Of a stretch of 54,254 bases of DNA, positions 1 to 54,254 are shown one piece after another. The notes beneath the pieces were generated by a model, which did no database searches, was not told the DNA's origin, and saw only the letters and a program-made list of their open reading frames with translations. A program made the position numbers and the translations under genes. Source of the stretch: Kineosporia babensis (GTDB lineage Bacteria > Actinomycetota > Actinomycetes > Actinomycetales > Kineosporiaceae); NCBI RefSeq assembly GCF_021129305.1, contig NZ_JAJOMB010000037.1:1-54254 (forward strand), given 5' to 3'. How positions within the stretch are numbered: the stretch's first letter is position 1; each line of letters starts with the position of its first letter.

Positions 1-1
1 G

Positions 2-37
2 GTCAAGGCCGCGGTGGAACGAGGAACTTCTTCGTGA
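2..37 (+). CDS. 3' tail of an upstream gene (partial)
   Basis: The first bases read in one frame as VKAAVERGTSS followed by TGA, with G/C-rich third positions. This could be the last 11 codons of a gene that starts outside the window and converges on the next one. The stretch is too short to identify or to exclude chance. Confidence 0.25.
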   Translation, partial: VKAAVERGTSS

Positions 38-52
38 GTATCCCTGATGGGA

Positions 53-1135
53 TTAGGCCGGTTCGTCCGGACGGTCCAGCTCCTCACGCATCGCGCGAAG
101 TCGGTCGATCCAGCGTCGTTGGTCCGGCGTTTTTCCTTCGCAGAGATCGAGGAATTCACGTAGTCGGTTGTGCCCCCAGGCCTCGCGCATGACCTGCTCG
201 TTGTTCTCCAGGCCCTCGAAGGCGCGTCGACGCGAGCCTTCGTCTCGTGGGCCGGCCGCTGACAACGCAACGTCCAGGAGTTGAGGCTCCAGATCGGCGA
301 TGCTGGACAGGAATCGACGCGGCACCCCGACGTCATCACTCTGGGCCGAGATATCGGCGAGTCGACGCACCAGATCCTCGTCGGGAGGCAGGGGGATGAG
401 CTTGTCGAGCAGGTCGAAGCCCAGCCGCTGTACTCCCTGTTCCTTGGAGGTGCAGACATCGAGCAGCAGGTCGCGGTCTCGGACATCGGCCGCGGCCAGC
501 CGCCGAAGAGCCATTTTTCGCTGGAGCTTGTCCACCTCGTAGTCGTTCGTGGCGATCTCGATCAACTGGTCGATCTGCCGCCGGTTGAGCTGACCGGAGC
601 TGTCAAGACTTCGGAGCAGGGCGGTGCGTCGGTCGCAACGACGCAGGAGCCGCACCGAGCGCTGGAACAGCTTCGACAACTGCATGCCGAGGACGAGCCC
701 GAATGAATCGTGGCTGAACGGAACCACGGTGAGTTCGTAGTCGGACCTGATCATCTGGAGCATCTCGACCAGTTTCCGGTCGTCGGGCGACTTGAGGGCG
801 CTCAGGTCGGTCAGGCCATGGACGAACGCCGTGTACTTGGCCAGGGAAGACTCCAGGACCATGATGATGAAGGGGTGTCCGGACTCGAGGGCCTGATCCA
901 GTTCCGTGTTCCAGGTGATCTCGCCGTACTTCTCCAGGACTACGAAGACACAGATGTCCACGTCCCTGACCGTGGCGGTCGAGTTGTTCGTCCACCGGGA
1001 CGTTCGCGAGTTCTCATAGGTGAGCGTGCCGTCCTGGTAGAACGCCGGCTCGGCCCCGAAATTCTGCACTTGCTTGAGGAAGCTGGGTCTGACAGCGTCC
1101 ACGTCGTGCGCCCCGCACAGCATGATCCTGAGCAA
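53..1135 (-). CDS. Unknown protein: TIR/deoxyribosyltransferase-like N-domain plus C-terminal helical repeats
   Basis: A 360-residue soluble protein with no signal peptide. Residues 1-120 look like an alpha/beta Rossmann-type domain: a first strand LRIMLCGAHD, then RDVDICVFVVLEKYGEITW and a following ELDQALESGHPFIIMVL. This 'acidic strand, KYG, E-x-x-x-A, GHP' layout resembles DUF4062, TIR and nucleoside deoxyribosyltransferase-like domains, where the Glu can be catalytic. From about residue 175 the protein is short amphipathic helices in a HEAT/ARM-like pattern, including LLRSLDSSGQLNRRQIDQLIEIA. The start is TTG at 1135 or ATG at 1123; a GGGGGAG lies just upstream, too close to the TTG, so the choice is open. 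The fold assignment is inference; a sensor/effector or defence role is only a possibility. No partner gene of known function is adjacent. Confidence 0.6.
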   Translation of the reverse strand: MLRIMLCGAHDVDAVRPSFLKQVQNFGAEPAFYQDGTLTYENSRTSRWTNNSTATVRDVDICVFVVLEKYGEITWNTELDQALESGHPFIIMVLESSLAKYTAFVHGLTDLSALKSPDDRKLVEMLQMIRSDYELTVVPFSHDSFGLVLGMQLSKLFQRSVRLLRRCDRRTALLRSLDSSGQLNRRQIDQLIEIATNDYEVDKLQRKMALRRLAAADVRDRDLLLDVCTSKEQGVQRLGFDLLDKLIPLPPDEDLVRRLADISAQSDDVGVPRRFLSSIADLEPQLLDVALSAAGPRDEGSRRRAFEGLENNEQVMREAWGHNRLREFLDLCEGKTPDQRRWIDRLRAMREELDRPDEPA

Positions 1136-1262
1136 TTCTCCCCCTCACAGAAGGGGCCGATCAGTCCGTCCTGAGCCCCCGAGCACTTGACCGGCTGCGG
1201 ATAAGCACGTTAGAGGAGGAGGCACACTCGGGTCTGGCCGGTGCATCGGCGGTTCACCGGAG

Positions 1263-2038
1263 CGGGTCGGCCGGCACGTCGACACCGCCGCTGCCTACGG
1301 CAACGAGCGTCAGGTCGGCGAAGGTCTGCGGGCTTCCGGCGTCGATCGCTCGGAAGTCTTCGTCGAGACCAAGATCTGGGTCAGCGACTACGGCTTCGAG
1401 GCTGCTCTGCACGCTTTCGACAAGGCCGCCGGCAAGCTCGGGATCGAGCAGATCGACCTGCTGATCCTGCACCAGCCCGCCACCGACCGGTTCGAGCGCA
1501 CGATCGAGGCATACCAGGCGCTGGAGCGGTTGCTGGCCGAGGGCAAGGTCCGGGCCATCGTGGGTCAGCAACTTCCGGCCGCCGCACCTGGCCGAGCTGA
1601 TGGCGCGCACCTCGGTGGTTCCGGCCGTCAACCAGGTCGAGCTGCATCCCTACTTCGTCCAGCTCGAGCTGCAGGCCGTGCATGCGGAACTCGGCATTCT
1701 CACCCGCTTGGTCACCGATCGGCGGCATCACCTTCTACGACGGCTGGGGCGAGGACCGGGTGAACGTGCTGGAGGACGAGGCGATCGCCGCGATCGCGAA
1801 GGAGCACGGCCGCAGCCCGGCTCAGGTGCTGCTGCGCTGGCACCTGCTGCAGGGGCGCTCGGCGATCCCGAAGTCGACGAATCCGGGGCGGATCGCGGAG
1901 AACTTCGCGGTCTTCGACTTCGAGCTCAGCGCCGCAGAACTGGCGGTCATCGACGGGCTCGACCGCGCCAAGCGCTACGGCCCCGACCTCGACGTCCCGC
2001 GTCCGCAGATGTTCAACCTGGTGATTCCGGAGAACTGA
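1263..2038 (+). pseudogene. Aldo/keto reductase pseudogene (N-truncated, two frameshifts)
   Basis: Three frames in a row spell one aldo/keto reductase (NADPH-dependent carbonyl reduction). The first frame gives VDTAAAYGNE with the catalytic Tyr, then VETKIWVSDYG and IDLLILHQP up to LLAEGKVRAI. At about 1562 one extra T shifts the frame into NFRPPHLAELM and NQVELHPYF. At about 1705 a second shift (two bases lost or one gained) leads to AWSPIGG, then LRWHLLQGRSAIPKST and DLDVPRPQMF to the stop. Residues before the VDTAAAY motif, about 45 in this family, are missing and no start codon fits. The intact third-position bias says decay is recent. A sequencing error could explain one shift, but not both shifts and the missing N-terminus. 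Confidence 0.85.
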
Positions 2039-2058
2039 TCGGGCGAACTCTCGGTGCG

Positions 2059-2607
2059 TCAATCGTCCGTTGTTCGGGTGATCCGGGCGACGGCCTCGAT
2101 CACGGTGGCGACGTCGTGGGGTTCGGTGTCCAGGGCGCGGTGCAGGGTCATGCCCTCGTTCAGGGCGTCCAGCAGCCGGGCGGTCAGCGGGTCGAAGTGG
2201 CGTTCCAGGGCGGCCCGGCTGCGGGCCATCCAGGCGTTGGTGATGGTGCGGAACGCGGGCTGCCGGGCGGCCAGGGTGTACAGCTCCTGGGTGAGCACGA
2301 GCTCGCGCTGGTCCTGCAGGGTGGCGCTGGTGATCAGCTCGACCGCGGCCTTGCGGGCGGCGTCCAGGTCGGGGGCCTGCTGCATCAGGACCTCGAAGCG
2401 GTCGGCGACGTCGTGGGCGAAGCGGGTGAAGGCCTCGCGCAGCAGTTCGTCCATGCCGTCGAAGTGGTAGGTCATCGAGCCCAGCGGCACCCCGGCGGCG
2501 GCCGCCACCTTGCGGTGCGAGGTGCCGGCCACGCCCTCCTCGGCGATCACGTCGAGGCAGGCGGCGATGATCCGCTCGCGGCGTTCGGGGTCGAAGCGCC
2601 GGGCCAT
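2059..2607 (-). CDS. TetR/AcrR-family transcriptional regulator
   Basis: 182 residues. The N-terminal HTH covers residues 8-52 (RRERIIAACLDVIAEEGVAG, then HRKVAAAAGVPLGSMTYHF), the classic TetR order with the recognition helix ending in the TYHF motif. The rest is an all-helical ligand/dimer domain with FDGMDELLREAFTRFA and a TetR_C-like end. The start ATG (2607-2605) overlaps the stop of the upstream acetyltransferase gene as TGATG, so the two are translationally coupled. By family it binds DNA and is released by a small ligand. The target is not shown by the sequence; autoregulation of the pair is likely. Confidence 0.9.
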   Translation of the reverse strand: MARRFDPERRERIIAACLDVIAEEGVAGTSHRKVAAAAGVPLGSMTYHFDGMDELLREAFTRFAHDVADRFEVLMQQAPDLDAARKAAVELITSATLQDQRELVLTQELYTLAARQPAFRTITNAWMARSRAALERHFDPLTARLLDALNEGMTLHRALDTEPHDVATVIEAVARITRTTDD

Positions 2608-3188
2608 CAGATCGAGCGGATGACCCGGGCCGGGTTGCCGACCGCCACCACGTTCGCCGGGATGTCGCGGGTGACCACCGCCCCTGCCCCGATCACCGAG
2701 TTGTCGCCGATGCTGACGCCCGGGCAGACGATCACGCCGCCGCCGAGCCAGACGTTGTCGCCGATGGTGATCGGCCTGGCCGCCTCCAGCTTGTCCCGGC
2801 GCGGCTGCGGCTCGATCGGGTGGGTCGGGGTGAGCAGCTGGACGTTGGGGCCGAGCTGGCAGTCCTCGCCGATCCGGATCTCGGCCACGTCGAGCGCGGT
2901 CAGGTTCATGTTGATGAAGGTGCGGGCGCCGATGTGGATGTTCTCGCCGTAGTCCACGAAGAGCGGCGGCCGGACCGCGACGTCCGCGCCGAGCGTGCCC
3001 AGCACGCTGGCCAGGGTCTCGCGGGCTTCCTTGTCCTCGCCGCGGATCGACTGCAGCCGGTACTCCTCGAGCAGGAGCAGCGTGCGCCGGTAGATCTTCT
3101 CGCTCTCCGGGTCGTCGGCGATGTACAGGTCCCCGGCCAGCATGCGCTCGCGGTTGGTCCGCGGGTCGCCGGCGAAGTAGTCGGTCAT
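2607..3188 (-). CDS. Maltose/galactoside O-acetyltransferase-like (LbH) enzyme
   Basis: 193 residues from ATG 3188 (MTDYFAGDPRTNRERM). Residues 1-50 match the Mac (maltose acetyltransferase) leader domain: LAGDLYIADDPESEKIYRR. Residues 60-193 form hexapeptide repeats of a left-handed beta-helix (FVDYGENIHIGARTFINMN, then ITIGDNVWLGGGVIVCPG and VIGAGAVVTRDIPANVVAVG). The catalytic His is in LLTPTHPIE. The family moves acetyl from acetyl-CoA to a sugar 6-OH, as a trimer in the cytoplasm. It is transcribed with the TetR gene downstream. A start 18 bases upstream (MCTVVR) is possible but less like the family. The true acceptor sugar cannot be read. Confidence 0.88.
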   Translation of the reverse strand: MTDYFAGDPRTNRERMLAGDLYIADDPESEKIYRRTLLLLEEYRLQSIRGEDKEARETLASVLGTLGADVAVRPPLFVDYGENIHIGARTFINMNLTALDVAEIRIGEDCQLGPNVQLLTPTHPIEPQPRRDKLEAARPITIGDNVWLGGGVIVCPGVSIGDNSVIGAGAVVTRDIPANVVAVGNPARVIRSI

Positions 3189-3235
3189 GCGTACGACTGT
3201 ACACACGATCGTCCCGGCACCGGCGCAGGTCGCGG

Positions 3236-4096
3236 CTACTTGATCGTGATCTGGTCCAGGTCGGGCGCCAGGCCCAGCGGGTTGCCGAACTTGATCGAGT
3301 TCGAGCCCTCCTGCAGGTCGATGCTGACGCTGGTCCAGCCCGGCTCGTCGAAGCTGCCGGTGCCGGGCACGGTGACCTTCTGCGAGCTGCCGCCGTTCAC
3401 CGTGACGTACAGATCGCGCTGGTACTTGGACTCGTAGGCGATGTTCAGCTGCCGGGTCCCGGCCGAGTCGGAGTTCACCGGCACGGTCAGGGTGGACAGC
3501 AGGCCGATGCCGATGATCCGGCTGCCCGAGGCGCAGGTGCTGCAGTCGACCGCGCTGACCAGCCAGCGCTTGTTCAGCGCGTCGGTCGCAGCGACGGTGA
3601 TCGCCTCGACGACGGGGACGTCCGGGACGTCGACGACGGGCGGTTGCGTGGTGTCTTCCGGTTCGGCGGAGCCGGTGGGGGTGGGCGTGGGCGCGTCGCT
3701 CGCCTCCGGGGCGGCGGACTCAGAGGGCTTGGAGACGTCCTCGCTCGCCCGAGGTTTCTCGCTGGGGGTTTCGCCCACGGTTTCGGAAGGGGTAACCCCG
3801 GTGATCGTGGGGATCGAGGTCGGATCGCTGCCCGGGCTGCCTGCGGTGCCGCCGGTGCCGGTGGAGTCGTTCTCGTCGTCCTGGTCGGCTGCCTGGGCGG
3901 CCGGGGTCTCGGTTGCCGGGGGCTTGTCGGGCAGCACCGTGGGCAGGACGGGGACGGCCACCGAGGTGAGGGCGACGGCCGCGCCGAGGGTGGAAAGCTG
4001 CCAGATCGGCGGCCCGGCGGGCCACAGCCAGGCGGTGGGCAGGGCGGTGAACGCCTTGCTGGTGGTGTCGGCCTTGAAGGTGACTGATTTCCTCAT
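3236..4096 (-). CDS. Membrane-anchored protein with Pro/Thr/Ser linker and carbohydrate-binding-like domain
   Basis: 286 residues. Residues 1-22 are cytoplasmic and positively charged, and residues 23-52 form one hydrophobic segment. Residues 55-160 are a low-complexity acidic Pro/Thr/Ser/Glu linker typical of exported actinobacterial proteins. The last 110 residues form a beta-sandwich-like domain (RWLVSAVDCSTCASGSRI, LNIAYESKYQRDLYVTVNGG, QEGSNSIKFGNP, APDLDQITIK). That pattern matches CBM6/35-type modules, ending in the usual 'P-D-x-D-x-I-x-I'. Two close Cys could form a disulfide. The start ATG 4096 overlaps the stop of the kinase-like gene (ATGA), so both are co-translated. A job as an external sugar sensor or cell-wall anchor for that kinase is inference. 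Confidence 0.72.
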   Translation of the reverse strand: MRKSVTFKADTTSKAFTALPTAWLWPAGPPIWQLSTLGAAVALTSVAVPVLPTVLPDKPPATETPAAQAADQDDENDSTGTGGTAGSPGSDPTSIPTITGVTPSETVGETPSEKPRASEDVSKPSESAAPEASDAPTPTPTGSAEPEDTTQPPVVDVPDVPVVEAITVAATDALNKRWLVSAVDCSTCASGSRIIGIGLLSTLTVPVNSDSAGTRQLNIAYESKYQRDLYVTVNGGSSQKVTVPGTGSFDEPGWTSVSIDLQEGSNSIKFGNPLGLAPDLDQITIK

Positions 4097-5286
4097 GACG
4101 GCATCCCGGTCATCCGCACCTTGATCTCGGTGCCGCCGTGCGGCTGGCTGCTGATGGTCAGGTCGGCGCCCAGGAACGAGGAGCGGTCGATCATCCGGCG
4201 GATCCCTTCGTAGTGCCCACCCTTGAGGACTGCTGGGTCGGCCGGGACCACGAATCCCCGGCCGTTGTCGGCGATGGTCAGGGTCACGACCTGTCTCCGT
4301 TCCGCGAGTTCCACCCGGGCGCGGGTGGCGTGCGAGTGGACCGCGACGTTGCTCAGGGCGTCGTCGACGATCAGGGCGAGCTGGTGGCGGACCGGGATCC
4401 GCAGCCACACCGGGGGCAGGGAGGTGCGCATGTTCACGCGGGCCTCCTGCGCCCATTCCATGCAGAGGGCGTCGAGGGGTTCGGCGAAGTCCTCGTGGTC
4501 GTAGTCGAAGCGCACGCCGTTGACCGGGGTCCCGGCGTGGTCCATGGCGACGCTGGTGTCGTGCACCAGGGTGCGGGCCAGTTCGTCGGCGAGCCGCAGG
4601 CGCCGGCGCGAGCGGAAGATCGTGAACGAGCTGGCGCGCAGGATACGCCGGGTGCGGCGGTGGATCTCCGGCACCGGCAGGGACGGGTCGAGGTCGCGGT
4701 TGAGGCGTTCCTGCACGATCCGGGTGATGGTGACGGCCGAGGCCCCGGCCGCGACGATCAGGGCCGGTGCGGTGACCAGGGCCAGGGTGGTCAGCGGCGG
4801 CGCGATCTTGTCGGCCAGCACCACCCAGCAGGTGGCGACGGCCTGGATCGCCTGGCCGCCCCACAGCGGGGTGCTGTGCAGGCCGAGCATGGCGCCGGCC
4901 AGGGCGGCGGCGCCGATCTGGTAGATCACGTAGACCGGGTCGGCGGTCCAGACCAGGAAGAGCACCACGGCCACGGCCGAGTCGGCGAAGACCAGCGCGA
5001 CCCGGGGTGGGCCGGAGGCCAGGCGCTTGAGCACCAGGGTCTCGGCGAGGGTGACCACGGCGATGATCGCGAACGGCACCAGGTAGCGCTGTACCGAGTC
5101 GGGGTTGAGGCCGCTGAGCAGGACAGCCGCGGCGGCGTAGAGCAGGGAGAGCCCGAACCGGGCCAGCAGGACCGCCCGGCCCAGGGCGATCACGGCCGCG
5201 GCCTGCACACCCGGGAACCCGGCCGGGACCAGCCTGGGGGAGACGCCGTGCACGGGTGCATCTGCACTGGCGACGCTTTGGACCAA
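4093..5286 (-). CDS. Membrane sensor histidine kinase-like protein
   Basis: 397 residues, TTG start with GGAG six bases upstream. Residues 25-185 hold about five or six transmembrane helices. After a basic stretch, TLVHDTSVAM (His242) resembles the HisKA_3 phospho-acceptor box. The HATPase_c part has the N-box ALSNVAVHSHA (Asn313), the G1 box DNGRGF (340-345) and a G2-like GHYEGIRRM. This is the layout of NarL-type kinases. No response regulator is next to it; the co-translated neighbour is the carbohydrate-binding-like membrane protein. Whether it truly autophosphorylates is unproven, since the H-box departs from consensus. A palindrome lies 15 bases upstream of the start. Confidence 0.75.
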   Translation of the reverse strand: MVQSVASADAPVHGVSPRLVPAGFPGVQAAAVIALGRAVLLARFGLSLLYAAAAVLLSGLNPDSVQRYLVPFAIIAVVTLAETLVLKRLASGPPRVALVFADSAVAVVLFLVWTADPVYVIYQIGAAALAGAMLGLHSTPLWGGQAIQAVATCWVVLADKIAPPLTTLALVTAPALIVAAGASAVTITRIVQERLNRDLDPSLPVPEIHRRTRRILRASSFTIFRSRRRLRLADELARTLVHDTSVAMDHAGTPVNGVRFDYDHEDFAEPLDALCMEWAQEARVNMRTSLPPVWLRIPVRHQLALIVDDALSNVAVHSHATRARVELAERRQVVTLTIADNGRGFVVPADPAVLKGGHYEGIRRMIDRSSFLGADLTISSQPHGGTEIKVRMTGMPS

Positions 5287-5300
5287 CTCGTTCTCCGGAC

Positions 5301-5318
5301 AGTAATCAGGACATTACT
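5301..5318. promoter_or_regulatory. Inverted repeat upstream of the kinase-like operon
   Basis: AGTAAT, six-base spacer, ATTACT: a perfect 6+6 inverted repeat, AT-rich against GC-rich surroundings, directly before the TTG start. It is a plausible regulator site for the two-gene operon. The cognate protein is unknown. Confidence 0.45.
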
Positions 5319-5364
5319 CGGCAAGGCGCACGAGCTGTGACATGCCGGAGTGTAATGGTCGGAG

Positions 5365-5394
5365 GGTCAAGGCCAGGGTGAGAAAGGCTTGACC
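5365..5394 (-). terminator. Stem-loop after the carboxylesterase gene
   Basis: GGTCAAGGCC pairs with GGCTTGACC (one bulged base) around an 11-base loop, about 30 bases past the esterase stop. There is no T-run, as is common for actinobacterial terminators. Confidence 0.45.
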
Positions 5395-5422
5395 TTCGTC
5401 CGAACGGCCTTTTCGTAACGGA

Positions 5423-7042
5423 TCAGAGATCGGACCAGAACGCACAGTTGTGCTCGGTGGCGAAGTCGATCAGGTCGACGTCGTCCGGCTGCAGGCGCAG
5501 AGTTTCCGCGTTGGGTCCGTTGAACTGGGGCCAGTCCGGCTGGCCGGCCGCGGTGGGGACGCCGGTGCGGGCGAACGAGCTCCAATACTCGATCATCGTG
5601 TCGGCCAGATCCTGCTGCTGGTCGTCCGCCAGCGCGTTCTTGCCGGCCAGGTCGAAGAGGTAGGGCAGGTCGTTGCCGTGGGCGGCCGCCGGGTCGAAGC
5701 CCTTGCTGGCGATCCGGTTGATGTCGGGGGCGTCCGGATCGGCGAACTCGCCCGCGAAGACCGGGGAGCCGTTGGTGGCCAGGGCAGTGTTGCCGCTCTG
5801 GGTGGGGCAGGCCCAGGAGCTGTCGGTGATCAGGGCCGACCAGGCCAGGGCGGCGCTGCCGTACTTCTCCAGCGGGTACTCGCCCAGTACCTCCGTTTCC
5901 TTACCCGGGTAGGCCGCTGCCACGTAGGAGGGGTACGTCAGCTCGGTGAACTCCTGCACGGTGGCGCCCACGAAGGCCCGGGCCTCGTGCCGGTTGACGC
6001 TGGACAGGACCGGTATCGGCGGGGTCTTGCCCTCGGTGACGGCCTGCGCCGGGTCGGCCGGGAGCAGGGGAGTGTCATAGGCCAGCACGTCGTGGAACTG
6101 CGGCGAGATCTTCAGCAGGTCCTCGGCGCTGCTGCGGCGCAGGCAGGCGATCTTCTGGCAGCCGACCTTCTTGGCCTGGGCCGCCCCCAGTTTTTCGCCG
6201 TCCTTCAAGCTGACGTAGGGCGTCTGTGCCGCAGCCGTGACCACCAGGCCGTTCTCCGGCCAGCTGAGCTGACAGCTCCCGCCGGACGACATCGCCACCT
6301 TGTCCACCAGGCCTTCGGCCTCGGGGGAGGTGAGGAAGGCGCAGGCGCTCATCGCTCCGGCGGACTCCCCGAAGACCGTGATGTTGGCCGGGTCACCGCC
6401 GAACGCGGTGGCGTTCTGCTTGGTCCAGCGGGTGGCCAGGATCTGATCGGCCAGACCGAACGTGCCGCTGCCCTCCAGACCGGGCAGGGACAGATAGCCG
6501 AACACTCCGAGCCGGTAATTGATGGTCACGACCATGACGTTGCCGCGTTCGGCCAGCCGGGCCGCGTCGTAGTCGGAGCCCGCGCCACTGGTGTAACCAC
6601 CGCCGTGCCACCAGACCATGACCGGCAGCTTCTGACCGGGCTCGGCCTTGGCCGGGGTGGTCACCTCGAGGAACAGGCAGTCCTCAGCGCCGGTCTCACC
6701 CTGGGTGCAGCGGGCCCCGGACTGCTGCGCGTCGACCGTCCCCTCAGCCCGTTCGGCCATGACCGGCAAGGTCCAGCGGCGCTCGCCGGTGGGCGGCTGC
6801 GCGTAGCGGACTCCGAGGAACTTGCGCACCGGCCCGTCGGCCAGGCCTTCCAGGCGTCCGCTGCTGGTCTCCACGGTGAGCGGGTCGCCCGGAGAGCTGC
6901 TGGTCGCCGAAGCAGAAGCAGAAGCAGAACTGGGGACGGGTCTGGTCTCGTAGGGGTTGTCCTGGGTGCACGCGCTCAGCGGGATCAGCAGAGCGAGCGC
7001 GGCAACCGTCACGACCCAGGTGCGCAAAGGACCGGTGAACAT
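5423..7042 (-). CDS. Type B carboxylesterase lipoprotein
   Basis: 539 residues from ATG 7042, chosen because GGGGAGG ends six bases before it; a GTG 15 bases upstream overlaps that site. The N-terminus is a lipoprotein signal with lipobox LSAC (Cys25), followed by a Ser/Ala linker. The alpha/beta-hydrolase has the oxyanion motif WWHGGGY, the nucleophile elbow FGESAGAMSA (Ser227), and the usual family context LGVRYAQPPTGERRW, EDCLFLEV and GLADQILATRW. Late His candidates sit in the AAHGNDLPYLFD region. It should hydrolyse carboxylic esters at the outer face of the membrane. Six or more Cys suggest disulfides, fitting export. It is monocistronic, with a hairpin after the stop. Substrate unknown. 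Confidence 0.9.
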   Translation of the reverse strand: MFTGPLRTWVVTVAALALLIPLSACTQDNPYETRPVPSSASASASATSSSPGDPLTVETSSGRLEGLADGPVRKFLGVRYAQPPTGERRWTLPVMAERAEGTVDAQQSGARCTQGETGAEDCLFLEVTTPAKAEPGQKLPVMVWWHGGGYTSGAGSDYDAARLAERGNVMVVTINYRLGVFGYLSLPGLEGSGTFGLADQILATRWTKQNATAFGGDPANITVFGESAGAMSACAFLTSPEAEGLVDKVAMSSGGSCQLSWPENGLVVTAAAQTPYVSLKDGEKLGAAQAKKVGCQKIACLRRSSAEDLLKISPQFHDVLAYDTPLLPADPAQAVTEGKTPPIPVLSSVNRHEARAFVGATVQEFTELTYPSYVAAAYPGKETEVLGEYPLEKYGSAALAWSALITDSSWACPTQSGNTALATNGSPVFAGEFADPDAPDINRIASKGFDPAAAHGNDLPYLFDLAGKNALADDQQQDLADTMIEYWSSFARTGVPTAAGQPDWPQFNGPNAETLRLQPDDVDLIDFATEHNCAFWSDL

Positions 7043-7132
7043 GACGAGCCTCCCCACTCGGATGCCCCGACCGTAGCGAGCTGAGCCCGTGCTGCCAGTT
7101 GCCGCAACCGCCTCGGCCGCAGCGTCAGTGCA

Positions 7133-7672
7133 TCAGCGGTGGTCGTCGATGTCGGCCCGGGCCGAGTGCGTGGCCGCGGCCGCCTCTTCGAGGAACTGCG
7201 AGATCAGCGCCAGTTCCTCGGCCGTGCGGCCGGCCAGCACGGGTGCCATCCGGGACCCGACGCGTCCGAACATGGCGGCCCCGACCGTGTGTGCATGATC
7301 GGTGGCGGTCACGACGACCGAACGCCGGTCGCTGGGGTGCGGATGCCGCTCGATGTGGCCCAGGCGCTCCAGTCGGTCGAGCATCGCCGAGGTGGCCGGG
7401 GCGCTCAGCTGCAGGGCCTCGCTCAGCCGCCGGGGGGTGACCGGCTCGGCGCCGGGGGCGGCTCCCGACATCACCACGCGCAGCCCGTTCAGGTCGGTCC
7501 GGTGGATCGACTCGTCGCGGCCGGTCGCGGCCAGGTACATCTCCGACTCGTTGGCGAAGGCGGCCATCGCCCGGACCGCCCGGATCGCTTCCGGTCGACG
7601 GTCACCGTGAGCATGCCGTCGTGGCTGCGCGTCGTTCTCGGCCGGTGGGCGTTGCGGATTGGCGTGGTGCAC
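7133..7672 (-). CDS. MarR-family transcriptional regulator
   Basis: 179 residues. A winged-helix region around residues 70-125 shows RLSEALQLSAPATSAMLDRL (recognition helix) and then GHIERHPHPSDRRSVVV, the conserved MarR wing with the D-x-R motif. The gene diverges from the MMPL transporter with only 23 bases between GTG starts, so it probably represses that transporter and itself, as is usual for MarR/efflux pairs. The first 25 residues are polar and atypical, so the true start may lie inside (for example residue 36, MAAFANESEMYL), which would give room for a promoter. Confidence 0.82.
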   Translation of the reverse strand: MHHANPQRPPAENDAQPRRHAHGDRRPEAIRAVRAMAAFANESEMYLAATGRDESIHRTDLNGLRVVMSGAAPGAEPVTPRRLSEALQLSAPATSAMLDRLERLGHIERHPHPSDRRSVVVTATDHAHTVGAAMFGRVGSRMAPVLAGRTAEELALISQFLEEAAAATHSARADIDDHR

Positions 7673-7695
7673 GCAGCCATCATACTCTTTCGCTC

Positions 7696-9813
7696 GTGGA
7701 ACTATTCGACGGTGGAACCAAACACCGATTGCCCCATCTGGTCGGCCCGAAACTGAGCTGGATCGTCGTCCTGCTGGCGATCGTCTTCTCCGGGGTGGCC
7801 CTGTCCGCCCCGATCGCCGCCGAGGAGTCGGACAACGGCGTGGCCAACGTCGCCGCCGACGCCGAGTCCCGGCAGGCCGCCGACCTGCGCGACGAGATGG
7901 GCGGCAGCGACGTCGTCCCGGCGATCGTGGTGATCGACCGCAACGGCCAGCCGCTCACCGAGGACGACCAGAACGTCATCAAGTCGTTCGGGCAGATGCT
8001 GCAGGAGTACTCCGTCGGCGGCGTCCCGGTGTTCCAGCAGCCGTCCGAGGACGGCGAGGCCGCCCTGATCGGCGTTCCGCTGTCGGCCGAGGCCTCCAAC
8101 GACGAGCTCGTCGAGATCGTCGGGCAGATGCGCGAGAAGCTCGACGCCGGGCTCACCGAGGGCCTGCGCGCCCAGGTCACCGGCGGCCCGGCCTTCACCG
8201 TCGACCTGGCCGGCGTGTTCGACGGCGCCGACACCCGGCTGCTGATGTTCACCGCGATCGTGGTCGCCGTCCTGCTGCTGCTGACCTACCGCAGTCCCTG
8301 GCTCTGGCTGGTCCCGCTGGCCGTGGTGGGCATCGCCGACCAGGTGGCGATCACCGTCGTGGCGATCGGCACCAAGATCCTGCCGTTCACCACCGACGGC
8401 GCCTCCGTCGGCATCACCTCGGTCCTGGTCTTCGGCGCCGGCACCAACTACGCCCTGCTGCTGATCGCCCGCTACCGCGAAGAGCTGCGCCGGCACGAGA
8501 ACCGCTACGACGCCATGAAGATCGCCGTCGACCGGGCGGCCCCGGCGATCCTGGCCAGCTCCGGCACCGTCGTCCTGGCCCTGCTGTGCCTGGGCTTCGC
8601 CGAGAGCCCCTCCAGCCGCAACATCGGCCTGGGCGGCGCGCTCGGCATCATCACCGCCGTGGTCTACGCCCTGTTCGTCCTGCCCGCCGCGATGACCGTG
8701 CCCGGCCGCGCCCTGTTCTGGCCGTTCATCCCGAAGGCCGGGCAGGACGCCGGTCCTCGCGCCGGGGCCTGGTGGCGCGTGGCCGAGTTCGTGACCAAGC
8801 GCCCGGTCGTGGTCGGCGCCGCGGCGGTGGTGTTCCTGGCCGTGCTGATGATCCCGCTGACCGGGCTGCGCACCGGCCTTTCGCAGACCGAGCAGTTCCG
8901 CGCCACGCCGGAATCCGTCACCGGGCAGGAGACCCTGGGCGAGCACTTCGCGGCCGGGGTCTCACAGCCGACCATCGTGGTGACCTCCAGCGACAAGGCC
9001 GAGCAGGTCCTGGCCGCGGTCAAGAGCGTCGAAGGGGTGCGCTCGGCCGAGCTGGGGGCCGAGGGTGACGGCCGGACCGTGGTCGAGGCGGTGCTGGGCG
9101 CGGCTCCGGCCACCGACGAGGCATTCGACGTGATCACCGACATCCGGGCCGCCGCCTCGGAGGTGGACCGCGGCGCCCTGGTCGGCGGGACCGACGCCGA
9201 GGCCCTGGACGGCGACCGCAGTGCCGATCGCGACCGCTGGCTGATCATCCCGCTGGTCCTGGCCGTCGTGCTGGCCGTGCTGCTGGCCCTGCTGCGTTCC
9301 GTCGTGGCGGCGATCCTGCTGGTCACCACCGTGGTCGCCACGTACGCCGCGGCCATGGGAGCGGCCTGGGTGGTCTTCACCCAGGTGTTCGACTTCCCGG
9401 CCCTCGACCTGACCGTGCCGCTGCTGGCCTTCCTGTTCCTGGTGGCCCTGGGCGTCGACTACAACATCTTCCTGACCACCCGGGCCAAGGAAGAGGCCGA
9501 GCAGGCAACCGACGACGACGTCTCCCGCGGCCCGATCTCGGTGGCCCTGGCGGTGACCGGTGGGGTGATCACCAGCGCCGGGGTGCTGCTGGCGGCGGTG
9601 TTCGCGGTGCTCGGGGTGCTGCCACTGATCGTCCTCACCCAGATCGGTGTGATCGTCGGCATCGGCGTCCTGCTGGACACCCTGGTGGTGCGCACCGTGC
9701 TGGTGCCGGCCATGGTGACGCTGCTGGGCCGCTGGTTCTGGTGGCCCGGCCACCTGTCCCGCAAGCCGGTGGCACCGGAAGCCAAGCCGGAGAAGGAGAC
9801 CGCAGCGCCGTGA
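7696..9813 (+). CDS. MMPL/RND-family membrane transporter
   Basis: 705 residues from GTG 7696. Layout: TM1, a periplasmic loop of about 150 residues, five TMs with an SSD-like block (SVGITSVLVFGAGTNYALLL), a middle TM after FVTKRPVVVG, a second outside loop, then five TMs with VALGVDYNIFLTTRAKEEAE. The G-x-x-x-x-Y pairs (AGTNY, GVDYN) are the MMPL proton-relay hallmarks. The family is proton-driven and exports lipids, glycolipids or drugs. Divergence from a MarR gene suggests inducible efflux. The start is set by frame and by closeness to TM1; no strong ribosome site is seen. Confidence 0.9.
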   Translation: MELFDGGTKHRLPHLVGPKLSWIVVLLAIVFSGVALSAPIAAEESDNGVANVAADAESRQAADLRDEMGGSDVVPAIVVIDRNGQPLTEDDQNVIKSFGQMLQEYSVGGVPVFQQPSEDGEAALIGVPLSAEASNDELVEIVGQMREKLDAGLTEGLRAQVTGGPAFTVDLAGVFDGADTRLLMFTAIVVAVLLLLTYRSPWLWLVPLAVVGIADQVAITVVAIGTKILPFTTDGASVGITSVLVFGAGTNYALLLIARYREELRRHENRYDAMKIAVDRAAPAILASSGTVVLALLCLGFAESPSSRNIGLGGALGIITAVVYALFVLPAAMTVPGRALFWPFIPKAGQDAGPRAGAWWRVAEFVTKRPVVVGAAAVVFLAVLMIPLTGLRTGLSQTEQFRATPESVTGQETLGEHFAAGVSQPTIVVTSSDKAEQVLAAVKSVEGVRSAELGAEGDGRTVVEAVLGAAPATDEAFDVITDIRAAASEVDRGALVGGTDAEALDGDRSADRDRWLIIPLVLAVVLAVLLALLRSVVAAILLVTTVVATYAAAMGAAWVVFTQVFDFPALDLTVPLLAFLFLVALGVDYNIFLTTRAKEEAEQATDDDVSRGPISVALAVTGGVITSAGVLLAAVFAVLGVLPLIVLTQIGVIVGIGVLLDTLVVRTVLVPAMVTLLGRWFWWPGHLSRKPVAPEAKPEKETAAP

Positions 9814-9818
9814 ACCTG

Positions 9819-9858
9819 CGGGGTGCGGCCGGGGCATTCACGTCCGGGCCGCACTCCG
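9819..9858. terminator. Stem-loop between convergent MMPL and RibD-like genes
   Basis: CGGGGTGCGGCC (9819-9830) pairs with GGCCGCACTCCG (9847-9858), giving a 12-bp stem with one G-T mismatch and a 16-base loop. It overlaps the last codons of the leftward gene and begins 6 bases after the MMPL stop, so it could end transcription in both directions. Confidence 0.6.
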
Positions 9859-10416
9859 CCGGTACTCAGCCATGATCATCCCGGAGTCGAACGTCCGGAC
9901 TTCGATCCGCTGAAAGTCGTCCGGCGAGTAGTCGATCCCACCGAACAGGGGAATCCCGGCGCCCAGCACCACCGGATAGATCTTCAGCACCAGCCGGTCG
10001 ATCTCCGGCAGCACCGCACCGGCCAGCGCACCCCCGCCCGCGATGTAGATCCCGGCGCCGTCCTCGGCCTTCAGTTCCCGCAGACGCTGCAACGGCTCGG
10101 CCGTCACCTCGATCCCCTCGGGCACCTCGCGCTGCCGGCGGGAGGCGATGATCTGCCGCAGATGCCGGTACGGGCTGTCGATGCCCTCTTTCAGCGCCGG
10201 CGTGTATGTCTCCCAGCCCATCAGCACAGTGTCGAACATCGTGGTGGTCGCCTTCACCCCCACCGCGTCCTGGATGTGAGTCGGGATGGCGTCGGTGTAT
10301 TCGTGCATGAGGACCTGCAGGTGGTCGCCCTCGACCGGGAAGGCGTCGAACGTGCCGTCCGGGGCCGCGATCCGGCCGTCCAGGCTGACCCCTACGTAGT
10401 ACGTCGCTTCGCGCAT
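9838..10416 (-). CDS. Dihydrofolate reductase-like (RibD C-terminal domain) protein
   Basis: 192 residues from ATG 10416 (MREATYYVGVSLDGRIAAPD). The N-terminal strand ending S-L-D-G-x-I-A, then VLMGWETYTPAL and the GAGIYIAGGGALAGAVLPEI NADPH-binding block followed by LVLKIYPVVLGAGIPLF, are the RibD_C/YwjB pattern. Family members are NAD(P)H reductases, often of unknown substrate. The gene diverges from a TetR regulator across a 49-bp operator, so it is most likely that regulator's main target. Confidence 0.9.
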   Translation of the reverse strand: MREATYYVGVSLDGRIAAPDGTFDAFPVEGDHLQVLMHEYTDAIPTHIQDAVGVKATTTMFDTVLMGWETYTPALKEGIDSPYRHLRQIIASRRQREVPEGIEVTAEPLQRLRELKAEDGAGIYIAGGGALAGAVLPEIDRLVLKIYPVVLGAGIPLFGGIDYSPDDFQRIEVRTFDSGMIMAEYRRSAART

Positions 10417-10426
10417 GACCCGTCCA

Positions 10427-10475
10427 ATCACTACGCCTGTTGTGGTTGAAGGTAAACTACAACAGCCGTAGTGAT
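10427..10475. promoter_or_regulatory. Large inverted-repeat operator between RibD-like and TetR genes
   Basis: Two 21-base arms (10427-10447 and 10455-10475) pair with only two mismatches around a 7-base spacer. Each arm holds ATCACTACG and TGTTGT or its complement. It fills the intergenic gap and is the expected binding site of the divergent TetR protein for both genes. The size would fit two TetR dimers. Confidence 0.8.
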
Positions 10476-10492
10476 TCGTCTACGCTGCCGGC

Positions 10493-11068
10493 ATGGCACG
10501 GAACGAGGCGCGACGTCAGGCCCTGAGCGATGCAGGTCTGCAGGTGCTGGCCACGCAAGGAGCACGCGGCCTCACCCATCGGGCGGTCGATGCCGCCGCA
10601 GACGTACCAGCCGGCACCACCTCGAACTACTTTCGCACCCGGGATGCCCTGATCGCGGGCCTGGTCGACCGGATCGGGGAGCGGCTGGCCCCGGCGCCGG
10701 AGGTGCTCGCGGAGGTCGGAACCCAGGAACCGACCAAGGAGCTGTTCGCCGAATACCTGCGCGACATCGTCCGTAGGCTCTTGAATGCCCCCGAAGCCAC
10801 CCTCGCCCTGATCGAACTGCGCCTCGAAGCCCGCCGCCGTCCCGAGGTGGCCGACGCGCTCACCGCCTGGCAGCGTCAGGGATTCGCCGCCGACGTGGCC
10901 TTCAACCAGAAGGCGGGCCTGCCCGGTACCGCGCAGGACATCGCCCTGTTCCACTACGCGATCGAAGGCCTGGTCCTGGACCGGCTGACCACCCCGATCG
11001 ACCCGCAGACCTCCACCGACGAGATCGTGCAGACCCTCGTCGAGCGTCTGCTGCCGGGCCCTGCGTAG
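10493..11068 (+). CDS. TetR-family transcriptional regulator
   Basis: 191 residues. The N-terminal HTH at residues 8-52 (RQALSDAGLQVLATQGARG, then HRAVDAAADVPAGTTSNYF) is close to the TetR consensus, with the recognition helix ending in SNYF. It is followed by a helical ligand domain (LRDIVRRLLNAPEATLALIE, LEARRRPEVADALTAWQ, DIALFHYAIEGLVLDRL) like TetR_C_17/TetR_C_6 members. It diverges from the RibD-like reductase across the palindrome at 10427-10475, which it probably binds to repress both genes until a ligand, perhaps the reductase's substrate, appears. Confidence 0.9.
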   Translation: MARNEARRQALSDAGLQVLATQGARGLTHRAVDAAADVPAGTTSNYFRTRDALIAGLVDRIGERLAPAPEVLAEVGTQEPTKELFAEYLRDIVRRLLNAPEATLALIELRLEARRRPEVADALTAWQRQGFAADVAFNQKAGLPGTAQDIALFHYAIEGLVLDRLTTPIDPQTSTDEIVQTLVERLLPGPA

Positions 11069-11098
11069 CTCCATCGGGCCGTACAGCAGACTGGTCCG

Positions 11099-12664
11099 AT
11101 GCTCCCCGCACGCCGTGACCTGTTCCGTCTTGCCCTCGCCGCCCCGATCGTCCCACTGGTTGCGGCCGGTTGCGGCGGGCGAGCGGTGGAGAACAGCGCG
11201 AACACGAGCATGGAAGGCAGCGCCGGGCGCCTGCTGCCCAGTCAGGCCCCGCTCCCGAAGCCGTTCCAGCGCGCTCTGCCGCTGCCACCCGTCCTCAAGC
11301 CGGTTCGTACTGACGCAGACACCGATTACTACGAGATCACCCAGAAGGCCGCCACCGCGCAGATCCTTGACGATCTGCCGACCGAGATCTGGGGCTACGA
11401 AGGCACATTCCCGGGCCCGACGATCATTTCCCGGCGCGGCCGGCGAACCGTGGTGCAGCACACCAACGAACTGCCCGTGCCGGTGGTGGTACACCTGCAC
11501 GGCGGACGGGTCGCGGCCGACCAGGACGGCTATCCCACCGACTACCTGCATCCGGTCAGCGGCCGGGTCGCCGACAGCCACGGCAAGGGACTCAACGGCG
11601 AACAGGGCTCCCGCGACTACGTTTACGACATCGACCAGCCCGCCGCCACGCTCTGGTACCACGATCACCGCATGGATTTCACCGGGCCGCAGGTGTATCG
11701 CGGTCTGGCCGGTTTCCATCTGATTACGGACGATGTGGAACAGTCTCTGGGGCTGCCGTCGGGGGAGCGGGACATCCCTTTGATGATCGCGGACCGCTCG
11801 TTCGCGGCCGATGGTTCGCTCGCCTATCCGTCCGTGGATGGTTCTCTACTGGGGACGCCCGGGGTCACCGCGGATTTCATGAGCGGCGTTCTGGGGGACT
11901 GCGTTCTGGTCAACGGCTCGCCATGGCCGGTGCTGGAGGTCGAGGCGGTGCGCTACCGCTTCCGGATCCTGAATGCCGCCAACGCCCGGCGTTTTCGGCT
12001 GCGCCTGGACGACGGGCCCTCGTTCGTCCAGATCGGCAGCGATCAGGGCCTGCTGTCCGAGCCGGTGACGCTGGAACGGATCGACGTGGCCCAGGGCGAG
12101 CGGTTCGACGTGGTGGTGGACTTCTCCGAGTACTCGGCCGGCACCCGGATCACCATGGTCAACGAGCGCGGGGAAGGCACAACGGCGCAGGTCATGCAGT
12201 TCGTGGTGAGCGGGCCGGGTAAGGACGACAGCCGGATGCCGTCGCGGTTGGCCGAGCTGGAGGTGCTGAGCGAGGCGGACGTGGTGGCCACCCGGGAGTT
12301 CACCTTCCGGCGGGGCGGGGCCGAGGCTCATGGCATGTCGTTGTGGACGGTGAACGGCGAGGCGTTCGATCCGGAGCGGGTGCTGGCGCAGATCAAGGTG
12401 GGCACGGTGGAACGCTGGCGGGTGATCTCGCAGAACAACGAGCACCCCTTCCACGTGCACCTGGGCGCATTCCAGGTGCTCGGCAGCTCAGGTGGCACGG
12501 CCGGGCGCTCGGACGTGGGCTGGAAGGACACCGTCAACCTGGACAACGGTGGCCAGGCCGACCTGCTGGTGCGCTTCGAGGAGCACCAGGGGCTGGCCGT
12601 GCTGCACTGCCACAACCTGGAGCACGAGGACATGATGATGATGGCGAACTTCGAGGTTGTGTGA
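11099..12664 (+). CDS. Secreted multicopper oxidase (bilirubin oxidase/CotA/SufI-like)
   Basis: 521 residues. The N-terminus RRDLFRLALAAPIVPLVAAGC combines a twin-arginine motif with a lipobox (Cys25), so it is exported folded and probably lipid-anchored. All copper motifs are present: HLHG (132-135), WYHDH (186-190), HPFHVH (449-454), and HCHNLEHEDMM from residue 503 with Met as probable T1 axial ligand. Three cupredoxin domains fit the length. By family it oxidises phenols, bilirubin-like compounds or metal ions with O2 at the cell surface. It lies 30 bases after the TetR gene in the same direction, and co-transcription is possible. Physiological substrate unknown. Confidence 0.93.
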   Translation: MLPARRDLFRLALAAPIVPLVAAGCGGRAVENSANTSMEGSAGRLLPSQAPLPKPFQRALPLPPVLKPVRTDADTDYYEITQKAATAQILDDLPTEIWGYEGTFPGPTIISRRGRRTVVQHTNELPVPVVVHLHGGRVAADQDGYPTDYLHPVSGRVADSHGKGLNGEQGSRDYVYDIDQPAATLWYHDHRMDFTGPQVYRGLAGFHLITDDVEQSLGLPSGERDIPLMIADRSFAADGSLAYPSVDGSLLGTPGVTADFMSGVLGDCVLVNGSPWPVLEVEAVRYRFRILNAANARRFRLRLDDGPSFVQIGSDQGLLSEPVTLERIDVAQGERFDVVVDFSEYSAGTRITMVNERGEGTTAQVMQFVVSGPGKDDSRMPSRLAELEVLSEADVVATREFTFRRGGAEAHGMSLWTVNGEAFDPERVLAQIKVGTVERWRVISQNNEHPFHVHLGAFQVLGSSGGTAGRSDVGWKDTVNLDNGGQADLLVRFEEHQGLAVLHCHNLEHEDMMMMANFEVV

Positions 12665-12788
12665 CTGACCTGTAAGAACTACCTACCCAGAGGTTCCTGG
12701 CTAACATTCGGCCGACCACGCCAGCCACGTTCTTCCTTGCGAGATCAGCAGACCGTTTCCAGAACGACATGATCAAGGAGATGACGCC

Positions 12789-13013
12789 GTGGCGTCTGGC
12801 CCCTGCCTGATCTATCTGGGCGCTTACGAGACTGACCTCGCCGTGGTGCGCTCAACCTGGTCGGCCACCCTGGTAGAGACAGGGGTGGCCGACCAGGCCT
12901 GGGTACAAGCAGGCGAATCTACCCAGGGCAACCTGAACGGCCTTCAATTGATGGCAGTGCCCGGTGCCCCCGATCTCGCACATGCGAGGACGGGGGCGGC
13001 CAGGGACGTGTAG
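12789..13013 (+). CDS. Possible small protein overlapping a structured RNA region
   Basis: A 74-residue frame beginning MASGPCLIYLGAYETD, with GTG start and AAGGAG eight bases before it, a good ribosome site. Its stop abuts the stop of the convergent coiled-coil gene. Against it: about one quarter of third positions are A/T, well above its neighbours, and the DNA holds three strong stem-loops that would explain the sequence without translation. No family recognised. Confidence 0.35.
   Translation: MASGPCLIYLGAYETDLAVVRSTWSATLVETGVADQAWVQAGESTQGNLNGLQLMAVPGAPDLAHARTGAARDV
12856..12997 (+). ncRNA. Candidate structured RNA: three consecutive strong stem-loops
   Basis: Hairpin 1: 12856-12870 pairs perfectly over 15 bp with 12883-12897 (arm CCTGGTCGGCCACCC, 12-base loop). 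Hairpin 2 starts on the very next base: CCTGGGTA 12898-12905 with TACCCAGG 12920-12927. Hairpin 3: GCCCCCG 12966-12972 with CGGGGGC 12991-12997, plus an inner CTCGC/GCGAG helix and a four-base loop. Stacked helices this regular are unusual in coding DNA. It may be a small RNA, a 3' UTR element of the oxidase gene or a complex terminator. Strand is not certain. Confidence 0.45.
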
Positions 13014-13559
13014 CTACTTCTTCGGGAACTCGCCGGTCGCAAGATCGGTGATCATCTGGATGATCCGCTGGCTGTCCGAGCGCAACCCCCGCGTCTCGGC
13101 CTGCAGTTCAACTATGTTGGCCTGCAGCCTCTCTTGTCCGGCCTGCAGCTGGCCTACGTCGGTTCGCAGATTGTCTTGTCCGGCCTGCAGCTGGCCTACG
13201 TCGGTTCGCAGGCTGTCTTGTCCGGCCTGCAGCTGGCCTACGTCGGTTCGCAGGCTGTCTTGTCCGGCCTGCAGCTGGCCTACGTCGGTTCGCAGACCGT
13301 CCTGCCCGGCCTGCAGCTTCTCCTGTCCGGCCTGAAGACCGGCAAGCTGAGCCGAATGCTCTTTCAGCAGGACCGTGTGCTCGTCTAGTGTCGAACTGAC
13401 ACTACCGAGAAGCACCCCATGATCGATCTGACGCCGCAATACCGCTGCCTGCGTTCCCATCATGGCGATGAGAGTACCCTCGCGCGCGGTCACTTTCCCA
13501 TCCTCGATGCCCACCACCTGCTCCACAACGGCCATCCGGCTCTCCAGACTCAACTGCAC
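13014..13559 (-). CDS. Coiled-coil protein with 14-residue tandem repeats
   Basis: 181 residues from GTG 13559 (AAGGGG nine bases upstream); ATG 13535 is an alternative. Residues 1-60 contain a helix rich in Val/Met (MAVVEQVVGIEDGKVTAREG). The middle is four to five copies of LQAGQDSLRTDVGQ, exactly two heptads per repeat, so a long parallel or trimeric coiled coil is expected. The tail (ETRGLRSDSQRIIQMITDL) continues the helix. No signal peptide or membrane segment. The repeat number is likely to vary by slippage in the 42-bp DNA repeat. Function unknown; spacer or oligomerisation protein is a guess. Confidence 0.72.
   Translation of the reverse strand: MQLSLESRMAVVEQVVGIEDGKVTAREGTLIAMMGTQAAVLRRQIDHGVLLGSVSSTLDEHTVLLKEHSAQLAGLQAGQEKLQAGQDGLRTDVGQLQAGQDSLRTDVGQLQAGQDSLRTDVGQLQAGQDNLRTDVGQLQAGQERLQANIVELQAETRGLRSDSQRIIQMITDLATGEFPKK
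13133..13300. repeat. Four 42-bp tandem repeats inside the coiled-coil gene
   Basis: The unit begins CTTGTCCGGCCTGCAGCTGG and recurs at 13133, 13175, 13217 and 13259, with a degenerate copy from 13301. Copies differ at only one to three bases. Unit length is a multiple of three, so changes in copy number keep the frame. Confidence 0.95.
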
Positions 13560-14256
13560 CAAAATCCACCCCTTCGGCGCTCCCCGATCGGCCACCGCCC
13601 CAAGACGCGATGGCCGCAATCCGGCACAGTGTGGACACTCCCGCGTGCCCTGGTGGCAGTTTCCCGATCTGTCACCCCTTGTGCCGAATCAGAAATATCC
13701 CACACCGTTCGCGATAATGCCAAATCATCTTTCGGGCTCTCCCTCTCCCAGACATCCCAACGCGGCCTTGAATACAATTGCAGTGCAAGCACTCCTGTCC
13801 AAGGCAATGAGCCGGCCAAACAACGGCCGTGGAGAAGGCCCCTGCGGATGAGTGGCCAGCGGGCACAGGGCCAGGACGACGGGTGACTGGTCGCCGTCGC
13901 GGGTGAAATTGTCGGCTTGCGCTGGCGTGTTCTCGTGCCGTGCAGGATGTCCGTCGAGCTTGTCTGATTGATCAGGGCATCTGCCGTTGTACTCCGCGTG
14001 ACCTGTCCCGAGCACTGAATTCGTGCGCGCCGCCCCGATGGTGGCGGCCAGTAAGGCCGCCTGCTTCGCACGAAGTCCGTCCAGCTCGCGCGCGTTCCCG
14101 GACGCGGGAAGATCAGTGGCGAATGCAGCCCAAGGCTCCCGGCAGGACCACCGCCGCCAGGAGGGCTGGGGAGCCGGGGACGAACAGCGCGAAGATCATG
14201 CCGGCGGCCAGGAGCATGGGATGCCTCAGCGACGACGTCGCATACCGAACAGGATC
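13560..14256. other. Gene-poor interval
   Basis: About 700 bases between the coiled-coil gene and the GlxA-like regulator. Open frames here lack third-position bias and ribosome sites. A short A/T-richer stretch (13660-13800) could carry promoter activity for either side. The only candidate gene is the small hydrophobic peptide at 14113-14217. Confidence 0.5.
14113..14217 (-). CDS. Possible 34-residue membrane peptide
   Basis: MLLAAGMIFALFVPG opens a 34-residue frame that is almost one hydrophobic helix with a Pro-Gly kink and ends GCIRH. GAGG lies six bases before ATG 14217. Length, hydrophobicity and a basic end fit small membrane proteins, but no homologue is recognised and it may be debris of a larger gene. 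It sits downstream of the GlxA-like gene on the same strand, about 40 bases away. Confidence 0.35.
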   Translation of the reverse strand: MLLAAGMIFALFVPGSPALLAAVVLPGALGCIRH

Positions 14257-15255
14257 TCAGACGGCCTTGCCCGGCCGGTCGAGTGATGGCCCGCGGAAGA
14301 AGGTGCGCCGATACTCACGGGGCGGGACCCCGCGGTGCCGGACGAACTGATCTCGCAGTGAGGCGCTGCTTGTGTACCCGACGAGCTGAGCGATGCGTTC
14401 CACCGAAAAGTCCGTCGTCTCGAGGAGTTCCTCGGCCTGGTTCAGACGCTGGCCTTTCAGCCAGGCGTGCGGTGAGGTGCCGGTCGCCTGCTTGAACCGG
14501 CGCAGGAAGGTGCGGCGGCTGGTCATGGCGCGGGCCGCGAGCTGGTCGACGGATGGTCGACGGTCGAGGTTCTTGCGGGCCCAGGCAAGGACCTCGTCCA
14601 GAGCCTGGTCGTGAGAGCCGGAGGGAACGGGGGCATGCAGGTACTGCGCCTGGCCGCCGGCCCGGTGCGGCGGGGTGACCAGGTGGCGGGCAATGCGGTT
14701 GGCCACGGTGGCCCCGTGGTGGGCGCGCATCAGGTACAGACTGAGGTCGAACCCGGCGGTGGCTCCGGCACCGGTGGAGATCTGGCCATGGTCGATGTAC
14801 AGCGCATCGCGCCGGACTGTGACCTGGGGAAAAGTGGCCGCCATCTCATCGGCGTACTGCCAGTGGGTGGTCGCTTCCAGTCCGTCGAGAAGACCGGCCG
14901 CGGCCAGTAGGAAGGAACCCACACAGTGGCCGGCGATGAGCGTTCCTCGTTCGTGGGCGGTCTTCAGGGCCTGCACCACGGAGCCGTCGAGGTCCTCGCG
15001 GAAGCCGATTCCGGGTAGCACCATGATCAGTTCCGCCTCGGCGAACGCGTCAAGTCCTCGTTCGACGTTCAGGCTCAGCCCGCCGTCGGTCCGCAGGGTT
15101 CCTGGTCGGCGGGCGCAGAGGGTCAGCTCGATGGTGGGCAGGCCGGGGCGCTGATCGAGGACGCCGCTGGGAGCGAACACTCCGCTGACCACGCCCAGGC
15201 CCAGTGCGGTCGCGCCTTGGGGGACGTAAGCGACCACGCGGTGGAAAGCGTTCAC
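14257..15255 (-). CDS. GlxA-family regulator: DJ-1/PfpI domain plus AraC HTH
   Basis: 332 residues from GTG 15255. Residues 1-190 are a DJ-1/PfpI-like fold: FHRVVAYVPQGATALGLGVV, ELIMVLPGIGF, then the elbow IAGHCVGSFLLAAAGLLDG with Cys, and THWQYADEMAATFP. The C-terminal 110 residues hold a double AraC HTH (SVDQLAARAMTSRRTFLRRF, then ERIAQLVGYTSSASLRDQF and GVPPREYRRTF). The GlxA type senses small molecules through the first domain and activates transcription. The upstream region to 15500 is degraded. The start is chosen by where the first strand begins; there is no strong ribosome site, so it may be a few codons off. Confidence 0.88.
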   Translation of the reverse strand: MNAFHRVVAYVPQGATALGLGVVSGVFAPSGVLDQRPGLPTIELTLCARRPGTLRTDGGLSLNVERGLDAFAEAELIMVLPGIGFREDLDGSVVQALKTAHERGTLIAGHCVGSFLLAAAGLLDGLEATTHWQYADEMAATFPQVTVRRDALYIDHGQISTGAGATAGFDLSLYLMRAHHGATVANRIARHLVTPPHRAGGQAQYLHAPVPSGSHDQALDEVLAWARKNLDRRPSVDQLAARAMTSRRTFLRRFKQATGTSPHAWLKGQRLNQAEELLETTDFSVERIAQLVGYTSSASLRDQFVRHRGVPPREYRRTFFRGPSLDRPGKAV

Positions 15256-15499
15256 AGCGCATCGTGGCACGAAACCCTCGATCAATGGCGAACAGGACTC
15301 TGTTCGCCCTTCGAGGGGACCGGCATGCTCGAAGGCGGCGGCCATTGCGGCTGTCACCTGGTGATGAACCGGAGGCGTTCGGCTGAGCTCGTGGAGGGGA
15401 CGAGCAGGCCGGACCCGTCCGAGGACTGACAAGGACCACGGCCCGGTCTCGCGGGCGATCCGGGTGGCCGGCGCCCGGTGCTGTCTCGTGGTCGGTGCG

Positions 15500-15730
15500 G
15501 CCCAGGCTCCGCCATGCCGGAAATTTGCGTACGCCTGCGGGTTTCCGGTGCTCAGGCGATACGGCGGCCAGCCCTCGAAGTTCTCCTTCGGCACGGTGGC
15601 GCCCTTGAGCTTCGGTGCCGCCGGATTCGCGATCTGGGTGGTGAACCGCCTCGGGTCGAAACTGGCGCTGTTTGATCCCGGACAGCCGCAGGACGCCGAC
15701 CAGGAGCAGGCTGGTCAGGCCGGCGCTCAT
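15500..15730 (-). pseudogene. N-terminal fragment of an alpha/beta-hydrolase (esterase-like), frameshifted
   Basis: ATG 15730 starts MSAGLTSLLLVGVLRLSGIK. At an AAA run (15659-15661) the frame slips by one base and continues FDPRRFTTQIANPAAP, NFEGWPPYRLS and ANFRHGGAW. 'DGWPxYxLSP then HGGAY' is the N-terminal signature of actinobacterial HSL-type (alpha/beta-hydrolase 3) esterases, the HGG being the oxyanion hole. Everything after HGG, including the G-x-S-x-G elbow, is gone. The start overlaps the stop of the preceding reductase fragment as ATGA, so a coupled two-gene operon once stood here. Confidence 0.6.
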
Positions 15731-15897
15731 GACTGAGGCGCCTGGTACGAGTCGGACCGGAACTCCTCGAGCAGCGAGGGACCGCTGGTGCTCCAGCCGA
15801 ACGTCGCGCGGGCCTTCTCCGAACTGAGCGGGGCCGACGACTGCAGCGCTGCCATCGGGCCCATCGTCGCCTGCGACCCCTGGGAGCGTTGTTGCTC
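15727..15897 (-). pseudogene. C-terminal fragment of an SDR/NAD-epimerase-type protein
   Basis: The last 40 codons read LSSEKARATFGWSTSGPSLL then EEFRSDSYQAPQS and TGA. 'Ser-x-Lys-Ala-Arg-x-x-x-Gly-Trp-x-x' is the C-terminal signature of extended SDR (NAD-dependent epimerase/dehydratase) proteins. The Rossmann domain is missing; the frame runs into the end of the LuxR-type gene. Third positions are G/C-rich, so the loss looks recent. Confidence 0.55.
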
Positions 15898-15898
15898 G

Positions 15899-16261
15899 CT
15901 AGGGGATCAGCCGCAGACGCCGGGCGGACTGCACGGCGCTGTAGCGGTTGGTGGCCTGCAGCTTGTGCATGGCCGTGCGCAGATAGCCCTTGACCGTCTC
16001 GGTGCTCACGCCCAGCCGCTGCGCGGCCTCGTTGTTGGTGGCGCCCACACCGACCACGGCCAGCACGTCGATCTCACGGCCGGTCAGGTGCTGAGGGTAG
16101 AACGAGCTCTTGGCCACCGGGGGAGCACCTTCGAGGAGCTTGGCCGACATCCGGTGCAGACGGTCCTTCTGCTCCGGGTCCGAGGTGGCGCCGGCCTGAC
16201 AGCGCAGCCGGGCGAAGGTGTGGCGGACCTCTTCGAGGCGGGCCGCGGTATCGGTCGTCAT
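15899..16261 (-). CDS. Small LuxR-type HTH protein A
   Basis: 120 residues from ATG 16261 (MTTDTAARLEEVRHTFARL). Residues 1-50 are a helical, charged segment with a possible coiled coil. Residues 60-120 are a LuxR/GerE HTH: HLTGREIDVLAVVGVGATNN, EAAQRLGVSTETVKGYLRTA and MHKLQATNRYSAV. There is no receiver or ligand domain, so it is either a stand-alone regulator or acts with a partner. It follows the second HTH gene by seven bases, making a two-gene operon. Likely a transcription factor; target unknown. Confidence 0.85.
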   Translation of the reverse strand: MTTDTAARLEEVRHTFARLRCQAGATSDPEQKDRLHRMSAKLLEGAPPVAKSSFYPQHLTGREIDVLAVVGVGATNNEAAQRLGVSTETVKGYLRTAMHKLQATNRYSAVQSARRLRLIP

Positions 16262-16268
16262 CACGTGC

Positions 16269-16610
16269 TCAGGCACGAGGACGAGGGATGACGGGCCGGG
16301 CGCCGGTACCGAAGGCCGCCGCCAGGCGCGGGCTCAGGCCCAGATCCTCGGCGGCCGAGCGCAGCCGGCTGCGGGTCTGGCCCAGCGAGCTGGCGGTGAG
16401 CTGCGCGATCTGGCTGGGCCGGTAGCCCTGGCCGGCCAGGCCGAGCACGCGCCGCTGGGCGGGTGACAGGCGCAGCACCGCGGCCTTGGACGTGTCCACG
16501 TCGGCGAAGCCCAGGACCGTGGGAACGATCTCGGGCGGGAACGACTCGCCCGGGAAATCTCTTGCCAGGCGGCGGATCTCGTACACGATGGTGGAGACGT
16601 CCGCGTGCAT
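16269..16610 (-). CDS. Small LuxR-type HTH protein B
   Basis: 113 residues beginning MHADVSTIVYEIRRLARDFP. The C-terminal half is a divergent GerE-like HTH: RLSPAQRRVLGLAGQGYRPS, QIAQLTASSLGQTRSRLRSA and AEDLGLSPRLAAAFG. The sequence keeps the 'LS-x-x-x-x-x-VL-x-L-x-x-G' start of LuxR domains but the recognition helix (LGQTRSRLRSA) is closer to sigma-70 region 4-like proteins. The N-terminal 45 residues may mediate pairing with the protein encoded seven bases downstream. ATG start with GGGGAGGTA upstream, a strong ribosome site. Confidence 0.75.
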   Translation of the reverse strand: MHADVSTIVYEIRRLARDFPGESFPPEIVPTVLGFADVDTSKAAVLRLSPAQRRVLGLAGQGYRPSQIAQLTASSLGQTRSRLRSAAEDLGLSPRLAAAFGTGARPVIPRPRA

Positions 16611-16759
16611 GAAGCATTACCTCCCCGTGGCCGTACACACCATTACAGGCACCGGTACCGCACGAAGTCAACCAAACCGGGAATCCGATTTGCGGCTTTC
16701 TCGGCCAATGGTTGACACCAGTTAGTGACTGGCCGGTAAGCCTTTTCGATTCCTGGTGC

Positions 16760-16999
16760 TCAGGGCTGGATCGTAGGGGTGTTGCGGCGCTCGGCCAGCC
16801 ACCGCCGCAAGTCCCGGGCCCGGTCGAAGCAGTACCAGGCCAGCCCGAAGGCGATCGGATAGGCGGCCCAGTGCTGCCAGCCCTCGCGGGGGTACCACGC
16901 CGAGACCGTGCCGTAGGCGCCCGAGATCAACAGGACGTCCTGCAGCAGTTGCCACCAGAAGGTGGGCTCTGCCTCTTCCTCGTCCCGCTCGTCATCCAT
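16760..16999 (-). CDS. Small membrane protein of unknown function
   Basis: 79 residues. An acidic N-terminus (MDDERDEEEAEP) precedes one or two hydrophobic stretches (TFWWQLLQDVLLISGAYGTV and HWAAYPIAFGLAWYCFDRA) and a basic tail (RDLRRWLAERRN). The charge pattern suggests a small two-helix membrane protein. G/C third-position bias and Trp-rich composition support real coding. ATG start with GAGACGG upstream. It diverges from the LLM oxidoreductase. No family recognised. Confidence 0.65.
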   Translation of the reverse strand: MDDERDEEEAEPTFWWQLLQDVLLISGAYGTVSAWYPREGWQHWAAYPIAFGLAWYCFDRARDLRRWLAERRNTPTIQP

Positions 17000-17112
17000 G
17001 ACCGACCGTCTCCTCGGTGTCTGAGGCGGTCCCTTCCGGACGGCAGCCCGCGGCGATTCTAGCGGCCGATAGCCTAGACATTTCTGCAGACCATCAGCCC
17101 TTAGGGAGCACC

Positions 17113-17979
17113 GTGAAGCACGGCGTCACCATCCTCACCGACCAGTCCTGGGCGCAGGCCGGCCCGTTCTGGCTCGCCGCCGAGGAGATGGGCTTCGACC
17201 ACGCCTGGACGTACGACCACCTGGTCTGGGGCGGCCTGCCGAACTCGCCGTGGTTCGCCGGCCTGCCGATGCTGTCCGCCGCCGCGATGATCACCGAGCG
17301 GATCGAGCTCGGCACCGCGGTCTGCGCCCCCAACTTCCGCCACCCGCTGTCGCTGTACCGCGAGGCCCAGGCCCTGGACGACATCTCCGCCGGCCGGTTC
17401 GTGCTGGGCGTGGGCACCGGCGGCGACCTGGACTCGCGCATCCTGAACCTGCCCGCCCTCAGCGTGAAGGAGCGAGTGGAGCGGTTCCAGGAATTCACCG
17501 ACCTCCTCGTCCGCCTGCGCACCGAGGACCACGTCACCTCCGAAGGCCGCTGGTTCTCCACCCTCGACGCCCGCACCCTGCCCGAGCCCAACCGTATGCC
17601 GCTGGTCGTGGCCGCCAACGGCCCGCGCGGCGTGCGCTACGCCGCCCGCACCGGCGACGGCTGGATGACCCTCGGCCCCAAGGCCGAGACCCTGGACGAG
17701 TGGTTCACCGGCCTGGCCGGGCAGCAGAAGATCTTCGACGAGGAACTGGCCATCGCCGGGCGTGAGCCTGGCAGCGTGCGGCGCTACCTCATGCTCGACG
17801 CGCCCACCATGCGTCCGGCCGTGCCGTTCTCCCTGACCAGCGCCGAGTTCTACGCGGACATGACCGGCCGGGCCGGCGAGCTCGGCTTCACCGACGTGAT
17901 CACCCACTGGCCCCGTCCGGACGGGCCGTACGCGGGCGATGTGAAGGTGCTCGAGCAGGTCGCCGCTCAGATGATCTGA
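17113..17979 (+). CDS. LLM-class (F420-type) flavin oxidoreductase
   Basis: 288 residues, GTG start with GGGAG four bases upstream. Bacterial luciferase-like TIM barrel: GFDHAWTYDHLVWGGLPN near the start, the LGTAVCAPNFRHPLSLYREA strand-helix, ISAGRFVLGVGTGGD (the usual cofactor-binding G-x-G-x-G) and VVAANGPRGVRYAARTGDGW. Actinobacterial members mostly use F420H2, some FMN; the cofactor cannot be decided here. Its stop overlaps by 13 bases the end of the convergent beta-mannosidase relic. Substrate unknown. Confidence 0.88.
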   Translation: MKHGVTILTDQSWAQAGPFWLAAEEMGFDHAWTYDHLVWGGLPNSPWFAGLPMLSAAAMITERIELGTAVCAPNFRHPLSLYREAQALDDISAGRFVLGVGTGGDLDSRILNLPALSVKERVERFQEFTDLLVRLRTEDHVTSEGRWFSTLDARTLPEPNRMPLVVAANGPRGVRYAARTGDGWMTLGPKAETLDEWFTGLAGQQKIFDEELAIAGREPGSVRRYLMLDAPTMRPAVPFSLTSAEFYADMTGRAGELGFTDVITHWPRPDGPYAGDVKVLEQVAAQMI

Positions 17980-18836
17980 TCGGCGCTGCGCAGTACCTGA
18001 GCCGAGCTCAGGGCCGCCGCCGGAAGGCCCGGCGGGGCGCTCACCCGGAAGGTGTGCGTCTCGCCGGCCAGCAGCGTCACCAAGGCCTCGTCGGCCAGTG
18101 CTTCCGGGTGGAAACGGTCGGCCAGCACGGTGACGTCGCGGGCGAACGAGCGGGCGCGCACCTGCACCGCGTATCCGGTGCGGGTGGTGTGGACTGCGGT
18201 TTCAAGTGGAAACGGGTCGTAGTCCAGTTCGCGGTCGTCGGCGAAAAGATGGGTGCAGCGCATGGTTCCGGCCTCGACCACCAGGGCTTGCGAGGAGGGT
18301 TTCTCCGGGGAGGCCAGGATGCCGGGCACCTCCAGGGTCTGCGAGGCCCAGGCCGGGACGTCGAGAATCAGGGATACCCCGGCCAGGACCGAACCGTCGA
18401 AAGCGATCCGGCGCAGGGTGACGATTTCCTGGAAAGGCTCGGCGCTGTCGTTGATCACCAGCAGGTTGAGCTTGCCGTCGGCGACGCGGACGGTGAGCAG
18501 CCGAGGTGCAACCGCCCGCCGTAGCGCGTACCAGGCTGGGCTCGGGCCGGTGATGTCGCCGGGCAGGAGGACGGACCAGTCGGGCTCGGGGGCCCGGGCC
18601 TGTTCCACGGCCGAGGTGGTGGCTCGCGCCTCGTGCAGCAGGTCGGGCCAGTCCTTGGCAGGGCCGTGAGCGGGCCAGGCCAGGCGGGCTTCGTGCGGGC
18701 TCCAGTGGGCGGCGGCGCTCAGACGTTCGTCGATCACGAACCGGAAGGTGCGCCGGCCCGCGTCCATGGTCGATTCAAGGTGTAACGAGCGAAACCCTGC
18801 TTCGGAAGGTTTTTCGACGTCCACGCAGCCCTCCAT
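17967..18836 (-). pseudogene. C-terminal relic of a GH2 beta-mannosidase
   Basis: 289 open codons, but only the last two thirds look like family sequence. PSPAWYALRRAVAPRLLTV followed by NLLVINDSAEPF matches the 'PK-x-AYYALKRAFAPRLLT' start of the Ig-like C-terminal domains of GH2 beta-mannosidases, and the rest fits those beta-sandwiches up to the stop. The sugar-binding and TIM-barrel domains with both catalytic Glu (about 500 residues) are absent, so the product cannot be an active glycosidase. Residues 1-75 (FRFVIDERLSAAAHWSPHEA) are of unclear origin, perhaps another fragment. Being next to a sugar operon suggests a mannoside gene lost by deletion. Confidence 0.7.
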
Positions 18837-18930
18837 GGCAGGCGCAAGACAGGAACTTCCTGGCCCCTGGGAGGTTACGTGTCGCTGCTGAGCATTGCCG
18901 GAGAGTTCTGGGTTTTCAGGACCAAAGTCC

Positions 18931-19968
18931 TCACGACTCGCGCACGACCAGGTGCCCGGGAACGGTGTGCAGGCCCGGTGCGGGGGAGCCGTCGATGGCG
19001 GCGATCAGCAGCTCACCGGCACGCCGGCCGAGCTCCTGCAGGCCGAGATCGACCGTGGTCAGGGGCGGTCGGGCGGCCTCGGCGCTGATCACCCAGTTGT
19101 CGACTCCCACCACCCCCACCTGCATGGGCAACGATGCCCCGGACTCGCGCAGGGCGTCCGTTGCTCCTCGGGCGATCACGTCGGCTCCGCAGAAGATGCC
19201 GTCGACATCCGGGTCGCTGCGCAGCAACTGGGCCACCGCGAAGCGTCCCCAGGCTTCGGACCAGCTGCCGAACCACGGGTCGCCGACCAGTTCGAGCCCG
19301 TGCGCGCGCAGGGCTTCGACGGTGCTGTCGGCGCGCACGCGGGAGGAGGCGTGCGAGTGCGGGCCGGTGATGTGGGCGATCCGGCGGCGGCCGGTGCGGA
19401 CCAGGTGGTCGATGGCCAGGCGGGCGGCGCCGGGTTCGTCGCTGGTGACGCTGATGTCGCTCTCGTCGGCGCTCGGGGCCAGGGCGTAGACCACCGGGAC
19501 GGGCAGGTTGCGGCCGACCGGCTGGCGGGCGTCGGTGCGGCGCCCGGCCACGATGATCCCGTCCACCCGGCGCTCGAGCAGGCGCTTGATGTGGTGCTGT
19601 TCGCGGATCGGGTCGTCGCGGCTGTCGCACAGGAAGGCCAGCATCTCGCCCAGGCCCAGGGCGTCCTCGGCGCCGCGCATGATCGGGATGCTGAAGCGGC
19701 CGTAGCTGTCGGTGGTGATGATCCCGACCGTGAAGGTGCGGCCGGTCAGCAGGCTGCGGGCCACGGTGCTGGGGGCGAACTCGAGCTCCTCGGCGGCGGC
19801 TCGGACCCGGGCCCGGGTCTCCTCGCGCAGGTTGCCGCGGCCGTTGAGGGCCTTGGAGGCGGTGCCGACGGAGACTCCGGCGCGGGCGGCGACATCGGCG
19901 ATGCCGGCCCGGCGGGGCAGACCGTTCGCAGGCGGCCCGGACTCGGGAACGCTGGTGTCGCTCGTCAT
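18931..19968 (-). CDS. LacI-family repressor of the GH127/ABC operon
   Basis: 345 residues. HTH at about 21-45 (AGIADVAARAGVSVGTASKA) with hinge helix NGRGNLREETRARVRAAAEE, then a periplasmic-binding-protein-like sensor domain (TFTVGIITTDSYGRFSIPI, RRVDGIIVAGRR, DGIFCGADVIARGATDALRE, VGVVGVDNW). It diverges from the arabinofuranosidase operon. Two 17-bp operators and a promoter lie in the 175-base gap, so it almost certainly represses the operon, and itself, in the absence of an inducing sugar, probably arabinose or an arabino-oligosaccharide (inference from the GH127 target). Confidence 0.93.
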   Translation of the reverse strand: MTSDTSVPESGPPANGLPRRAGIADVAARAGVSVGTASKALNGRGNLREETRARVRAAAEELEFAPSTVARSLLTGRTFTVGIITTDSYGRFSIPIMRGAEDALGLGEMLAFLCDSRDDPIREQHHIKRLLERRVDGIIVAGRRTDARQPVGRNLPVPVVYALAPSADESDISVTSDEPGAARLAIDHLVRTGRRRIAHITGPHSHASSRVRADSTVEALRAHGLELVGDPWFGSWSEAWGRFAVAQLLRSDPDVDGIFCGADVIARGATDALRESGASLPMQVGVVGVDNWVISAEAARPPLTTVDLGLQELGRRAGELLIAAIDGSPAPGLHTVPGHLVVRES

Positions 19969-19982
19969 CGGATCAGCTAAAC

Positions 19983-19999
19983 AGGAAACCGTTTGTCCG
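19983..19999. promoter_or_regulatory. LacI operator O1
   Basis: AGGAAACCGTTTGTCCG, the exact reverse complement of the site at 20059-20075. Core AAACCGTTT is the LacI-type palindrome with central CG. It lies 14 bases upstream of the lacI-type start codon, fitting autoregulation. Confidence 0.85.
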
Positions 20000-20023
20000 G
20001 CAAGAACCGATACCGGCGAGGGG

Positions 20024-20052
20024 TTGACCCGCTCGTGGGCCCGGCCTACGTT
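20024..20052 (+). promoter_or_regulatory. Promoter of the GH127 operon
   Basis: TTGACC (20024-20029), 17-base spacer, TACGTT (20047-20052). A good housekeeping-sigma promoter; the start site would fall at the beginning of operator O2, so a bound repressor would block it. Confidence 0.7.
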
Positions 20053-20058
20053 GTGAAT

Positions 20059-20075
20059 CGGACAAACGGTTTCCT
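20059..20075. promoter_or_regulatory. LacI operator O2
   Basis: CGGACAAACGGTTTCCT, 76 bp centre to centre from O1 and inverted relative to it. Position over the predicted transcription start suits direct repression, and two sites about seven helical turns apart would allow DNA looping by a tetramer or a pair of dimers. Confidence 0.85.
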
Positions 20076-20143
20076 AAGTTTTCCTGGCGACGGCGCCGGT
20101 TCTTACGGCGGCGTGGCCGGTCCAGATCTGAGAGGGCGTCACG

Positions 20144-22018
20144 TTGACCCTTGAGACCGAATTCGTCGCGCAGGGCCCGGCCGCACCCCGCCGGCCCGCA
20201 CATCTCACCCCCTTGCCGTTGCGGTCGGCCGTCCTGCACCCGGAGTCCTCGCTGGGGCGCTGGCAGGACCTGAACGGCGCCGCGACCATCCCGCACTGCG
20301 TGGAGAACCTCGAAGCCACCGGTACCATCGCCAATTTCCGGCGCTTGGCCGAGGCCGGGGAGAACGGTCCGGAAGGCGCGTTCGCCGGGCCCTGGTTCGC
20401 CGACACCGACCTGTACAAGACGATCGAGGCGATGGGCTGGGAGATCGGCCGCTCCGGTACCGACGCCTGGACGCCCTGGCTGGCCGATCTGGCCGGCCTG
20501 ATGGAGAAGACCCAGGCCGAGGACGGCTACCTCAACACCTACGTGCAGGGGGTGGAGGGCCAGGAGCGTTTCGCCCATCCTGACTTCACGCACGAGCTGT
20601 ACTCGGCCGGGCACCTGATCCAGGCCGCGGTCGCCCTGCACCGCGGCAGCCGGGACGAGCGGTTCCTGCAGATCGGCCGCCGGGTGGCCGATTTCGTGGT
20701 CAAGCTGGACGACGGGAAGGGCAACCCGATCATCGACGGTCACCCCGAGGTGGAGACCGCCCTGGTCGAGCTGTACCGCGAGACCGGCGAGCAGGACTAC
20801 CTGACGGCGGCCGAGCGGCAGATCGACCGGCGCGGCCACCGCTCGCTGGAGCCCGGCCGGTTCGGCTCGCTGTACTACCAGGACCATCTGCCGGTGCGCG
20901 AGAACACCGAGGCCATCGGCCATTCGGTGCGCCAGCTCTACCTGGCCGCCGGTGCCACCGACGTGTACCTGGAGAACGGCGACGAGACGCTGCTGCGGGC
21001 CATGGAGAAGCTGTGGCGCAGCGCCTTCGGCACCAAGATGTACATCACCGGCGGGCACGGTTCGCGGCATCGCGACGAGGCCTACGGCGATCCGTTCGAG
21101 CTGCCGCCGGATCGGGCCTACGCCGAGACCTGCGCCTCCATCGCGGCTTTCCAGTGGGGCTGGCGGATGCTGCTGGCCACCGGGCAGGCGCACTACGCGG
21201 ACGAGATGGAACGGGCGCTGTTCAACGGTATTGCCGCCTCCACGTCGCACACCGGTAAGGCGTTCTTCTACTCCAACCCGCTGCAGCTGCGCACCGGTCA
21301 CGAGGGCTCGGACGAGGACTCGCCCAGTGAACGGCTGCCCTGGTACGGGTGCGCCTGCTGCCCGCCGAACATCGCCCGGCTGATCGCCTCGCTGCAGGGG
21401 TACACGGCCACCGGCACGGCCGGTGCTCTGCAGCTGCATCTGCTGCACGCCGGAACCTATTCCACCGATGGGCTTTCGGTCACGGTGGAGACGCAGTACC
21501 CGTACGACGGGGAGCTGGTGATCCGGGCCAGCGGCTCGGGTGAGCTGAGCGTGCGCATCCCGGCCTGGGCGGTCGGGGCCACCGCTTCGGGGGTGGAGCT
21601 GGTCGCCGGGGAGTACTTCAAGACCAGAATTGAAGACGGGGAAGAGCTGCGGATCAGCCTGCCCATGAACGCGACTCTGGTGCGGGCGGACGACCGGGTG
21701 GATGCGGTGCGCGGCTGTGTGGCGGTACTGCGCGGTCCGCTGGTGTTCTGCGTGGAGCAGGCCGACCTGCCCGAGGGCGTGGTGGTCGAGCAGTTGCACC
21801 TCGACCCGGCCGCGCCGATCACCACCGAAACCACCGAGGGTGACGTGGCACCGGTCCGGCTGCGGCTGACCGGAGTGGTGCGGGCGCTGGAACCCGCTCT
21901 CTACACCACCCTTCCGGCTCGCACCGAAGGTTCGGCCATCGAGTTCACCGCCATCCCGTACAACGCCTGGGCCAACCGTGGCCCGGGGGCGATGCGGGTC
22001 TGGCTGCCCGTGCGGTAA
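20144..22018 (+). CDS. GH127 beta-L-arabinofuranosidase
   Basis: 624 residues, TTG start with GAGAGGG eight bases upstream. The (alpha/alpha) barrel pattern is clear: AMGWEIGRSG, EKTQAEDGYLNTYVQ, HELYSAGHLIQAAVALHR, YITGGHGSRHRDEAYG and YGCACCPPNIARL. Key residues of the Bifidobacterium enzyme HypBA1 are matched by spacing: acid/base Glu312, zinc ligands Glu328 and Cys330, and Cys405/Cys406, Cys405 being the expected nucleophile. It removes terminal beta-L-arabinofuranose from oligosaccharides. No signal peptide, so it acts on sugars imported by the ABC system encoded next. First gene of the LacI-controlled operon. Confidence 0.92.
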   Translation: MTLETEFVAQGPAAPRRPAHLTPLPLRSAVLHPESSLGRWQDLNGAATIPHCVENLEATGTIANFRRLAEAGENGPEGAFAGPWFADTDLYKTIEAMGWEIGRSGTDAWTPWLADLAGLMEKTQAEDGYLNTYVQGVEGQERFAHPDFTHELYSAGHLIQAAVALHRGSRDERFLQIGRRVADFVVKLDDGKGNPIIDGHPEVETALVELYRETGEQDYLTAAERQIDRRGHRSLEPGRFGSLYYQDHLPVRENTEAIGHSVRQLYLAAGATDVYLENGDETLLRAMEKLWRSAFGTKMYITGGHGSRHRDEAYGDPFELPPDRAYAETCASIAAFQWGWRMLLATGQAHYADEMERALFNGIAASTSHTGKAFFYSNPLQLRTGHEGSDEDSPSERLPWYGCACCPPNIARLIASLQGYTATGTAGALQLHLLHAGTYSTDGLSVTVETQYPYDGELVIRASGSGELSVRIPAWAVGATASGVELVAGEYFKTRIEDGEELRISLPMNATLVRADDRVDAVRGCVAVLRGPLVFCVEQADLPEGVVVEQLHLDPAAPITTETTEGDVAPVRLRLTGVVRALEPALYTTLPARTEGSAIEFTAIPYNAWANRGPGAMRVWLPVR

Positions 22019-22033
22019 ACCATCCTTCTCCCA

Positions 22034-22061
22034 GCCCGCGCTCCAGTGTCGGGGCGCGGGC
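22034..22061 (+). promoter_or_regulatory. Intergenic stem-loop before the binding-protein gene
   Basis: GCCCGCGC (22034-22041) pairs with GCGCGGGC (22054-22061), 12-base loop, between the GH127 stop and the start at 22078. It could be an RNA-processing or stabilising element that raises binding-protein expression over the enzyme, or a partial terminator. Confidence 0.5.
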
Positions 22062-22077
22062 GGAAAGCGAAGTCGTC

Positions 22078-23361
22078 ATGGTCAGGACAACGAGGTTCGT
22101 GGCAGCAGCCGCGGCCGCGGCCATCGCCCTGGTAGGGCTGGCCGGATGCGGCGGCGGGGACGATAACAGCAGCAGTGCGTCGGACGAGCCGGTCGGCGAG
22201 GCGACGCTCTGGGCCCGGGACAGCCAGAAGGGTTTCATCAACCTGCTGGCCGACTCCTACAACAAGTCGCACGAGGGCAAGATCAAGGTCTCGGTGGTCC
22301 CGGCGGCCAGCTTCGTGCAGAAGTTCGGCACCGCGGCGGCGTCCGGCTCCGGCCCGGACATCGCCTCGATCGACCTGGTCTACCTGCCGTACTTCGCCTC
22401 CAAAGGGGTTCTGGACGACCTGACCCCGGTCCTGGACGAGCTGGAGTGGAAGGACGACCTGAGCCAGGCGCACAAGGACCTGGCCGTGTACGAGGGCAAG
22501 ACCTACGCCCTGCCGTTCACCGCCGAGGCCTCGGTGACCTTCTACAACAAGGGCCTTTTCGAGAAGGCCGGGCTGGACCCGTCGGCCCCGCCCACCACGT
22601 ACGACGAGATGCTCGAGGCGGCGCGGGCGATCAAGAAGCTGGGCGAGGGGCACTACGGCTTCGTGATGGCCGGCCAGTGCGGTGGCTGCAACATCTTCGA
22701 GTTCGCTCCGCACGTGTGGGCCAGCGGCGGCGAGGTGCTCTCCGAAGACGGCCGGACCGCCTCCTTCGACAGCCCGGAAGTGACTGCGGCGCTGGAGTTC
22801 TACCGCACGATGTGGGAGGAGGGCCTGATGGCACCCTCGTCCAAGACCGACAACGGCAGCACCCAGGGCGGCACGTTCCAGAGCGGCAAGGTCGGCATGG
22901 TCAACCTGGGCGCCTTCTTCGTGCAGACCCTGGCCGCGGACGAGAAGATCGACTTCGGCGTCACCCCGATCGTCGGCCAGAACGGCGGCACCGCCTCGTT
23001 CGCCGGCGGTGACGAGATCGCGGTGACCGCCGGGGCGAAGAACAAGGCGGTGGCCTACGACTTCGTGAAGTGGTCGACCGGCGACGAGGCGCAGACCCTG
23101 CTCGCCGAGAACTCGATCGTGCCGGTGCGCACCGACCTGGTGGAGACCGTCTACGGCCCGGACGACGAGCGCTACAAGGTGCTCGGTGAGTCGATGAGTA
23201 CCGGCCGGACCCCGTACAGCGTGGTCGAGAACGAGATCATCAACGACAACAACGGCCCCTGGGCCACGATGATCAACAAGGCGGTGTTCGGTGGTGGCGA
23301 CATCGCCGCGGCGCAGGCCGAGGCCCAGAAGGCCGCCCAGGCCATCATCGACGCAGGCTGA
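22078..23361 (+). CDS. Sugar ABC transporter substrate-binding lipoprotein
   Basis: 427 residues. Lipoprotein signal with lipobox LAGC (Cys24) and a Gly/Ser/Asp linker. Typical family 1 (MalE/UgpB-type) features: TLWARDSQKGFINLLADSYN, the AAASGSGPDIASIDL loop, VYEGKTYALPFTAEASVTFY and the AFFVQTLAADEKIDFGVTPI region. It binds a sugar or oligosaccharide outside the membrane and hands it to the two permeases encoded downstream. Context suggests an arabinose-containing oligosaccharide. It sits between two stem-loops that may set its dosage. Confidence 0.92.
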   Translation: MVRTTRFVAAAAAAAIALVGLAGCGGGDDNSSSASDEPVGEATLWARDSQKGFINLLADSYNKSHEGKIKVSVVPAASFVQKFGTAAASGSGPDIASIDLVYLPYFASKGVLDDLTPVLDELEWKDDLSQAHKDLAVYEGKTYALPFTAEASVTFYNKGLFEKAGLDPSAPPTTYDEMLEAARAIKKLGEGHYGFVMAGQCGGCNIFEFAPHVWASGGEVLSEDGRTASFDSPEVTAALEFYRTMWEEGLMAPSSKTDNGSTQGGTFQSGKVGMVNLGAFFVQTLAADEKIDFGVTPIVGQNGGTASFAGGDEIAVTAGAKNKAVAYDFVKWSTGDEAQTLLAENSIVPVRTDLVETVYGPDDERYKVLGESMSTGRTPYSVVENEIINDNNGPWATMINKAVFGGGDIAAAQAEAQKAAQAIIDAG

Positions 23362-23367
23362 GCAGCG

Positions 23368-24309
23368 ATGACCGCGACCTTGACTCCTGCCCCTTCCGCC
23401 GCTGCCACCCAGCGGCGGAAGGGGCCATGGCTGACTCAGCGCCGCCGCCGTCAGCTGGTCGGCCTCGCGCTGGTCTCCCCGGCCCTGCTCGTCGTGCTGG
23501 TGTTCTTCCTGATCCCGCTGGGCATGACCTTCTGGATGAGTCTGCACGACTGGCCGCTGCTGGGTGAGCACAGCTGGGTCGGCCTGGACAACTACCGCCA
23601 GGCCGTGCAGGACCAGACCTGGATCGACTCGGTGATTTTCACGCTCAAGTACACCGTGTTCATCACCCCGCTGCTGTTCGTCGCCGCCCTGGCCCTGGCC
23701 GTGCTGATCAACCGCCCGGGCCGGCCGGCCCGGGTGTTCCAGACCATCTTCTTCCTGCCCGTGGTGATCGGTTTCGCCGCCGCGGCCTACCTGTGGCTGT
23801 ACCTGGCCCAGCCAGGTCTGGGCCCGCTCACCGACCTGGCCGTGCACCTGGGCCTGGGCACCCGGGAGTCGAACTGGTTCGCCACCTCGACCAGCGCCCT
23901 GGTCACGGTGGTGCTGATGGTGGTCTGGAAGATGACCGGCATGCAGATGATCCTGCTGCTGTCCGGCCTGCAGTCGATCCCGGTCGAGCTCACCGAGGCG
24001 GCCCGGATCGACGGGGCCGGGCCCTGGCAGTCGTTCCGGCACGTCACCCTGCCGCTGCTGCGCCCCACCCTGGCCCTGGTCCTGGTGTTCTCGGTGGCCG
24101 GCTCGCTGCTGGCGTTCGACCAGTTCTTCATCATGACCAGCGGCGGGCCGTCCAACACCACCATCACGGCCGTCTATCAGATCTACCGGACCTCGTTCAT
24201 CAACTTCGACCTGGGCTACGGCGCAGCGCTTTCCGCCCTGCTGATGGTCGTGCTGGCGGCGGTCAGCGCGCTCCAGATGCTCCTGCTGAGGAAGACGGAC
24301 CATTCATGA
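23368..24309 (+). CDS. Sugar ABC permease, MalF type
   Basis: 313 residues, six predicted transmembrane helices after a basic N-terminus. The EAA loop that docks the ATPase reads ELTEAARIDGAGPWQSFRHV followed by TLPLLRPT. The N-terminal codons overlap a perfect 16-bp stem-loop. It starts six bases after the binding-protein stop and ends in an ATGA overlap with the next permease. Works as a heterodimer with that protein. Confidence 0.92.
   Translation: MTATLTPAPSAAATQRRKGPWLTQRRRRQLVGLALVSPALLVVLVFFLIPLGMTFWMSLHDWPLLGEHSWVGLDNYRQAVQDQTWIDSVIFTLKYTVFITPLLFVAALALAVLINRPGRPARVFQTIFFLPVVIGFAAAAYLWLYLAQPGLGPLTDLAVHLGLGTRESNWFATSTSALVTVVLMVVWKMTGMQMILLLSGLQSIPVELTEAARIDGAGPWQSFRHVTLPLLRPTLALVLVFSVAGSLLAFDQFFIMTSGGPSNTTITAVYQIYRTSFINFDLGYGAALSALLMVVLAAVSALQMLLLRKTDHS
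23389..23425 (+). promoter_or_regulatory. Perfect 16-bp stem-loop inside the start of the permease gene
   Basis: GCCCCTTCCGCCGCTG (23389-23404) pairs without mismatch with 23410-23425 across a five-base loop, 21 bases into the coding region. It would be very stable in the mRNA and lies exactly at the binding-protein/permease boundary, where many bacteria lower permease output. Confidence 0.75.
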
Positions 24310-25160
24310 ACACCCTGCTGGACGTGCGTCGCACGCTCCCGCGCGCGGCCTGGTGGGCGGCGTGCCTGAGCGTGTCGGTGATCGTGCTCTACCCGCTGTG
24401 GATCATGCTGTCGCAGTCGCTGAAAAGCACCTCGGAGGCGACCCGGAACCCGCCCACCCTCTACCCGCACGATCTTTCGCCGGACAACTACCAGGCGCTG
24501 GGCAACACCGGGGCGGTGGGCATCTGGACGCACGTGGGCAACAGCCTGTTCGTCGCGTTCGGCGCCACCTTCCTGACCATCGTGCTGGCCACCCTGGCCG
24601 GGTATGGCTTCGCCAAGATGCGGTTCGTGGGTAGCGGTCTGCTGTTCTTCCTGATCCTGGCCACGTTCATGATCCCGTTCCAGGCGATCATCACCCCGCT
24701 GTTCTCGATCCTGCACACCCTGGGCCTGAACAACACCCTGATCGGGCTGGTGCTGGTCTACACCACGTTCCAGCTGCCGTTCGGGATCTTCCTGATGCGC
24801 AACAGCTTTGCCGCCCTGCCGGCCAGCATCGAGGAAGCGGCCCTGATCGACGGCTGCGGCTACCTTTCGGCGATGATCCGGGTGATGCTGCCGGTCGCCG
24901 TGCCCGGCCTGATCAGCACCGCCCTGTTCACGTTCTTCACCAGCTGGAACGAGTTCTTCGCGGCCCTGGTCCTGATCACTGACGAGGCCAAGTTCACCCT
25001 GCCGGTGACGTTGACCGTGCTGGCCTCCAACCAGCTCGGCGCCCTGAACTGGGGCATCATGCAGGCCGGGGTAGCGGTCACGGCGATCCCGTGCATCGTG
25101 CTGTACCTGGTGCTGCAGCGGTACTACGTGGCCGGGCTGGTGGCCGGCGCGGTCAAGTAG
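24306..25160 (+). CDS. Sugar ABC permease, MalG type
   Basis: 284 residues, six transmembrane helices; EAA loop SIEEAALIDGCGYLSAMIRV followed by MLPVAVPGL. ATG overlaps the previous stop (ATGA). Partner of the MalF-type permease. No ATPase gene follows: the next gene is convergent and overlaps the last 37 bases. A shared ATPase (MsiK-like in actinobacteria) encoded elsewhere is therefore expected. Confidence 0.92.
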   Translation: MNTLLDVRRTLPRAAWWAACLSVSVIVLYPLWIMLSQSLKSTSEATRNPPTLYPHDLSPDNYQALGNTGAVGIWTHVGNSLFVAFGATFLTIVLATLAGYGFAKMRFVGSGLLFFLILATFMIPFQAIITPLFSILHTLGLNNTLIGLVLVYTTFQLPFGIFLMRNSFAALPASIEEAALIDGCGYLSAMIRVMLPVAVPGLISTALFTFFTSWNEFFAALVLITDEAKFTLPVTLTVLASNQLGALNWGIMQAGVAVTAIPCIVLYLVLQRYYVAGLVAGAVK

Positions 25161-25978
25161 CTCTCACCCAGCCTGAGCAACCGGTCACTCGATGCCGGAT
25201 CGGTTGGGGCGTAGACGATCACGAAAAGGCCCCGGTCGTTGGTGAGTTCCATCCCCTCGCAGGTCAGGGCGAGATCACCGACGACCGGGTGCTGCAGGTG
25301 GGTGTCGCAGGCCTGGTGCTCGCGCACGTCGTGGGCAGCCCAGAGCCGGCGGAAGTTTGCGCTGCCGGCGCAGAGCTCTCCGATCAGGCGGGTGAGTTCG
25401 CTGTCGTGCGGCGACCTTCCGGTCTCGGCGTGCAGCAGAGCCGCCTTCTGGGCGGCCAGATCGCTCCAGTTGCGGTAGAACACCGGGGCACTGGGGTCGA
25501 GAAAAGTGAAGCGGGCCAAGTTGGCCGGCGACTGGCCCAGGACCGGGGCGAGCAGAGCCGCGGCGAGCTGGTTGGTGGCCAGGACGTCGAGACGGCTGTT
25601 CTGCACGAACGCCGGAACCTCGGGCATCCCGTCGAGCAGTTGCTGCACGATGGGCCGAACTGCTTGAGGACGTGTGGGCGCAGAGTTCTTGCTGGTCACC
25701 CTGGCGAGGTCGTACAGGTGGGCGCGCTCGGCCGCATCCAGCTGCAGAGCCCGGCTCAGGCCCTCCAAGATCACCTCGGACACCCCGGCCGCGTTACCGC
25801 GCTCGAGGCGCACGTAATACTCCCGGCTCATCCCCGCCAACAGGGCGACCTCTTCGCGACGGAGCCCGGGCACCCGGCGACGGCCGCCGAAATCCGGCAG
25901 ACCGGCCTGCTCGGGCGTGAGCCTGCTGCGGCGCGAGGTCAGGAACTGGCGGATCTCGTTCTGGCGTTCCACAGCCAC
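25124..25978 (-). CDS. XRE-family regulator with MmyB-type ligand domain
   Basis: 284 residues from GTG 25978. The N-terminal HTH (GRRRVPGLRREEVALLAGMS, then REYYVRLERGNAAGVSEVI) is the standard HTH_31 signature of this large actinobacterial family; the rest is a MmyB-like PAS domain (SRLDVLATNQLAAALLAPV, RNWSDLAAQKAALLHAETG, GELCAGSANFRRLWAAHDV). By family it is a repressor or activator responding to a lipid-like or flavin ligand. It diverges from the quinone-reductase-like gene, its likely target. Its 3' end overlaps the convergent permease gene. Confidence 0.9.
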   Translation of the reverse strand: MAVERQNEIRQFLTSRRSRLTPEQAGLPDFGGRRRVPGLRREEVALLAGMSREYYVRLERGNAAGVSEVILEGLSRALQLDAAERAHLYDLARVTSKNSAPTRPQAVRPIVQQLLDGMPEVPAFVQNSRLDVLATNQLAAALLAPVLGQSPANLARFTFLDPSAPVFYRNWSDLAAQKAALLHAETGRSPHDSELTRLIGELCAGSANFRRLWAAHDVREHQACDTHLQHPVVGDLALTCEGMELTNDRGLFVIVYAPTDPASSDRLLRLGESYLTAPATSPAT

Positions 25979-26019
25979 GAATGTACGTGCTGGACGGGCG
26001 TGGCAAAGGGGTACTCGGA

Positions 26020-26049
26020 TTGACCCCCTGGACAAGGACTCGGTAGGCG
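26020..26049 (+). promoter_or_regulatory. Promoter of the quinone-reductase-like gene
   Basis: TTGACC (26020-26025), 18-base spacer, TAGGCG (26044-26049). Direct repeats GTACTCGG (26011) and GGACTCGG flank the -35 box and could be sites for the divergent XRE protein. Confidence 0.5.
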
Positions 26050-26104
26050 GCGCCCGAGCGCGCAGAGTGAGGGCGTTCAGGACCCCTCACTTACGGAGCA
26101 AACC

Positions 26105-26704
26105 GTGCAGATCCACCTGGTCAACGCCCATCTCACCTATCCGGACTGGTCGGAGGGCACCCTCAACGCCGCGATGGCCGGGAAAGCCAGATCACGCCTG
26201 CTCGAGCGCGGCCACCAGGTCACCGAGACCCGGATCGAGCAGTCCTACGACCCGGAGATCGAAGTTCAGCGGCATCTCGACTCCGGCCTGGTGATCCTGC
26301 AGACCCCGATCAACTGGTTCGGCGCCCCGTGGATCTACAAACGCTACGTCGACGAGGTCTTCAACGCCGGCCTGCACAGCAAGACGTTCCTGGACAACGA
26401 CGGGCGCACCCGTTCGGACCCGACCAAGCAGTACGGAACGGGCGGCCACCTGCACGGCCGGGGCTTCTTCGTCGCGGCCACCTGGAACGCGCCGGCCGAA
26501 ACCTTCAGCAACCCCGACAGCGTGCTGTTCGAGGGCAAGAGCGTGGACGACCTGCTGCTCGGCATCAGCACCAGCTACAAGTTCGTCGGCTACCGGGTCC
26601 TCGAGCACTACGGGATCTACGACATCTTCCGCAGCGCAGACGTGCCCGCCGGTATCGACGGCTACGCCGCTCACCTGGACAAGCAACTGGCCGCGCTGGG
26701 CTGA
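26105..26704 (+). CDS. MdaB/KefF-type NAD(P)H quinone reductase (flavodoxin fold)
   Basis: 199 residues, GTG start with GGAG upstream. Flavodoxin-like fold: MQIHLVNAHLTYPDWSEGTL (phosphate loop region), VILQTPINWFGAPWIYKRYV (the conserved P-x-x-W-F-x-x-P block of MdaB), then DEVFNAGL and a C-terminal HYGIYDIF. The closest family, MdaB, reduces quinones by two electrons using NADPH and FAD/FMN, in the cytoplasm, protecting against quinone stress. The divergent XRE gene probably controls it. Substrate not known. Confidence 0.88.
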   Translation: MQIHLVNAHLTYPDWSEGTLNAAMAGKARSRLLERGHQVTETRIEQSYDPEIEVQRHLDSGLVILQTPINWFGAPWIYKRYVDEVFNAGLHSKTFLDNDGRTRSDPTKQYGTGGHLHGRGFFVAATWNAPAETFSNPDSVLFEGKSVDDLLLGISTSYKFVGYRVLEHYGIYDIFRSADVPAGIDGYAAHLDKQLAALG

Positions 26705-26705
26705 C

Positions 26706-27788
26706 TCAGCCGGCTGTGAGGTGGCGTACCAGATGTGCCGTCAGGCGGGCGCGTTCGGACATGCTGTCGAGCACCAGGTACTCGTGATCGGCGTGAGCGC
26801 CCCCGCCGACGGCGCCCAGACCGTCCAGAGTTGGTACCCCGACCGCTGCGGTGAGGTTGCCGTCGCTACCGCCACCGACCGAAACCCCTCGCAGGTTACC
26901 GTCGAACTGGCGAGCCACCTCGAAAAGCTGCGCAGAGACGTCCTCAGGCATGGGAGGCCGGGTGATCCCGCCGGACACCTTGAGGACGGCCTCAGGATGG
27001 CGCGGCTCGAGCGCACCGAAACCAGCTTCCAAACGTTCCTTCTCGGCAACCGAGGCGACCCGGACGTCTACCGTCAAAGAAGCCTGAGCCGGAACCACGT
27101 TGCTGGCCGTACCCGCGCTCGCCATCGACGGCACCACTGTCGTACCCAGTTCCGGCCGCGCCAGCGCCGCAATCGCCAGCACCTGATGCGCCGCCTCGAC
27201 CAGCGCGTTCACTCCGGCCTCGGGCTCCAGCCCGGCGTGCGAGGCCCGTCCCGTGATCGCCACCTCGAACGTGCCGCAGCCCTTGCGCCCCGTCTTCACC
27301 GCACCGCCCTCACCCGCGCCCTCGAACACCAGCACCGCCCCGCACTCCAGGGCCAGCTCCTGGATCAGCTCGCGCGAGGCGTTCGAGCCGACCTCCTCGT
27401 CGCAGGTGATCAGCACCTCCACGCCCGCCCGGCGCTCCAGCAGGGCCAGCCCGTGAATCGCCTGGACCAGACCACCGAGCATGTCGAAAACACCTGGGCC
27501 GTAAACCCTGCCGTCGGCCACGGTGAACGGACGCTCTGCCAGCGTGCCGTGCGGGAAGACCGTGTCGTGATGGCCCAGGACCAGCACCTTCGGCGAGCCA
27601 CCGCCCGACCAGCGAACATGCGGGCCCGCAGGGCTTTCCACCAGAACGGCCGTACCGCCCAGCCGCTTCTCGAGTACTCCGGCGACCGCTGCGGCGGACG
27701 CCTGCAGAGCCGCCAGATCGCTGGAGGGTGACTCGATCTCGACGAGGGTGCGCAGGTCGTCGAGCATGGCTGGCAGATCGGGCTCCAT
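26706..27788 (-). CDS. M20-family metallopeptidase (carboxypeptidase G2/ArgE-like)
   Basis: 360 residues from ATG 27788. Metal site motifs: LGHHDTVFP (first His and bridging Asp), GVFDMLGG, then CDEEVGS with the catalytic Glu pair, and GGGAHADHEYL near the C-terminus supplying the last His. The dimerisation lid lies at about 175-285 (RASHAGLEPEAGVNALVEAA, ASLTVDVR). The family removes acyl or glutamate groups from amino acids and small peptides using two zinc ions. No signal peptide, so cytosolic. Converges on the quinone reductase one base apart and diverges from the next gene. Substrate unknown. Confidence 0.92.
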   Translation of the reverse strand: MEPDLPAMLDDLRTLVEIESPSSDLAALQASAAAVAGVLEKRLGGTAVLVESPAGPHVRWSGGGSPKVLVLGHHDTVFPHGTLAERPFTVADGRVYGPGVFDMLGGLVQAIHGLALLERRAGVEVLITCDEEVGSNASRELIQELALECGAVLVFEGAGEGGAVKTGRKGCGTFEVAITGRASHAGLEPEAGVNALVEAAHQVLAIAALARPELGTTVVPSMASAGTASNVVPAQASLTVDVRVASVAEKERLEAGFGALEPRHPEAVLKVSGGITRPPMPEDVSAQLFEVARQFDGNLRGVSVGGGSDGNLTAAVGVPTLDGLGAVGGGAHADHEYLVLDSMSERARLTAHLVRHLTAG

Positions 27789-27818
27789 GGGCTCAAGGGT
27801 AGCTGTAGGGTCGCGGGC

Positions 27819-28484
27819 GTGGATGCGTACGAACTCGCTGCGAAGCTGCCCCCGATCGAGGTTCTGCGGGATCGGTGCCGGGCGCTCGCGGTGCTGGACC
27901 GTACGTTGGCCGGCGAAGACGCCTACCACTACTACGTGCCGGTCTGGGGTGAAGGGCAGGCGGCCATCCACCAGAACGGCGGCGGCGACGAATGGGCGGT
28001 CATCTTCACGCCCGACGGCTGTTTCATCCGGGTCTTCGACCACGAGTCCAAGATGACGCCGTACCGCGACTCCGATATGGATCTGTGGCCCGGTCTCTTC
28101 GACGGCCTGCCCGAGGCTTTTCGCGATCAGCTGGAAGAACCGGCGTTCAGTGACGACGGGGACTACGTCGCCACCGCTTTGCTGTGGCGAGGCTTCGGTG
28201 ACCCGCAGTGGGCGACCGGCCGGAACATCGTCTTTCCCGAGGTCGAGGGTACGGTGGCGAAGAGCCCGGACGGCACCGAGATGCTGGAGATCCTGCTCGA
28301 CGACATGGCCGACCGTTACCCGGATTTCGCCGAGGACATCTACGAGATGGTCGTGACAGCGGACGACGTGACGCGGGTGATCGCCCGGCAGCCGTTGACC
28401 GACGAGCTGCTGCTGGCCCTGAACCCCGAGGCTGATCTCGACGACGTCCGGGGTTACGCCGCCGAGATCGGTTATCCGGCCTGA
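27819..28484 (+). CDS. Conserved-looking hypothetical protein
   Basis: 221 residues, GTG start 30 bases from the divergent peptidase start. Acidic, soluble, with ALAVLDRTLAGEDAYHYYVP near the start and AVIFTPDGCFIRVFDHESKM, PEAFRDQLEEPAFSD and TDELLLALNPEADLDDV later. The mixture of acidic helices and Trp/Tyr-rich strands recalls SUKH/immunity-like or Imm-type proteins of actinobacteria, but no signature motif is certain. Strong third-position bias supports coding. No toxin gene is adjacent. Confidence 0.7.
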   Translation: MDAYELAAKLPPIEVLRDRCRALAVLDRTLAGEDAYHYYVPVWGEGQAAIHQNGGGDEWAVIFTPDGCFIRVFDHESKMTPYRDSDMDLWPGLFDGLPEAFRDQLEEPAFSDDGDYVATALLWRGFGDPQWATGRNIVFPEVEGTVAKSPDGTEMLEILLDDMADRYPDFAEDIYEMVVTADDVTRVIARQPLTDELLLALNPEADLDDVRGYAAEIGYPA

Positions 28485-28487
28485 CCT

Positions 28488-28898
28488 TTAGGCGCCCCAG
28501 CCGGGTGGCGCATCGATCTTCTGGCCGAAGACCGGGTTGTAGTATTCCCACAGCTGCTCGCACCGGCCCTGATCGTCCCTGCGCAGGATCAGGCTGCCGG
28601 GCAAGGTGACCCAGTCGTTCGCGGCCTCGGGCTGCCACTGCGGATCGCGCAGCGTGGCCCACCATTCGACCACGCTGCGAGGGCCCTGGGTGATCGGGAC
28701 ACCGAAGACCAGGGTGAGGTCGGACTGGGTGTCGGTGGCCCGTTTCCAGTAATCCGCGATCTGGCCGTGGCCGAGGTGCGGGGGTTGGGTGGGGGAGGAA
28801 TGGTAGGCGGCCTCGGGGGTGAAGAGCTCGAGGACGGCCACGTCGTCCTTCTCCCGCCAGGCAGCGGCGTATGCATCGATCCACTCTGAAAGATCCAT
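28488..28898 (-). CDS. SnoaL/NTF2-like protein
   Basis: 136 residues from ATG 28898 (MDLSEWIDAYAAAWREKDDV). The first helix ending AW-x-x-x-D, the LFTPEAAYHSSPTQPPHLGH loop, IADYWKRATDTQSDLTLVFG and WWATLRDPQWQPE are typical of the NTF2-like cone fold (SnoaL_2). Such proteins range from isomerases to binding proteins. GGAGG just before the start. Convergent with the hypothetical gene on its left, four bases apart. Function not determinable. Confidence 0.82.
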   Translation of the reverse strand: MDLSEWIDAYAAAWREKDDVAVLELFTPEAAYHSSPTQPPHLGHGQIADYWKRATDTQSDLTLVFGVPITQGPRSVVEWWATLRDPQWQPEAANDWVTLPGSLILRRDDQGRCEQLWEYYNPVFGQKIDAPPGWGA

Positions 28899-29040
28899 GC
28901 CTCCATCCTGCGCCCGTCCGGTACTGGGTGCTACGAAAGGTGGCTGAATGCACACAACGGCTCGTGGTTCAGCGATGAGTTCGGCCGCGTGGCCGAGTCG
29001 TGATGAGCGAACGTAAAACCAGAAGCTGAGGAGGCAGTTC

Positions 29041-29454
29041 GTGAACTACACCCTGGAAGTCGTCAACGTCCCGGTCGCCGACATCGACGTGGCCAAGGCC
29101 TTCTACAAGGACCGGATGGGCTGGCCGGTGGACCACGACGTGGCGCCGGCACCGGGGGTGCGGTTCGTCCAGATCACGCCGCCCGGGTCGGGGTGCTCGA
29201 TCGTGCTGGGCTGGGCGTCGGGGATGGCACCGGGCACGTTGAAGGGGCTGCAGCTGGTGGTGGCCGACATCGTGGCGGCGCATGCCGAGCTGAAGGGGCG
29301 AGGCGTTCCGGTGAGCGACGTGCAGGTCGTCGACGGGGACGCGGCGAAGCTTGAGGAGGGTGGAAAAGCACTGGACAACGTGGGTTTCGTCTTCTTCGAG
29401 GACCCGGACGGCAATGGGTGGGCGATTCAGCAGATCTCGGCCCGAGCGTCCTGA
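29041..29454 (+). CDS. VOC-family (glyoxalase/bleomycin-resistance fold) protein
   Basis: 137 residues, GTG start with GAGGAGG at ideal distance. Two beta-alpha-beta-beta-beta units: YTLEVVNVPVADIDVAKAFY then KDRMGWPVDHDV, and LQLVVADIVAAHAELKGRGV then FVFFEDPDGNGWAIQQI. The EDPDGN end motif carries the usual metal-binding Glu/His position (here with Trp/Ile around), but the first metal His is absent, so it may bind a ligand rather than catalyse. Possibly a small-molecule resistance or sensor protein. Confidence 0.88.
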   Translation: MNYTLEVVNVPVADIDVAKAFYKDRMGWPVDHDVAPAPGVRFVQITPPGSGCSIVLGWASGMAPGTLKGLQLVVADIVAAHAELKGRGVPVSDVQVVDGDAAKLEEGGKALDNVGFVFFEDPDGNGWAIQQISARAS

Positions 29455-29510
29455 GTAATAGTCAGTAGAGGCTCTTGTCTATTACCTGCGGGGGTGTCAG
29501 GCTGGTCGGC

Positions 29511-29978
29511 ATGGGGATTGAGCGATTTGAGGTGCAACGTCAGATCGAGGCGCCGGCGGCGGAGATCTTCGAGCTCCTGACCGATCCGCAGGGCCACGTC
29601 CGGATCGATTCCACCGGCATGCTCCAGTCGGCCGAGGGCAAGAAGGTGCGGCAGGTGGGGGACCGGTTCGTGGTGCACATGGACCGCGAGGCGCTGAACG
29701 ACCTGCCGATGGGCAAGTACGACGTCGAGGTGATCATCACCGGGTACCGGCCGGATGCCCAGATCGAGTGGATGATCTCCGGCACCGTCCAGCCGCCGAT
29801 CGAGCACCTGTGGGGCTACACGCTGACCCCGAACGACGGGGGAACGCTGGTCGGGTCCTACTACGACTGGAGCCGGATCCTGCCGCAGTATCGTGGGCTG
29901 GTGAATTTTCCGATCATTCCTGAAGCCGGTCTTCGGGCCACTCTGGGCATCCTCGCCCGGAACGTCGAGAAACACTGA
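29511..29978 (+). CDS. SRPBCC-superfamily (polyketide cyclase/START-like) protein
   Basis: 155 residues from ATG 29511. ERFEVQRQIEAPAAEIFELL is the opening strand-helix of SRPBCC proteins, followed by GKKVRQVGDRFVVHMDRE, IITGYRPDAQIEWMISG and PNDGGTLVGSYYDWSRI, and a C-terminal helix ATLGILARNVEKH. Such proteins bind hydrophobic ligands in a central cavity. The stop overlaps the start of the next hydrolase (TGATG), so the two are coupled; a shared small lipophilic substrate is possible but not shown. Confidence 0.85.
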   Translation: MGIERFEVQRQIEAPAAEIFELLTDPQGHVRIDSTGMLQSAEGKKVRQVGDRFVVHMDREALNDLPMGKYDVEVIITGYRPDAQIEWMISGTVQPPIEHLWGYTLTPNDGGTLVGSYYDWSRILPQYRGLVNFPIIPEAGLRATLGILARNVEKH

Positions 29979-30937
29979 TGGCCATCGAACCGTACGCCAG
30001 TGGCTACCTGAAACCTGGCGACGGGCAGGAGATCTACTGGGAGACGGTCGGCAATCCCGACGGTGTTCCGGCGGTCTACCTGCACGGCGGCCCGGGCTCC
30101 GGCGCCAAGGAGAACATCCGGGAGCTCTTCGATCCGGAGGTCTTCCGGGCGGTGCTGTTCGACCAGCGCGGATGCGGGCGCAGCCGGCCGTCGGCCGAGA
30201 CGGTGGATGTGGATCTGACGGTCAACACCACTCAGCACCTGATCGCGGACATCGAGAAGCTGCGCGAGTCGCTGGGGATCGAGCGGTGGATCGTGACCGG
30301 CATCTCCTGGGGATCCGCGCTGGCCCTGGCCTACTCGCAGGCGCATCCGGAGCGGGTGCTGGGCATCGTGCTGGTGGCGGTGACGGCGGGCACGCGGCGG
30401 GAGACCGAATGGATCACTTGGGACATGCGCCGGGTGTTCCCGCGGGAATGGGAAGAGTTCGCCGCGCTGGTGCCCGGCGCCACCGGTGACCTCTCGGCCC
30501 CCTACGCCCGCCTGCTCGCGGACCCGGATCCGGAGGTTGTCGAACGGGCGGTCAAGGCCTGGAACACCTGGGAGGACGTGCACCCTTCGCTGGCCCCCGG
30601 TTTCGAGCCCTCCTACTCCTTGCAGGAGATGAAGGTCCAGCGCACCAAAGCCCGCCTGATAAGCCATTACTGGGGGAACGGCCACTTCCTGGACCAGGCG
30701 CCGATCCTGGAGAACATGGCCAAGATCGGGCACATCCCCGGCGTGCTGATCCACGGCCGTTACGACGTCAGCTCGCCGCTGGACACCGCCTGGGGCCTGC
30801 ACCAGGCCTGGCCCGCGAGCCGCCTGGTGGTGATCGGCGACGAGGGGCACGGCGGCGCGCAGATGTTCGCATCCTGGATCGACGCCCTGAACGACCTGGG
30901 AAAGCAGGCCGGTCAGACGCTTCGGGGCTCGGGGTGA
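29978..30937 (+). CDS. Prolyl iminopeptidase-like alpha/beta-hydrolase (S33)
   Basis: 319 residues. Motifs in order: YLHGGPGSGA (oxyanion hole, HGGPG), LFDQRGCGRSRPS, NTTQHLIADIEKLRESLGI and nucleophile elbow GISWGSALALAY (Ser110), all S33 prolyl aminopeptidase marks; later GVLIHGRYDVSSPLDTAW (Asp) and GDEGHGG (His). It would release N-terminal proline from peptides, or be an esterase of the same clan. Cytosolic. Translationally coupled to the SRPBCC gene. Converges with a 25-base overlap on the membrane-protein gene. Confidence 0.92.
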   Translation: MAIEPYASGYLKPGDGQEIYWETVGNPDGVPAVYLHGGPGSGAKENIRELFDPEVFRAVLFDQRGCGRSRPSAETVDVDLTVNTTQHLIADIEKLRESLGIERWIVTGISWGSALALAYSQAHPERVLGIVLVAVTAGTRRETEWITWDMRRVFPREWEEFAALVPGATGDLSAPYARLLADPDPEVVERAVKAWNTWEDVHPSLAPGFEPSYSLQEMKVQRTKARLISHYWGNGHFLDQAPILENMAKIGHIPGVLIHGRYDVSSPLDTAWGLHQAWPASRLVVIGDEGHGGAQMFASWIDALNDLGKQAGQTLRGSG

Positions 30938-32040
30938 ATGTCGGAGGCGCTGGGCGGCCTGAACGTTCTGGAGACCCGCTCACCGCCGGGAGCGCCTTCG
31001 ATGGTGAGAGTTTCGTTCTCGACCAACGCGCTGACCAGCGTGGTGAAGTCAGGTAGCGGTGCCCTGGTCAGCCTGTGCAGGTCGCGCAGCAACATCGGCT
31101 CCTGCTGAGCCAGCACCACCTCGATCGTCTGCCTGAGTTCGTTGTTGACAACGGTTGCGGGATCGTCCGTCGGGGCAGATTCGTCCGGGAGCACGATCGT
31201 CCGGTGCTCAGGCCCGCCAGTGGCCTCGCCCGGCGGGTCCGAGTTGACACTCCGCAGCTCACGCACGTGGTGCGCAGCCTGCGTCAGGACCTTGCTTCCG
31301 ACCAGGGCCATCAGCGAGAAACCGAGGATGTGGGACTTCGCGGTATCGGGGATGTCTGCGTTCTGGGCATCTCGCAGCGAGGAGATCTTGGAGCTCACCC
31401 GGGCCACCTCGTCCGGCGGTGGGTTCTGCAAGGTCGCGACCGTGTAGGTGAACATGGTGTCCGCGTTGTGCTGGAACGAGATGCCGTGCATCGCCCGGCG
31501 TACGTGTCGCATCCGGGCCAGGGCCCGCTCCCGGTCCACGGCCCGGTCGGCCGCGGTCAGAATCACGTGCAGCACAGCGTACGGGCCCACGCTGACGGTG
31601 TGATCGCCGGCCGTGATGTTGAGGAGCGAGCTGCGGAACACGGCGGTGGCCCCGAATCCGGCCAGAAAGATCTGGGCGAACTGTTCATGGTCAGGGCCGG
31701 CCCCCAGGTCCCACCCGAAGCGCTGGACGATGTGCAGGGCTGCGAGCGCCGCGCCGATGTTGACCAGTAGATACGCAATGCCCGGAAGAGAGACCGAGGC
31801 GACGACGGGTGCGTCCCGGTAACGGGACACCAACTCGGCCAGTGAGGTGAGGTAGCCCAGCAGGCCAGTCAGGTAGAAGGACCAGTAATCCGGTTCCTCG
31901 CTGCGGATGACCCACCCGGTCACCACCGCGAACCCGACCATCATGACGCAGCAGACCAGGATGTGCCGACCTCGCCATTCTGAGGCAGCGTCGGCGAAAG
32001 CCAGCCCTCGTCGGCCGGACCGGCCGCTCCCGGGCCGCAT
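30913..32040 (-). CDS. Unknown membrane protein with C-terminal winged-helix-like domain
   Basis: 375 residues from ATG 32040. Hydrophobic helices at about 25-45 (GRHILVCCVMMVGFAVVTGW), 55-72, 85-105 and 125-140, then a long cytoplasmic part from about 165 (DRERALARMRHVRRAMHGIS) with FGFSLMALVGSKVLTQ-type helices. Residues 300-355 (NNELRQTIEVVLAQQEPMLL, RDLHRLTRAPLPDFTTLVSA, LVENETLTIEG) resemble a winged helix. Overlap or near-overlap with the small winged-helix gene upstream suggests one operon and a shared complex. No family recognised. Confidence 0.6.
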   Translation of the reverse strand: MRPGSGRSGRRGLAFADAASEWRGRHILVCCVMMVGFAVVTGWVIRSEEPDYWSFYLTGLLGYLTSLAELVSRYRDAPVVASVSLPGIAYLLVNIGAALAALHIVQRFGWDLGAGPDHEQFAQIFLAGFGATAVFRSSLLNITAGDHTVSVGPYAVLHVILTAADRAVDRERALARMRHVRRAMHGISFQHNADTMFTYTVATLQNPPPDEVARVSSKISSLRDAQNADIPDTAKSHILGFSLMALVGSKVLTQAAHHVRELRSVNSDPPGEATGGPEHRTIVLPDESAPTDDPATVVNNELRQTIEVVLAQQEPMLLRDLHRLTRAPLPDFTTLVSALVENETLTIEGAPGGERVSRTFRPPSASDIHPEPRSV

Positions 32041-32047
32041 CGTGCTT

Positions 32048-32377
32048 CTAGCGGGGGAGCCGGACACTCTCGTCGCCCGGGAGCCCGTCGAGCACGACCA
32101 GCCGGCACTTCTCGAACTGGAGGACGATCTCGGAGGTCACCAGGGTGTTCTTGCCGAGTTTCTGGGCCAGCTCGTAGAGCGACAGCTGGCCTCCGCCCTC
32201 GGACAGGATCTCGAGGATCGACTTGTCGTCGCCGGGCCTGCGCGGATGAGGGGGAGTGGCCCCCGCTATCCGAAGATCGTCGCCGACCAATGTCTTTCCC
32301 CCCAGTGCGATGTCCAGGCCGTCGGGTACGACAGGCATTCCGCTCGGATAGATCATGGTGCTGGTTCTTCTGGCCAT
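32048..32377 (-). CDS. Small winged-helix-like protein
   Basis: 109 residues from ATG 32377. Residues 50-100 (DDKSILEILSEGGGQLSLYE, LAQKLGKNTLVTSEIVLQFE, KCRLVVLDGLPG) read as a helix-turn-helix with a wing, similar in pattern to the C-terminal domain of the protein encoded seven bases downstream. The N-terminal 45 residues are Pro/Gly-rich and probably flexible. DNA binding or protein-protein contact are both possible. It diverges from the DUF3500 gene. Confidence 0.55.
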   Translation of the reverse strand: MARRTSTMIYPSGMPVVPDGLDIALGGKTLVGDDLRIAGATPPHPRRPGDDKSILEILSEGGGQLSLYELAQKLGKNTLVTSEIVLQFEKCRLVVLDGLPGDESVRLPR

Positions 32378-32622
32378 ATCGATCAGCCTCCCCCGGTTGA
32401 CGGCCCATCAGCTGACGGTCCTGCCAGTGCTCAGGAAGTTAGCACGCTGTTCCCGGCCGGATTCAGTGTTCGCGAAAACTGCTGGAACGCAGCGGGATTC
32501 TGAGGTTGATGATTCGTCATCATGGGGACATTCGCGGCCTGCTCGTCGTGATCGCAACTTTCTCACGACGCATCGGCGTCTACCCGTTGAGTCAACTCCG
32601 AACCGGACGTAGCGTGAGGTGC

Positions 32623-33744
32623 GTGACCAATGGGGATCTCGCCGCCACCATGTCCGAAGCGGCCCGCGCCTGGCTGCACAGCCTGAACGCCGGGCAACGG
32701 GCCCAGGCCCTGTACGCCTGGCCTTCGGACGAGGAACGGCTGCGCTGGTTCTACACCCCGACCGATCATGGCGGGCTCTCGCTGCACAAGATGCAGCCGG
32801 GGCAGCAGGGCCTGGCCATGCGGCTGCTGGCCACCGGCCTGTCGGATCCGGGCTACGTCACCGCGGCCACCATCATCGGCCTGGAGAACGTGCTGGACAA
32901 GGCCGACAGCTGGGAAGTCGACTGGGGACGCCCGCGAGGTCGTGACCCTCAGGAGTACCGGTTGCGCATCTTCGGGGATCCCGATGGAAAGGGTCCCTGG
33001 TCCTGGCGGTTCGGCGGGCATCACGTCTCGGTCCAGCACCTGGTTCTGGACGGAGCCGTGCAGGCGAGTACCCCGTGTTTCCTGGGCGCGGACCCCGCCT
33101 CGTCCCCACTTCTGGGCGGTCTGCTCCTGCGCCCGTTGGGCGCGAGCGAGGACCTGGCCGGGGGCCTGGTGCGCTCGCTGGACGAGGAGCAGGCAGCCAA
33201 GGCGGTGCTCGCCCCGGTGGCGCCCGTCGACTTGGTGACCGGCAACCGTCCTCAGATTGGAGACGGGAACAACGTGATTCCCCTGGCCGACCTCTGGCGA
33301 AGCCGTTTCACTGCGCCCCGGCTGCGGGACAGCGTGGAGGCCGGGCACGAGATCGCCGAGACCAGAGCCGGAATACAGCCGGAGCATCGGGCGGCGGTGG
33401 AATACTCGTCTGTCCCCAAAGGCATTCCGGCGAGCTGGTTGTCGGCATCCCAGCAGAGTCTGCTGCGGCGTTTGCTTGGTACCTTCATCGATCGCGTGCC
33501 ACGGGAAGTGGCCGAGCGGGAGGCCGACAAGTACGCCGGGAATCGTTTCGACGGCGTTCACTTTGCCTGGGCGGGCAGCAAGGAACCGGGCCGGCCGCAC
33601 TATTTCCGGGTGCAGGCGCCGGGACTGCTGGCCGAGTGGGACAACACGCAACGGGATGCCAACCACGTCCACTCGGTCTGGCGTGACCCGGACAACGACT
33701 TCGGCGTCGACGTGCTGGCCCAGCACCGGGCGAACTTTCATTGA
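32623..33744 (+). CDS. DUF3500 family protein
   Basis: 373 residues from GTG 32623 (MTNGDLAATMSEAARAWLHS). The DUF3500 pattern is visible: LNAGQRAQALYAWPSDEERL, WFYTPTDHGGLSLHKMQPGQ, then GLAMRLLATGLSDPGYVTA, EYRLRIFGDPDGKGPWSWRF, GGHHVSVQHLVLDG and a C-terminal HYFRVQAPGLLAEWDNTQRD followed by NHVHSVWRDP. The family's biochemical role is unknown; the conserved GGHH, HVHS and D/E residues suggest a metal site. No signal peptide here. Monocistronic. Confidence 0.85.
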   Translation: MTNGDLAATMSEAARAWLHSLNAGQRAQALYAWPSDEERLRWFYTPTDHGGLSLHKMQPGQQGLAMRLLATGLSDPGYVTAATIIGLENVLDKADSWEVDWGRPRGRDPQEYRLRIFGDPDGKGPWSWRFGGHHVSVQHLVLDGAVQASTPCFLGADPASSPLLGGLLLRPLGASEDLAGGLVRSLDEEQAAKAVLAPVAPVDLVTGNRPQIGDGNNVIPLADLWRSRFTAPRLRDSVEAGHEIAETRAGIQPEHRAAVEYSSVPKGIPASWLSASQQSLLRRLLGTFIDRVPREVAEREADKYAGNRFDGVHFAWAGSKEPGRPHYFRVQAPGLLAEWDNTQRDANHVHSVWRDPDNDFGVDVLAQHRANFH

Positions 33745-34025
33745 GGACGTAGGCCGGGCGCCGGTTGGGTGGGCTGCTGGGCGACGGGCGCCTGCCCGCC
33801 TTGGCGCTGGCGGCCAGGTGGATCCGGTCGTTGTTGTGGCTGGTCTGAGTCAGCGGCGCCACTCTGGCCCTGGAGCCTGGTCCGCGGCTGGGTGCTCGAT
33901 GCCTCCAAAATCTTCACTCGTGAAGCAGGTTCTCTGTCCCTGGCGTCAGTAGAACCTCCATAGTGATGGAAGGTTTTGATGCGATTGGCATCGCGCGAAT
34001 CTCCAATCTTGTGTAGCTTTGTGGA

Positions 34026-35045
34026 ATGGCTGATCTGATCCGCATCTCGGAGGTTGCTCGGGAGCTCGGAGTCTCTCCCTCGCGCTTGCGTCAATTGGCC
34101 GACAGTGGGGTCATTCCCTCGGAGCGGTCGGCTGGAGGGCATCGTCTCTTCGATCCGGGGGCCGTCCGTAGCGCTCTGGCGCAGCTCATGTCGACCTCGG
34201 ACTTCAGCTCTCGCAGATGGTCGCGGCCGGACTGGCATCGCACGCTCGAACTTTCCGGTCTTCAGGAGGACGTCGTCTGGCAGGACGCTCTGGCTGAGGC
34301 CCTGCATGACCGGATGAGTCAGGAAGGCCGCTCCACGGCCGCCTACGCCTTCACCGAGATGCTGAACAACGCGATCGACCATTCAGGGGCCGAGGAAGTC
34401 CAGGTCAGTGTTTGGATCTCGCGTGTGGAGGCTCGCTTCGAGGTCGCGGATCGAGGCCGAGGTGCTCTGCCACACCTGAGGGAACGTCTGGCACTGAGCG
34501 ATCTCTACGACGCGCTCGGTGAGCTCACCAAGGGCAAGACGACGACGGACCCGGACCGTCATACCGGTGAGGGGATCTTCTTTACCTCGAAAGCGGTCGA
34601 TGTGTTCACGCTGGAGTCGGGAGGGATCAGGTGGACCGTCGACAATGTGCGCCGTGACCAGGCCGTGGGTGCCAGTGATGTCACTGAAGGCACCAGGGTG
34701 CGCTGGGAGATGGATCCGTCCACGGAGATTCCCATCTCAGAGGTGTTCTCGGCCTATACAGATGAGGATCTCGACTTCGCGCGCACGCGGACCGTGGTCA
34801 AGCTCTTCGGCTTCGGGGTTCGCTTCGTGAGTAGGTCCGAGGCCAAGCGCCTGTTGCGCGGGCTGGAGCGTTTTTCCCACGTCACCATGGATTTCAGCGG
34901 TGTGGAGGAGGTCGGCCAAGGATTCGTGGACGAGATCGTCCGGGTTTGGCCACGGCAGCATCCGCAGACCGTTGTCGAACCGGTCGGAATGGTCGGGCCG
35001 GTGGAGTTCATGGTCCGCAGGGGCCTGCCCCGTCGGGACGGCTGA
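34026..35045 (+). CDS. MerR-type HTH, GHKL ATPase and STAS-like (DUF4325) fusion
   Basis: 339 residues. Residues 4-52: MerR-like HTH (LIRISEVARELGVSPSRLRQ, LADSGVIPSERSAGGHRLFD). Residues 105-230: GHKL ATPase with N-box AYAFTEMLNNAIDHSGAEEV, G1 VADRGRG and a G2-like HTGEGIFFTSKAVDVF. Residues 255-335: STAS-like domain (SRSEAKRLLRGLERFSHVTM, DFSGVEEVGQGFVDEIVRVW, PVEFMVRRGLP). There is no His acceptor, so it is not a classic kinase; ATP-dependent regulation of its own HTH, like anti-sigma/STAS switches, is inference. A -10-like TAGCTT just before ATG suggests leaderless mRNA. Confidence 0.82.
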   Translation: MADLIRISEVARELGVSPSRLRQLADSGVIPSERSAGGHRLFDPGAVRSALAQLMSTSDFSSRRWSRPDWHRTLELSGLQEDVVWQDALAEALHDRMSQEGRSTAAYAFTEMLNNAIDHSGAEEVQVSVWISRVEARFEVADRGRGALPHLRERLALSDLYDALGELTKGKTTTDPDRHTGEGIFFTSKAVDVFTLESGGIRWTVDNVRRDQAVGASDVTEGTRVRWEMDPSTEIPISEVFSAYTDEDLDFARTRTVVKLFGFGVRFVSRSEAKRLLRGLERFSHVTMDFSGVEEVGQGFVDEIVRVWPRQHPQTVVEPVGMVGPVEFMVRRGLPRRDG

Positions 35046-35235
35046 GCCTGAATCGGGCCATTGCCCGGGGATGCTGTGCTGCCCGAACTTCTTGGTGCCC
35101 AAGGGGGAACGGGTGCTGTTCAGGCTGCCGGGGCGGACGAGGAGGTAATTCGGCCTGATAGTGAGGGTTTCACTGGTTCTGTTAGTTTCGCCCATAGTCT
35201 GACCCCTTAGGTGCTGAAGAACGGAACCGGGGGTT

Positions 35236-37005
35236 GTGATGCAGAAGGACACCGAGCTTGCTCCGTTGACGTTCCGGGTGCTGGGGCCCCTCGTCGTGAT
35301 GCGGGGTTCGCGTCGGGTCGAGATCTCTTCCGGTAAGCAGCGTGCCCTGCTCGGGCTTCTGCTGGTCCGGGCCGGTGAGCCGGTCGCCCGGCAGACCATC
35401 ATCGATGCGCTGTGGGGCCCGGACGCCCCGGCCTCCCGGATCAACCTGGTCCACACCTACGTGAGCCGGGTGCGACGGGCGGTCGACGCCGGTCGTGGGG
35501 TTCGCGGGCGGGAGTCCTGGCTGGTGACCAGGGGGTCCGGTTATGCGATCCGGACCGAGTTCTGCGATCTGGATCTGCTGCGTTTCCGGGCTCTGGTGGC
35601 CGGTGCCGAACGGGAAGAGCAGCTGCCGCAGCGGTTGCGCCTGATGCTGGACGCACTTGAGCACTGGCGTGATCCGTGCCTGGGCGATCTCGACGAGCAC
35701 CTTGCGGAACATCCGTGGATCCGGGATCTCAACCAGGAGTGGACCGACGCGGTGCTGGCCACAGCCCGGATCGCCGGTGAGCTGCGGCGCACCGGCGAGA
35801 TCGTGCCGCATCTGAGAGCGGTCAGCGCGCTCAACCCCCTCAACGAGGCGGTGCACGCCTGGCTGGTCACCGGACTGGCGGACTCCGGAGCCCAGGCGGC
35901 TGCCCTCGCCGAGTACGCACAGATCCGCGGGCGCCTGGTTGAGGAACTCGGGATCGAACCGGGCCCGCACCTGCAGGCGGCCCAGCGTCACGCGCTGGGC
36001 CGGGCTGATCCGCAACCGGCCACACCGTCGCAGGGCGTGGCCCTGATACTCGGCGATCAGAGCGATTTCGTCGGGCGGGAAACGCTTCTCGACTCGCTGC
36101 GCGCGGAGATGGGCCGGTGCTCGGCGCTGGTGCTGACCGGAGCCGGCGGTGCGGGCAAGAGCGCTCTGGCCGTGCAGCTGGCCCACCGGCTGGCGCCGCA
36201 GTATCCGGACGGGCAGGTTCACATCGAGGCTCAGCATGGCGATGCCGTCGTGCCCCGGCTTCAGCGACGGGTGCTGCACGCCCTCGGGCACACGTGTGAT
36301 CAGTTACCCGGTGACGCTGCTGAGCTCGCAGTGGTGTACCGCTCAGCCCTCGCGGACCGTCGTCTGCTCTTGGTGTTCGACAACCTGGCCGACGAGACCC
36401 AGTTGGCTCCTCTGCTTCCAGGCAACCAGACCTGCGCCGTGGTCGCGACCAGCCGGGGGCGACGCCGCAACTTTCCCAATCATCAGGTGCGTGAGGTGGA
36501 CTCGTTCACCTTGGCGGAGGGGATTACCTTCCTGGCCCAGATCCTGGGTTCCGAGCGGGTGGCGCAGGAACCGGCCGCGGCGGAAGCGATCGTCCGGCTG
36601 TGCAGCGGGTTGCCTCTGGCTCTGCGCATCGTTGCGGTGCGGCTGGCCGACCGGCCGCAGTGCAGCCTGAGCCGGATGGTGCAACGTCTTTCGAGGCCGG
36701 GCGGACGGATGGCCGAGCTGTCGCTGCCGGGCCTGTGCGTGCGGGCAACCTTCGAGGACGAACTGGATCAGCTGGATGAACCGGCCCGGAAAGCTTTTCA
36801 CGCGATCGGAGGCCGGCGGGACGAGCGTTTCAGTCAGCAGACGGCGATCGACTGGCTGGGCCACAGCGACGACATCGTCGAGGAACTGCTGGGTCAGCTC
36901 ACCGACCGGAGGCTGATCCGCTTCGACGGTCTGGACGAGGGCGGCGGTTCCTGGTACTCGCTGTCGGGACTGAACCGGATTCTGGCTCAGGAGCTGGCGC
37001 CCTGA
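35236..37005 (+). CDS. SARP (BTAD) regulator with NB-ARC ATPase, putative activator of the peptide locus
   Basis: 589 residues (GTG 35236 or ATG 35239). OmpR-like winged helix at 10-100 (TFRVLGPLVVMRGSRRVEIS, SGKQRALLGLLLVRAGEPVA, RINLVHTYVSRVRRAVDAG), BTAD helices at 105-255 (LDLLRFRALVAGAEREEQLP, LNPLNEAVHAWLVTGLADSG, ELGIEPGPHLQAAQRHALG), then an AfsR-like NB-ARC with P-loop GAGGAGKS near residue 300, RLLLVFDNLADETQL (Walker B) and VVATSRGRR. It lacks the C-terminal TPR of AfsR; a separate TPR protein is encoded downstream. SARPs bind 11-bp-spaced direct repeats upstream of a -10 box, and such repeats begin three bases after this gene's stop, in front of the small peptide gene. Confidence 0.92.
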   Translation: MMQKDTELAPLTFRVLGPLVVMRGSRRVEISSGKQRALLGLLLVRAGEPVARQTIIDALWGPDAPASRINLVHTYVSRVRRAVDAGRGVRGRESWLVTRGSGYAIRTEFCDLDLLRFRALVAGAEREEQLPQRLRLMLDALEHWRDPCLGDLDEHLAEHPWIRDLNQEWTDAVLATARIAGELRRTGEIVPHLRAVSALNPLNEAVHAWLVTGLADSGAQAAALAEYAQIRGRLVEELGIEPGPHLQAAQRHALGRADPQPATPSQGVALILGDQSDFVGRETLLDSLRAEMGRCSALVLTGAGGAGKSALAVQLAHRLAPQYPDGQVHIEAQHGDAVVPRLQRRVLHALGHTCDQLPGDAAELAVVYRSALADRRLLLVFDNLADETQLAPLLPGNQTCAVVATSRGRRRNFPNHQVREVDSFTLAEGITFLAQILGSERVAQEPAAAEAIVRLCSGLPLALRIVAVRLADRPQCSLSRMVQRLSRPGGRMAELSLPGLCVRATFEDELDQLDEPARKAFHAIGGRRDERFSQQTAIDWLGHSDDIVEELLGQLTDRRLIRFDGLDEGGGSWYSLSGLNRILAQELAP

Positions 37006-37008
37006 CAG

Positions 37009-37057
37009 TCGGGTCCAGAATCCGGCCAGTTCGGGTCCAGTACCGGTGATCCAGAAT
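37009..37057 (+). promoter_or_regulatory. SARP-type direct repeats and -10 box before the peptide gene
   Basis: Three 11-base units in phase: TCGGGTCCAGA (37009), ATCCGGCCAGT (37020), TCGGGTCCAGT (37031). Units 1 and 3 share ten identical bases 22 apart; unit 2 keeps the CCAG core. A weak -10 CAGAAT lies at 37052-37057, ten bases after the last repeat, close to the 8-base rule for SARP sites. The transcript would start near 37064. Confidence 0.7.
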
Positions 37058-37092
37058 CGATCCCGCCACCAGACGGAAGCGAGGTGACCCAC

Positions 37093-37173
37093 GTGAAGAA
37101 GATCGAGATCCGTAAGGCCGGCCCGGTTCGGATGACGGCCCCGGCCTGCACGACGTACAAGAAGCCGACGTAG
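37093..37173 (+). CDS. Candidate RiPP precursor/signal peptide (26 residues)
   Basis: GTG start with GAGGT seven bases upstream; an in-frame GTG at 37084 would add three residues. The peptide starts MKKIEIRKAG and ends ACTTYKKPT, with a single Cys (residue 19), four Thr, one Tyr and six Lys. Basic, not a signal sequence, no hydrophobic helix. It stands alone in the gap between the SARP gene and an RRE-like/M50 protease gene, directly after SARP-type repeats and before an attenuator-like hairpin, the classic layout for a precursor needed in excess. Leader/core border and any modification (Cys, Thr and Tyr are candidates) are unknown. Confidence 0.65.
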   Translation: MKKIEIRKAGPVRMTAPACTTYKKPT

Positions 37174-37188
37174 GCCGACTCGCTGGTC

Positions 37189-37226
37189 AGCGGCACCGGG
37201 GCTCGATGGTGGCCCCGGTGACCGCT
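37189..37226 (+). terminator. Attenuator-like stem-loop between peptide and protease genes
   Basis: CACCGGGGC (37194-37202) pairs with GCCCCGGTG (37212-37220); AGCGG/CCGCT extends the stem to 14 bp with one bulged A at 37221; nine-base loop. A TTTT (37234-37237) follows eight bases later. Partial termination here would give more peptide than enzyme message. Confidence 0.7.
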
Positions 37227-37249
37227 CCGGCGCTTTTCCGGGGGGATTC

Positions 37250-38455
37250 ATGACATCGGTGACCACGCGCGAACAGTGGCTCGACGCGGCGCTGAGCCTG
37301 CACCGTCTGGTCTACCAGCCGGAGGGCGAGCAGGTAACGGTCGGCCGTCGCGACATCGACGTCTACATCGTGGTGCCTCCGGACGGCGCCGAGGTGATCC
37401 GGCGCCTCGAGGAAGGCCGTACGCCGCGCGAGACCGCGGACTGGTACTTCACGGAGTACGGTGAAACGCTCGATATCCATGACCTGGTCGAGTCTCTCGA
37501 GGAATGCCAGTTCCTGCGACCGCCGGACGCCGGTGAGCGACCACCGCCGGAGGCCGTGCGCTGGAGGAGGCTGGGCCGGGTGCTGTTCAGCCTGCCCGTG
37601 CTGCTGTCGTTCGGGCTTGCGATCGTGGCCGCCGCGGTGGCGGCCGCCCAGAAGCCGGACCTCCTGCCCCGGTACGAGCACATGTTCTTCAGCTCCTACT
37701 ACTCGATCAGTCAGCTGGGGCTGTTCCTGATCGGGATCCCTCTCATCATGGTCCATGAGGCTTTTCACGCCCTGGCCGGACGCCGGCTGGGCCTGAACTC
37801 CCGGCTGCGTCTGGATCGCCGCCTGTACTTCGTCGTCCTCGAGACCTCGATGGACGGCCTGGTCACCGTGCCCCGCCGGCAGCGCTACCTGCCGATCCTG
37901 GCCGGCCTGCTGTTCGATGTGGTCTCGATCGCCTCGATGATGCTGATCGCCGACCTGACCCGGACGCCGGAGGGGAGTTTCAGCAATGTGGGACGATTGT
38001 GCCTGGCGGTCGCGCTCGTCTCGTGGCTGCGGGTGCTGTGGCAGTTCAACTTCTACCTGCGCACCGACCTGTACGTGCTGTTCACCACCGTACTCGGCCT
38101 GAACGACCTGCACGGGGTGACGAAACAAGTCATCCGTAACCGTTTTCACCGCCTTCTGGGTCACCCGGAGCGAGTCGTGGGGCCGGACGGCTGGGATCCG
38201 GCCGACGTGCGGGCCTCACGCTGGTACGCCTGGCTCGTCGTCGTGGGATACACCGTCAGCCTGGTCAGTTTCGCCTGGCTCGTGCTCCCGGCGACGCTGC
38301 ACATCATCACCGGGGTGGCGGAACGCTTCGCCGCCGGAACCCGGACACCGTTGCCGGAACTGATCGATTCGGCCGTCGTGACCGCGGCCGCCCTGGGACA
38401 GCTCGCGATCTGGTTCGCCCTGCGGGCCCGGGACCGCCGAAATGCCGTCGGATGA
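37250..38455 (+). CDS. Membrane M50-type zinc metalloprotease with PqqD/RRE-like N-terminus
   Basis: 401 residues; ATG start with GGGGGG upstream. Residues 20-90 (VTVGRRDIDVYIVVPPDGAE, VIRRLEEGRTPRETADWYFT, IHDLVESLEECQFL) look like the PqqD/RRE winged-helix peptide-binding fold seen in RiPP enzymes. Then about six transmembrane helices, with LIMVHEAFHALAGRRLG giving HEAFH (169-173) as zinc site, and GLLFDVVSIASM (Asp223) as possible third ligand, as in S2P-like and 'putative peptide zinc metalloprotease' families. Expected role: bind the 26-mer and cut or export it at the membrane. Its stop overlaps the Shine-Dalgarno of the next gene. Confidence 0.8.
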   Translation: MTSVTTREQWLDAALSLHRLVYQPEGEQVTVGRRDIDVYIVVPPDGAEVIRRLEEGRTPRETADWYFTEYGETLDIHDLVESLEECQFLRPPDAGERPPPEAVRWRRLGRVLFSLPVLLSFGLAIVAAAVAAAQKPDLLPRYEHMFFSSYYSISQLGLFLIGIPLIMVHEAFHALAGRRLGLNSRLRLDRRLYFVVLETSMDGLVTVPRRQRYLPILAGLLFDVVSIASMMLIADLTRTPEGSFSNVGRLCLAVALVSWLRVLWQFNFYLRTDLYVLFTTVLGLNDLHGVTKQVIRNRFHRLLGHPERVVGPDGWDPADVRASRWYAWLVVVGYTVSLVSFAWLVLPATLHIITGVAERFAAGTRTPLPELIDSAVVTAAALGQLAIWFALRARDRRNAVG

Positions 38456-38466
38456 AGGAGAACAGC

Positions 38467-40557
38467 GTGAAGCGACACCACTGGATCCACGGCGGCCGAC
38501 GCGCGGACCGGGCCCGGGCCCTGAGCGGGATGAACCTGCCACCGGTGCTGGCGGTCCTGGACGCCCACCGTCGCCGGCGCGGCCCGTACACGGCGGCGGG
38601 CACCCTGCTGCGGCAGATCATCGACCACGCCCTGCAGCTGGATCCCGGTATCGGTCCGCGTCACTTCAACGAGATCGCCATCGCCGCGCCGGAACTGGCC
38701 CATCGGGTACCGCCGGTGCTGGCCGCGTTCGAATGGTCACTCGATCGTGAGGAGAAGACCCGCTACTACTCCCGGCTGCACACCTTCAACCTGGCCAACG
38801 GCCTGGCCGCCCTGCTGCGCGATCATCTGCGGGCTCTGGGCGGCGGCCCGCGCACCCTGGTCCTGGAGAACCTGGACGAGGCCGACGTCACCGATCAGGA
38901 GTTCGTCGCGGTGCTGCTGCGGCGGACCGACCTGCCGGACCTGACCGTCGTGGCCTGCACCGGCACCGCGCAGGTCACCGACCCACCCGGTGAGTTACCG
39001 ATCTCCCTGGTCCGTGAGCTGGACCGATGTGCTCAGGCGCGGGCTGTGACCGCTTCGGAGAACATCGACGACGGTGAGCTCGAGGAATTCGTTGAGGGAT
39101 GCTGCCTGGACGACGCACCAGGCCCGGTTGCCCGCTACGCCCGGCTGTCCGACGAGGAGCGCGCAGCTCTGCACAGCGCCGCCCTGGAGTCGGTGCTGTC
39201 CGCCGTGCACGAAGAAGGGGAGATCTCACTGGGGCTGGGGGCCGCTCTCTTTCATGCCGAACGCGCCGGTGACGAGCGTCTGGTCAATCTCCTGCGGGAG
39301 GCGGTGCGACGGTGCCGGGAGTTCGGGCTGTACTCGGCTGCGGTGGAGCTGGGGCGGCGAGGCGTGTCCCTGGTCGACCCGGTTGCCGACGAGGACGTGT
39401 GGTGGGAGTTCACGCATGCCGTCGCGGTGTGCCTGTCCTCGCTGGCCCGGGCGGACGAGGCGGCCGAGCAGTTCCAGGAGGCGGCCGTGCGCAGCCAGAA
39501 GCACGGCGTCCACTCGAACATCACGTACGGCATGGCGATGCTGTATGCGCGGTACTACCCCGAGCCGCGGCGGGACCCGCGTCTGGCCCGGATGTGGATG
39601 AACATGCACATCGTGCTGACCCGGCAGGTCGAGGATCCGGCCAAGCGGGCGTTCGAGTCGGTGTTCGCGCACAACGGGCTGGCGCTGATCGAGGTCCGGG
39701 AGAAGCAGCCGGAGGTGGCCCTGCGGCTGCTCGAGGAAGGAATGAGCCGGCTGGACGCTGAACTCGAACCGGGCCAGTACCGCCTGCACCGGATCGTCCT
39801 GCGCTACAACCGGGCCCAGGTCCTGATGATGAGCGACCGTACCGAGGAGGCGCTCCAAGAGTACTGGGCGGTGGCCGAGGCCGACCCGGAGTTCTACGAG
39901 CACTACTTCCAGATCGGCAACCTCCTGCGGCGACTGGGGCGGCCCGCCGAAGCAGTAGACGCCTACCGGACCGCCCTGGCCAAGTCTCCGCCCTTCCCCG
40001 AGGCCCACTACAACATCGGGGATGCCGAACTGACCCAAGGACGAGTACAACCGGCCCTGGAAAGCTTCGCCGAAGCAGTTGAACTCGATCCCACCCGGCT
40101 CGAGGCGCACGTCAGCTACATCGAGCTCCTGGTTGAGGTGGGCCGGCTCGACGCAGCCCGGGCCGCGCTGGACCGGGCCCTCACCGAGATCCCTGCTCGA
40201 CCCGAACTGCTCACCCTCAAGGCCCAGATCCTGAGCTCCGGCGCCGCGGCCCGGCAGTGCCTGGACGAGGCCTTGCACGCCGACCCCCGCTACCCTCAGG
40301 CCTGGGCAGTACGGGCGGAGTTGGCCTACCAGGAAGGAGACCTGGCCGGGGCACTGGCCGACTTCGATGCTGCCGTGGCTCTGGACGACCAGCCGTCCTT
40401 CCGCTTCAACCGTGGGGTGGTCCACCAGGACAGCGGAAACCTGACCGAAGCAGCAGCCGACTTCGCGGCGGTCCTGGAATCGTCCGCCGATGACGAGGCT
40501 CTGGAGCGGCTGCATCAGTGCACCCAGCCGTCGGGCTCGGTGGCGCATGCCGGTTGA
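38467..40557 (+). CDS. TPR protein with degenerate ATPase-like N-domain
   Basis: 696 residues from GTG 38467, placed six bases after AAGGAG; that site overlaps the protease stop. Residues 60-200 resemble an AAA/STAND-type domain without a P-loop: FNLANGLAALLRDHLRALGG, TLVLENLDEADVTDQEFVAV (Walker-B-like) and LPDLTVVACTGTAQV. From about 240 to the end it is helical repeats, clear TPRs from about 420: EFYEHYFQIGNLLRRLGRPA, EAVDAYRTALAKSPPFPEAH, YNIGDAELTQGRVQPALESF. It may have split from an AfsR-type SARP-NB-ARC-TPR protein and act as scaffold or co-regulator with the SARP or with the protease. Confidence 0.85.
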   Translation: MKRHHWIHGGRRADRARALSGMNLPPVLAVLDAHRRRRGPYTAAGTLLRQIIDHALQLDPGIGPRHFNEIAIAAPELAHRVPPVLAAFEWSLDREEKTRYYSRLHTFNLANGLAALLRDHLRALGGGPRTLVLENLDEADVTDQEFVAVLLRRTDLPDLTVVACTGTAQVTDPPGELPISLVRELDRCAQARAVTASENIDDGELEEFVEGCCLDDAPGPVARYARLSDEERAALHSAALESVLSAVHEEGEISLGLGAALFHAERAGDERLVNLLREAVRRCREFGLYSAAVELGRRGVSLVDPVADEDVWWEFTHAVAVCLSSLARADEAAEQFQEAAVRSQKHGVHSNITYGMAMLYARYYPEPRRDPRLARMWMNMHIVLTRQVEDPAKRAFESVFAHNGLALIEVREKQPEVALRLLEEGMSRLDAELEPGQYRLHRIVLRYNRAQVLMMSDRTEEALQEYWAVAEADPEFYEHYFQIGNLLRRLGRPAEAVDAYRTALAKSPPFPEAHYNIGDAELTQGRVQPALESFAEAVELDPTRLEAHVSYIELLVEVGRLDAARAALDRALTEIPARPELLTLKAQILSSGAAARQCLDEALHADPRYPQAWAVRAELAYQEGDLAGALADFDAAVALDDQPSFRFNRGVVHQDSGNLTEAAADFAAVLESSADDEALERLHQCTQPSGSVAHAG

Positions 40558-41056
40558 CGCCAAGAGTCTGCGGCAGGTGGGCCGCCAGGTGCCTTCGTCG
40601 GTAGCCGTGGTGACTACCGGGGACGGGCTCGGGGTCACCGTCGGTTCGCTGGGCGTGCTGTCGCAGCGCCCGCCGCTGGTGATGTTCAGCCTCACCCGCG
40701 GCAGCCGCGGCCACTGCCTGCTGAACGGGCTCACCCGGTTCCGGGTGAACGTCCTGGCCGAGGAGCAGGCCTGGATCGGCGAGCACTTCGCCCAGGGTGA
40801 ACCCGGCGACCGGGACCTGGTCGGGCTGACCAGCGAGGTGTTGCCCCGGATCCCGGGTGCCGTGGCCCACCTGGAGTGCTCGGCGCGGGAACGGTTCGAG
40901 ATCGGGGACCACACCATGGTGATCGGGCTCCTCGAGCAGGTCGATCTTTCTCCCGGGCGTCCGCTGGTGTACTGGAACCGGGATTACCACAGCTTGTTTC
41001 CGGTCGCCGGGGAGCCGCTGGCCTTCTCCGGCAGGGAAGTTCAGAGCACGACCTAG
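40547..41056 (+). CDS. Flavin reductase (HpaC-like split-barrel) in the peptide operon
   Basis: 169 residues, ATG 40547, overlapping the TPR gene by 11 bases, so co-translated. Split beta-barrel FMN-binding pattern: QVGRQVPSSVAVVTTGDG, GLGVTVGSLGVLSQRPPLVM, FSLTRGSRGHCLLNGLTRF and NVLAEEQAWIGEHFA, ending HTMVIGLLEQVDL. Such proteins give reduced FMN to a monooxygenase or reduce substrates themselves. No flavin monooxygenase lies nearby, so here it may be the modifying oxidoreductase itself (inference). The stop overlaps the stop of the convergent GH3 gene. Confidence 0.88.
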   Translation: MPVDAKSLRQVGRQVPSSVAVVTTGDGLGVTVGSLGVLSQRPPLVMFSLTRGSRGHCLLNGLTRFRVNVLAEEQAWIGEHFAQGEPGDRDLVGLTSEVLPRIPGAVAHLECSARERFEIGDHTMVIGLLEQVDLSPGRPLVYWNRDYHSLFPVAGEPLAFSGREVQSTT

Positions 41057-42882
41057 AGTGCGAGGCCGAAATGGAGCGGGAAGACCGGGTCCTCAGTATC
41101 GCTGGGGACGTCCGCTCGCGAGGCCCGCACCGCGTCCATGGACCGGGGGATCTCGATGGGAAGTCGCCCGCGGGGCGGGAACTTGCCGGTCAGAGCAGCC
41201 AGGACGGCGGCGTCGGAACTACCGTAGTCAGCCACCAGTGCGGAGGTGAACGGCAGCAGGGGAGTGAGGATCGCCGGACGATCGAGGGTGACCACGAGGA
41301 TCAGGGGGCAGCGGTCGGCGATCCGGGACAGGCGGTGGACCAGACCGGGCGGGAAGTCCAGGGACCCCTGGTGGAACCAGGCTTCCAGGAACAGGTCGTC
41401 GCGCGGTTCGAAGGGAGCCATGAGCCGCACGATGGCGACGTCGGCCTCCTGCGGGGATTCGACCGGCTTGGCCCACTCGGAAAGGTGCTCGGTGCTCAGG
41501 TTCTCGCTGTAGGCGGAAATGGAGGACGCCAGGGGCAAGCAGTCGTTCTTGTTCACCAGCAGGGTGGTCGAGTTGGCCTGTGCCTCGAAACCCTGGCGCC
41601 GGAACTCAGCGTTCCCGACGAGACGCTCGGCGGCCTCCACATCCACGTAGGGGTTGTCGAACAACCCCAGGCGGAACTTCACCAGCAGGATCCGGCGCAC
41701 CGACTCGTCGATCCGGGACTCCTCGATCACGCCGCGTTCCACGAGATCGATGAGCAGGTCGACACACTCCTCCCCACCGAACTGGTCGCATCCGGCGTCT
41801 ACAATTTTGGCCATTCGCTGTGATGGGGTGAGCGATTCGACGCCCCAGGCCCGGGCCGGCAGCACCTGTGAGCCGACGTGGTTGTCGTTGACCAGTTCCC
41901 AGTCGGTCACCACGACGCCGTCGTAGCCCAGTTCCTCGCGCAGCAGGCCGGTGACGATCTGCCGGTTGAAGCCGAAGCCCACCTCCTCGATCCGCTCACC
42001 GTTCAGCTCAAGATCGATCGGCATCCCGTAATAGGGCATCATCGCTGCAGTTCCGCGGGCAATGGCTTCGCGGAAAGGCTTGAGGTGGTAGTCGAACCTG
42101 CCGCCCGGGTAGACCTGCTCGCGGCCGTAGGGGAAATGCGCGTCCTCCCCGTCCTTCTGCGGTCCACCACCCGGAAAATGCTTGGTGGTGCAGGCAACGC
42201 TGGACGGGCCGAGGTTCGCTGTCTGAAAGCCGTCGAGATAGGCGGCCGTGAACTCGGCGACCCGGTCGGCGTCATGGCCCATGGTCTGGGCCTGGCGTCC
42301 CCAGCGCGGTTCGGTGGCCAGGTCGACCTGGGGGTGCAGGGCGGCCCGGATGCCGACCGCCACGTACTCCTGGCGGGCCACGTCGGCGAAACGGCGCACC
42401 GAATCCAGATCGTCGAGGGCGGCCAGCCCCAGGCCTTCCGGCCACTGGCTGAAAGGCCCGGCGGAGAAAGCGACCCCGGCGTTCTCGACGAAGGCGTGAC
42501 GGGGATCGGTGCTGATCGTGACCGGGATGCCGTGCGGGGTCTGCTCGGCCAGTTCCTGCAGGTTGTTGTTCCAGGTGGCGGCCTGGCGGGCGGTCTCGAT
42601 CTGGTGCACGTTGAAGTGGTTCAGGTGCTTGCCGAGGACCACCTCGCCGGTGGGGGACTTGCTGATCCGACCCGCGGTCTGGACCAGGTCTCCGTCCGGG
42701 CCGACCTCGATGACGGTCTGGAACATCAGGCCGGCCTTCTCGGCCAGGCTCAGCCGCGCCAGCAGGTCCTCGGTCCGCTCCTCGGCGCTCAGGGAACGGT
42801 TCTCGTACGGATCCAGGACGCCGTTGCCGTTGAGATCACGGTAGACATCGCCGGTTTCGGTGGTGGACTCAGGAATGCGCAT
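41053..42882 (-). CDS. GH3-family beta-glycosidase
   Basis: 609 residues, AAGGAG seven bases before ATG. A Ca-binding-like DLNGNGVLDPYEN opens the protein. GH3 catalytic barrel: EPRWGRQAQTMG, VACTTKHFPGGG (234-240, substrate-binding Lys-His) and VVVTDWEL with nucleophile Asp327; the alpha/beta sandwich domain follows (CPLILVVTLDRPAILTPLLP, ALVADYGSSDAAVLAALTG). A glucosidase, xylosidase or arabinofuranosidase is possible. No signal peptide: it cuts sugars already imported. Last gene of the second sugar operon, ten bases after the permease. Confidence 0.92.
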   Translation of the reverse strand: MRIPESTTETGDVYRDLNGNGVLDPYENRSLSAEERTEDLLARLSLAEKAGLMFQTVIEVGPDGDLVQTAGRISKSPTGEVVLGKHLNHFNVHQIETARQAATWNNNLQELAEQTPHGIPVTISTDPRHAFVENAGVAFSAGPFSQWPEGLGLAALDDLDSVRRFADVARQEYVAVGIRAALHPQVDLATEPRWGRQAQTMGHDADRVAEFTAAYLDGFQTANLGPSSVACTTKHFPGGGPQKDGEDAHFPYGREQVYPGGRFDYHLKPFREAIARGTAAMMPYYGMPIDLELNGERIEEVGFGFNRQIVTGLLREELGYDGVVVTDWELVNDNHVGSQVLPARAWGVESLTPSQRMAKIVDAGCDQFGGEECVDLLIDLVERGVIEESRIDESVRRILLVKFRLGLFDNPYVDVEAAERLVGNAEFRRQGFEAQANSTTLLVNKNDCLPLASSISAYSENLSTEHLSEWAKPVESPQEADVAIVRLMAPFEPRDDLFLEAWFHQGSLDFPPGLVHRLSRIADRCPLILVVTLDRPAILTPLLPFTSALVADYGSSDAAVLAALTGKFPPRGRLPIEIPRSMDAVRASRADVPSDTEDPVFPLHFGLAL

Positions 42883-42892
42883 GGGTATCTCC

Positions 42893-43702
42893 TTACTTCA
42901 GGCCGGTGGTGGCGACGCCCTGGATGAAATAGCGCTGCAGGGCCAGGAAGAGCAGCAGGATCGGGACGATGACCAGCACCGAGCCGGCCAGCAGCAGGCC
43001 GTAGTTGGTGGCGTTCTGCCCGGTGGAGTACAGCGACAGGGCGACCGGCAGGGTGTACCGGTCCTCGCTCTGCGCGGCCACCAGCGGCCAGAGGAAGTTG
43101 TTCCAGGAGCTGAGGAACGTGAGGATGCCGAGTGTGGCCAGAGGCGGCCCGCACAGCGGCATCACGATCCGGGCGAAGATCCGGAACTCGCCGGCGCCGT
43201 CGATCCGCGCCGCTTCCAGCAGGGCGTCGGGGATGCCCAGGATGAACTGCCGCATCAGGAAGACGCCCAGCGGTGCGGTGATGAACGGCAGGATCAGCGC
43301 CGCGTAACTGTTCAGCAGGCCCATCTTGGAGACCATCACGAACAGCGGCACGAAGGTCACCACGCCGGGCACCATCAGGGTCACCATGACCGCGCCGAAC
43401 AGCAGTTTCTTGCCCGGGAAGTCCATCTTGGCCAGGGCGTAGCCGACCATCGAGCAGAACACCAGGTTGCCCAGCACGGTGAACCCGGCCACCACCAGGC
43501 TGTTGGTGAAGAACGTGCCGAAGTGCAGCGGGCCGAACCACTGGCTGTAGTTCTCACCGGTCGGGGTCTGCGGCCACCAGGTCGGCGGCCGCCGCAGGAT
43601 CTCACCCTGGTTCTTGAACGAGCCCAGGGCCATCCAGACGAACGGCAGCAGCCAGGCCACCAGACCGATCGTGAGCACACCGTAGGTCAGACGTCTAGGC
43701 AT
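42893..43702 (-). CDS. Sugar ABC permease, MalG type (second system)
   Basis: 269 residues, six transmembrane helices, EAA motif DALLEAARIDGAGEFRIFAR followed by IVMPLCGPPL. Ends FIQGVATTGLK, typical of this family. It sits nine bases after the MalF-type gene and precedes GH3. Forms the channel with its partner. The ATPase is not encoded here. Confidence 0.92.
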   Translation of the reverse strand: MPRRLTYGVLTIGLVAWLLPFVWMALGSFKNQGEILRRPPTWWPQTPTGENYSQWFGPLHFGTFFTNSLVVAGFTVLGNLVFCSMVGYALAKMDFPGKKLLFGAVMVTLMVPGVVTFVPLFVMVSKMGLLNSYAALILPFITAPLGVFLMRQFILGIPDALLEAARIDGAGEFRIFARIVMPLCGPPLATLGILTFLSSWNNFLWPLVAAQSEDRYTLPVALSLYSTGQNATNYGLLLAGSVLVIVPILLLFLALQRYFIQGVATTGLK

Positions 43703-43711
43703 GATTCCCCC

Positions 43712-44596
43712 TCAGTCCTGCGAGCGCAGCAGCCGGAACTGGACCAGGCTGACCAGGGCGATGACCAGGAACAGCACGTAGCTGGCGGCCGAGGCCAGGC
43801 CGTACTCACCGAAACCGAACTGCTGGTAGGTGTAGTAGGCGACCGACAGGGTGGCGTCCAGCGGCCCGCCCTTGGTCATCACGAAGGCTTCCTCGAAGAA
43901 CTGCAGGTAGCCCACCGAGATCAGGACCGCGCCGAGCAGCAGCGTGGGCCGCAGCAGCGGCAGCGTCACCGAGATCAGCCGCCGGAACGCGCCCGCACCG
44001 TCCATCGTGGCGGCCTCGTGCACGTCCTGCGGAACCGCCTGCAGGCCGGCCAGGAAAATGATCATCAGGGTGCCGACGTTGCGCCAGACCGCCATCACGA
44101 TCAGCGAGGGCAGTGCCCAGGTCGAGTCGTTCAGCCAGTCCGGACCGCTGATCCCCACCACCGACAGGGCCTGGTTGGCCAGGCCCTCGGGCTGCAGGAT
44201 GTAGCGCCAGACCACCGAGATCGCCACGATGCTGGTGACCACCGGAGCGTAGAAGCCGACCCGGAAGAACGCGACGATCCGCCCCGAACCGGAGTTCAGG
44301 GCGAGCGCCAGGGCCATCGCCACGGTCATCGTCAGCGGGATGCCGATCACCACGAACAGCGCGGTGACCAGCATGGCCTGGCGGAACCGGGCGTCGGCGA
44401 ACAGGTCGGTGTACTGCTGCAGGCCGGTGAAGTTCACCGAGAACGGGGTCTGGATGTCCCGGGCGGTGAAGTCGGTGAAGGACATGCCGAACGAGCCGAG
44501 GATCGGTACCAGCATGAACAGCCCGAACACCGCGACGAAGGGCAGGCAGAACCCCCACGCGATCAGGGCCTGCTTGCGCCTGAGCTGGGCGCCCAC
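43712..44596 (-). CDS. Sugar ABC permease, MalF type (second system)
   Basis: 294 residues, GTG start six bases from the binding-protein stop. Six transmembrane helices; EAA loop DVHEAATMDGAGAFRRLISV followed by TLPLLRPTL. The P2-type loop before TM3 (FTGLQQYTDLFADARFRQ) is typical for MalF/UgpA. Partner of the MalG-type permease. Confidence 0.92.
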   Translation of the reverse strand: MGAQLRRKQALIAWGFCLPFVAVFGLFMLVPILGSFGMSFTDFTARDIQTPFSVNFTGLQQYTDLFADARFRQAMLVTALFVVIGIPLTMTVAMALALALNSGSGRIVAFFRVGFYAPVVTSIVAISVVWRYILQPEGLANQALSVVGISGPDWLNDSTWALPSLIVMAVWRNVGTLMIIFLAGLQAVPQDVHEAATMDGAGAFRRLISVTLPLLRPTLLLGAVLISVGYLQFFEEAFVMTKGGPLDATLSVAYYTYQQFGFGEYGLASAASYVLFLVIALVSLVQFRLLRSQD

Positions 44597-44602
44597 CCGG
44601 GA

Positions 44603-45871
44603 TCAGTCCAGCCCGATGGAGTCGGCCTTGTTCTGCAGGTCCTTCAGCGCGTCGGCGGCGCTCACGCTCTCGCGGCGCATCTGCTCCAGGGCCTGGTCCG
44701 CGGCCGCGCCGACCTGCACCCAGGAGGTGCTCACCGGCTGTGCCTTGGCGGTCTCCAGCTGGGTGCCGAACACCTGAAGATCCTCGTCGTCGGCCAGTTC
44801 CTTCTCGTCCCAGGCGGCCTGGACCGAGGGCAGGTCCCCGGAGGCCTGGAACCACGCGGCCTGGGTGTCGGCCTGGCCCAGCCACTGCGCCAGCTTCCAG
44901 GCGCTGCCGGCGTTCTTGCTGTCCTCGAAGACCACCAGGTTGGCGCCGCCGCTGAAGGAGGTCGAGCTGTCCCGGGCCGGAAGCGAGGCCACCGCGTACT
45001 TCTCGTCGAAGTCGTCACCACCGACGGTGGCCAGCGAGCCGCGCATGAACGGGCCGTCGATCAGCATCGGGGTGCTGCCGTCCACGAACGAGTTCTCCTG
45101 CGCCCCGGCCGAGACGTCCGCGTTGGCGTCCGCGATCTTGCCGGTGAAGAAGCTCTGGTAGTACTCGTACGCCTCGACCATCTCCGGGGTGTCCAGCGTC
45201 CACTCGTCGCCGCTGGTGATCTCGGCGCCGTTGGACCACGGCATCCACAGCGTGCCCTGGAAGGCGTCCGGGCCCGCGGGCAGCCGGATACCGAACTCTG
45301 CGCCGGCCTTGGCCTGCATGTCCTTGGCCATCTGCTGCAGCTCTTCCCAGGTGGCCGGGGCCTGGTTCCAGCCGGCCTTTTCGGCCAGGTCGGTGCGGTA
45401 ATAGAGGACGCGGGTGTCCACGTACCAGGGCATGCCCACCTTGCGCTCGCCGGACTCGGTGGTGCTCAGCGCGCCCGGGAAGAAGCCCGAGGTGTCCAGA
45501 TCGGTCGGCACGGTGGCGAAGTCGTCGGCGAAGTCGGCCATCCAGGTGGTGCCCATCATGGCCATGTCGGGGCTGTTGCCACCGGCGATCGCGGTCTGGA
45601 TCTTGTTGTGTGCGGAGTCCCAGGGGATCGCGGTGACCTCGACGTCGGCGTCGGGGTTGGCCTTCTCGAACTCCTCGACGAACTTCGGCAACAACTCACC
45701 CTCGGTGCCCATGGCCCAGATGGTGATCTCGCCGGTCGCCGGGTCCGAGCCGATGGTGGAGGCGGCGGCCGAGGTGCCGCTGTCGGCCTCCTCCGCCCGC
45801 CCACAGGCGCTCAGCGCCAGACCGGCGGTCAGGACGATGGCCAGGGCGGACCGGGCAGATGTCCCTTTCAC
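44603..45871 (-). CDS. Sugar ABC substrate-binding lipoprotein (second system)
   Basis: 422 residues, GTG start with AAGGAGG seven bases upstream. Lipobox LSAC (Cys23). Family 1 signature: ITIWAMGTEGELLPKFVEEF, ANPDADVEVTAIPWDSAHNK, SPDMAMMGTTWMADFADDF, GMPWYVDTRVLYYRTDLAEK. It delivers a sugar to the two permeases; with the GH3 enzyme it suggests uptake of a beta-linked oligosaccharide. First gene after the LacI-type gene; an operator-like palindrome lies 27 bases upstream of the start. Confidence 0.93.
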   Translation of the reverse strand: MKGTSARSALAIVLTAGLALSACGRAEEADSGTSAAASTIGSDPATGEITIWAMGTEGELLPKFVEEFEKANPDADVEVTAIPWDSAHNKIQTAIAGGNSPDMAMMGTTWMADFADDFATVPTDLDTSGFFPGALSTTESGERKVGMPWYVDTRVLYYRTDLAEKAGWNQAPATWEELQQMAKDMQAKAGAEFGIRLPAGPDAFQGTLWMPWSNGAEITSGDEWTLDTPEMVEAYEYYQSFFTGKIADANADVSAGAQENSFVDGSTPMLIDGPFMRGSLATVGGDDFDEKYAVASLPARDSSTSFSGGANLVVFEDSKNAGSAWKLAQWLGQADTQAAWFQASGDLPSVQAAWDEKELADDEDLQVFGTQLETAKAQPVSTSWVQVGAAADQALEQMRRESVSAADALKDLQNKADSIGLD

Positions 45872-45898
45872 AATGTTCCTCCTTGAACACGCGGCGCG

Positions 45899-45916
45899 GA
45901 TCTAAACGTTTAGATC
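45899..45916. promoter_or_regulatory. Perfect LacI-type operator over the second sugar promoter
   Basis: GATCTAAACGTTTAGATC is a perfect 18-bp palindrome with central CG, as LacI-family sites have. Reading leftward, GTGACC and, 17 bases on, TAGATC (within the palindrome) make a promoter, so repressor binding would cover the -10 box. Core AAACGTTT differs from the first operon's AAACGGTTT, so each repressor should keep to its own site. Confidence 0.8.
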
Positions 45917-45970
45917 GACCAGGTCACTGTGGCACGACCAGCCACGATGCGCAAAGGGGCCAAGCGCCTC

Positions 45971-47086
45971 TCAGCAGCCGCAGCTGGCCCGGATCTCCAG
46001 ACGGGTGCCCAGTTCGACCGTGCGACCGCCGGGCGTATCGGCGTCGTGCTCCATCATCAGGAGCTGGGCGGCCACCCGCCCCATCGCCTCCATCGGCTGG
46101 CGCACCGTGGTCAGCGGCGGCCTGCCCAGCGCTCCGGCCAGGATGCCGTCGAATCCGGTCACCACCACATCACCCGGCACCGACACACCCTCCTGACGCA
46201 GCACGTCCAGCAGTTCCAGGGCCAGCTGATCGCTCGCACACACCAGCGCCTGCGGCAACCGATGACTGCGCAGGAGCTCCAGTACCCCGGTGAACCGTGG
46301 CCCCTGGCCCAGGTCGGCGTCGTCACAGACCTTCTGCGGCACCGGCCTGCCCAGTTTCTGCAGGGCCTGCTGGAAACCCAGGAAGCGCTCCTGGTAGTCG
46401 TAGGCGATGGTCCCGCCCACGAACTGAAGGTCGCCGATCCCGTGGTCGGTGACCAGGTGCGTCACCAATTGGTCCATCCCACCGCGATTGTCGGCCAGAA
46501 CGTGGTGGTACCGGTCGTTGCCGGAAGGAAGGCTGAGCAGGACCACGGGCATGTTCAGCGTGGCTCCTTGCAGCCACTGCGCCGCCGAACGGCCGGGGAA
46601 GATCGCCAGCCCGTCCACCCGTCCCGCTGTCTCGGTGATCGCCCCCTGCGACGGATCGCCGCGGCCCAGCAGCACTGGCCGCTCATGCCGCCGCGCCTCG
46701 AGCTCAAATCCGCGCTGCACCTCATCGACGTACAGGGGGTAGGCCCGGAGATCTGCGCGCTGGGCGTCGGCGATGTCCTCCCAGGGGATCAGTGGACGAT
46801 CGATGTCCACCGGTGGCGCGGGTGCCGGGTTTGTTGCTTCCTCATGCAGCGGGCGCTCCAGCAGGAACTCGTACGAGTGCAGGCCGAGCGTTCCGGTCTT
46901 ACCCCGCACCAGCCCTCGCGCCGACGCGCTGGGGATGTACCCCAACTCCCGAGCTGCCTGGAGGACTGTCTCGCGGGTCTCGGGGCGTACCTGGTCGGGG
47001 CGGCGGAACGAGAACGACACTGTCGCGATCGAGACGCCGGCCAGTTTCGCGACGTCATGGACCGTCGGACGGCGTCGCGAAGTCAA
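45971..47086 (-). CDS. LacI-family repressor (second sugar system)
   Basis: 371 residues from TTG 47086, picked because GGGAGG ends six bases before it; a TTG 21 bases further up is less likely. HTH PTVHDVAKLAGVSIATVSFS, hinge PETRETVLQAARELGYIPS, then a sensor domain (VLADNRGGMDQLVTHLVTDH, ALVCASDQLALELLDVLRQE, DVVVTGFDG). An inserted stretch at 75-120 (HEEATNPAPAPPVDIDRP) is longer than usual. It lies upstream of, and in line with, the ABC/GH3 operon, whose promoter carries the matching palindrome. C-terminal Cys-Gly-Cys is unusual and could be redox or metal sensitive (guess). Confidence 0.9.
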   Translation of the reverse strand: MTSRRRPTVHDVAKLAGVSIATVSFSFRRPDQVRPETRETVLQAARELGYIPSASARGLVRGKTGTLGLHSYEFLLERPLHEEATNPAPAPPVDIDRPLIPWEDIADAQRADLRAYPLYVDEVQRGFELEARRHERPVLLGRGDPSQGAITETAGRVDGLAIFPGRSAAQWLQGATLNMPVVLLSLPSGNDRYHHVLADNRGGMDQLVTHLVTDHGIGDLQFVGGTIAYDYQERFLGFQQALQKLGRPVPQKVCDDADLGQGPRFTGVLELLRSHRLPQALVCASDQLALELLDVLRQEGVSVPGDVVVTGFDGILAGALGRPPLTTVRQPMEAMGRVAAQLLMMEHDADTPGGRTVELGTRLEIRASCGC

Positions 47087-47537
47087 GAGTGTCCTCCCAG
47101 GAAGCAAGGCAGATCAGGGACTGTGGACGGCTTCACCTGCTGGGTGGCGACGGAGCCGTCCCGGCCCCGGGTGTGTGCTGTTGCAGGCTACCAACGGGAC
47201 GGTTGCCGGCTGGACCTCGCTGCGACGCCCTCGCTGCGTCCGCGAAGAGGGGACTGGTTCGTGCCGGCTCGGAGGGGCCGGTGCCTCGACCGGTCTACGC
47301 CCGCTGCCTTTTGTCAGTACCCGTTCGGTCCGGTTTCCTCAAAACGGCCCAAAGCTGTTGTAAACGACTTACCGTGGAAACGTCTCGGGGGAGATGAGGA
47401 CGTCCAGACCGCCTTTAGCGAATTTCGTTGCCATTAGCCGGAAAATGCTGCCCGGCGGCGCTTCGTGATGCGAGAGCACTCGCACTCATGTCTCGGCAAG
47501 ACCGCACACCGGCAGTCCCATCGGACGGGAGAAACCG
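47087..47537. other. Intergenic region between divergent LacI and secreted-protein genes
   Basis: About 450 bases without a convincing frame. An A/T-richer patch at 47330-47430 includes GTAAACGACTTAC, a loose relative of the downstream LacI operator, and could hold the promoters in both directions. GGGAG precedes the rightward gene. Confidence 0.5.
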
Positions 47538-48344
47538 ATGATCAAGCGCACTTTCATGATCGGGCTGGCCAGTACGGCCCTGGCCTCAACCACTTTGCTG
47601 ATGGCCGGTCCGGCTCAGGCCGCCGGAAGCGTCGAGAACTGCACCATGACCGACGTCCTGCCGCACACGGTCGTCATCGGTGTCAAAGCCAAGCGCGTGC
47701 AGTTCGGCGTCAGGACCACCTGCGACGACCAGGACGTCAAGTTCTCGGTGCGGGGCGCCGGCGTGGGAACCGCGGCCCACGCGTTCTGGTTCGCAGCCTG
47801 CAACTACGACATGCGCCAGGGGCCCACCAATTATGACTGCACGCACGGTGGTTCGGGCATCATCAACCCGATCGGGGGCACGTACCGGGGCTACGACTTC
47901 ATCCCCGGCAACGACCTCACCGGCCCGAACCCGATCCACGCCGAGGCCTTCGTCGATGCCGACCACAACCACCTGGACGACGACGGCGCCGGGCATTTCG
48001 GCGAGTCGAGCACGATCAACCTGCTGCGCCAGACCCGCTTCGGCGACAGCTTCAACGCCTCCCCGGAGCCCGTTCGCAAGGGGAAGCGGATCAACCTGAC
48101 GGCCACCCTGCAGACCGCGGACTGGAACAACGGCACCTGGGAAGAAATCGACGGCGAGGTCGAGATCCAGTTCAAGGCGGCCGGCGAGCAGAAGTATCGC
48201 ACCGTCAAGACCGTCTCGGCCGAGGACGGTGAGGTGGACGCCCGCGTGAAGGTCAGGAAGTCGGGCCACTGGAGGGCCTACCACCCCGCCACCGACGCCA
48301 CCTCGGTCTCGACCTCGGGCAGCGACTACGTCAAGGTGAAGTAG
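47538..48344 (+). CDS. Secreted protein of unknown function
   Basis: 268 residues. Sec signal MIKRTFMIGLASTALASTTL with AQA cleavage near residue 28. The mature part has several Cys, an acidic His/Asp stretch FVDADHNHLDDDGAGHFGES that looks metal- or calcium-binding, and a C-terminal beta-rich unit (RKGKRINLTATLQTADWNNG, YRTVKTVSAEDGEVDARVKV, SGHWRAYHPATDATSV) like the small beta-sandwich domains of actinobacterial exoproteins. GGGAG ribosome site. No catalytic motif recognised; an extracellular binding or wall-associated role is possible. Confidence 0.75.
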   Translation: MIKRTFMIGLASTALASTTLLMAGPAQAAGSVENCTMTDVLPHTVVIGVKAKRVQFGVRTTCDDQDVKFSVRGAGVGTAAHAFWFAACNYDMRQGPTNYDCTHGGSGIINPIGGTYRGYDFIPGNDLTGPNPIHAEAFVDADHNHLDDDGAGHFGESSTINLLRQTRFGDSFNASPEPVRKGKRINLTATLQTADWNNGTWEEIDGEVEIQFKAAGEQKYRTVKTVSAEDGEVDARVKVRKSGHWRAYHPATDATSVSTSGSDYVKVK

Positions 48345-48674
48345 GCGAACGCCAACCGGTTCGTGGCACCGTTGTCAGCGGCCAGTTTGCCGTACGAGCC
48401 AGGCCGGCTGCTGACGCCGGCGCCGCGGCCGGGCCGGAGACCGAAACCACGCAGAGCCCTCCGGCTGCCCGTCGTTCACTCGTGGCCCGCGACCTTGCGG
48501 AAACGAGAGGGCTTTCGGAGGCAGCGGAGTCCGCAGACTGTCGATGCCGGTCGCTGCAGTTCTCCACAGGAAGCTCAAATCTTTTTAAGGTTTTCGCTCT
48601 CAATATTCCTTTCAGGTCATTGGGTGCTACTTTCTGACGGGGGAGAGAACAAACGGCGGCCGGGGGGCACGCTC
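48345..48674. other. Intergenic region with an unusually A/T-rich block
   Basis: No gene. Bases 48577-48620 (AAATCTTTTTAAGG onward, then TCAATATTCC) are much richer in A/T than anything nearby. It lies about 60-100 bases before the membrane-protein start and probably holds its promoter, or marks DNA of different origin. Confidence 0.5.
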
Positions 48675-49349
48675 ATGAGACGTTCGAGGAATTCCTACTA
48701 CTACGGGTACGACGATCGGCCCACGTCCTGGGAAATCGTTGCCCTGCTGGTGATCATCCTGCTCAACGTGTGGGTCCTGCGCAGCAACTACCCGCAGTGG
48801 AGCCAGCGGCTGGCCTTGGTGGCGGCCGTCGTCATCGCCTTTCTCGAGGTGCTCAGCTACCTGGGGATCAATCCCGTCGGCAAGGACGCCTCCACCGCCA
48901 GCCTGCTCCGCTTCTTCACCGGGCTGGCCTTCGTGGTGCTGGTGGCCCTGTCGATCGGTGCCCTGGCCACCTACCTCAGGCCAGTCGACGTCGGCGACCG
49001 GGTGCAGTTCGCCGACGGCTCCCGGGTCGTCTCGATGAAGACCGGTCAGTCGATCGGCGTCCGGGCCGACGGCCTGGAGGAGAGACCGCGCCGGCTCGAC
49101 ATCACCCTGGCGATCGTCAACCAGGACGACGCGCTCGGTGAGTGCGCGAATTACACCGAGCTGGTGACGGATTCGAACCGCGTCCGGCTGGCGAAGTACG
49201 AGGCGGACGGCGAGAACGGGTACGCGATCTCCAGCTCGCTGGGTGACGGTCAGGCCGATCTGGAGTTCGATCTCACGGTCACGAACGTCGAGGAAGAGAA
49301 CAACTGCGTGGTCGACATCTCCATCGAGAGGGCGAGGCTGGAACGGTGA
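48675..49349 (+). CDS. Unknown membrane protein
   Basis: 224 residues from ATG 48675. Tyr-rich start (NSYYYGYDD), then transmembrane helices at about 20-35, 45-65 and 85-100 (FFTGLAFVVLVALSIGALAT), then an outside domain of about 120 residues with two Cys and a beta pattern (RVVSMKTGQSIGVRADGLEE, ADLEFDLTVTNVEEENNCVV). The stop overlaps the start of the next lipoprotein gene (GTGA). The outside domain may contact that binding protein. No family recognised. Confidence 0.7.
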   Translation: MRRSRNSYYYGYDDRPTSWEIVALLVIILLNVWVLRSNYPQWSQRLALVAAVVIAFLEVLSYLGINPVGKDASTASLLRFFTGLAFVVLVALSIGALATYLRPVDVGDRVQFADGSRVVSMKTGQSIGVRADGLEERPRRLDITLAIVNQDDALGECANYTELVTDSNRVRLAKYEADGENGYAISSSLGDGQADLEFDLTVTNVEEENNCVVDISIERARLER

Positions 49350-50221
49350 AATCCCTGAGAGCAACCGTGGCCGCGGTGTCCGCCGCGGCCCTGGTCCTGA
49401 CCGCCTGCGGCGACGAACGCGAGAGCCTGTTCGACGGTCAGAACGCCATCTCGATCGGTTACGTGGTCGACAGCCCCGGTTTCTCGTGGGGCGAGGAGGA
49501 TCCCCAGGGGCTGGACGCGAGCCTGGCCACCGCCCTGTACGCCAGCCTGAAGAGCCCGGACATGCCGTCCGACGAGCAGACCAAGGTCCGGCTCAACAAC
49601 GTCGGTGAACGCGACGCGGCCATCCTCGACCGCAAGACCACGCTGGTCGCCGCCGCCTACTCGATCACGCCCGCCCGTAACCAGAAGGGCATCGACTTCG
49701 CCGGCCCCTACCTGAAGACGGGCCAGGCCTTCCTCGTCCCGAAGGGCTCGTCCGCGACCCCCGCGGATCTTCAGGGCCGGTCCGTGTGCGTCGTGTCCGG
49801 CACAACCGCTCCCGCCGACTCCAGCGGCCTGAGCGACCTCACCACGCGGGACAAGGTGAGCCAGTGCATCGAGCTCCTGAACGACGGTGCCGTGGAGGCC
49901 GTCTTCGACGACACGCTCGTGCTCTACGGCTACATGGGGCTGCCTGACTACAAGAACGACTACCGGATCATCGAGGACGTCAAAGGCCGCACCCAGTACT
50001 ACGGAATCGGGATCCTGGGCGGGCACCAGGAGGACTGCGAGCGGGTCAACGAAGCCATCAAGAAGTACCTGGCGGGAAACTGGAAAAGTGACTTCGCCAG
50101 TTACTTCCCGGCCATTCCGCCTTCGGTGTACCAGCCGAACAACCCGTTCCTGCCCAATGCCAGCGAGATGAGCGAGCGTTCGTGCCAGGTCGAGGCCGAC
50201 GTGACAGCTTCGGACGGCTGA
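49346..50221 (+). CDS. Amino-acid-type ABC solute-binding lipoprotein (SBP_bac_3-like)
   Basis: 291 residues, GTG overlapping the previous stop. Lipobox LTAC (Cys20). Family 3 features: LFDGQNAISIGYVVDSPGFS, FDxxLA-type GLDASLATALYASL, TTLVAAAYSITPARNQKGID, FAGPYLKTGQAFLVPKGSSA, DLQGRSVCVVSGTTAP and EAVFDDTLVLYGYM. This is the glutamate/polar amino-acid binder fold, but no permease or ATPase is beside it. Coupled with a membrane protein, it is more likely an extracellular sensor unit than a transporter (inference). Confidence 0.85.
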   Translation: MKSLRATVAAVSAAALVLTACGDERESLFDGQNAISIGYVVDSPGFSWGEEDPQGLDASLATALYASLKSPDMPSDEQTKVRLNNVGERDAAILDRKTTLVAAAYSITPARNQKGIDFAGPYLKTGQAFLVPKGSSATPADLQGRSVCVVSGTTAPADSSGLSDLTTRDKVSQCIELLNDGAVEAVFDDTLVLYGYMGLPDYKNDYRIIEDVKGRTQYYGIGILGGHQEDCERVNEAIKKYLAGNWKSDFASYFPAIPPSVYQPNNPFLPNASEMSERSCQVEADVTASDG

Positions 50222-50426
50222 CCGGGACGTCGATGTCGCCGCCTGGACGCAACCCTGGAGACAGCGTTCTCGTCCCCGCCGCCGTTCCGCCCCGATGATG
50301 CCTGAGTACCTCAGGGCCAGGGACTGTCCGGCTGGCAGCTCTGGCGCAAAAAGTGGTCAAGTCATGGCTTTCTGTGAATCGCCTTCTATCTGATCTTGGC
50401 TCGAGTGCGATTTTGATCTTGGTGAG

Positions 50427-50945
50427 GTGTTGTTCCCAGGGCTGCCAGTGGTGGTGGAGGGCGTGCACGCCTCGGAGGAAGGCCTTCGGGTTCGGCTGGT
50501 CTCGACTGCTTCGTCAGCGGTGTGTCCGGCGTGCGGGTCGGTCTCGGACCGGGTTCATGGCTGGTGCACGCGGTGGTTGAAAGACCTTGCTGGCGCTGGA
50601 CGGAAGGTGTTGGTGGAGTTGCGGTCTCGCCGCATGCTCTGTTCTGGTTCCGGTTGCGGGCAGAAGACGTTCCGGGGGCAGGTGCCTGATCTGACGCGGC
50701 GGTGGGCGCCGGCGCACGACACGGGCAACGACGTTGATCGCCGGGTTCGGTACCGGGGTGGTTGGCCGCGCCGGATCACGGCTTCTGGCCGTGGCAGGGC
50801 TTGAGGTCAGCAGGGACACGGTACTGCGGGTCGTGATGGCCCAGTCGTTACCGTTCGAGCAGGCCTGTCAGTCCGGGTAGGAGATGCCCGCGGTGATCGG
50901 GGTGGACGACGTCGCGATCCGTCGGGGCCACACGTACGCCACGGG
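50427..50945 (+). pseudogene. ISL3-family transposase remnant, copy 1
   Basis: GTG 50427 begins the ISL3 N-terminus (VVVEGVHASEEGLRVRLVST) with the zinc-ribbon SAVCPACGSVSDRVHGWC and RRMLCSGSGCGQKTFRGQVP. After about residue 95 the frame is lost by indels; TVLRVVMAQSLPFEQA-like and GVDDVAIRRGHTYAT pieces follow in other frames, with an in-frame TAG at 50878. It stops where the catalytic domain would continue. The conserved left-end sequence CTCTGGCGCAAAA lies 85 bases upstream, as in copy 2. Non-functional. Confidence 0.85.
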
Positions 50946-51010
50946 CACCCTGACACGACCCGGCCGAGCACGACCACGAGCATTGGCTAAGCGGAACCCA
51001 GGGTCGGGTG

Positions 51011-51034
51011 GCCGGGGGCATTGCAGCCCCCGGC
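51011..51034. terminator. Strong GC stem-loop between ISL3 copies
   Basis: GCCGGGGGC (51011-51019) pairs perfectly with GCCCCCGGC (51026-51034), six-base loop. No T-run. It sits in debris between the two transposase copies and may be a leftover transcription stop. Confidence 0.5.
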
Positions 51035-51234
51035 TCCCACAGATCCCGGCGTGACAGTCTCCCGTCACCGGGCTTTTGTCATCGTGCTCGCCAGGCGGTG
51101 TCCACCCATTGCCAGTCGGAAGAGGGACTGTCCGGGGAACGGCTCTGGCGCACAAACGGTGGTCGAAGTGGTCGATTTCCGGTGAATCACGTTCTATGTG
51201 ATCTTGAGTTGAGTGTGCTGTTGATCTTGATGGG

Positions 51235-51954
51235 GTGTCGTTTCCCGGGGTGCCCGTCGTGGTGGAAGGGGTTTGCGAGGATGGGGACGGCCTGCGGATC
51301 CAGGTCGTCTCCACCGCGGCGGAGGTGGCATGCCCTTCGTGCGGTTCCCTTTCGAGCCGGGTTCATGGCTGGTGTCGTCGCCGGTTGAAGGACGTTGCGA
51401 TCGCAGGCAGAAACGTGCTGCTGGAGCTAGGTTCTCGAAGGCTAGTGTGCGTCGAGGCCGCCTGTGTTCGAAGGACGTTCCGGGAGCAGATCCCTTCTCT
51501 GACCCGGCGGTGGGCGCGCCGCACGCAGCGGGTCACATCGATGATCGCCCGGTTCGGGACTCTGGCCGCTGGGCGTGCGGGTTCCCGGCTTCTGGGGGCC
51601 GCGGGTGTGCAGGTCTCGCGGGATACCGTGCTGCGGGTCGTGATGGGGCTGCCGCTTCCGTTCGAGCAGGCCCAGGCCGCAGGAGAAGTGGTCCCCGCCG
51701 TGCTGGGGGTGGATGACGTCGCGATCCGCAAGGGCCACCGTTACGCGACGATCATCATCGACGTCGGTACGCATCGTCCGCTGGATCTCCTGCCCGACCG
51801 GCTCTCGAGCACCCTGGCCACGTGGTTGAAGGCGCATCCTGGGATCGAGATCGTCTGTCGCGACGGCTCTAACGCCTATGCGAACCCTCGGGAATTGCAT
51901 CAGACGGGCGAGTACGTTGCTGGTGTCGTGGTGGGGCGAGGATCTAGTACCTAA
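51235..51954 (+). pseudogene. ISL3-family transposase, copy 2, C-terminally truncated
   Basis: 239 open codons from GTG 51235. N-terminal zinc-ribbon VACPSCGSLSSRVHGWCRRR and VCVEAACVRRTFREQIPSLT, HTH region GSRLLGAAGVQVSRDTVLRV, and the first part of the DDE domain LGVDDVAIRKGHRYATIIID (first Asp), then IEIVCRDGSNAYA (second Asp). The homology ends there; family members continue about 200 residues with the catalytic Glu. The tail NPRELHQTGEYVAGV is foreign. About three quarters of the aligned bases match copy 1, so these are two separate old insertions of related elements. Inactive. Confidence 0.88.
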
Positions 51955-52015
51955 CGCATCCGGCGTGAGACACGCCGTTGGCCAGAGTGTTTGGCGCCGG
52001 GATCCCTTCTGATGC

Positions 52016-52390
52016 ATGATCTTCCCGCTATCCGGGTGTTCGGGGGAGGGCCGGTTGCGTCAGATCGACTTGGCAGGTGCGGCGCACCTGGAACTGTTGT
52101 CGGGTGTTGTCCGGTTGCGTCCGCAGGACGCGATGAGCGAGGCGATGCTGCGGGGCTGGCGGGCGCAGCAGACGGCTCGGGGTCTGCGTGAGGAGACCAT
52201 CGCGGAGCGGGAGCGGCTGGTGCGCCAGTTCATGGCGTTCACCAACGAGTACCCGTGGCGCTGGACGTCTGCCCATGTGGATGAGTGGTCGATGTCGCTG
52301 GCGTCGGAGCGGCGTCTGGCGCCGGCGACGATCCGCGCCTACCAGGGAAATCTGCGGATCTTCAACGAGTTCCTCTGCGATGGCCGGTAG
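52016..52390 (+). pseudogene. N-terminal fragment of a tyrosine recombinase (integrase)
   Basis: 124 codons. MLRGWRAQQTARGLREETIA, ERERLVRQFMAFTNEYPWRW and LAPATIRAYQGNLRIFNEFL form the SAM-like core-binding domain of XerC/phage-type integrases. It stops at the point where the catalytic domain with R-H-R-Y should begin, next to the end of the IS3 fragment, so it was probably cut by that insertion. The real start may be at MSEAMLRGW. Confidence 0.7.
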
Positions 52391-52429
52391 GGACTGCCCC
52401 CAAGCCGGTTGACTCACGGGTTGGGGTGA

Positions 52430-52843
52430 TCAGGCAGCAAGAGTATGCCTGATGACGCTCTCGTACTCGATCGGGGTGAGTTTGCCGAGGGTGGCCTGGC
52501 GTCGTCGGCGGTGGTAGGTCCTTTCGATCCAGGTCACGATTTCCAGGCGCAGCTCCTGGCGGGTGTTCCAGCGGCGGCGGTCCAGGACGTTCTTCTGCAG
52601 CAGCGCAAAGAACGATTCCATGGTTGCGTTGTCGCCGCAGGCGCCGACCCGGCCCATCGAACCGCGTAGCTTGGCCTTCTTCAGGGCGCGGACGAACTTC
52701 TTGGACCGGAACTGGCTCCCGCGGTCCGAGTGGACAATCGTTCCGCGTGGATTCCGCAGGGCCACGGCCATTTTGAGTGCTGTGACGGCCAGGGATGCCT
52801 TCATGCGGGAGTCGATGGAGTAGCCCACGATCCGGTTGGAGAA
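52430..52843 (-). pseudogene. IS3-family transposase, C-terminal fragment
   Basis: 137 codons in phase: FSNRIVGYSIDSRMKASLAV at the break, then IVHSDRGSQFRSKKFVRAL (second Asp of DDE), KLRGSMGRVGACGDNATMES and FFALLQKNVLDRRRW (catalytic Glu), up to RRRQATLGKLTPIEYES. The first Asp and the OrfA part are absent; upstream of the Phe the frame meets a stop after eight bases. GGGACT/CCCCC-type sequences lie at both ends of the fragment (52389 and 52845), probably IS ends. Inactive. Confidence 0.88.
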
Positions 52844-52911
52844 GGGGACTTACCCCCGGACCTTGGACACGCTGAACCCGACATGATGTCGGAGGAATCT
52901 GAATGACCAAG

Positions 52912-54135
52912 TCAAGCGGCGGCAGCGGTTGTTTGCGGCGCTACAGGTGTGAAGGTTCGACCGTCGCGAAGGAGCGCCCAGAGGACGTCGACGAGCCTGC
53001 GGGCCAGCGCAAGCAAGGCTTGGGTATGGATGAGGCGTTCGCCGCGTTTGCGGTCGTAGAAGGTACGTGAGGGTCCTTCGCTACGGATGCTGGAAAGCGC
53101 AGCCATGTAGAACACGCGTCTGAGTTTTCGGTTGTATCGCTTGGGGCGGCGTAGGTTTCCCGTGATGCGGCCGGAGTCCTGAGCCACGGGAACGAGGCCG
53201 GCGTAGGAGGCGAGGCGCCCGGAAGTGGCGAAACCGTTGAGGTTGCCCCCGGTCACGATGATGAATTCCGCCCCCAGGATCGGGCCCAGCCCGGGCAGGG
53301 ATTCGATGATCTCTGCCTGCGGGTGGGAGCGGAAGCTGCTGGTGATGAGTTTGTCGGTGTCCTTGATCTCGCGGTCCAGATCCAGCAGCTTCCGGGCCAG
53401 ACGGGCGATGAGTTCGGCGGTAGCTCTCTCGCCGGGCAGTCGCACGCTCTGGGCTGCAGCGGCCTGCACAGCTGCGGAAGCCATGGCCGGGATGCCCTTG
53501 GCCCAGACCTTGTGCTCACGCAGATAGCCGGCGATGCCGTCCTGACCGGCTTCACGGATCGCATCGGGCGTCTGAAAGCCGGTCAGCAGAATCAACGGAG
53601 CGCGGGTGGAGTAGTCGAAAGCTCGCTCCAGGCCGGGGAAGATACCAGTGAGAAGGTCACGCAGCCGGTTAACTCCGCGGACCCAGTCCGCCATCAAATC
53701 CTCGCGATGTCCGCTGAGACGGGTGAGCTCGACCACGAGGTCGTCCGTGGCCGTGACCGGGCTCAAGTCCGAACGCATCCGCGCAGTTTCGGCGATCACC
53801 CGAGCATCTTTGGCATCCGACTTGGTTTCGCCTCGGAAGGCGCCGCTCATGCGATTGACGACCCGGCCCGGCACGTAGACGACCTGCTGGCCGGAAGCCA
53901 ACAGCACCCCCATCAACAGGGCGGCGGCGTTGCTGGTCAGGTCGATCGCCCAACGCACCTGCCCGGCATGCGAGTCGACCAATCGGGCAGCTCTGGCCAG
54001 TAGATCCTCGATCGCCGCTTGATTGTTGGCGACCTTCCGCGAAAAGACGATCTTTCCTTCGGAATCCATCGCGCAGGCATGATGCGTGCTCTTGCCCACG
54101 TCTATTCCGACCCAGAGCAGTAGCCGGTCCACCAT
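52912..54135 (-). mobile_element. IS110-family transposase (apparently intact)
   Basis: 407 residues from ATG 54135, with AGGAGG eight bases upstream. DEDD (RuvC-like) domain: LLWVGIDVGKSTHHACAMDS (first Asp), WAIDLTSNAAALLMGVLLAS and ETKSDAKDARVIAETARMRS (last Asps). Transposase_20 domain: SLPGLGPILGAEFIIVTGG, SGRLASYAGLVPVAQDSGRI with the catalytic Ser region, and RRPKRYNRKLRRVFYMAALS. No frameshift. IS110 elements move through a circular form guided by an RNA encoded in a non-coding end, here expected beyond 54136. The right border lies between 52844 and 52911. Confidence 0.9.
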
Positions 54136-54254
54136 CGCCGTCACCTCCTATTCGTGCAGGCCAACCCCGGTGGACAACCCCGCCAGCAGGTCCCTAAACA
54201 GCGACGACTCGCATCAGATCTGAATCAGTGGCCAGGGCGTCCAGACCGAAGGGG
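54136..54254 (-). other. Upstream non-coding end of the IS110 element (incomplete)
   Basis: No gene. In the IS110 group the region before the transposase gene carries the bridge RNA with target- and donor-binding loops. Repeated GGTGGACAACCCCGCC-like and CCAGGGCGTCCAGACC segments could form its stems, but the window ends before the element does, so no structure is claimed. Confidence 0.35.

Follow-up and report, generated by a model that had tools for sequence, protein, structure and literature searches.

The analysis of a 54,254-nt stretch of DNA from Kineosporia babensis (hereafter the window) revealed a compact locus that is probably a small SARP-switched operon making a ribosomal peptide product of the RiPP type, processed by a protease that joins an RRE-like domain to an M50 site. 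When the window sequence was re-checked, the genes of the SARP, the peptide, the protease, the TPR protein, and the flavin reductase were all found where the first-pass annotation had placed them (Table 1). The tight junctions described there were also present: the stop codon of the protease gene (38453–38455) overlaps AAGGAG (38455–38460), the ribosome site of the TPR gene, and the TPR and flavin reductase genes share 11 bases. The most probable start of the TPR gene is GTG 38467 rather than ATG 38452, because the first methionine given by the former is nearly invariant among relatives.

Table 1. Features of the peptide locus in the window.
Feature	Position	Strand	Basis
SARP regulator (DNA-binding, BTAD, and NB-ARC domains), likely activator of the peptide operon	35236..37005	+	Pfam; SARP relatives beside the module
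Heptamer array GGTCCAG-N4-CGGCCAG-N4-GGTCCAG with an exact 11-bp period; putative binding array of SARP type	37012..37040	+	Motif counts and shuffles
Ribosome-binding site of the peptide gene, GAGG	37081..37084	+	Sequence; SD-like purine run in homologues
Precursor peptide MKKIEIRKAGPVRMTAPACTTYKKPT, 26 aa, GTG start; leader approximately residues 1–15, variable tail 16–26	37093..37173	+	
RRE-M50 intramembrane metalloprotease; RRE approximately residues 21–85, HEAFH at 169–173, Asp223 and Asp273 invariant	37250..38455	+	
TPR gene; degenerate STAND/AAA_16-like NTPase domain (P-loop lysine missing) and TPR superhelix	38467..40557	+	
Flavin reductase-like protein (HpaC/StyB type), optional module member	40547..41056	+	Pfam

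The first-pass annotation had made its reading depend on a conserved peptide before homologous proteases, and this expectation held. A peptide with the sequence MKKIx[VI]RK[AP]GxVRLT and a variable tail lies just upstream of the protease in 7/7 of its closest relatives; the peptide is beyond chance, because these relatives were found via the protease alone, without using the peptide in the search. A protein-pattern scan of genome contigs with the window M50 protein returned no relative; therefore, a DNA leader pattern was used, which matched at least 117 stretches in at least 17 named genera. The leader-type peptide was carried by 75 of the 80 loci examined. Five Flavobacterium loci (L051, L074, L080, L086, and L122), which were 15-codon matches without the module, were dropped before the counts, and the second copies of the tandem precursors in L068 and L096 were left out where loci were counted. 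The leader conservation in the 75 pattern-found loci is mostly by construction, since the search pattern fixes most positions, and only the eight loci found via the protease (window included) escape this bias. In codons 2–15 of these eight leaders, four of which are nearly alike, variable columns fell at codon positions 1, 2, and 3 in 5, 1, and 10 cases, a pattern that suggests a translated gene. In addition, an SD-like purine run (loose pattern) preceded 71/77 homologous peptides.

The precursors were 24–39 codons long. The exact tail Cys-Thr-Thr-Tyr, which had been proposed as a conserved feature, was rejected: the recurring elements are Cys and Tyr alone, in several arrangements. Both residues occurred in the tail of 68/70 distinct peptides; in a slightly different set, the count was 67/69, where the composition of the M50 and TPR proteins would predict 2.7. 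One distant plasmid relative has neither Cys nor Tyr in its tail. Thus, the locus encodes a ribosomal precursor with a conserved leader and a variable core, as is general for RiPPs. The abundance of Cys, with four or more residues in several tails, is also what would be expected if the Cys- and Tyr-rich tails released by the protease, such as CYCYGCCCCGG, were functional as binders of a metal (e.g., copper or zinc). However, many tails, including that of the window, have a single Cys, and no metal transporter or regulator was found among the commonest 25 of 145 neighbour families; we consider such a function improbable.

The HEAFH sequence noted earlier in the protease was located within the M50 region (Table 1). 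Residues H169, E170, H173, D223, and D273 were each invariant in 45/45 loci, and the first three also across a set of 54 that includes nine distant relatives. As a membrane protein with HExxH and downstream Asp residues, the protein thus has the features of peptidase family M50, with Asp223 and Asp273 as candidate ligands. Among the 54 relatives, Peptidase_M50 matched eight, PqqD one, Daptide_HExxH (NF041824) four, and the epipeptide metalloprotease family (NF058609, LiaK/YydH) one. The window protease alone had no match in Pfam, NCBIfam, or PDB sequences, its first 100 residues alone had no match in Pfam, and a single-sequence search with the RRE stretch gave nothing meaningful. The AlphaFold model of the protease (mean pLDDT 94.6) showed the N-terminal order E-E-E-H-H-H (β3-α3), which an RRE requires according to the available text of PMC12710340. 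Profile matches of this region to TbiB1 and TfuB1 had E-values of 0.012–0.27, with unrelated chains from 0.26 on in this domain search. Among the best 50 of 241 Foldseek matches, those with a probability of 0.94–1.00 were TbiB1 with leader, TfuB1 with leader, SkfB, TigE, and ThcOx, the last three of which we take to hold RREs; the E-values were weak (best 0.043). The claim of a PqqD/RRE-like N-terminus was therefore borne out by a predicted fold and by confident PDB matches to RiPP proteins known for RREs, with weak E-values, and the model points to an RRE-like fold of the kind that binds leaders in RiPP systems generally.

None of the common RiPP enzymes was detected in 30 window ORFs scanned (20.1–54.1 kb, operon included), a set that contains one overlapping pair and leaves short ORFs and the first 20 kb outside, or among the commonest 25 of 145 neighbour families elsewhere. 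The neighbour survey covered 106/179 genes, namely 56/59 downstream and 50/120 upstream (hand-picked, mostly the nearest); of the three downstream neighbours left out, two were cut by the locus end and one was a short piece at the locus edge. Thus, the RiPP reading of the first-pass annotation was retained in its conserved precursor, its RRE-like fold, and its lack of a common RiPP enzyme gene, and lost its conserved C-terminal tail. No modifying enzyme is recognised in the operon itself, an observation that counts against a RiPP operon, and the product could be an unmodified peptide.

The lasso proteins TbiB1 and TfuB1 were the closest solved folds to the protease N-terminus (best 50 of 241 matches), and the lasso leader also has spaced Gly and Thr. 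Epipeptide (EpeX/EpeP, YydF/YydH) and pearlin (TglG, TmoG) loci are similar in that a membrane M50 protease cuts a ribosomal peptide; EpeP is also thought to export it, according to the available text of PMC10885120. However, the radical SAM epimerase of epipeptides, the LanB-like peptide aminoacyl-tRNA ligase of pearlins, and the cyclase and leader peptidase of lasso loci were absent here (30 window ORFs; commonest 25 of 145 families), the precursor differs from those of epipeptides and pearlins, and the RRE is fused to M50, unlike in lasso loci.

A similar architecture is that of daptide loci (MpaA/MpaP), which, as far as described in the available part of PMC10036551, occur in Actinomycetota among others and combine short precursors nearby with an N-terminal RRE fused to a site-2-type intramembrane protease. 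If the fusion in the window were the equivalent of MpaP, the product would be a divergent daptide, and the shared RRE-site-2-protease architecture, the NF041824 matches, and the Thr at which the window peptide happens to end agree with this. The precursors contradict it: the ELExMEAP leader of daptides was found in 0/70 distinct peptides, and their invariant C-terminal Thr in 1/70. The gene content does so as well. No daptide tailoring gene (oxidoreductase, aminotransferase, or methyltransferase) was found among the 30 window ORFs, and none was recurrent among the 106/179 neighbours scanned, in which two methyltransferase domains matched two members each; aminotransferase and alcohol dehydrogenase were not among the commonest 25 of 145 families. 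A daptide product is thus already contradicted and very improbable. RRE-M50 fusions are known from daptides, whereas the precursor, the TPR partner, which the available part of PMC10036551 does not mention, and the absence of any recognised modifying enzyme distinguish the loci described here.

The SARP contained BTAD (8e-23), Trans_reg_C (2.1e-08), and NB-ARC (2.4e-13) domains in Pfam, and a 41–43% identical SARP lay beside the module in 4/7 close relatives. The heptamer array begins six bases after the SARP stop codon, with the first of its TCCAG sequences 79 bases upstream of the start of the peptide gene. A scan with four TCCAG slots placed 5/11 SARP loci, and also the non-SARP locus L034, at ≤1 of 200 shuffles; because it separated only part of the SARP loci, the 22-bp motif TYCAG-N17-TCCAG was then counted. 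It was present within 300 nt upstream of 10/11 peptides whose locus encodes a >38% identical SARP and in 0/72 other loci, with 0.005 expected per round of 11 mononucleotide shuffles. This form was chosen after inspection of the window, L031, L032, L035, L033, and L070, which are therefore no independent test of it. Most of the 11 SARP loci come from related strains (four in one family) and do not count as 11 independent events; five of them belong to genera that we take to be Streptosporangiaceae. The pairs L036/L081 and L037/L114, apparently the same genomes twice as judged from matching peptides, are both among the 72 others. Nine further loci with less similar SARPs were without the motif. 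According to the available text of PMC10972967, SARP targets are heptameric direct repeats with 4–15-nt spacers upstream of the target gene. The repeats before the peptide thus form a putative binding array like those of SARP-regulated clusters. The 11-bp-phased SARP-type heptamer array before the peptide is new here; it was absent from the first-pass annotation.

Downstream of the peptide, the M50 gene followed on the same strand in 64/66 pattern-found loci with enough DNA, and the TPR gene was found in 45/45 loci with at least 2500 nt, which makes the TPR protein the most constant partner of the module. L071 and L092 lack M50, and their peptide is followed by the TPR gene; L090, incomplete at its end, looks alike. 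Pairwise distances correlated between M50 and TPR (r = 0.93) and between M50 and the tail (r = 0.72) in 45 loci, correlations that shared descent alone would also give. The best 50 PDB matches of the TPR model were generic TPR superhelices, a profile of the N-terminal domain found no significant solved relative, and AAA_16 matched 17/25 family members. NTPase-TPR proteins (FxsT and HaaT) are also encoded in FxSxx-COOH and HaaA systems, which are actinobacterial RiPP loci; NCBIfam names of this type were matched by the NB-ARC part of the window SARP. However, the TPR proteins here match neither family, the lysine of their P-loop is missing, and the genes scanned beside them include no radical SAM gene. 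Biphenomycin-like clusters, which the available text of PMC12026744 describes with a TPR-arginase and a metalloprotease, were rejected as a counterpart: the window operon contains no arginase or MNIO.

The flavin reductase (Pfam Flavin_Reduct, 8.5e-27) is an optional module member. Among loci with at least 4500 nt, it was present on the same strand downstream in 12/27 and absent from 15/27, and it had no match in 7/7 close relatives; it was therefore rejected as an essential member. An Old-Yellow-type flavoprotein replaces it in four of these seven; a fifth, L037, spans 5.6 kb and ends soon after the TPR gene, and L034 and L036 (20 kb each) contained no relative of either flavoprotein.

The constancy of the TPR protein, kept even in the two loci without M50, would also suit a peptide pheromone, in which M50 releases the tail unmodified or disulfide-linked and the TPR protein and/or the NB-ARC SARP reads it as a cell-cell signal controlling secondary metabolism. 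The tails are short and their variation follows the protease tree, no modifying enzyme recurs among the neighbours, and in a subset of loci a SARP lies beside the module, with its array preceding the peptide. However, the TPR protein showed no recognisable DNA-binding domain, SARP relatives were found in only 15/75 loci of about 8 kb, and the pairing of a leader with an RRE, together with the recurring flavoprotein, speaks for biosynthesis. We regard a pheromone as rather unlikely.

For the RiPP-type operon, the following mechanism is proposed. The SARP would bind the array and switch on the peptide, protease, TPR, and flavin reductase genes, as suggested by the array itself and by its co-occurrence with the SARP. 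The constant leader KKIxVRKAGxVRLT would presumably dock on the predicted RRE fold, on the cytosolic side. On the model of MpaP (daptides) and EpeP (epipeptides), the intramembrane HExxH site may cut the precursor at or just after RLT-[SA]-x-A, with the variable Cys/Tyr tail released toward the outside. As the constant partner, the TPR protein with its degenerate NTPase domain would serve to hold the precursor, the protease, or a tailoring enzyme, and the flavoprotein, where present, would most likely perform or feed a redox step on the tail Cys or Tyr, which is the least certain step.

We tentatively suggest, as a possibility of somewhat less than even weight, that these loci represent a RiPP class that is new and widespread in actinobacteria. 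Its hallmarks would be the MKKIxVRKAGxVRLT leader, an RRE-M50 protease, and a pseudo-NTPase-TPR protein; tail Cys and Tyr would be joined or oxidised without a known RiPP enzyme family, with the TPR protein, alone or with a flavoprotein, as the modifying machinery. The family offers a small and defined system that consists of a single leader, a single RRE protease, a single TPR partner, and a tail in which Cys and Tyr are nearly constant. Should this tail be modified, the enzyme responsible is expected among two or three proteins of kinds without an established role in peptide modification, or outside the locus. The SARP array provides a means of activating such clusters.

Annotation easily overlooks the family, because the precursor matches no model (seven examples tried in Pfam and NCBIfam) and because, in the only annotated relative inspected, which lies on a plasmid, the genes are named as hypothetical or as encoding a TPR protein. 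Among the papers listed in a literature search by title and abstract (open text, without supplements), we recognised none as describing the gene set, and leader strings and gene combinations returned no paper. The loci form a large, apparently uncatalogued family of peptide-product loci with a constant front half and a varying Cys/Tyr tail. Among distant loci (within L038–L048), pairs of RRE-ThiF and M50 proteins with short K-rich peptides, an arrangement for which we recognised no describing paper among those listed in this search, differ in having a ThiF/E1-like partner instead of the TPR protein and flavin reductase; their M50 proteins are homologous to those described here (24–30% identity), and several of the pairs have a related leader.

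The analysis of the window sequence revealed all five genes of the operon described in the first-pass annotation, together with the ribosome site of the peptide gene, the overlap of the protease stop with the TPR ribosome site, and the 11-base overlap of the TPR and flavin reductase genes. The absence of common RiPP enzymes claimed there also held: in the 20.1-54.1 kb part of the window, where 30 ORFs were scanned with Pfam (operon included), none was recognised outside the operon. The remaining scanned ORFs were sugar-transport, glycosidase, regulator, flavodoxin-like, M20 peptidase, hydrolase, transposase, or unmatched.

Features of the operon and its surroundings in the window
Feature	Position	Strand	Remarks
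MerR/excisionase-like HTH + HATPase_c + STAS-like DUF4325, one protein	34026-35045	plus	directly 5' of SARP gene; Pfam
SARP gene	35236-37005	same as other operon genes	ORF and Pfam
Heptamer array GGTCCAG-AATC-CGGCCAG-TTCG-GGTCCAG	37012-37040		exact 11-bp period
26-codon peptide gene	37093-37173	same as SARP gene	sequence
Membrane HExxH protease gene	37250-38455	same as SARP gene	sequence
TPR gene	38467-40557	same as SARP gene	best start GTG
Flavin reductase gene	40547-41056	same as SARP gene	
Glycoside hydrolase family 3 gene and ABC sugar-transport set (two permeases, binding protein)	41053-45871	minus	convergent with operon
IS110-type transposase	52912-54135	minus	close to window end; DEDD_Tnp_IS110, 1e-50

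The HTH-containing protein appears to be an unusual DNA-binding kinase-plus-STAS fusion, and the sugar genes probably bear no relation to the operon. Among 38 genomes searched (own, 5 of the genus, 7 of the family, and 25 of the order), only the strain's own genome contained the protease; among close relatives, the locus is specific to this strain. The transposase would be consistent with the patchy occurrence of the operon among relatives.

Across 394 genomes of the class, the protease search gave matches at E<=0.001 in 20, one of them the genome of the window itself. The seven closest relatives were located via the protease alone, independently of the peptide. A short same-strand gene lay just 5' of the protease in 7/7, as the candidate RiPP reading anticipated. 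Its product consisted of a leader, MKKIx[VI]RK[AP]GxVRLT[AT], followed by a tail that differed; L031 and L032 were identical, and one peptide had a possible 11-residue N-terminal extension. Over leader codons 2-15 of these loci and the window, the variable columns at codon positions 1/2/3 numbered 5/1/10. Judging by this variation pattern and the upstream presence, the peptide gene has the look of a translated, conserved gene.

One genome of each species was scanned with a degenerate DNA pattern describing the leader. This yielded at least 117 stretches, and 80 loci were analysed. Five Flavobacterium loci were set aside as an unrelated 15-codon match. The remaining 75 loci, in which leader conservation is subject to ascertainment, were all actinobacterial as judged by title (17 named genera and four MAGs) and encoded 77 peptides of 24-39 aa. 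Seven precursors tried against Pfam and NCBIfam models gave no match. A same-strand M50 gene was found in 64/66 loci with at least 1000 nt downstream, and a flavin reductase in 12/27 with 4500 nt; the TPR gene was a constant partner (45/45 with 2500 nt). Both Cys and Tyr occurred in the tails of 68 of the 70 distinct peptides. In a slightly different set, the count was 67/69, against an expectation of 2.7 if the tails had the Cys and Tyr frequencies of the M50 and TPR proteins. These tail counts are free of ascertainment, because the search pattern excluded the tail. Across 45 loci, M50 distances correlated with those of the TPR protein (0.93) and of the tail (0.72), values reached by 0/2000 permutations; common descent can suffice as the cause.

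Two loci, L071 and L092, had the peptide and TPR genes without M50, and L090, a locus cut short, appeared alike. In all three, the peptide MKKI[IV][IV]RKPGTVRLTGTSSVIHKG was followed directly by TPR, and a gene identified by eye as GNAT-like lay on its 5' side. Their tail, GTSSVIHKG, was the sole type among the 70 without Cys and Tyr. We propose either that M50 was lost naturally or that the peptide is processed in another way. L068 and L096 each carry a tandem pair of precursor genes, with tails that diverge at the end in L068 (QG vs TNNGPF) and are identical in L096.

An AlphaFold model of the protease, built with 54 family members (45 close, 9 distant), had a mean pLDDT of 94.6. Among the 50 of 241 Foldseek matches to PDB listed, those at probability 0.94-1.00 were five RiPP proteins: TbiB1 and TfuB1 with leaders, and SkfB, TigE, and ThcOx, which we take to be RRE-bearing. 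Target-normalised TM-scores against TbiB1 and TfuB1 were 0.67-0.72, with weak E-values (0.04-0.4). The whole-protease profile gave weak agreement (TbiB1 0.012, TfuB1 0.27); the domain-only profile gave 0.051 and 0.033, respectively, with unrelated chains starting at 0.26. The N-terminal domain of the window protease alone had no Pfam match. Residues 21-85 were modelled as three strands followed by three helices, the order required for an RRE (PMC12710340), in line with the PqqD/RRE-like region of the first-pass annotation. Pfam Peptidase_M50 was matched by 8/54 members and PqqD by 1/54, and the NCBIfam daptide metalloprotease and epipeptide models by 4/54 and 1/54 (close and distant members not separated in these counts). 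The protease site was intact: HExxH, Asp223, and Asp273 were invariant (45/45).

The TPR protein was also modelled confidently (pLDDT 94.6). An alpha/beta domain forms its N-terminal part, and the rest is a long TPR superhelix, for which the PDB matches listed were generic. AAA_16 matched 17/25 N-terminal domains; the window protein covers only the second half of this profile. Its P-loop region, RGPYTAAGTLLR, lacks the lysine, as do the others among the 12 of 45 TPR sequences inspected, one of which had a gap there. These features suggest a pseudo-NTPase of the STAND kind.

In a scan of 106 of 179 neighbour proteins, only Flavin_Reduct (14) and SARP domains (9 and 8) had more than four members. 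No radical SAM, YcaO, or lanthipeptide family was among the 25 commonest of 145 families, and on this basis the neighbourhoods offer no conventional modifying enzyme. In L031, L032, L033, and L035, an Old-Yellow-type FMN oxidoreductase occupied the flavin reductase slot 3' of the TPR gene (Oxidored_FMN 7.7e-65 for L031; the others assigned by blastp cluster). We infer that the leader would dock on the RRE, the intramembrane site would cut close to RLT-[SA]-x-A, and the Cys/Tyr tail would exit the cell. The TPR protein would act as a scaffold, and the flavoprotein, where encoded, might perform a redox step on the tail, its chemistry being a guess.

An RRE fused to a site-2-type protease, the feature that led to daptides (PMC10036551), is common to daptide loci and the window family. 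M50 proteases, also encoded here, cut epipeptides and pearlins (PMC10885120). Since both arrangements have been described, the kind of machine is already known. The precursor family, TPR partner, flavoprotein, and absent modifying enzymes are unlike any class tested. The window group is not mentioned in the portions covered of the RRE-Finder paper (PMC7470986) and its 2025 update (PMC12710340); such proteases may well be present unnamed in the data sets of these papers.

SARPs are reported to recognise heptameric direct repeats, separated by 4-15-nt spacers, in the promoters that they control (PMC10972967). The SARP-type array of the window starts six bases past the SARP stop codon and ends 52 bases before the peptide start. 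The motif TYCAG-N17-TCCAG, its form picked after viewing six of the ten positive loci, occurred 75-90 nt 5' of the peptide in 10 of the 11 loci whose SARP shares over 38% identity with that of the window; these loci are mostly from related strains. Mononucleotide shuffles gave 0.005 expected per round of 11. The exception, L050, had only part of a SARP, at the edge of its locus. The other loci gave 0/72, nine of them with a less similar SARP. An earlier, different scan flagged just 5/11 SARP loci, plus one without SARP. The window, from a different family than four other SARP loci, is the outlier that makes the case for the motif-SARP association.

In nine loci (L038-L043, L045, L047, and L048), a distant M50 protease was paired with an RRE-ThiF (E1-like) protein, on a Pfam basis for L038 and L040. 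Five of them (L038, L040, L042, L043, and L045) had a related short peptide, for example MKKKLEVKIRKLEKIETTINRGGQSG (L038), MKIEVRKVEAVKATQFMT (L040), and MKITVVKVERIEATRIHLDPDAGGA (L045). These loci represent a sister peptide system that includes an adenylating enzyme and may form a class of its own. Peptides MKKLIVRRLESVKTSAATSCSVVVA and MKKLVVRKLEPIKTSANADCVPAAA lay immediately 5' of M50 relatives at L044:10691 and L046:10748 (minus strand), loci in which neither ThiF nor TPR clusters were represented. A more distant M50-TPR pair was located on a linear plasmid of Streptomyces sp. NBC_01450 (L166, NZ_CP109482.1). Its leader, MRKISVRRTEPIKVTS, lies close to the end of a 57-aa protein annotated as hypothetical, and its tail has neither Cys nor Tyr. 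This module may move, because transposase genes flank both sides.
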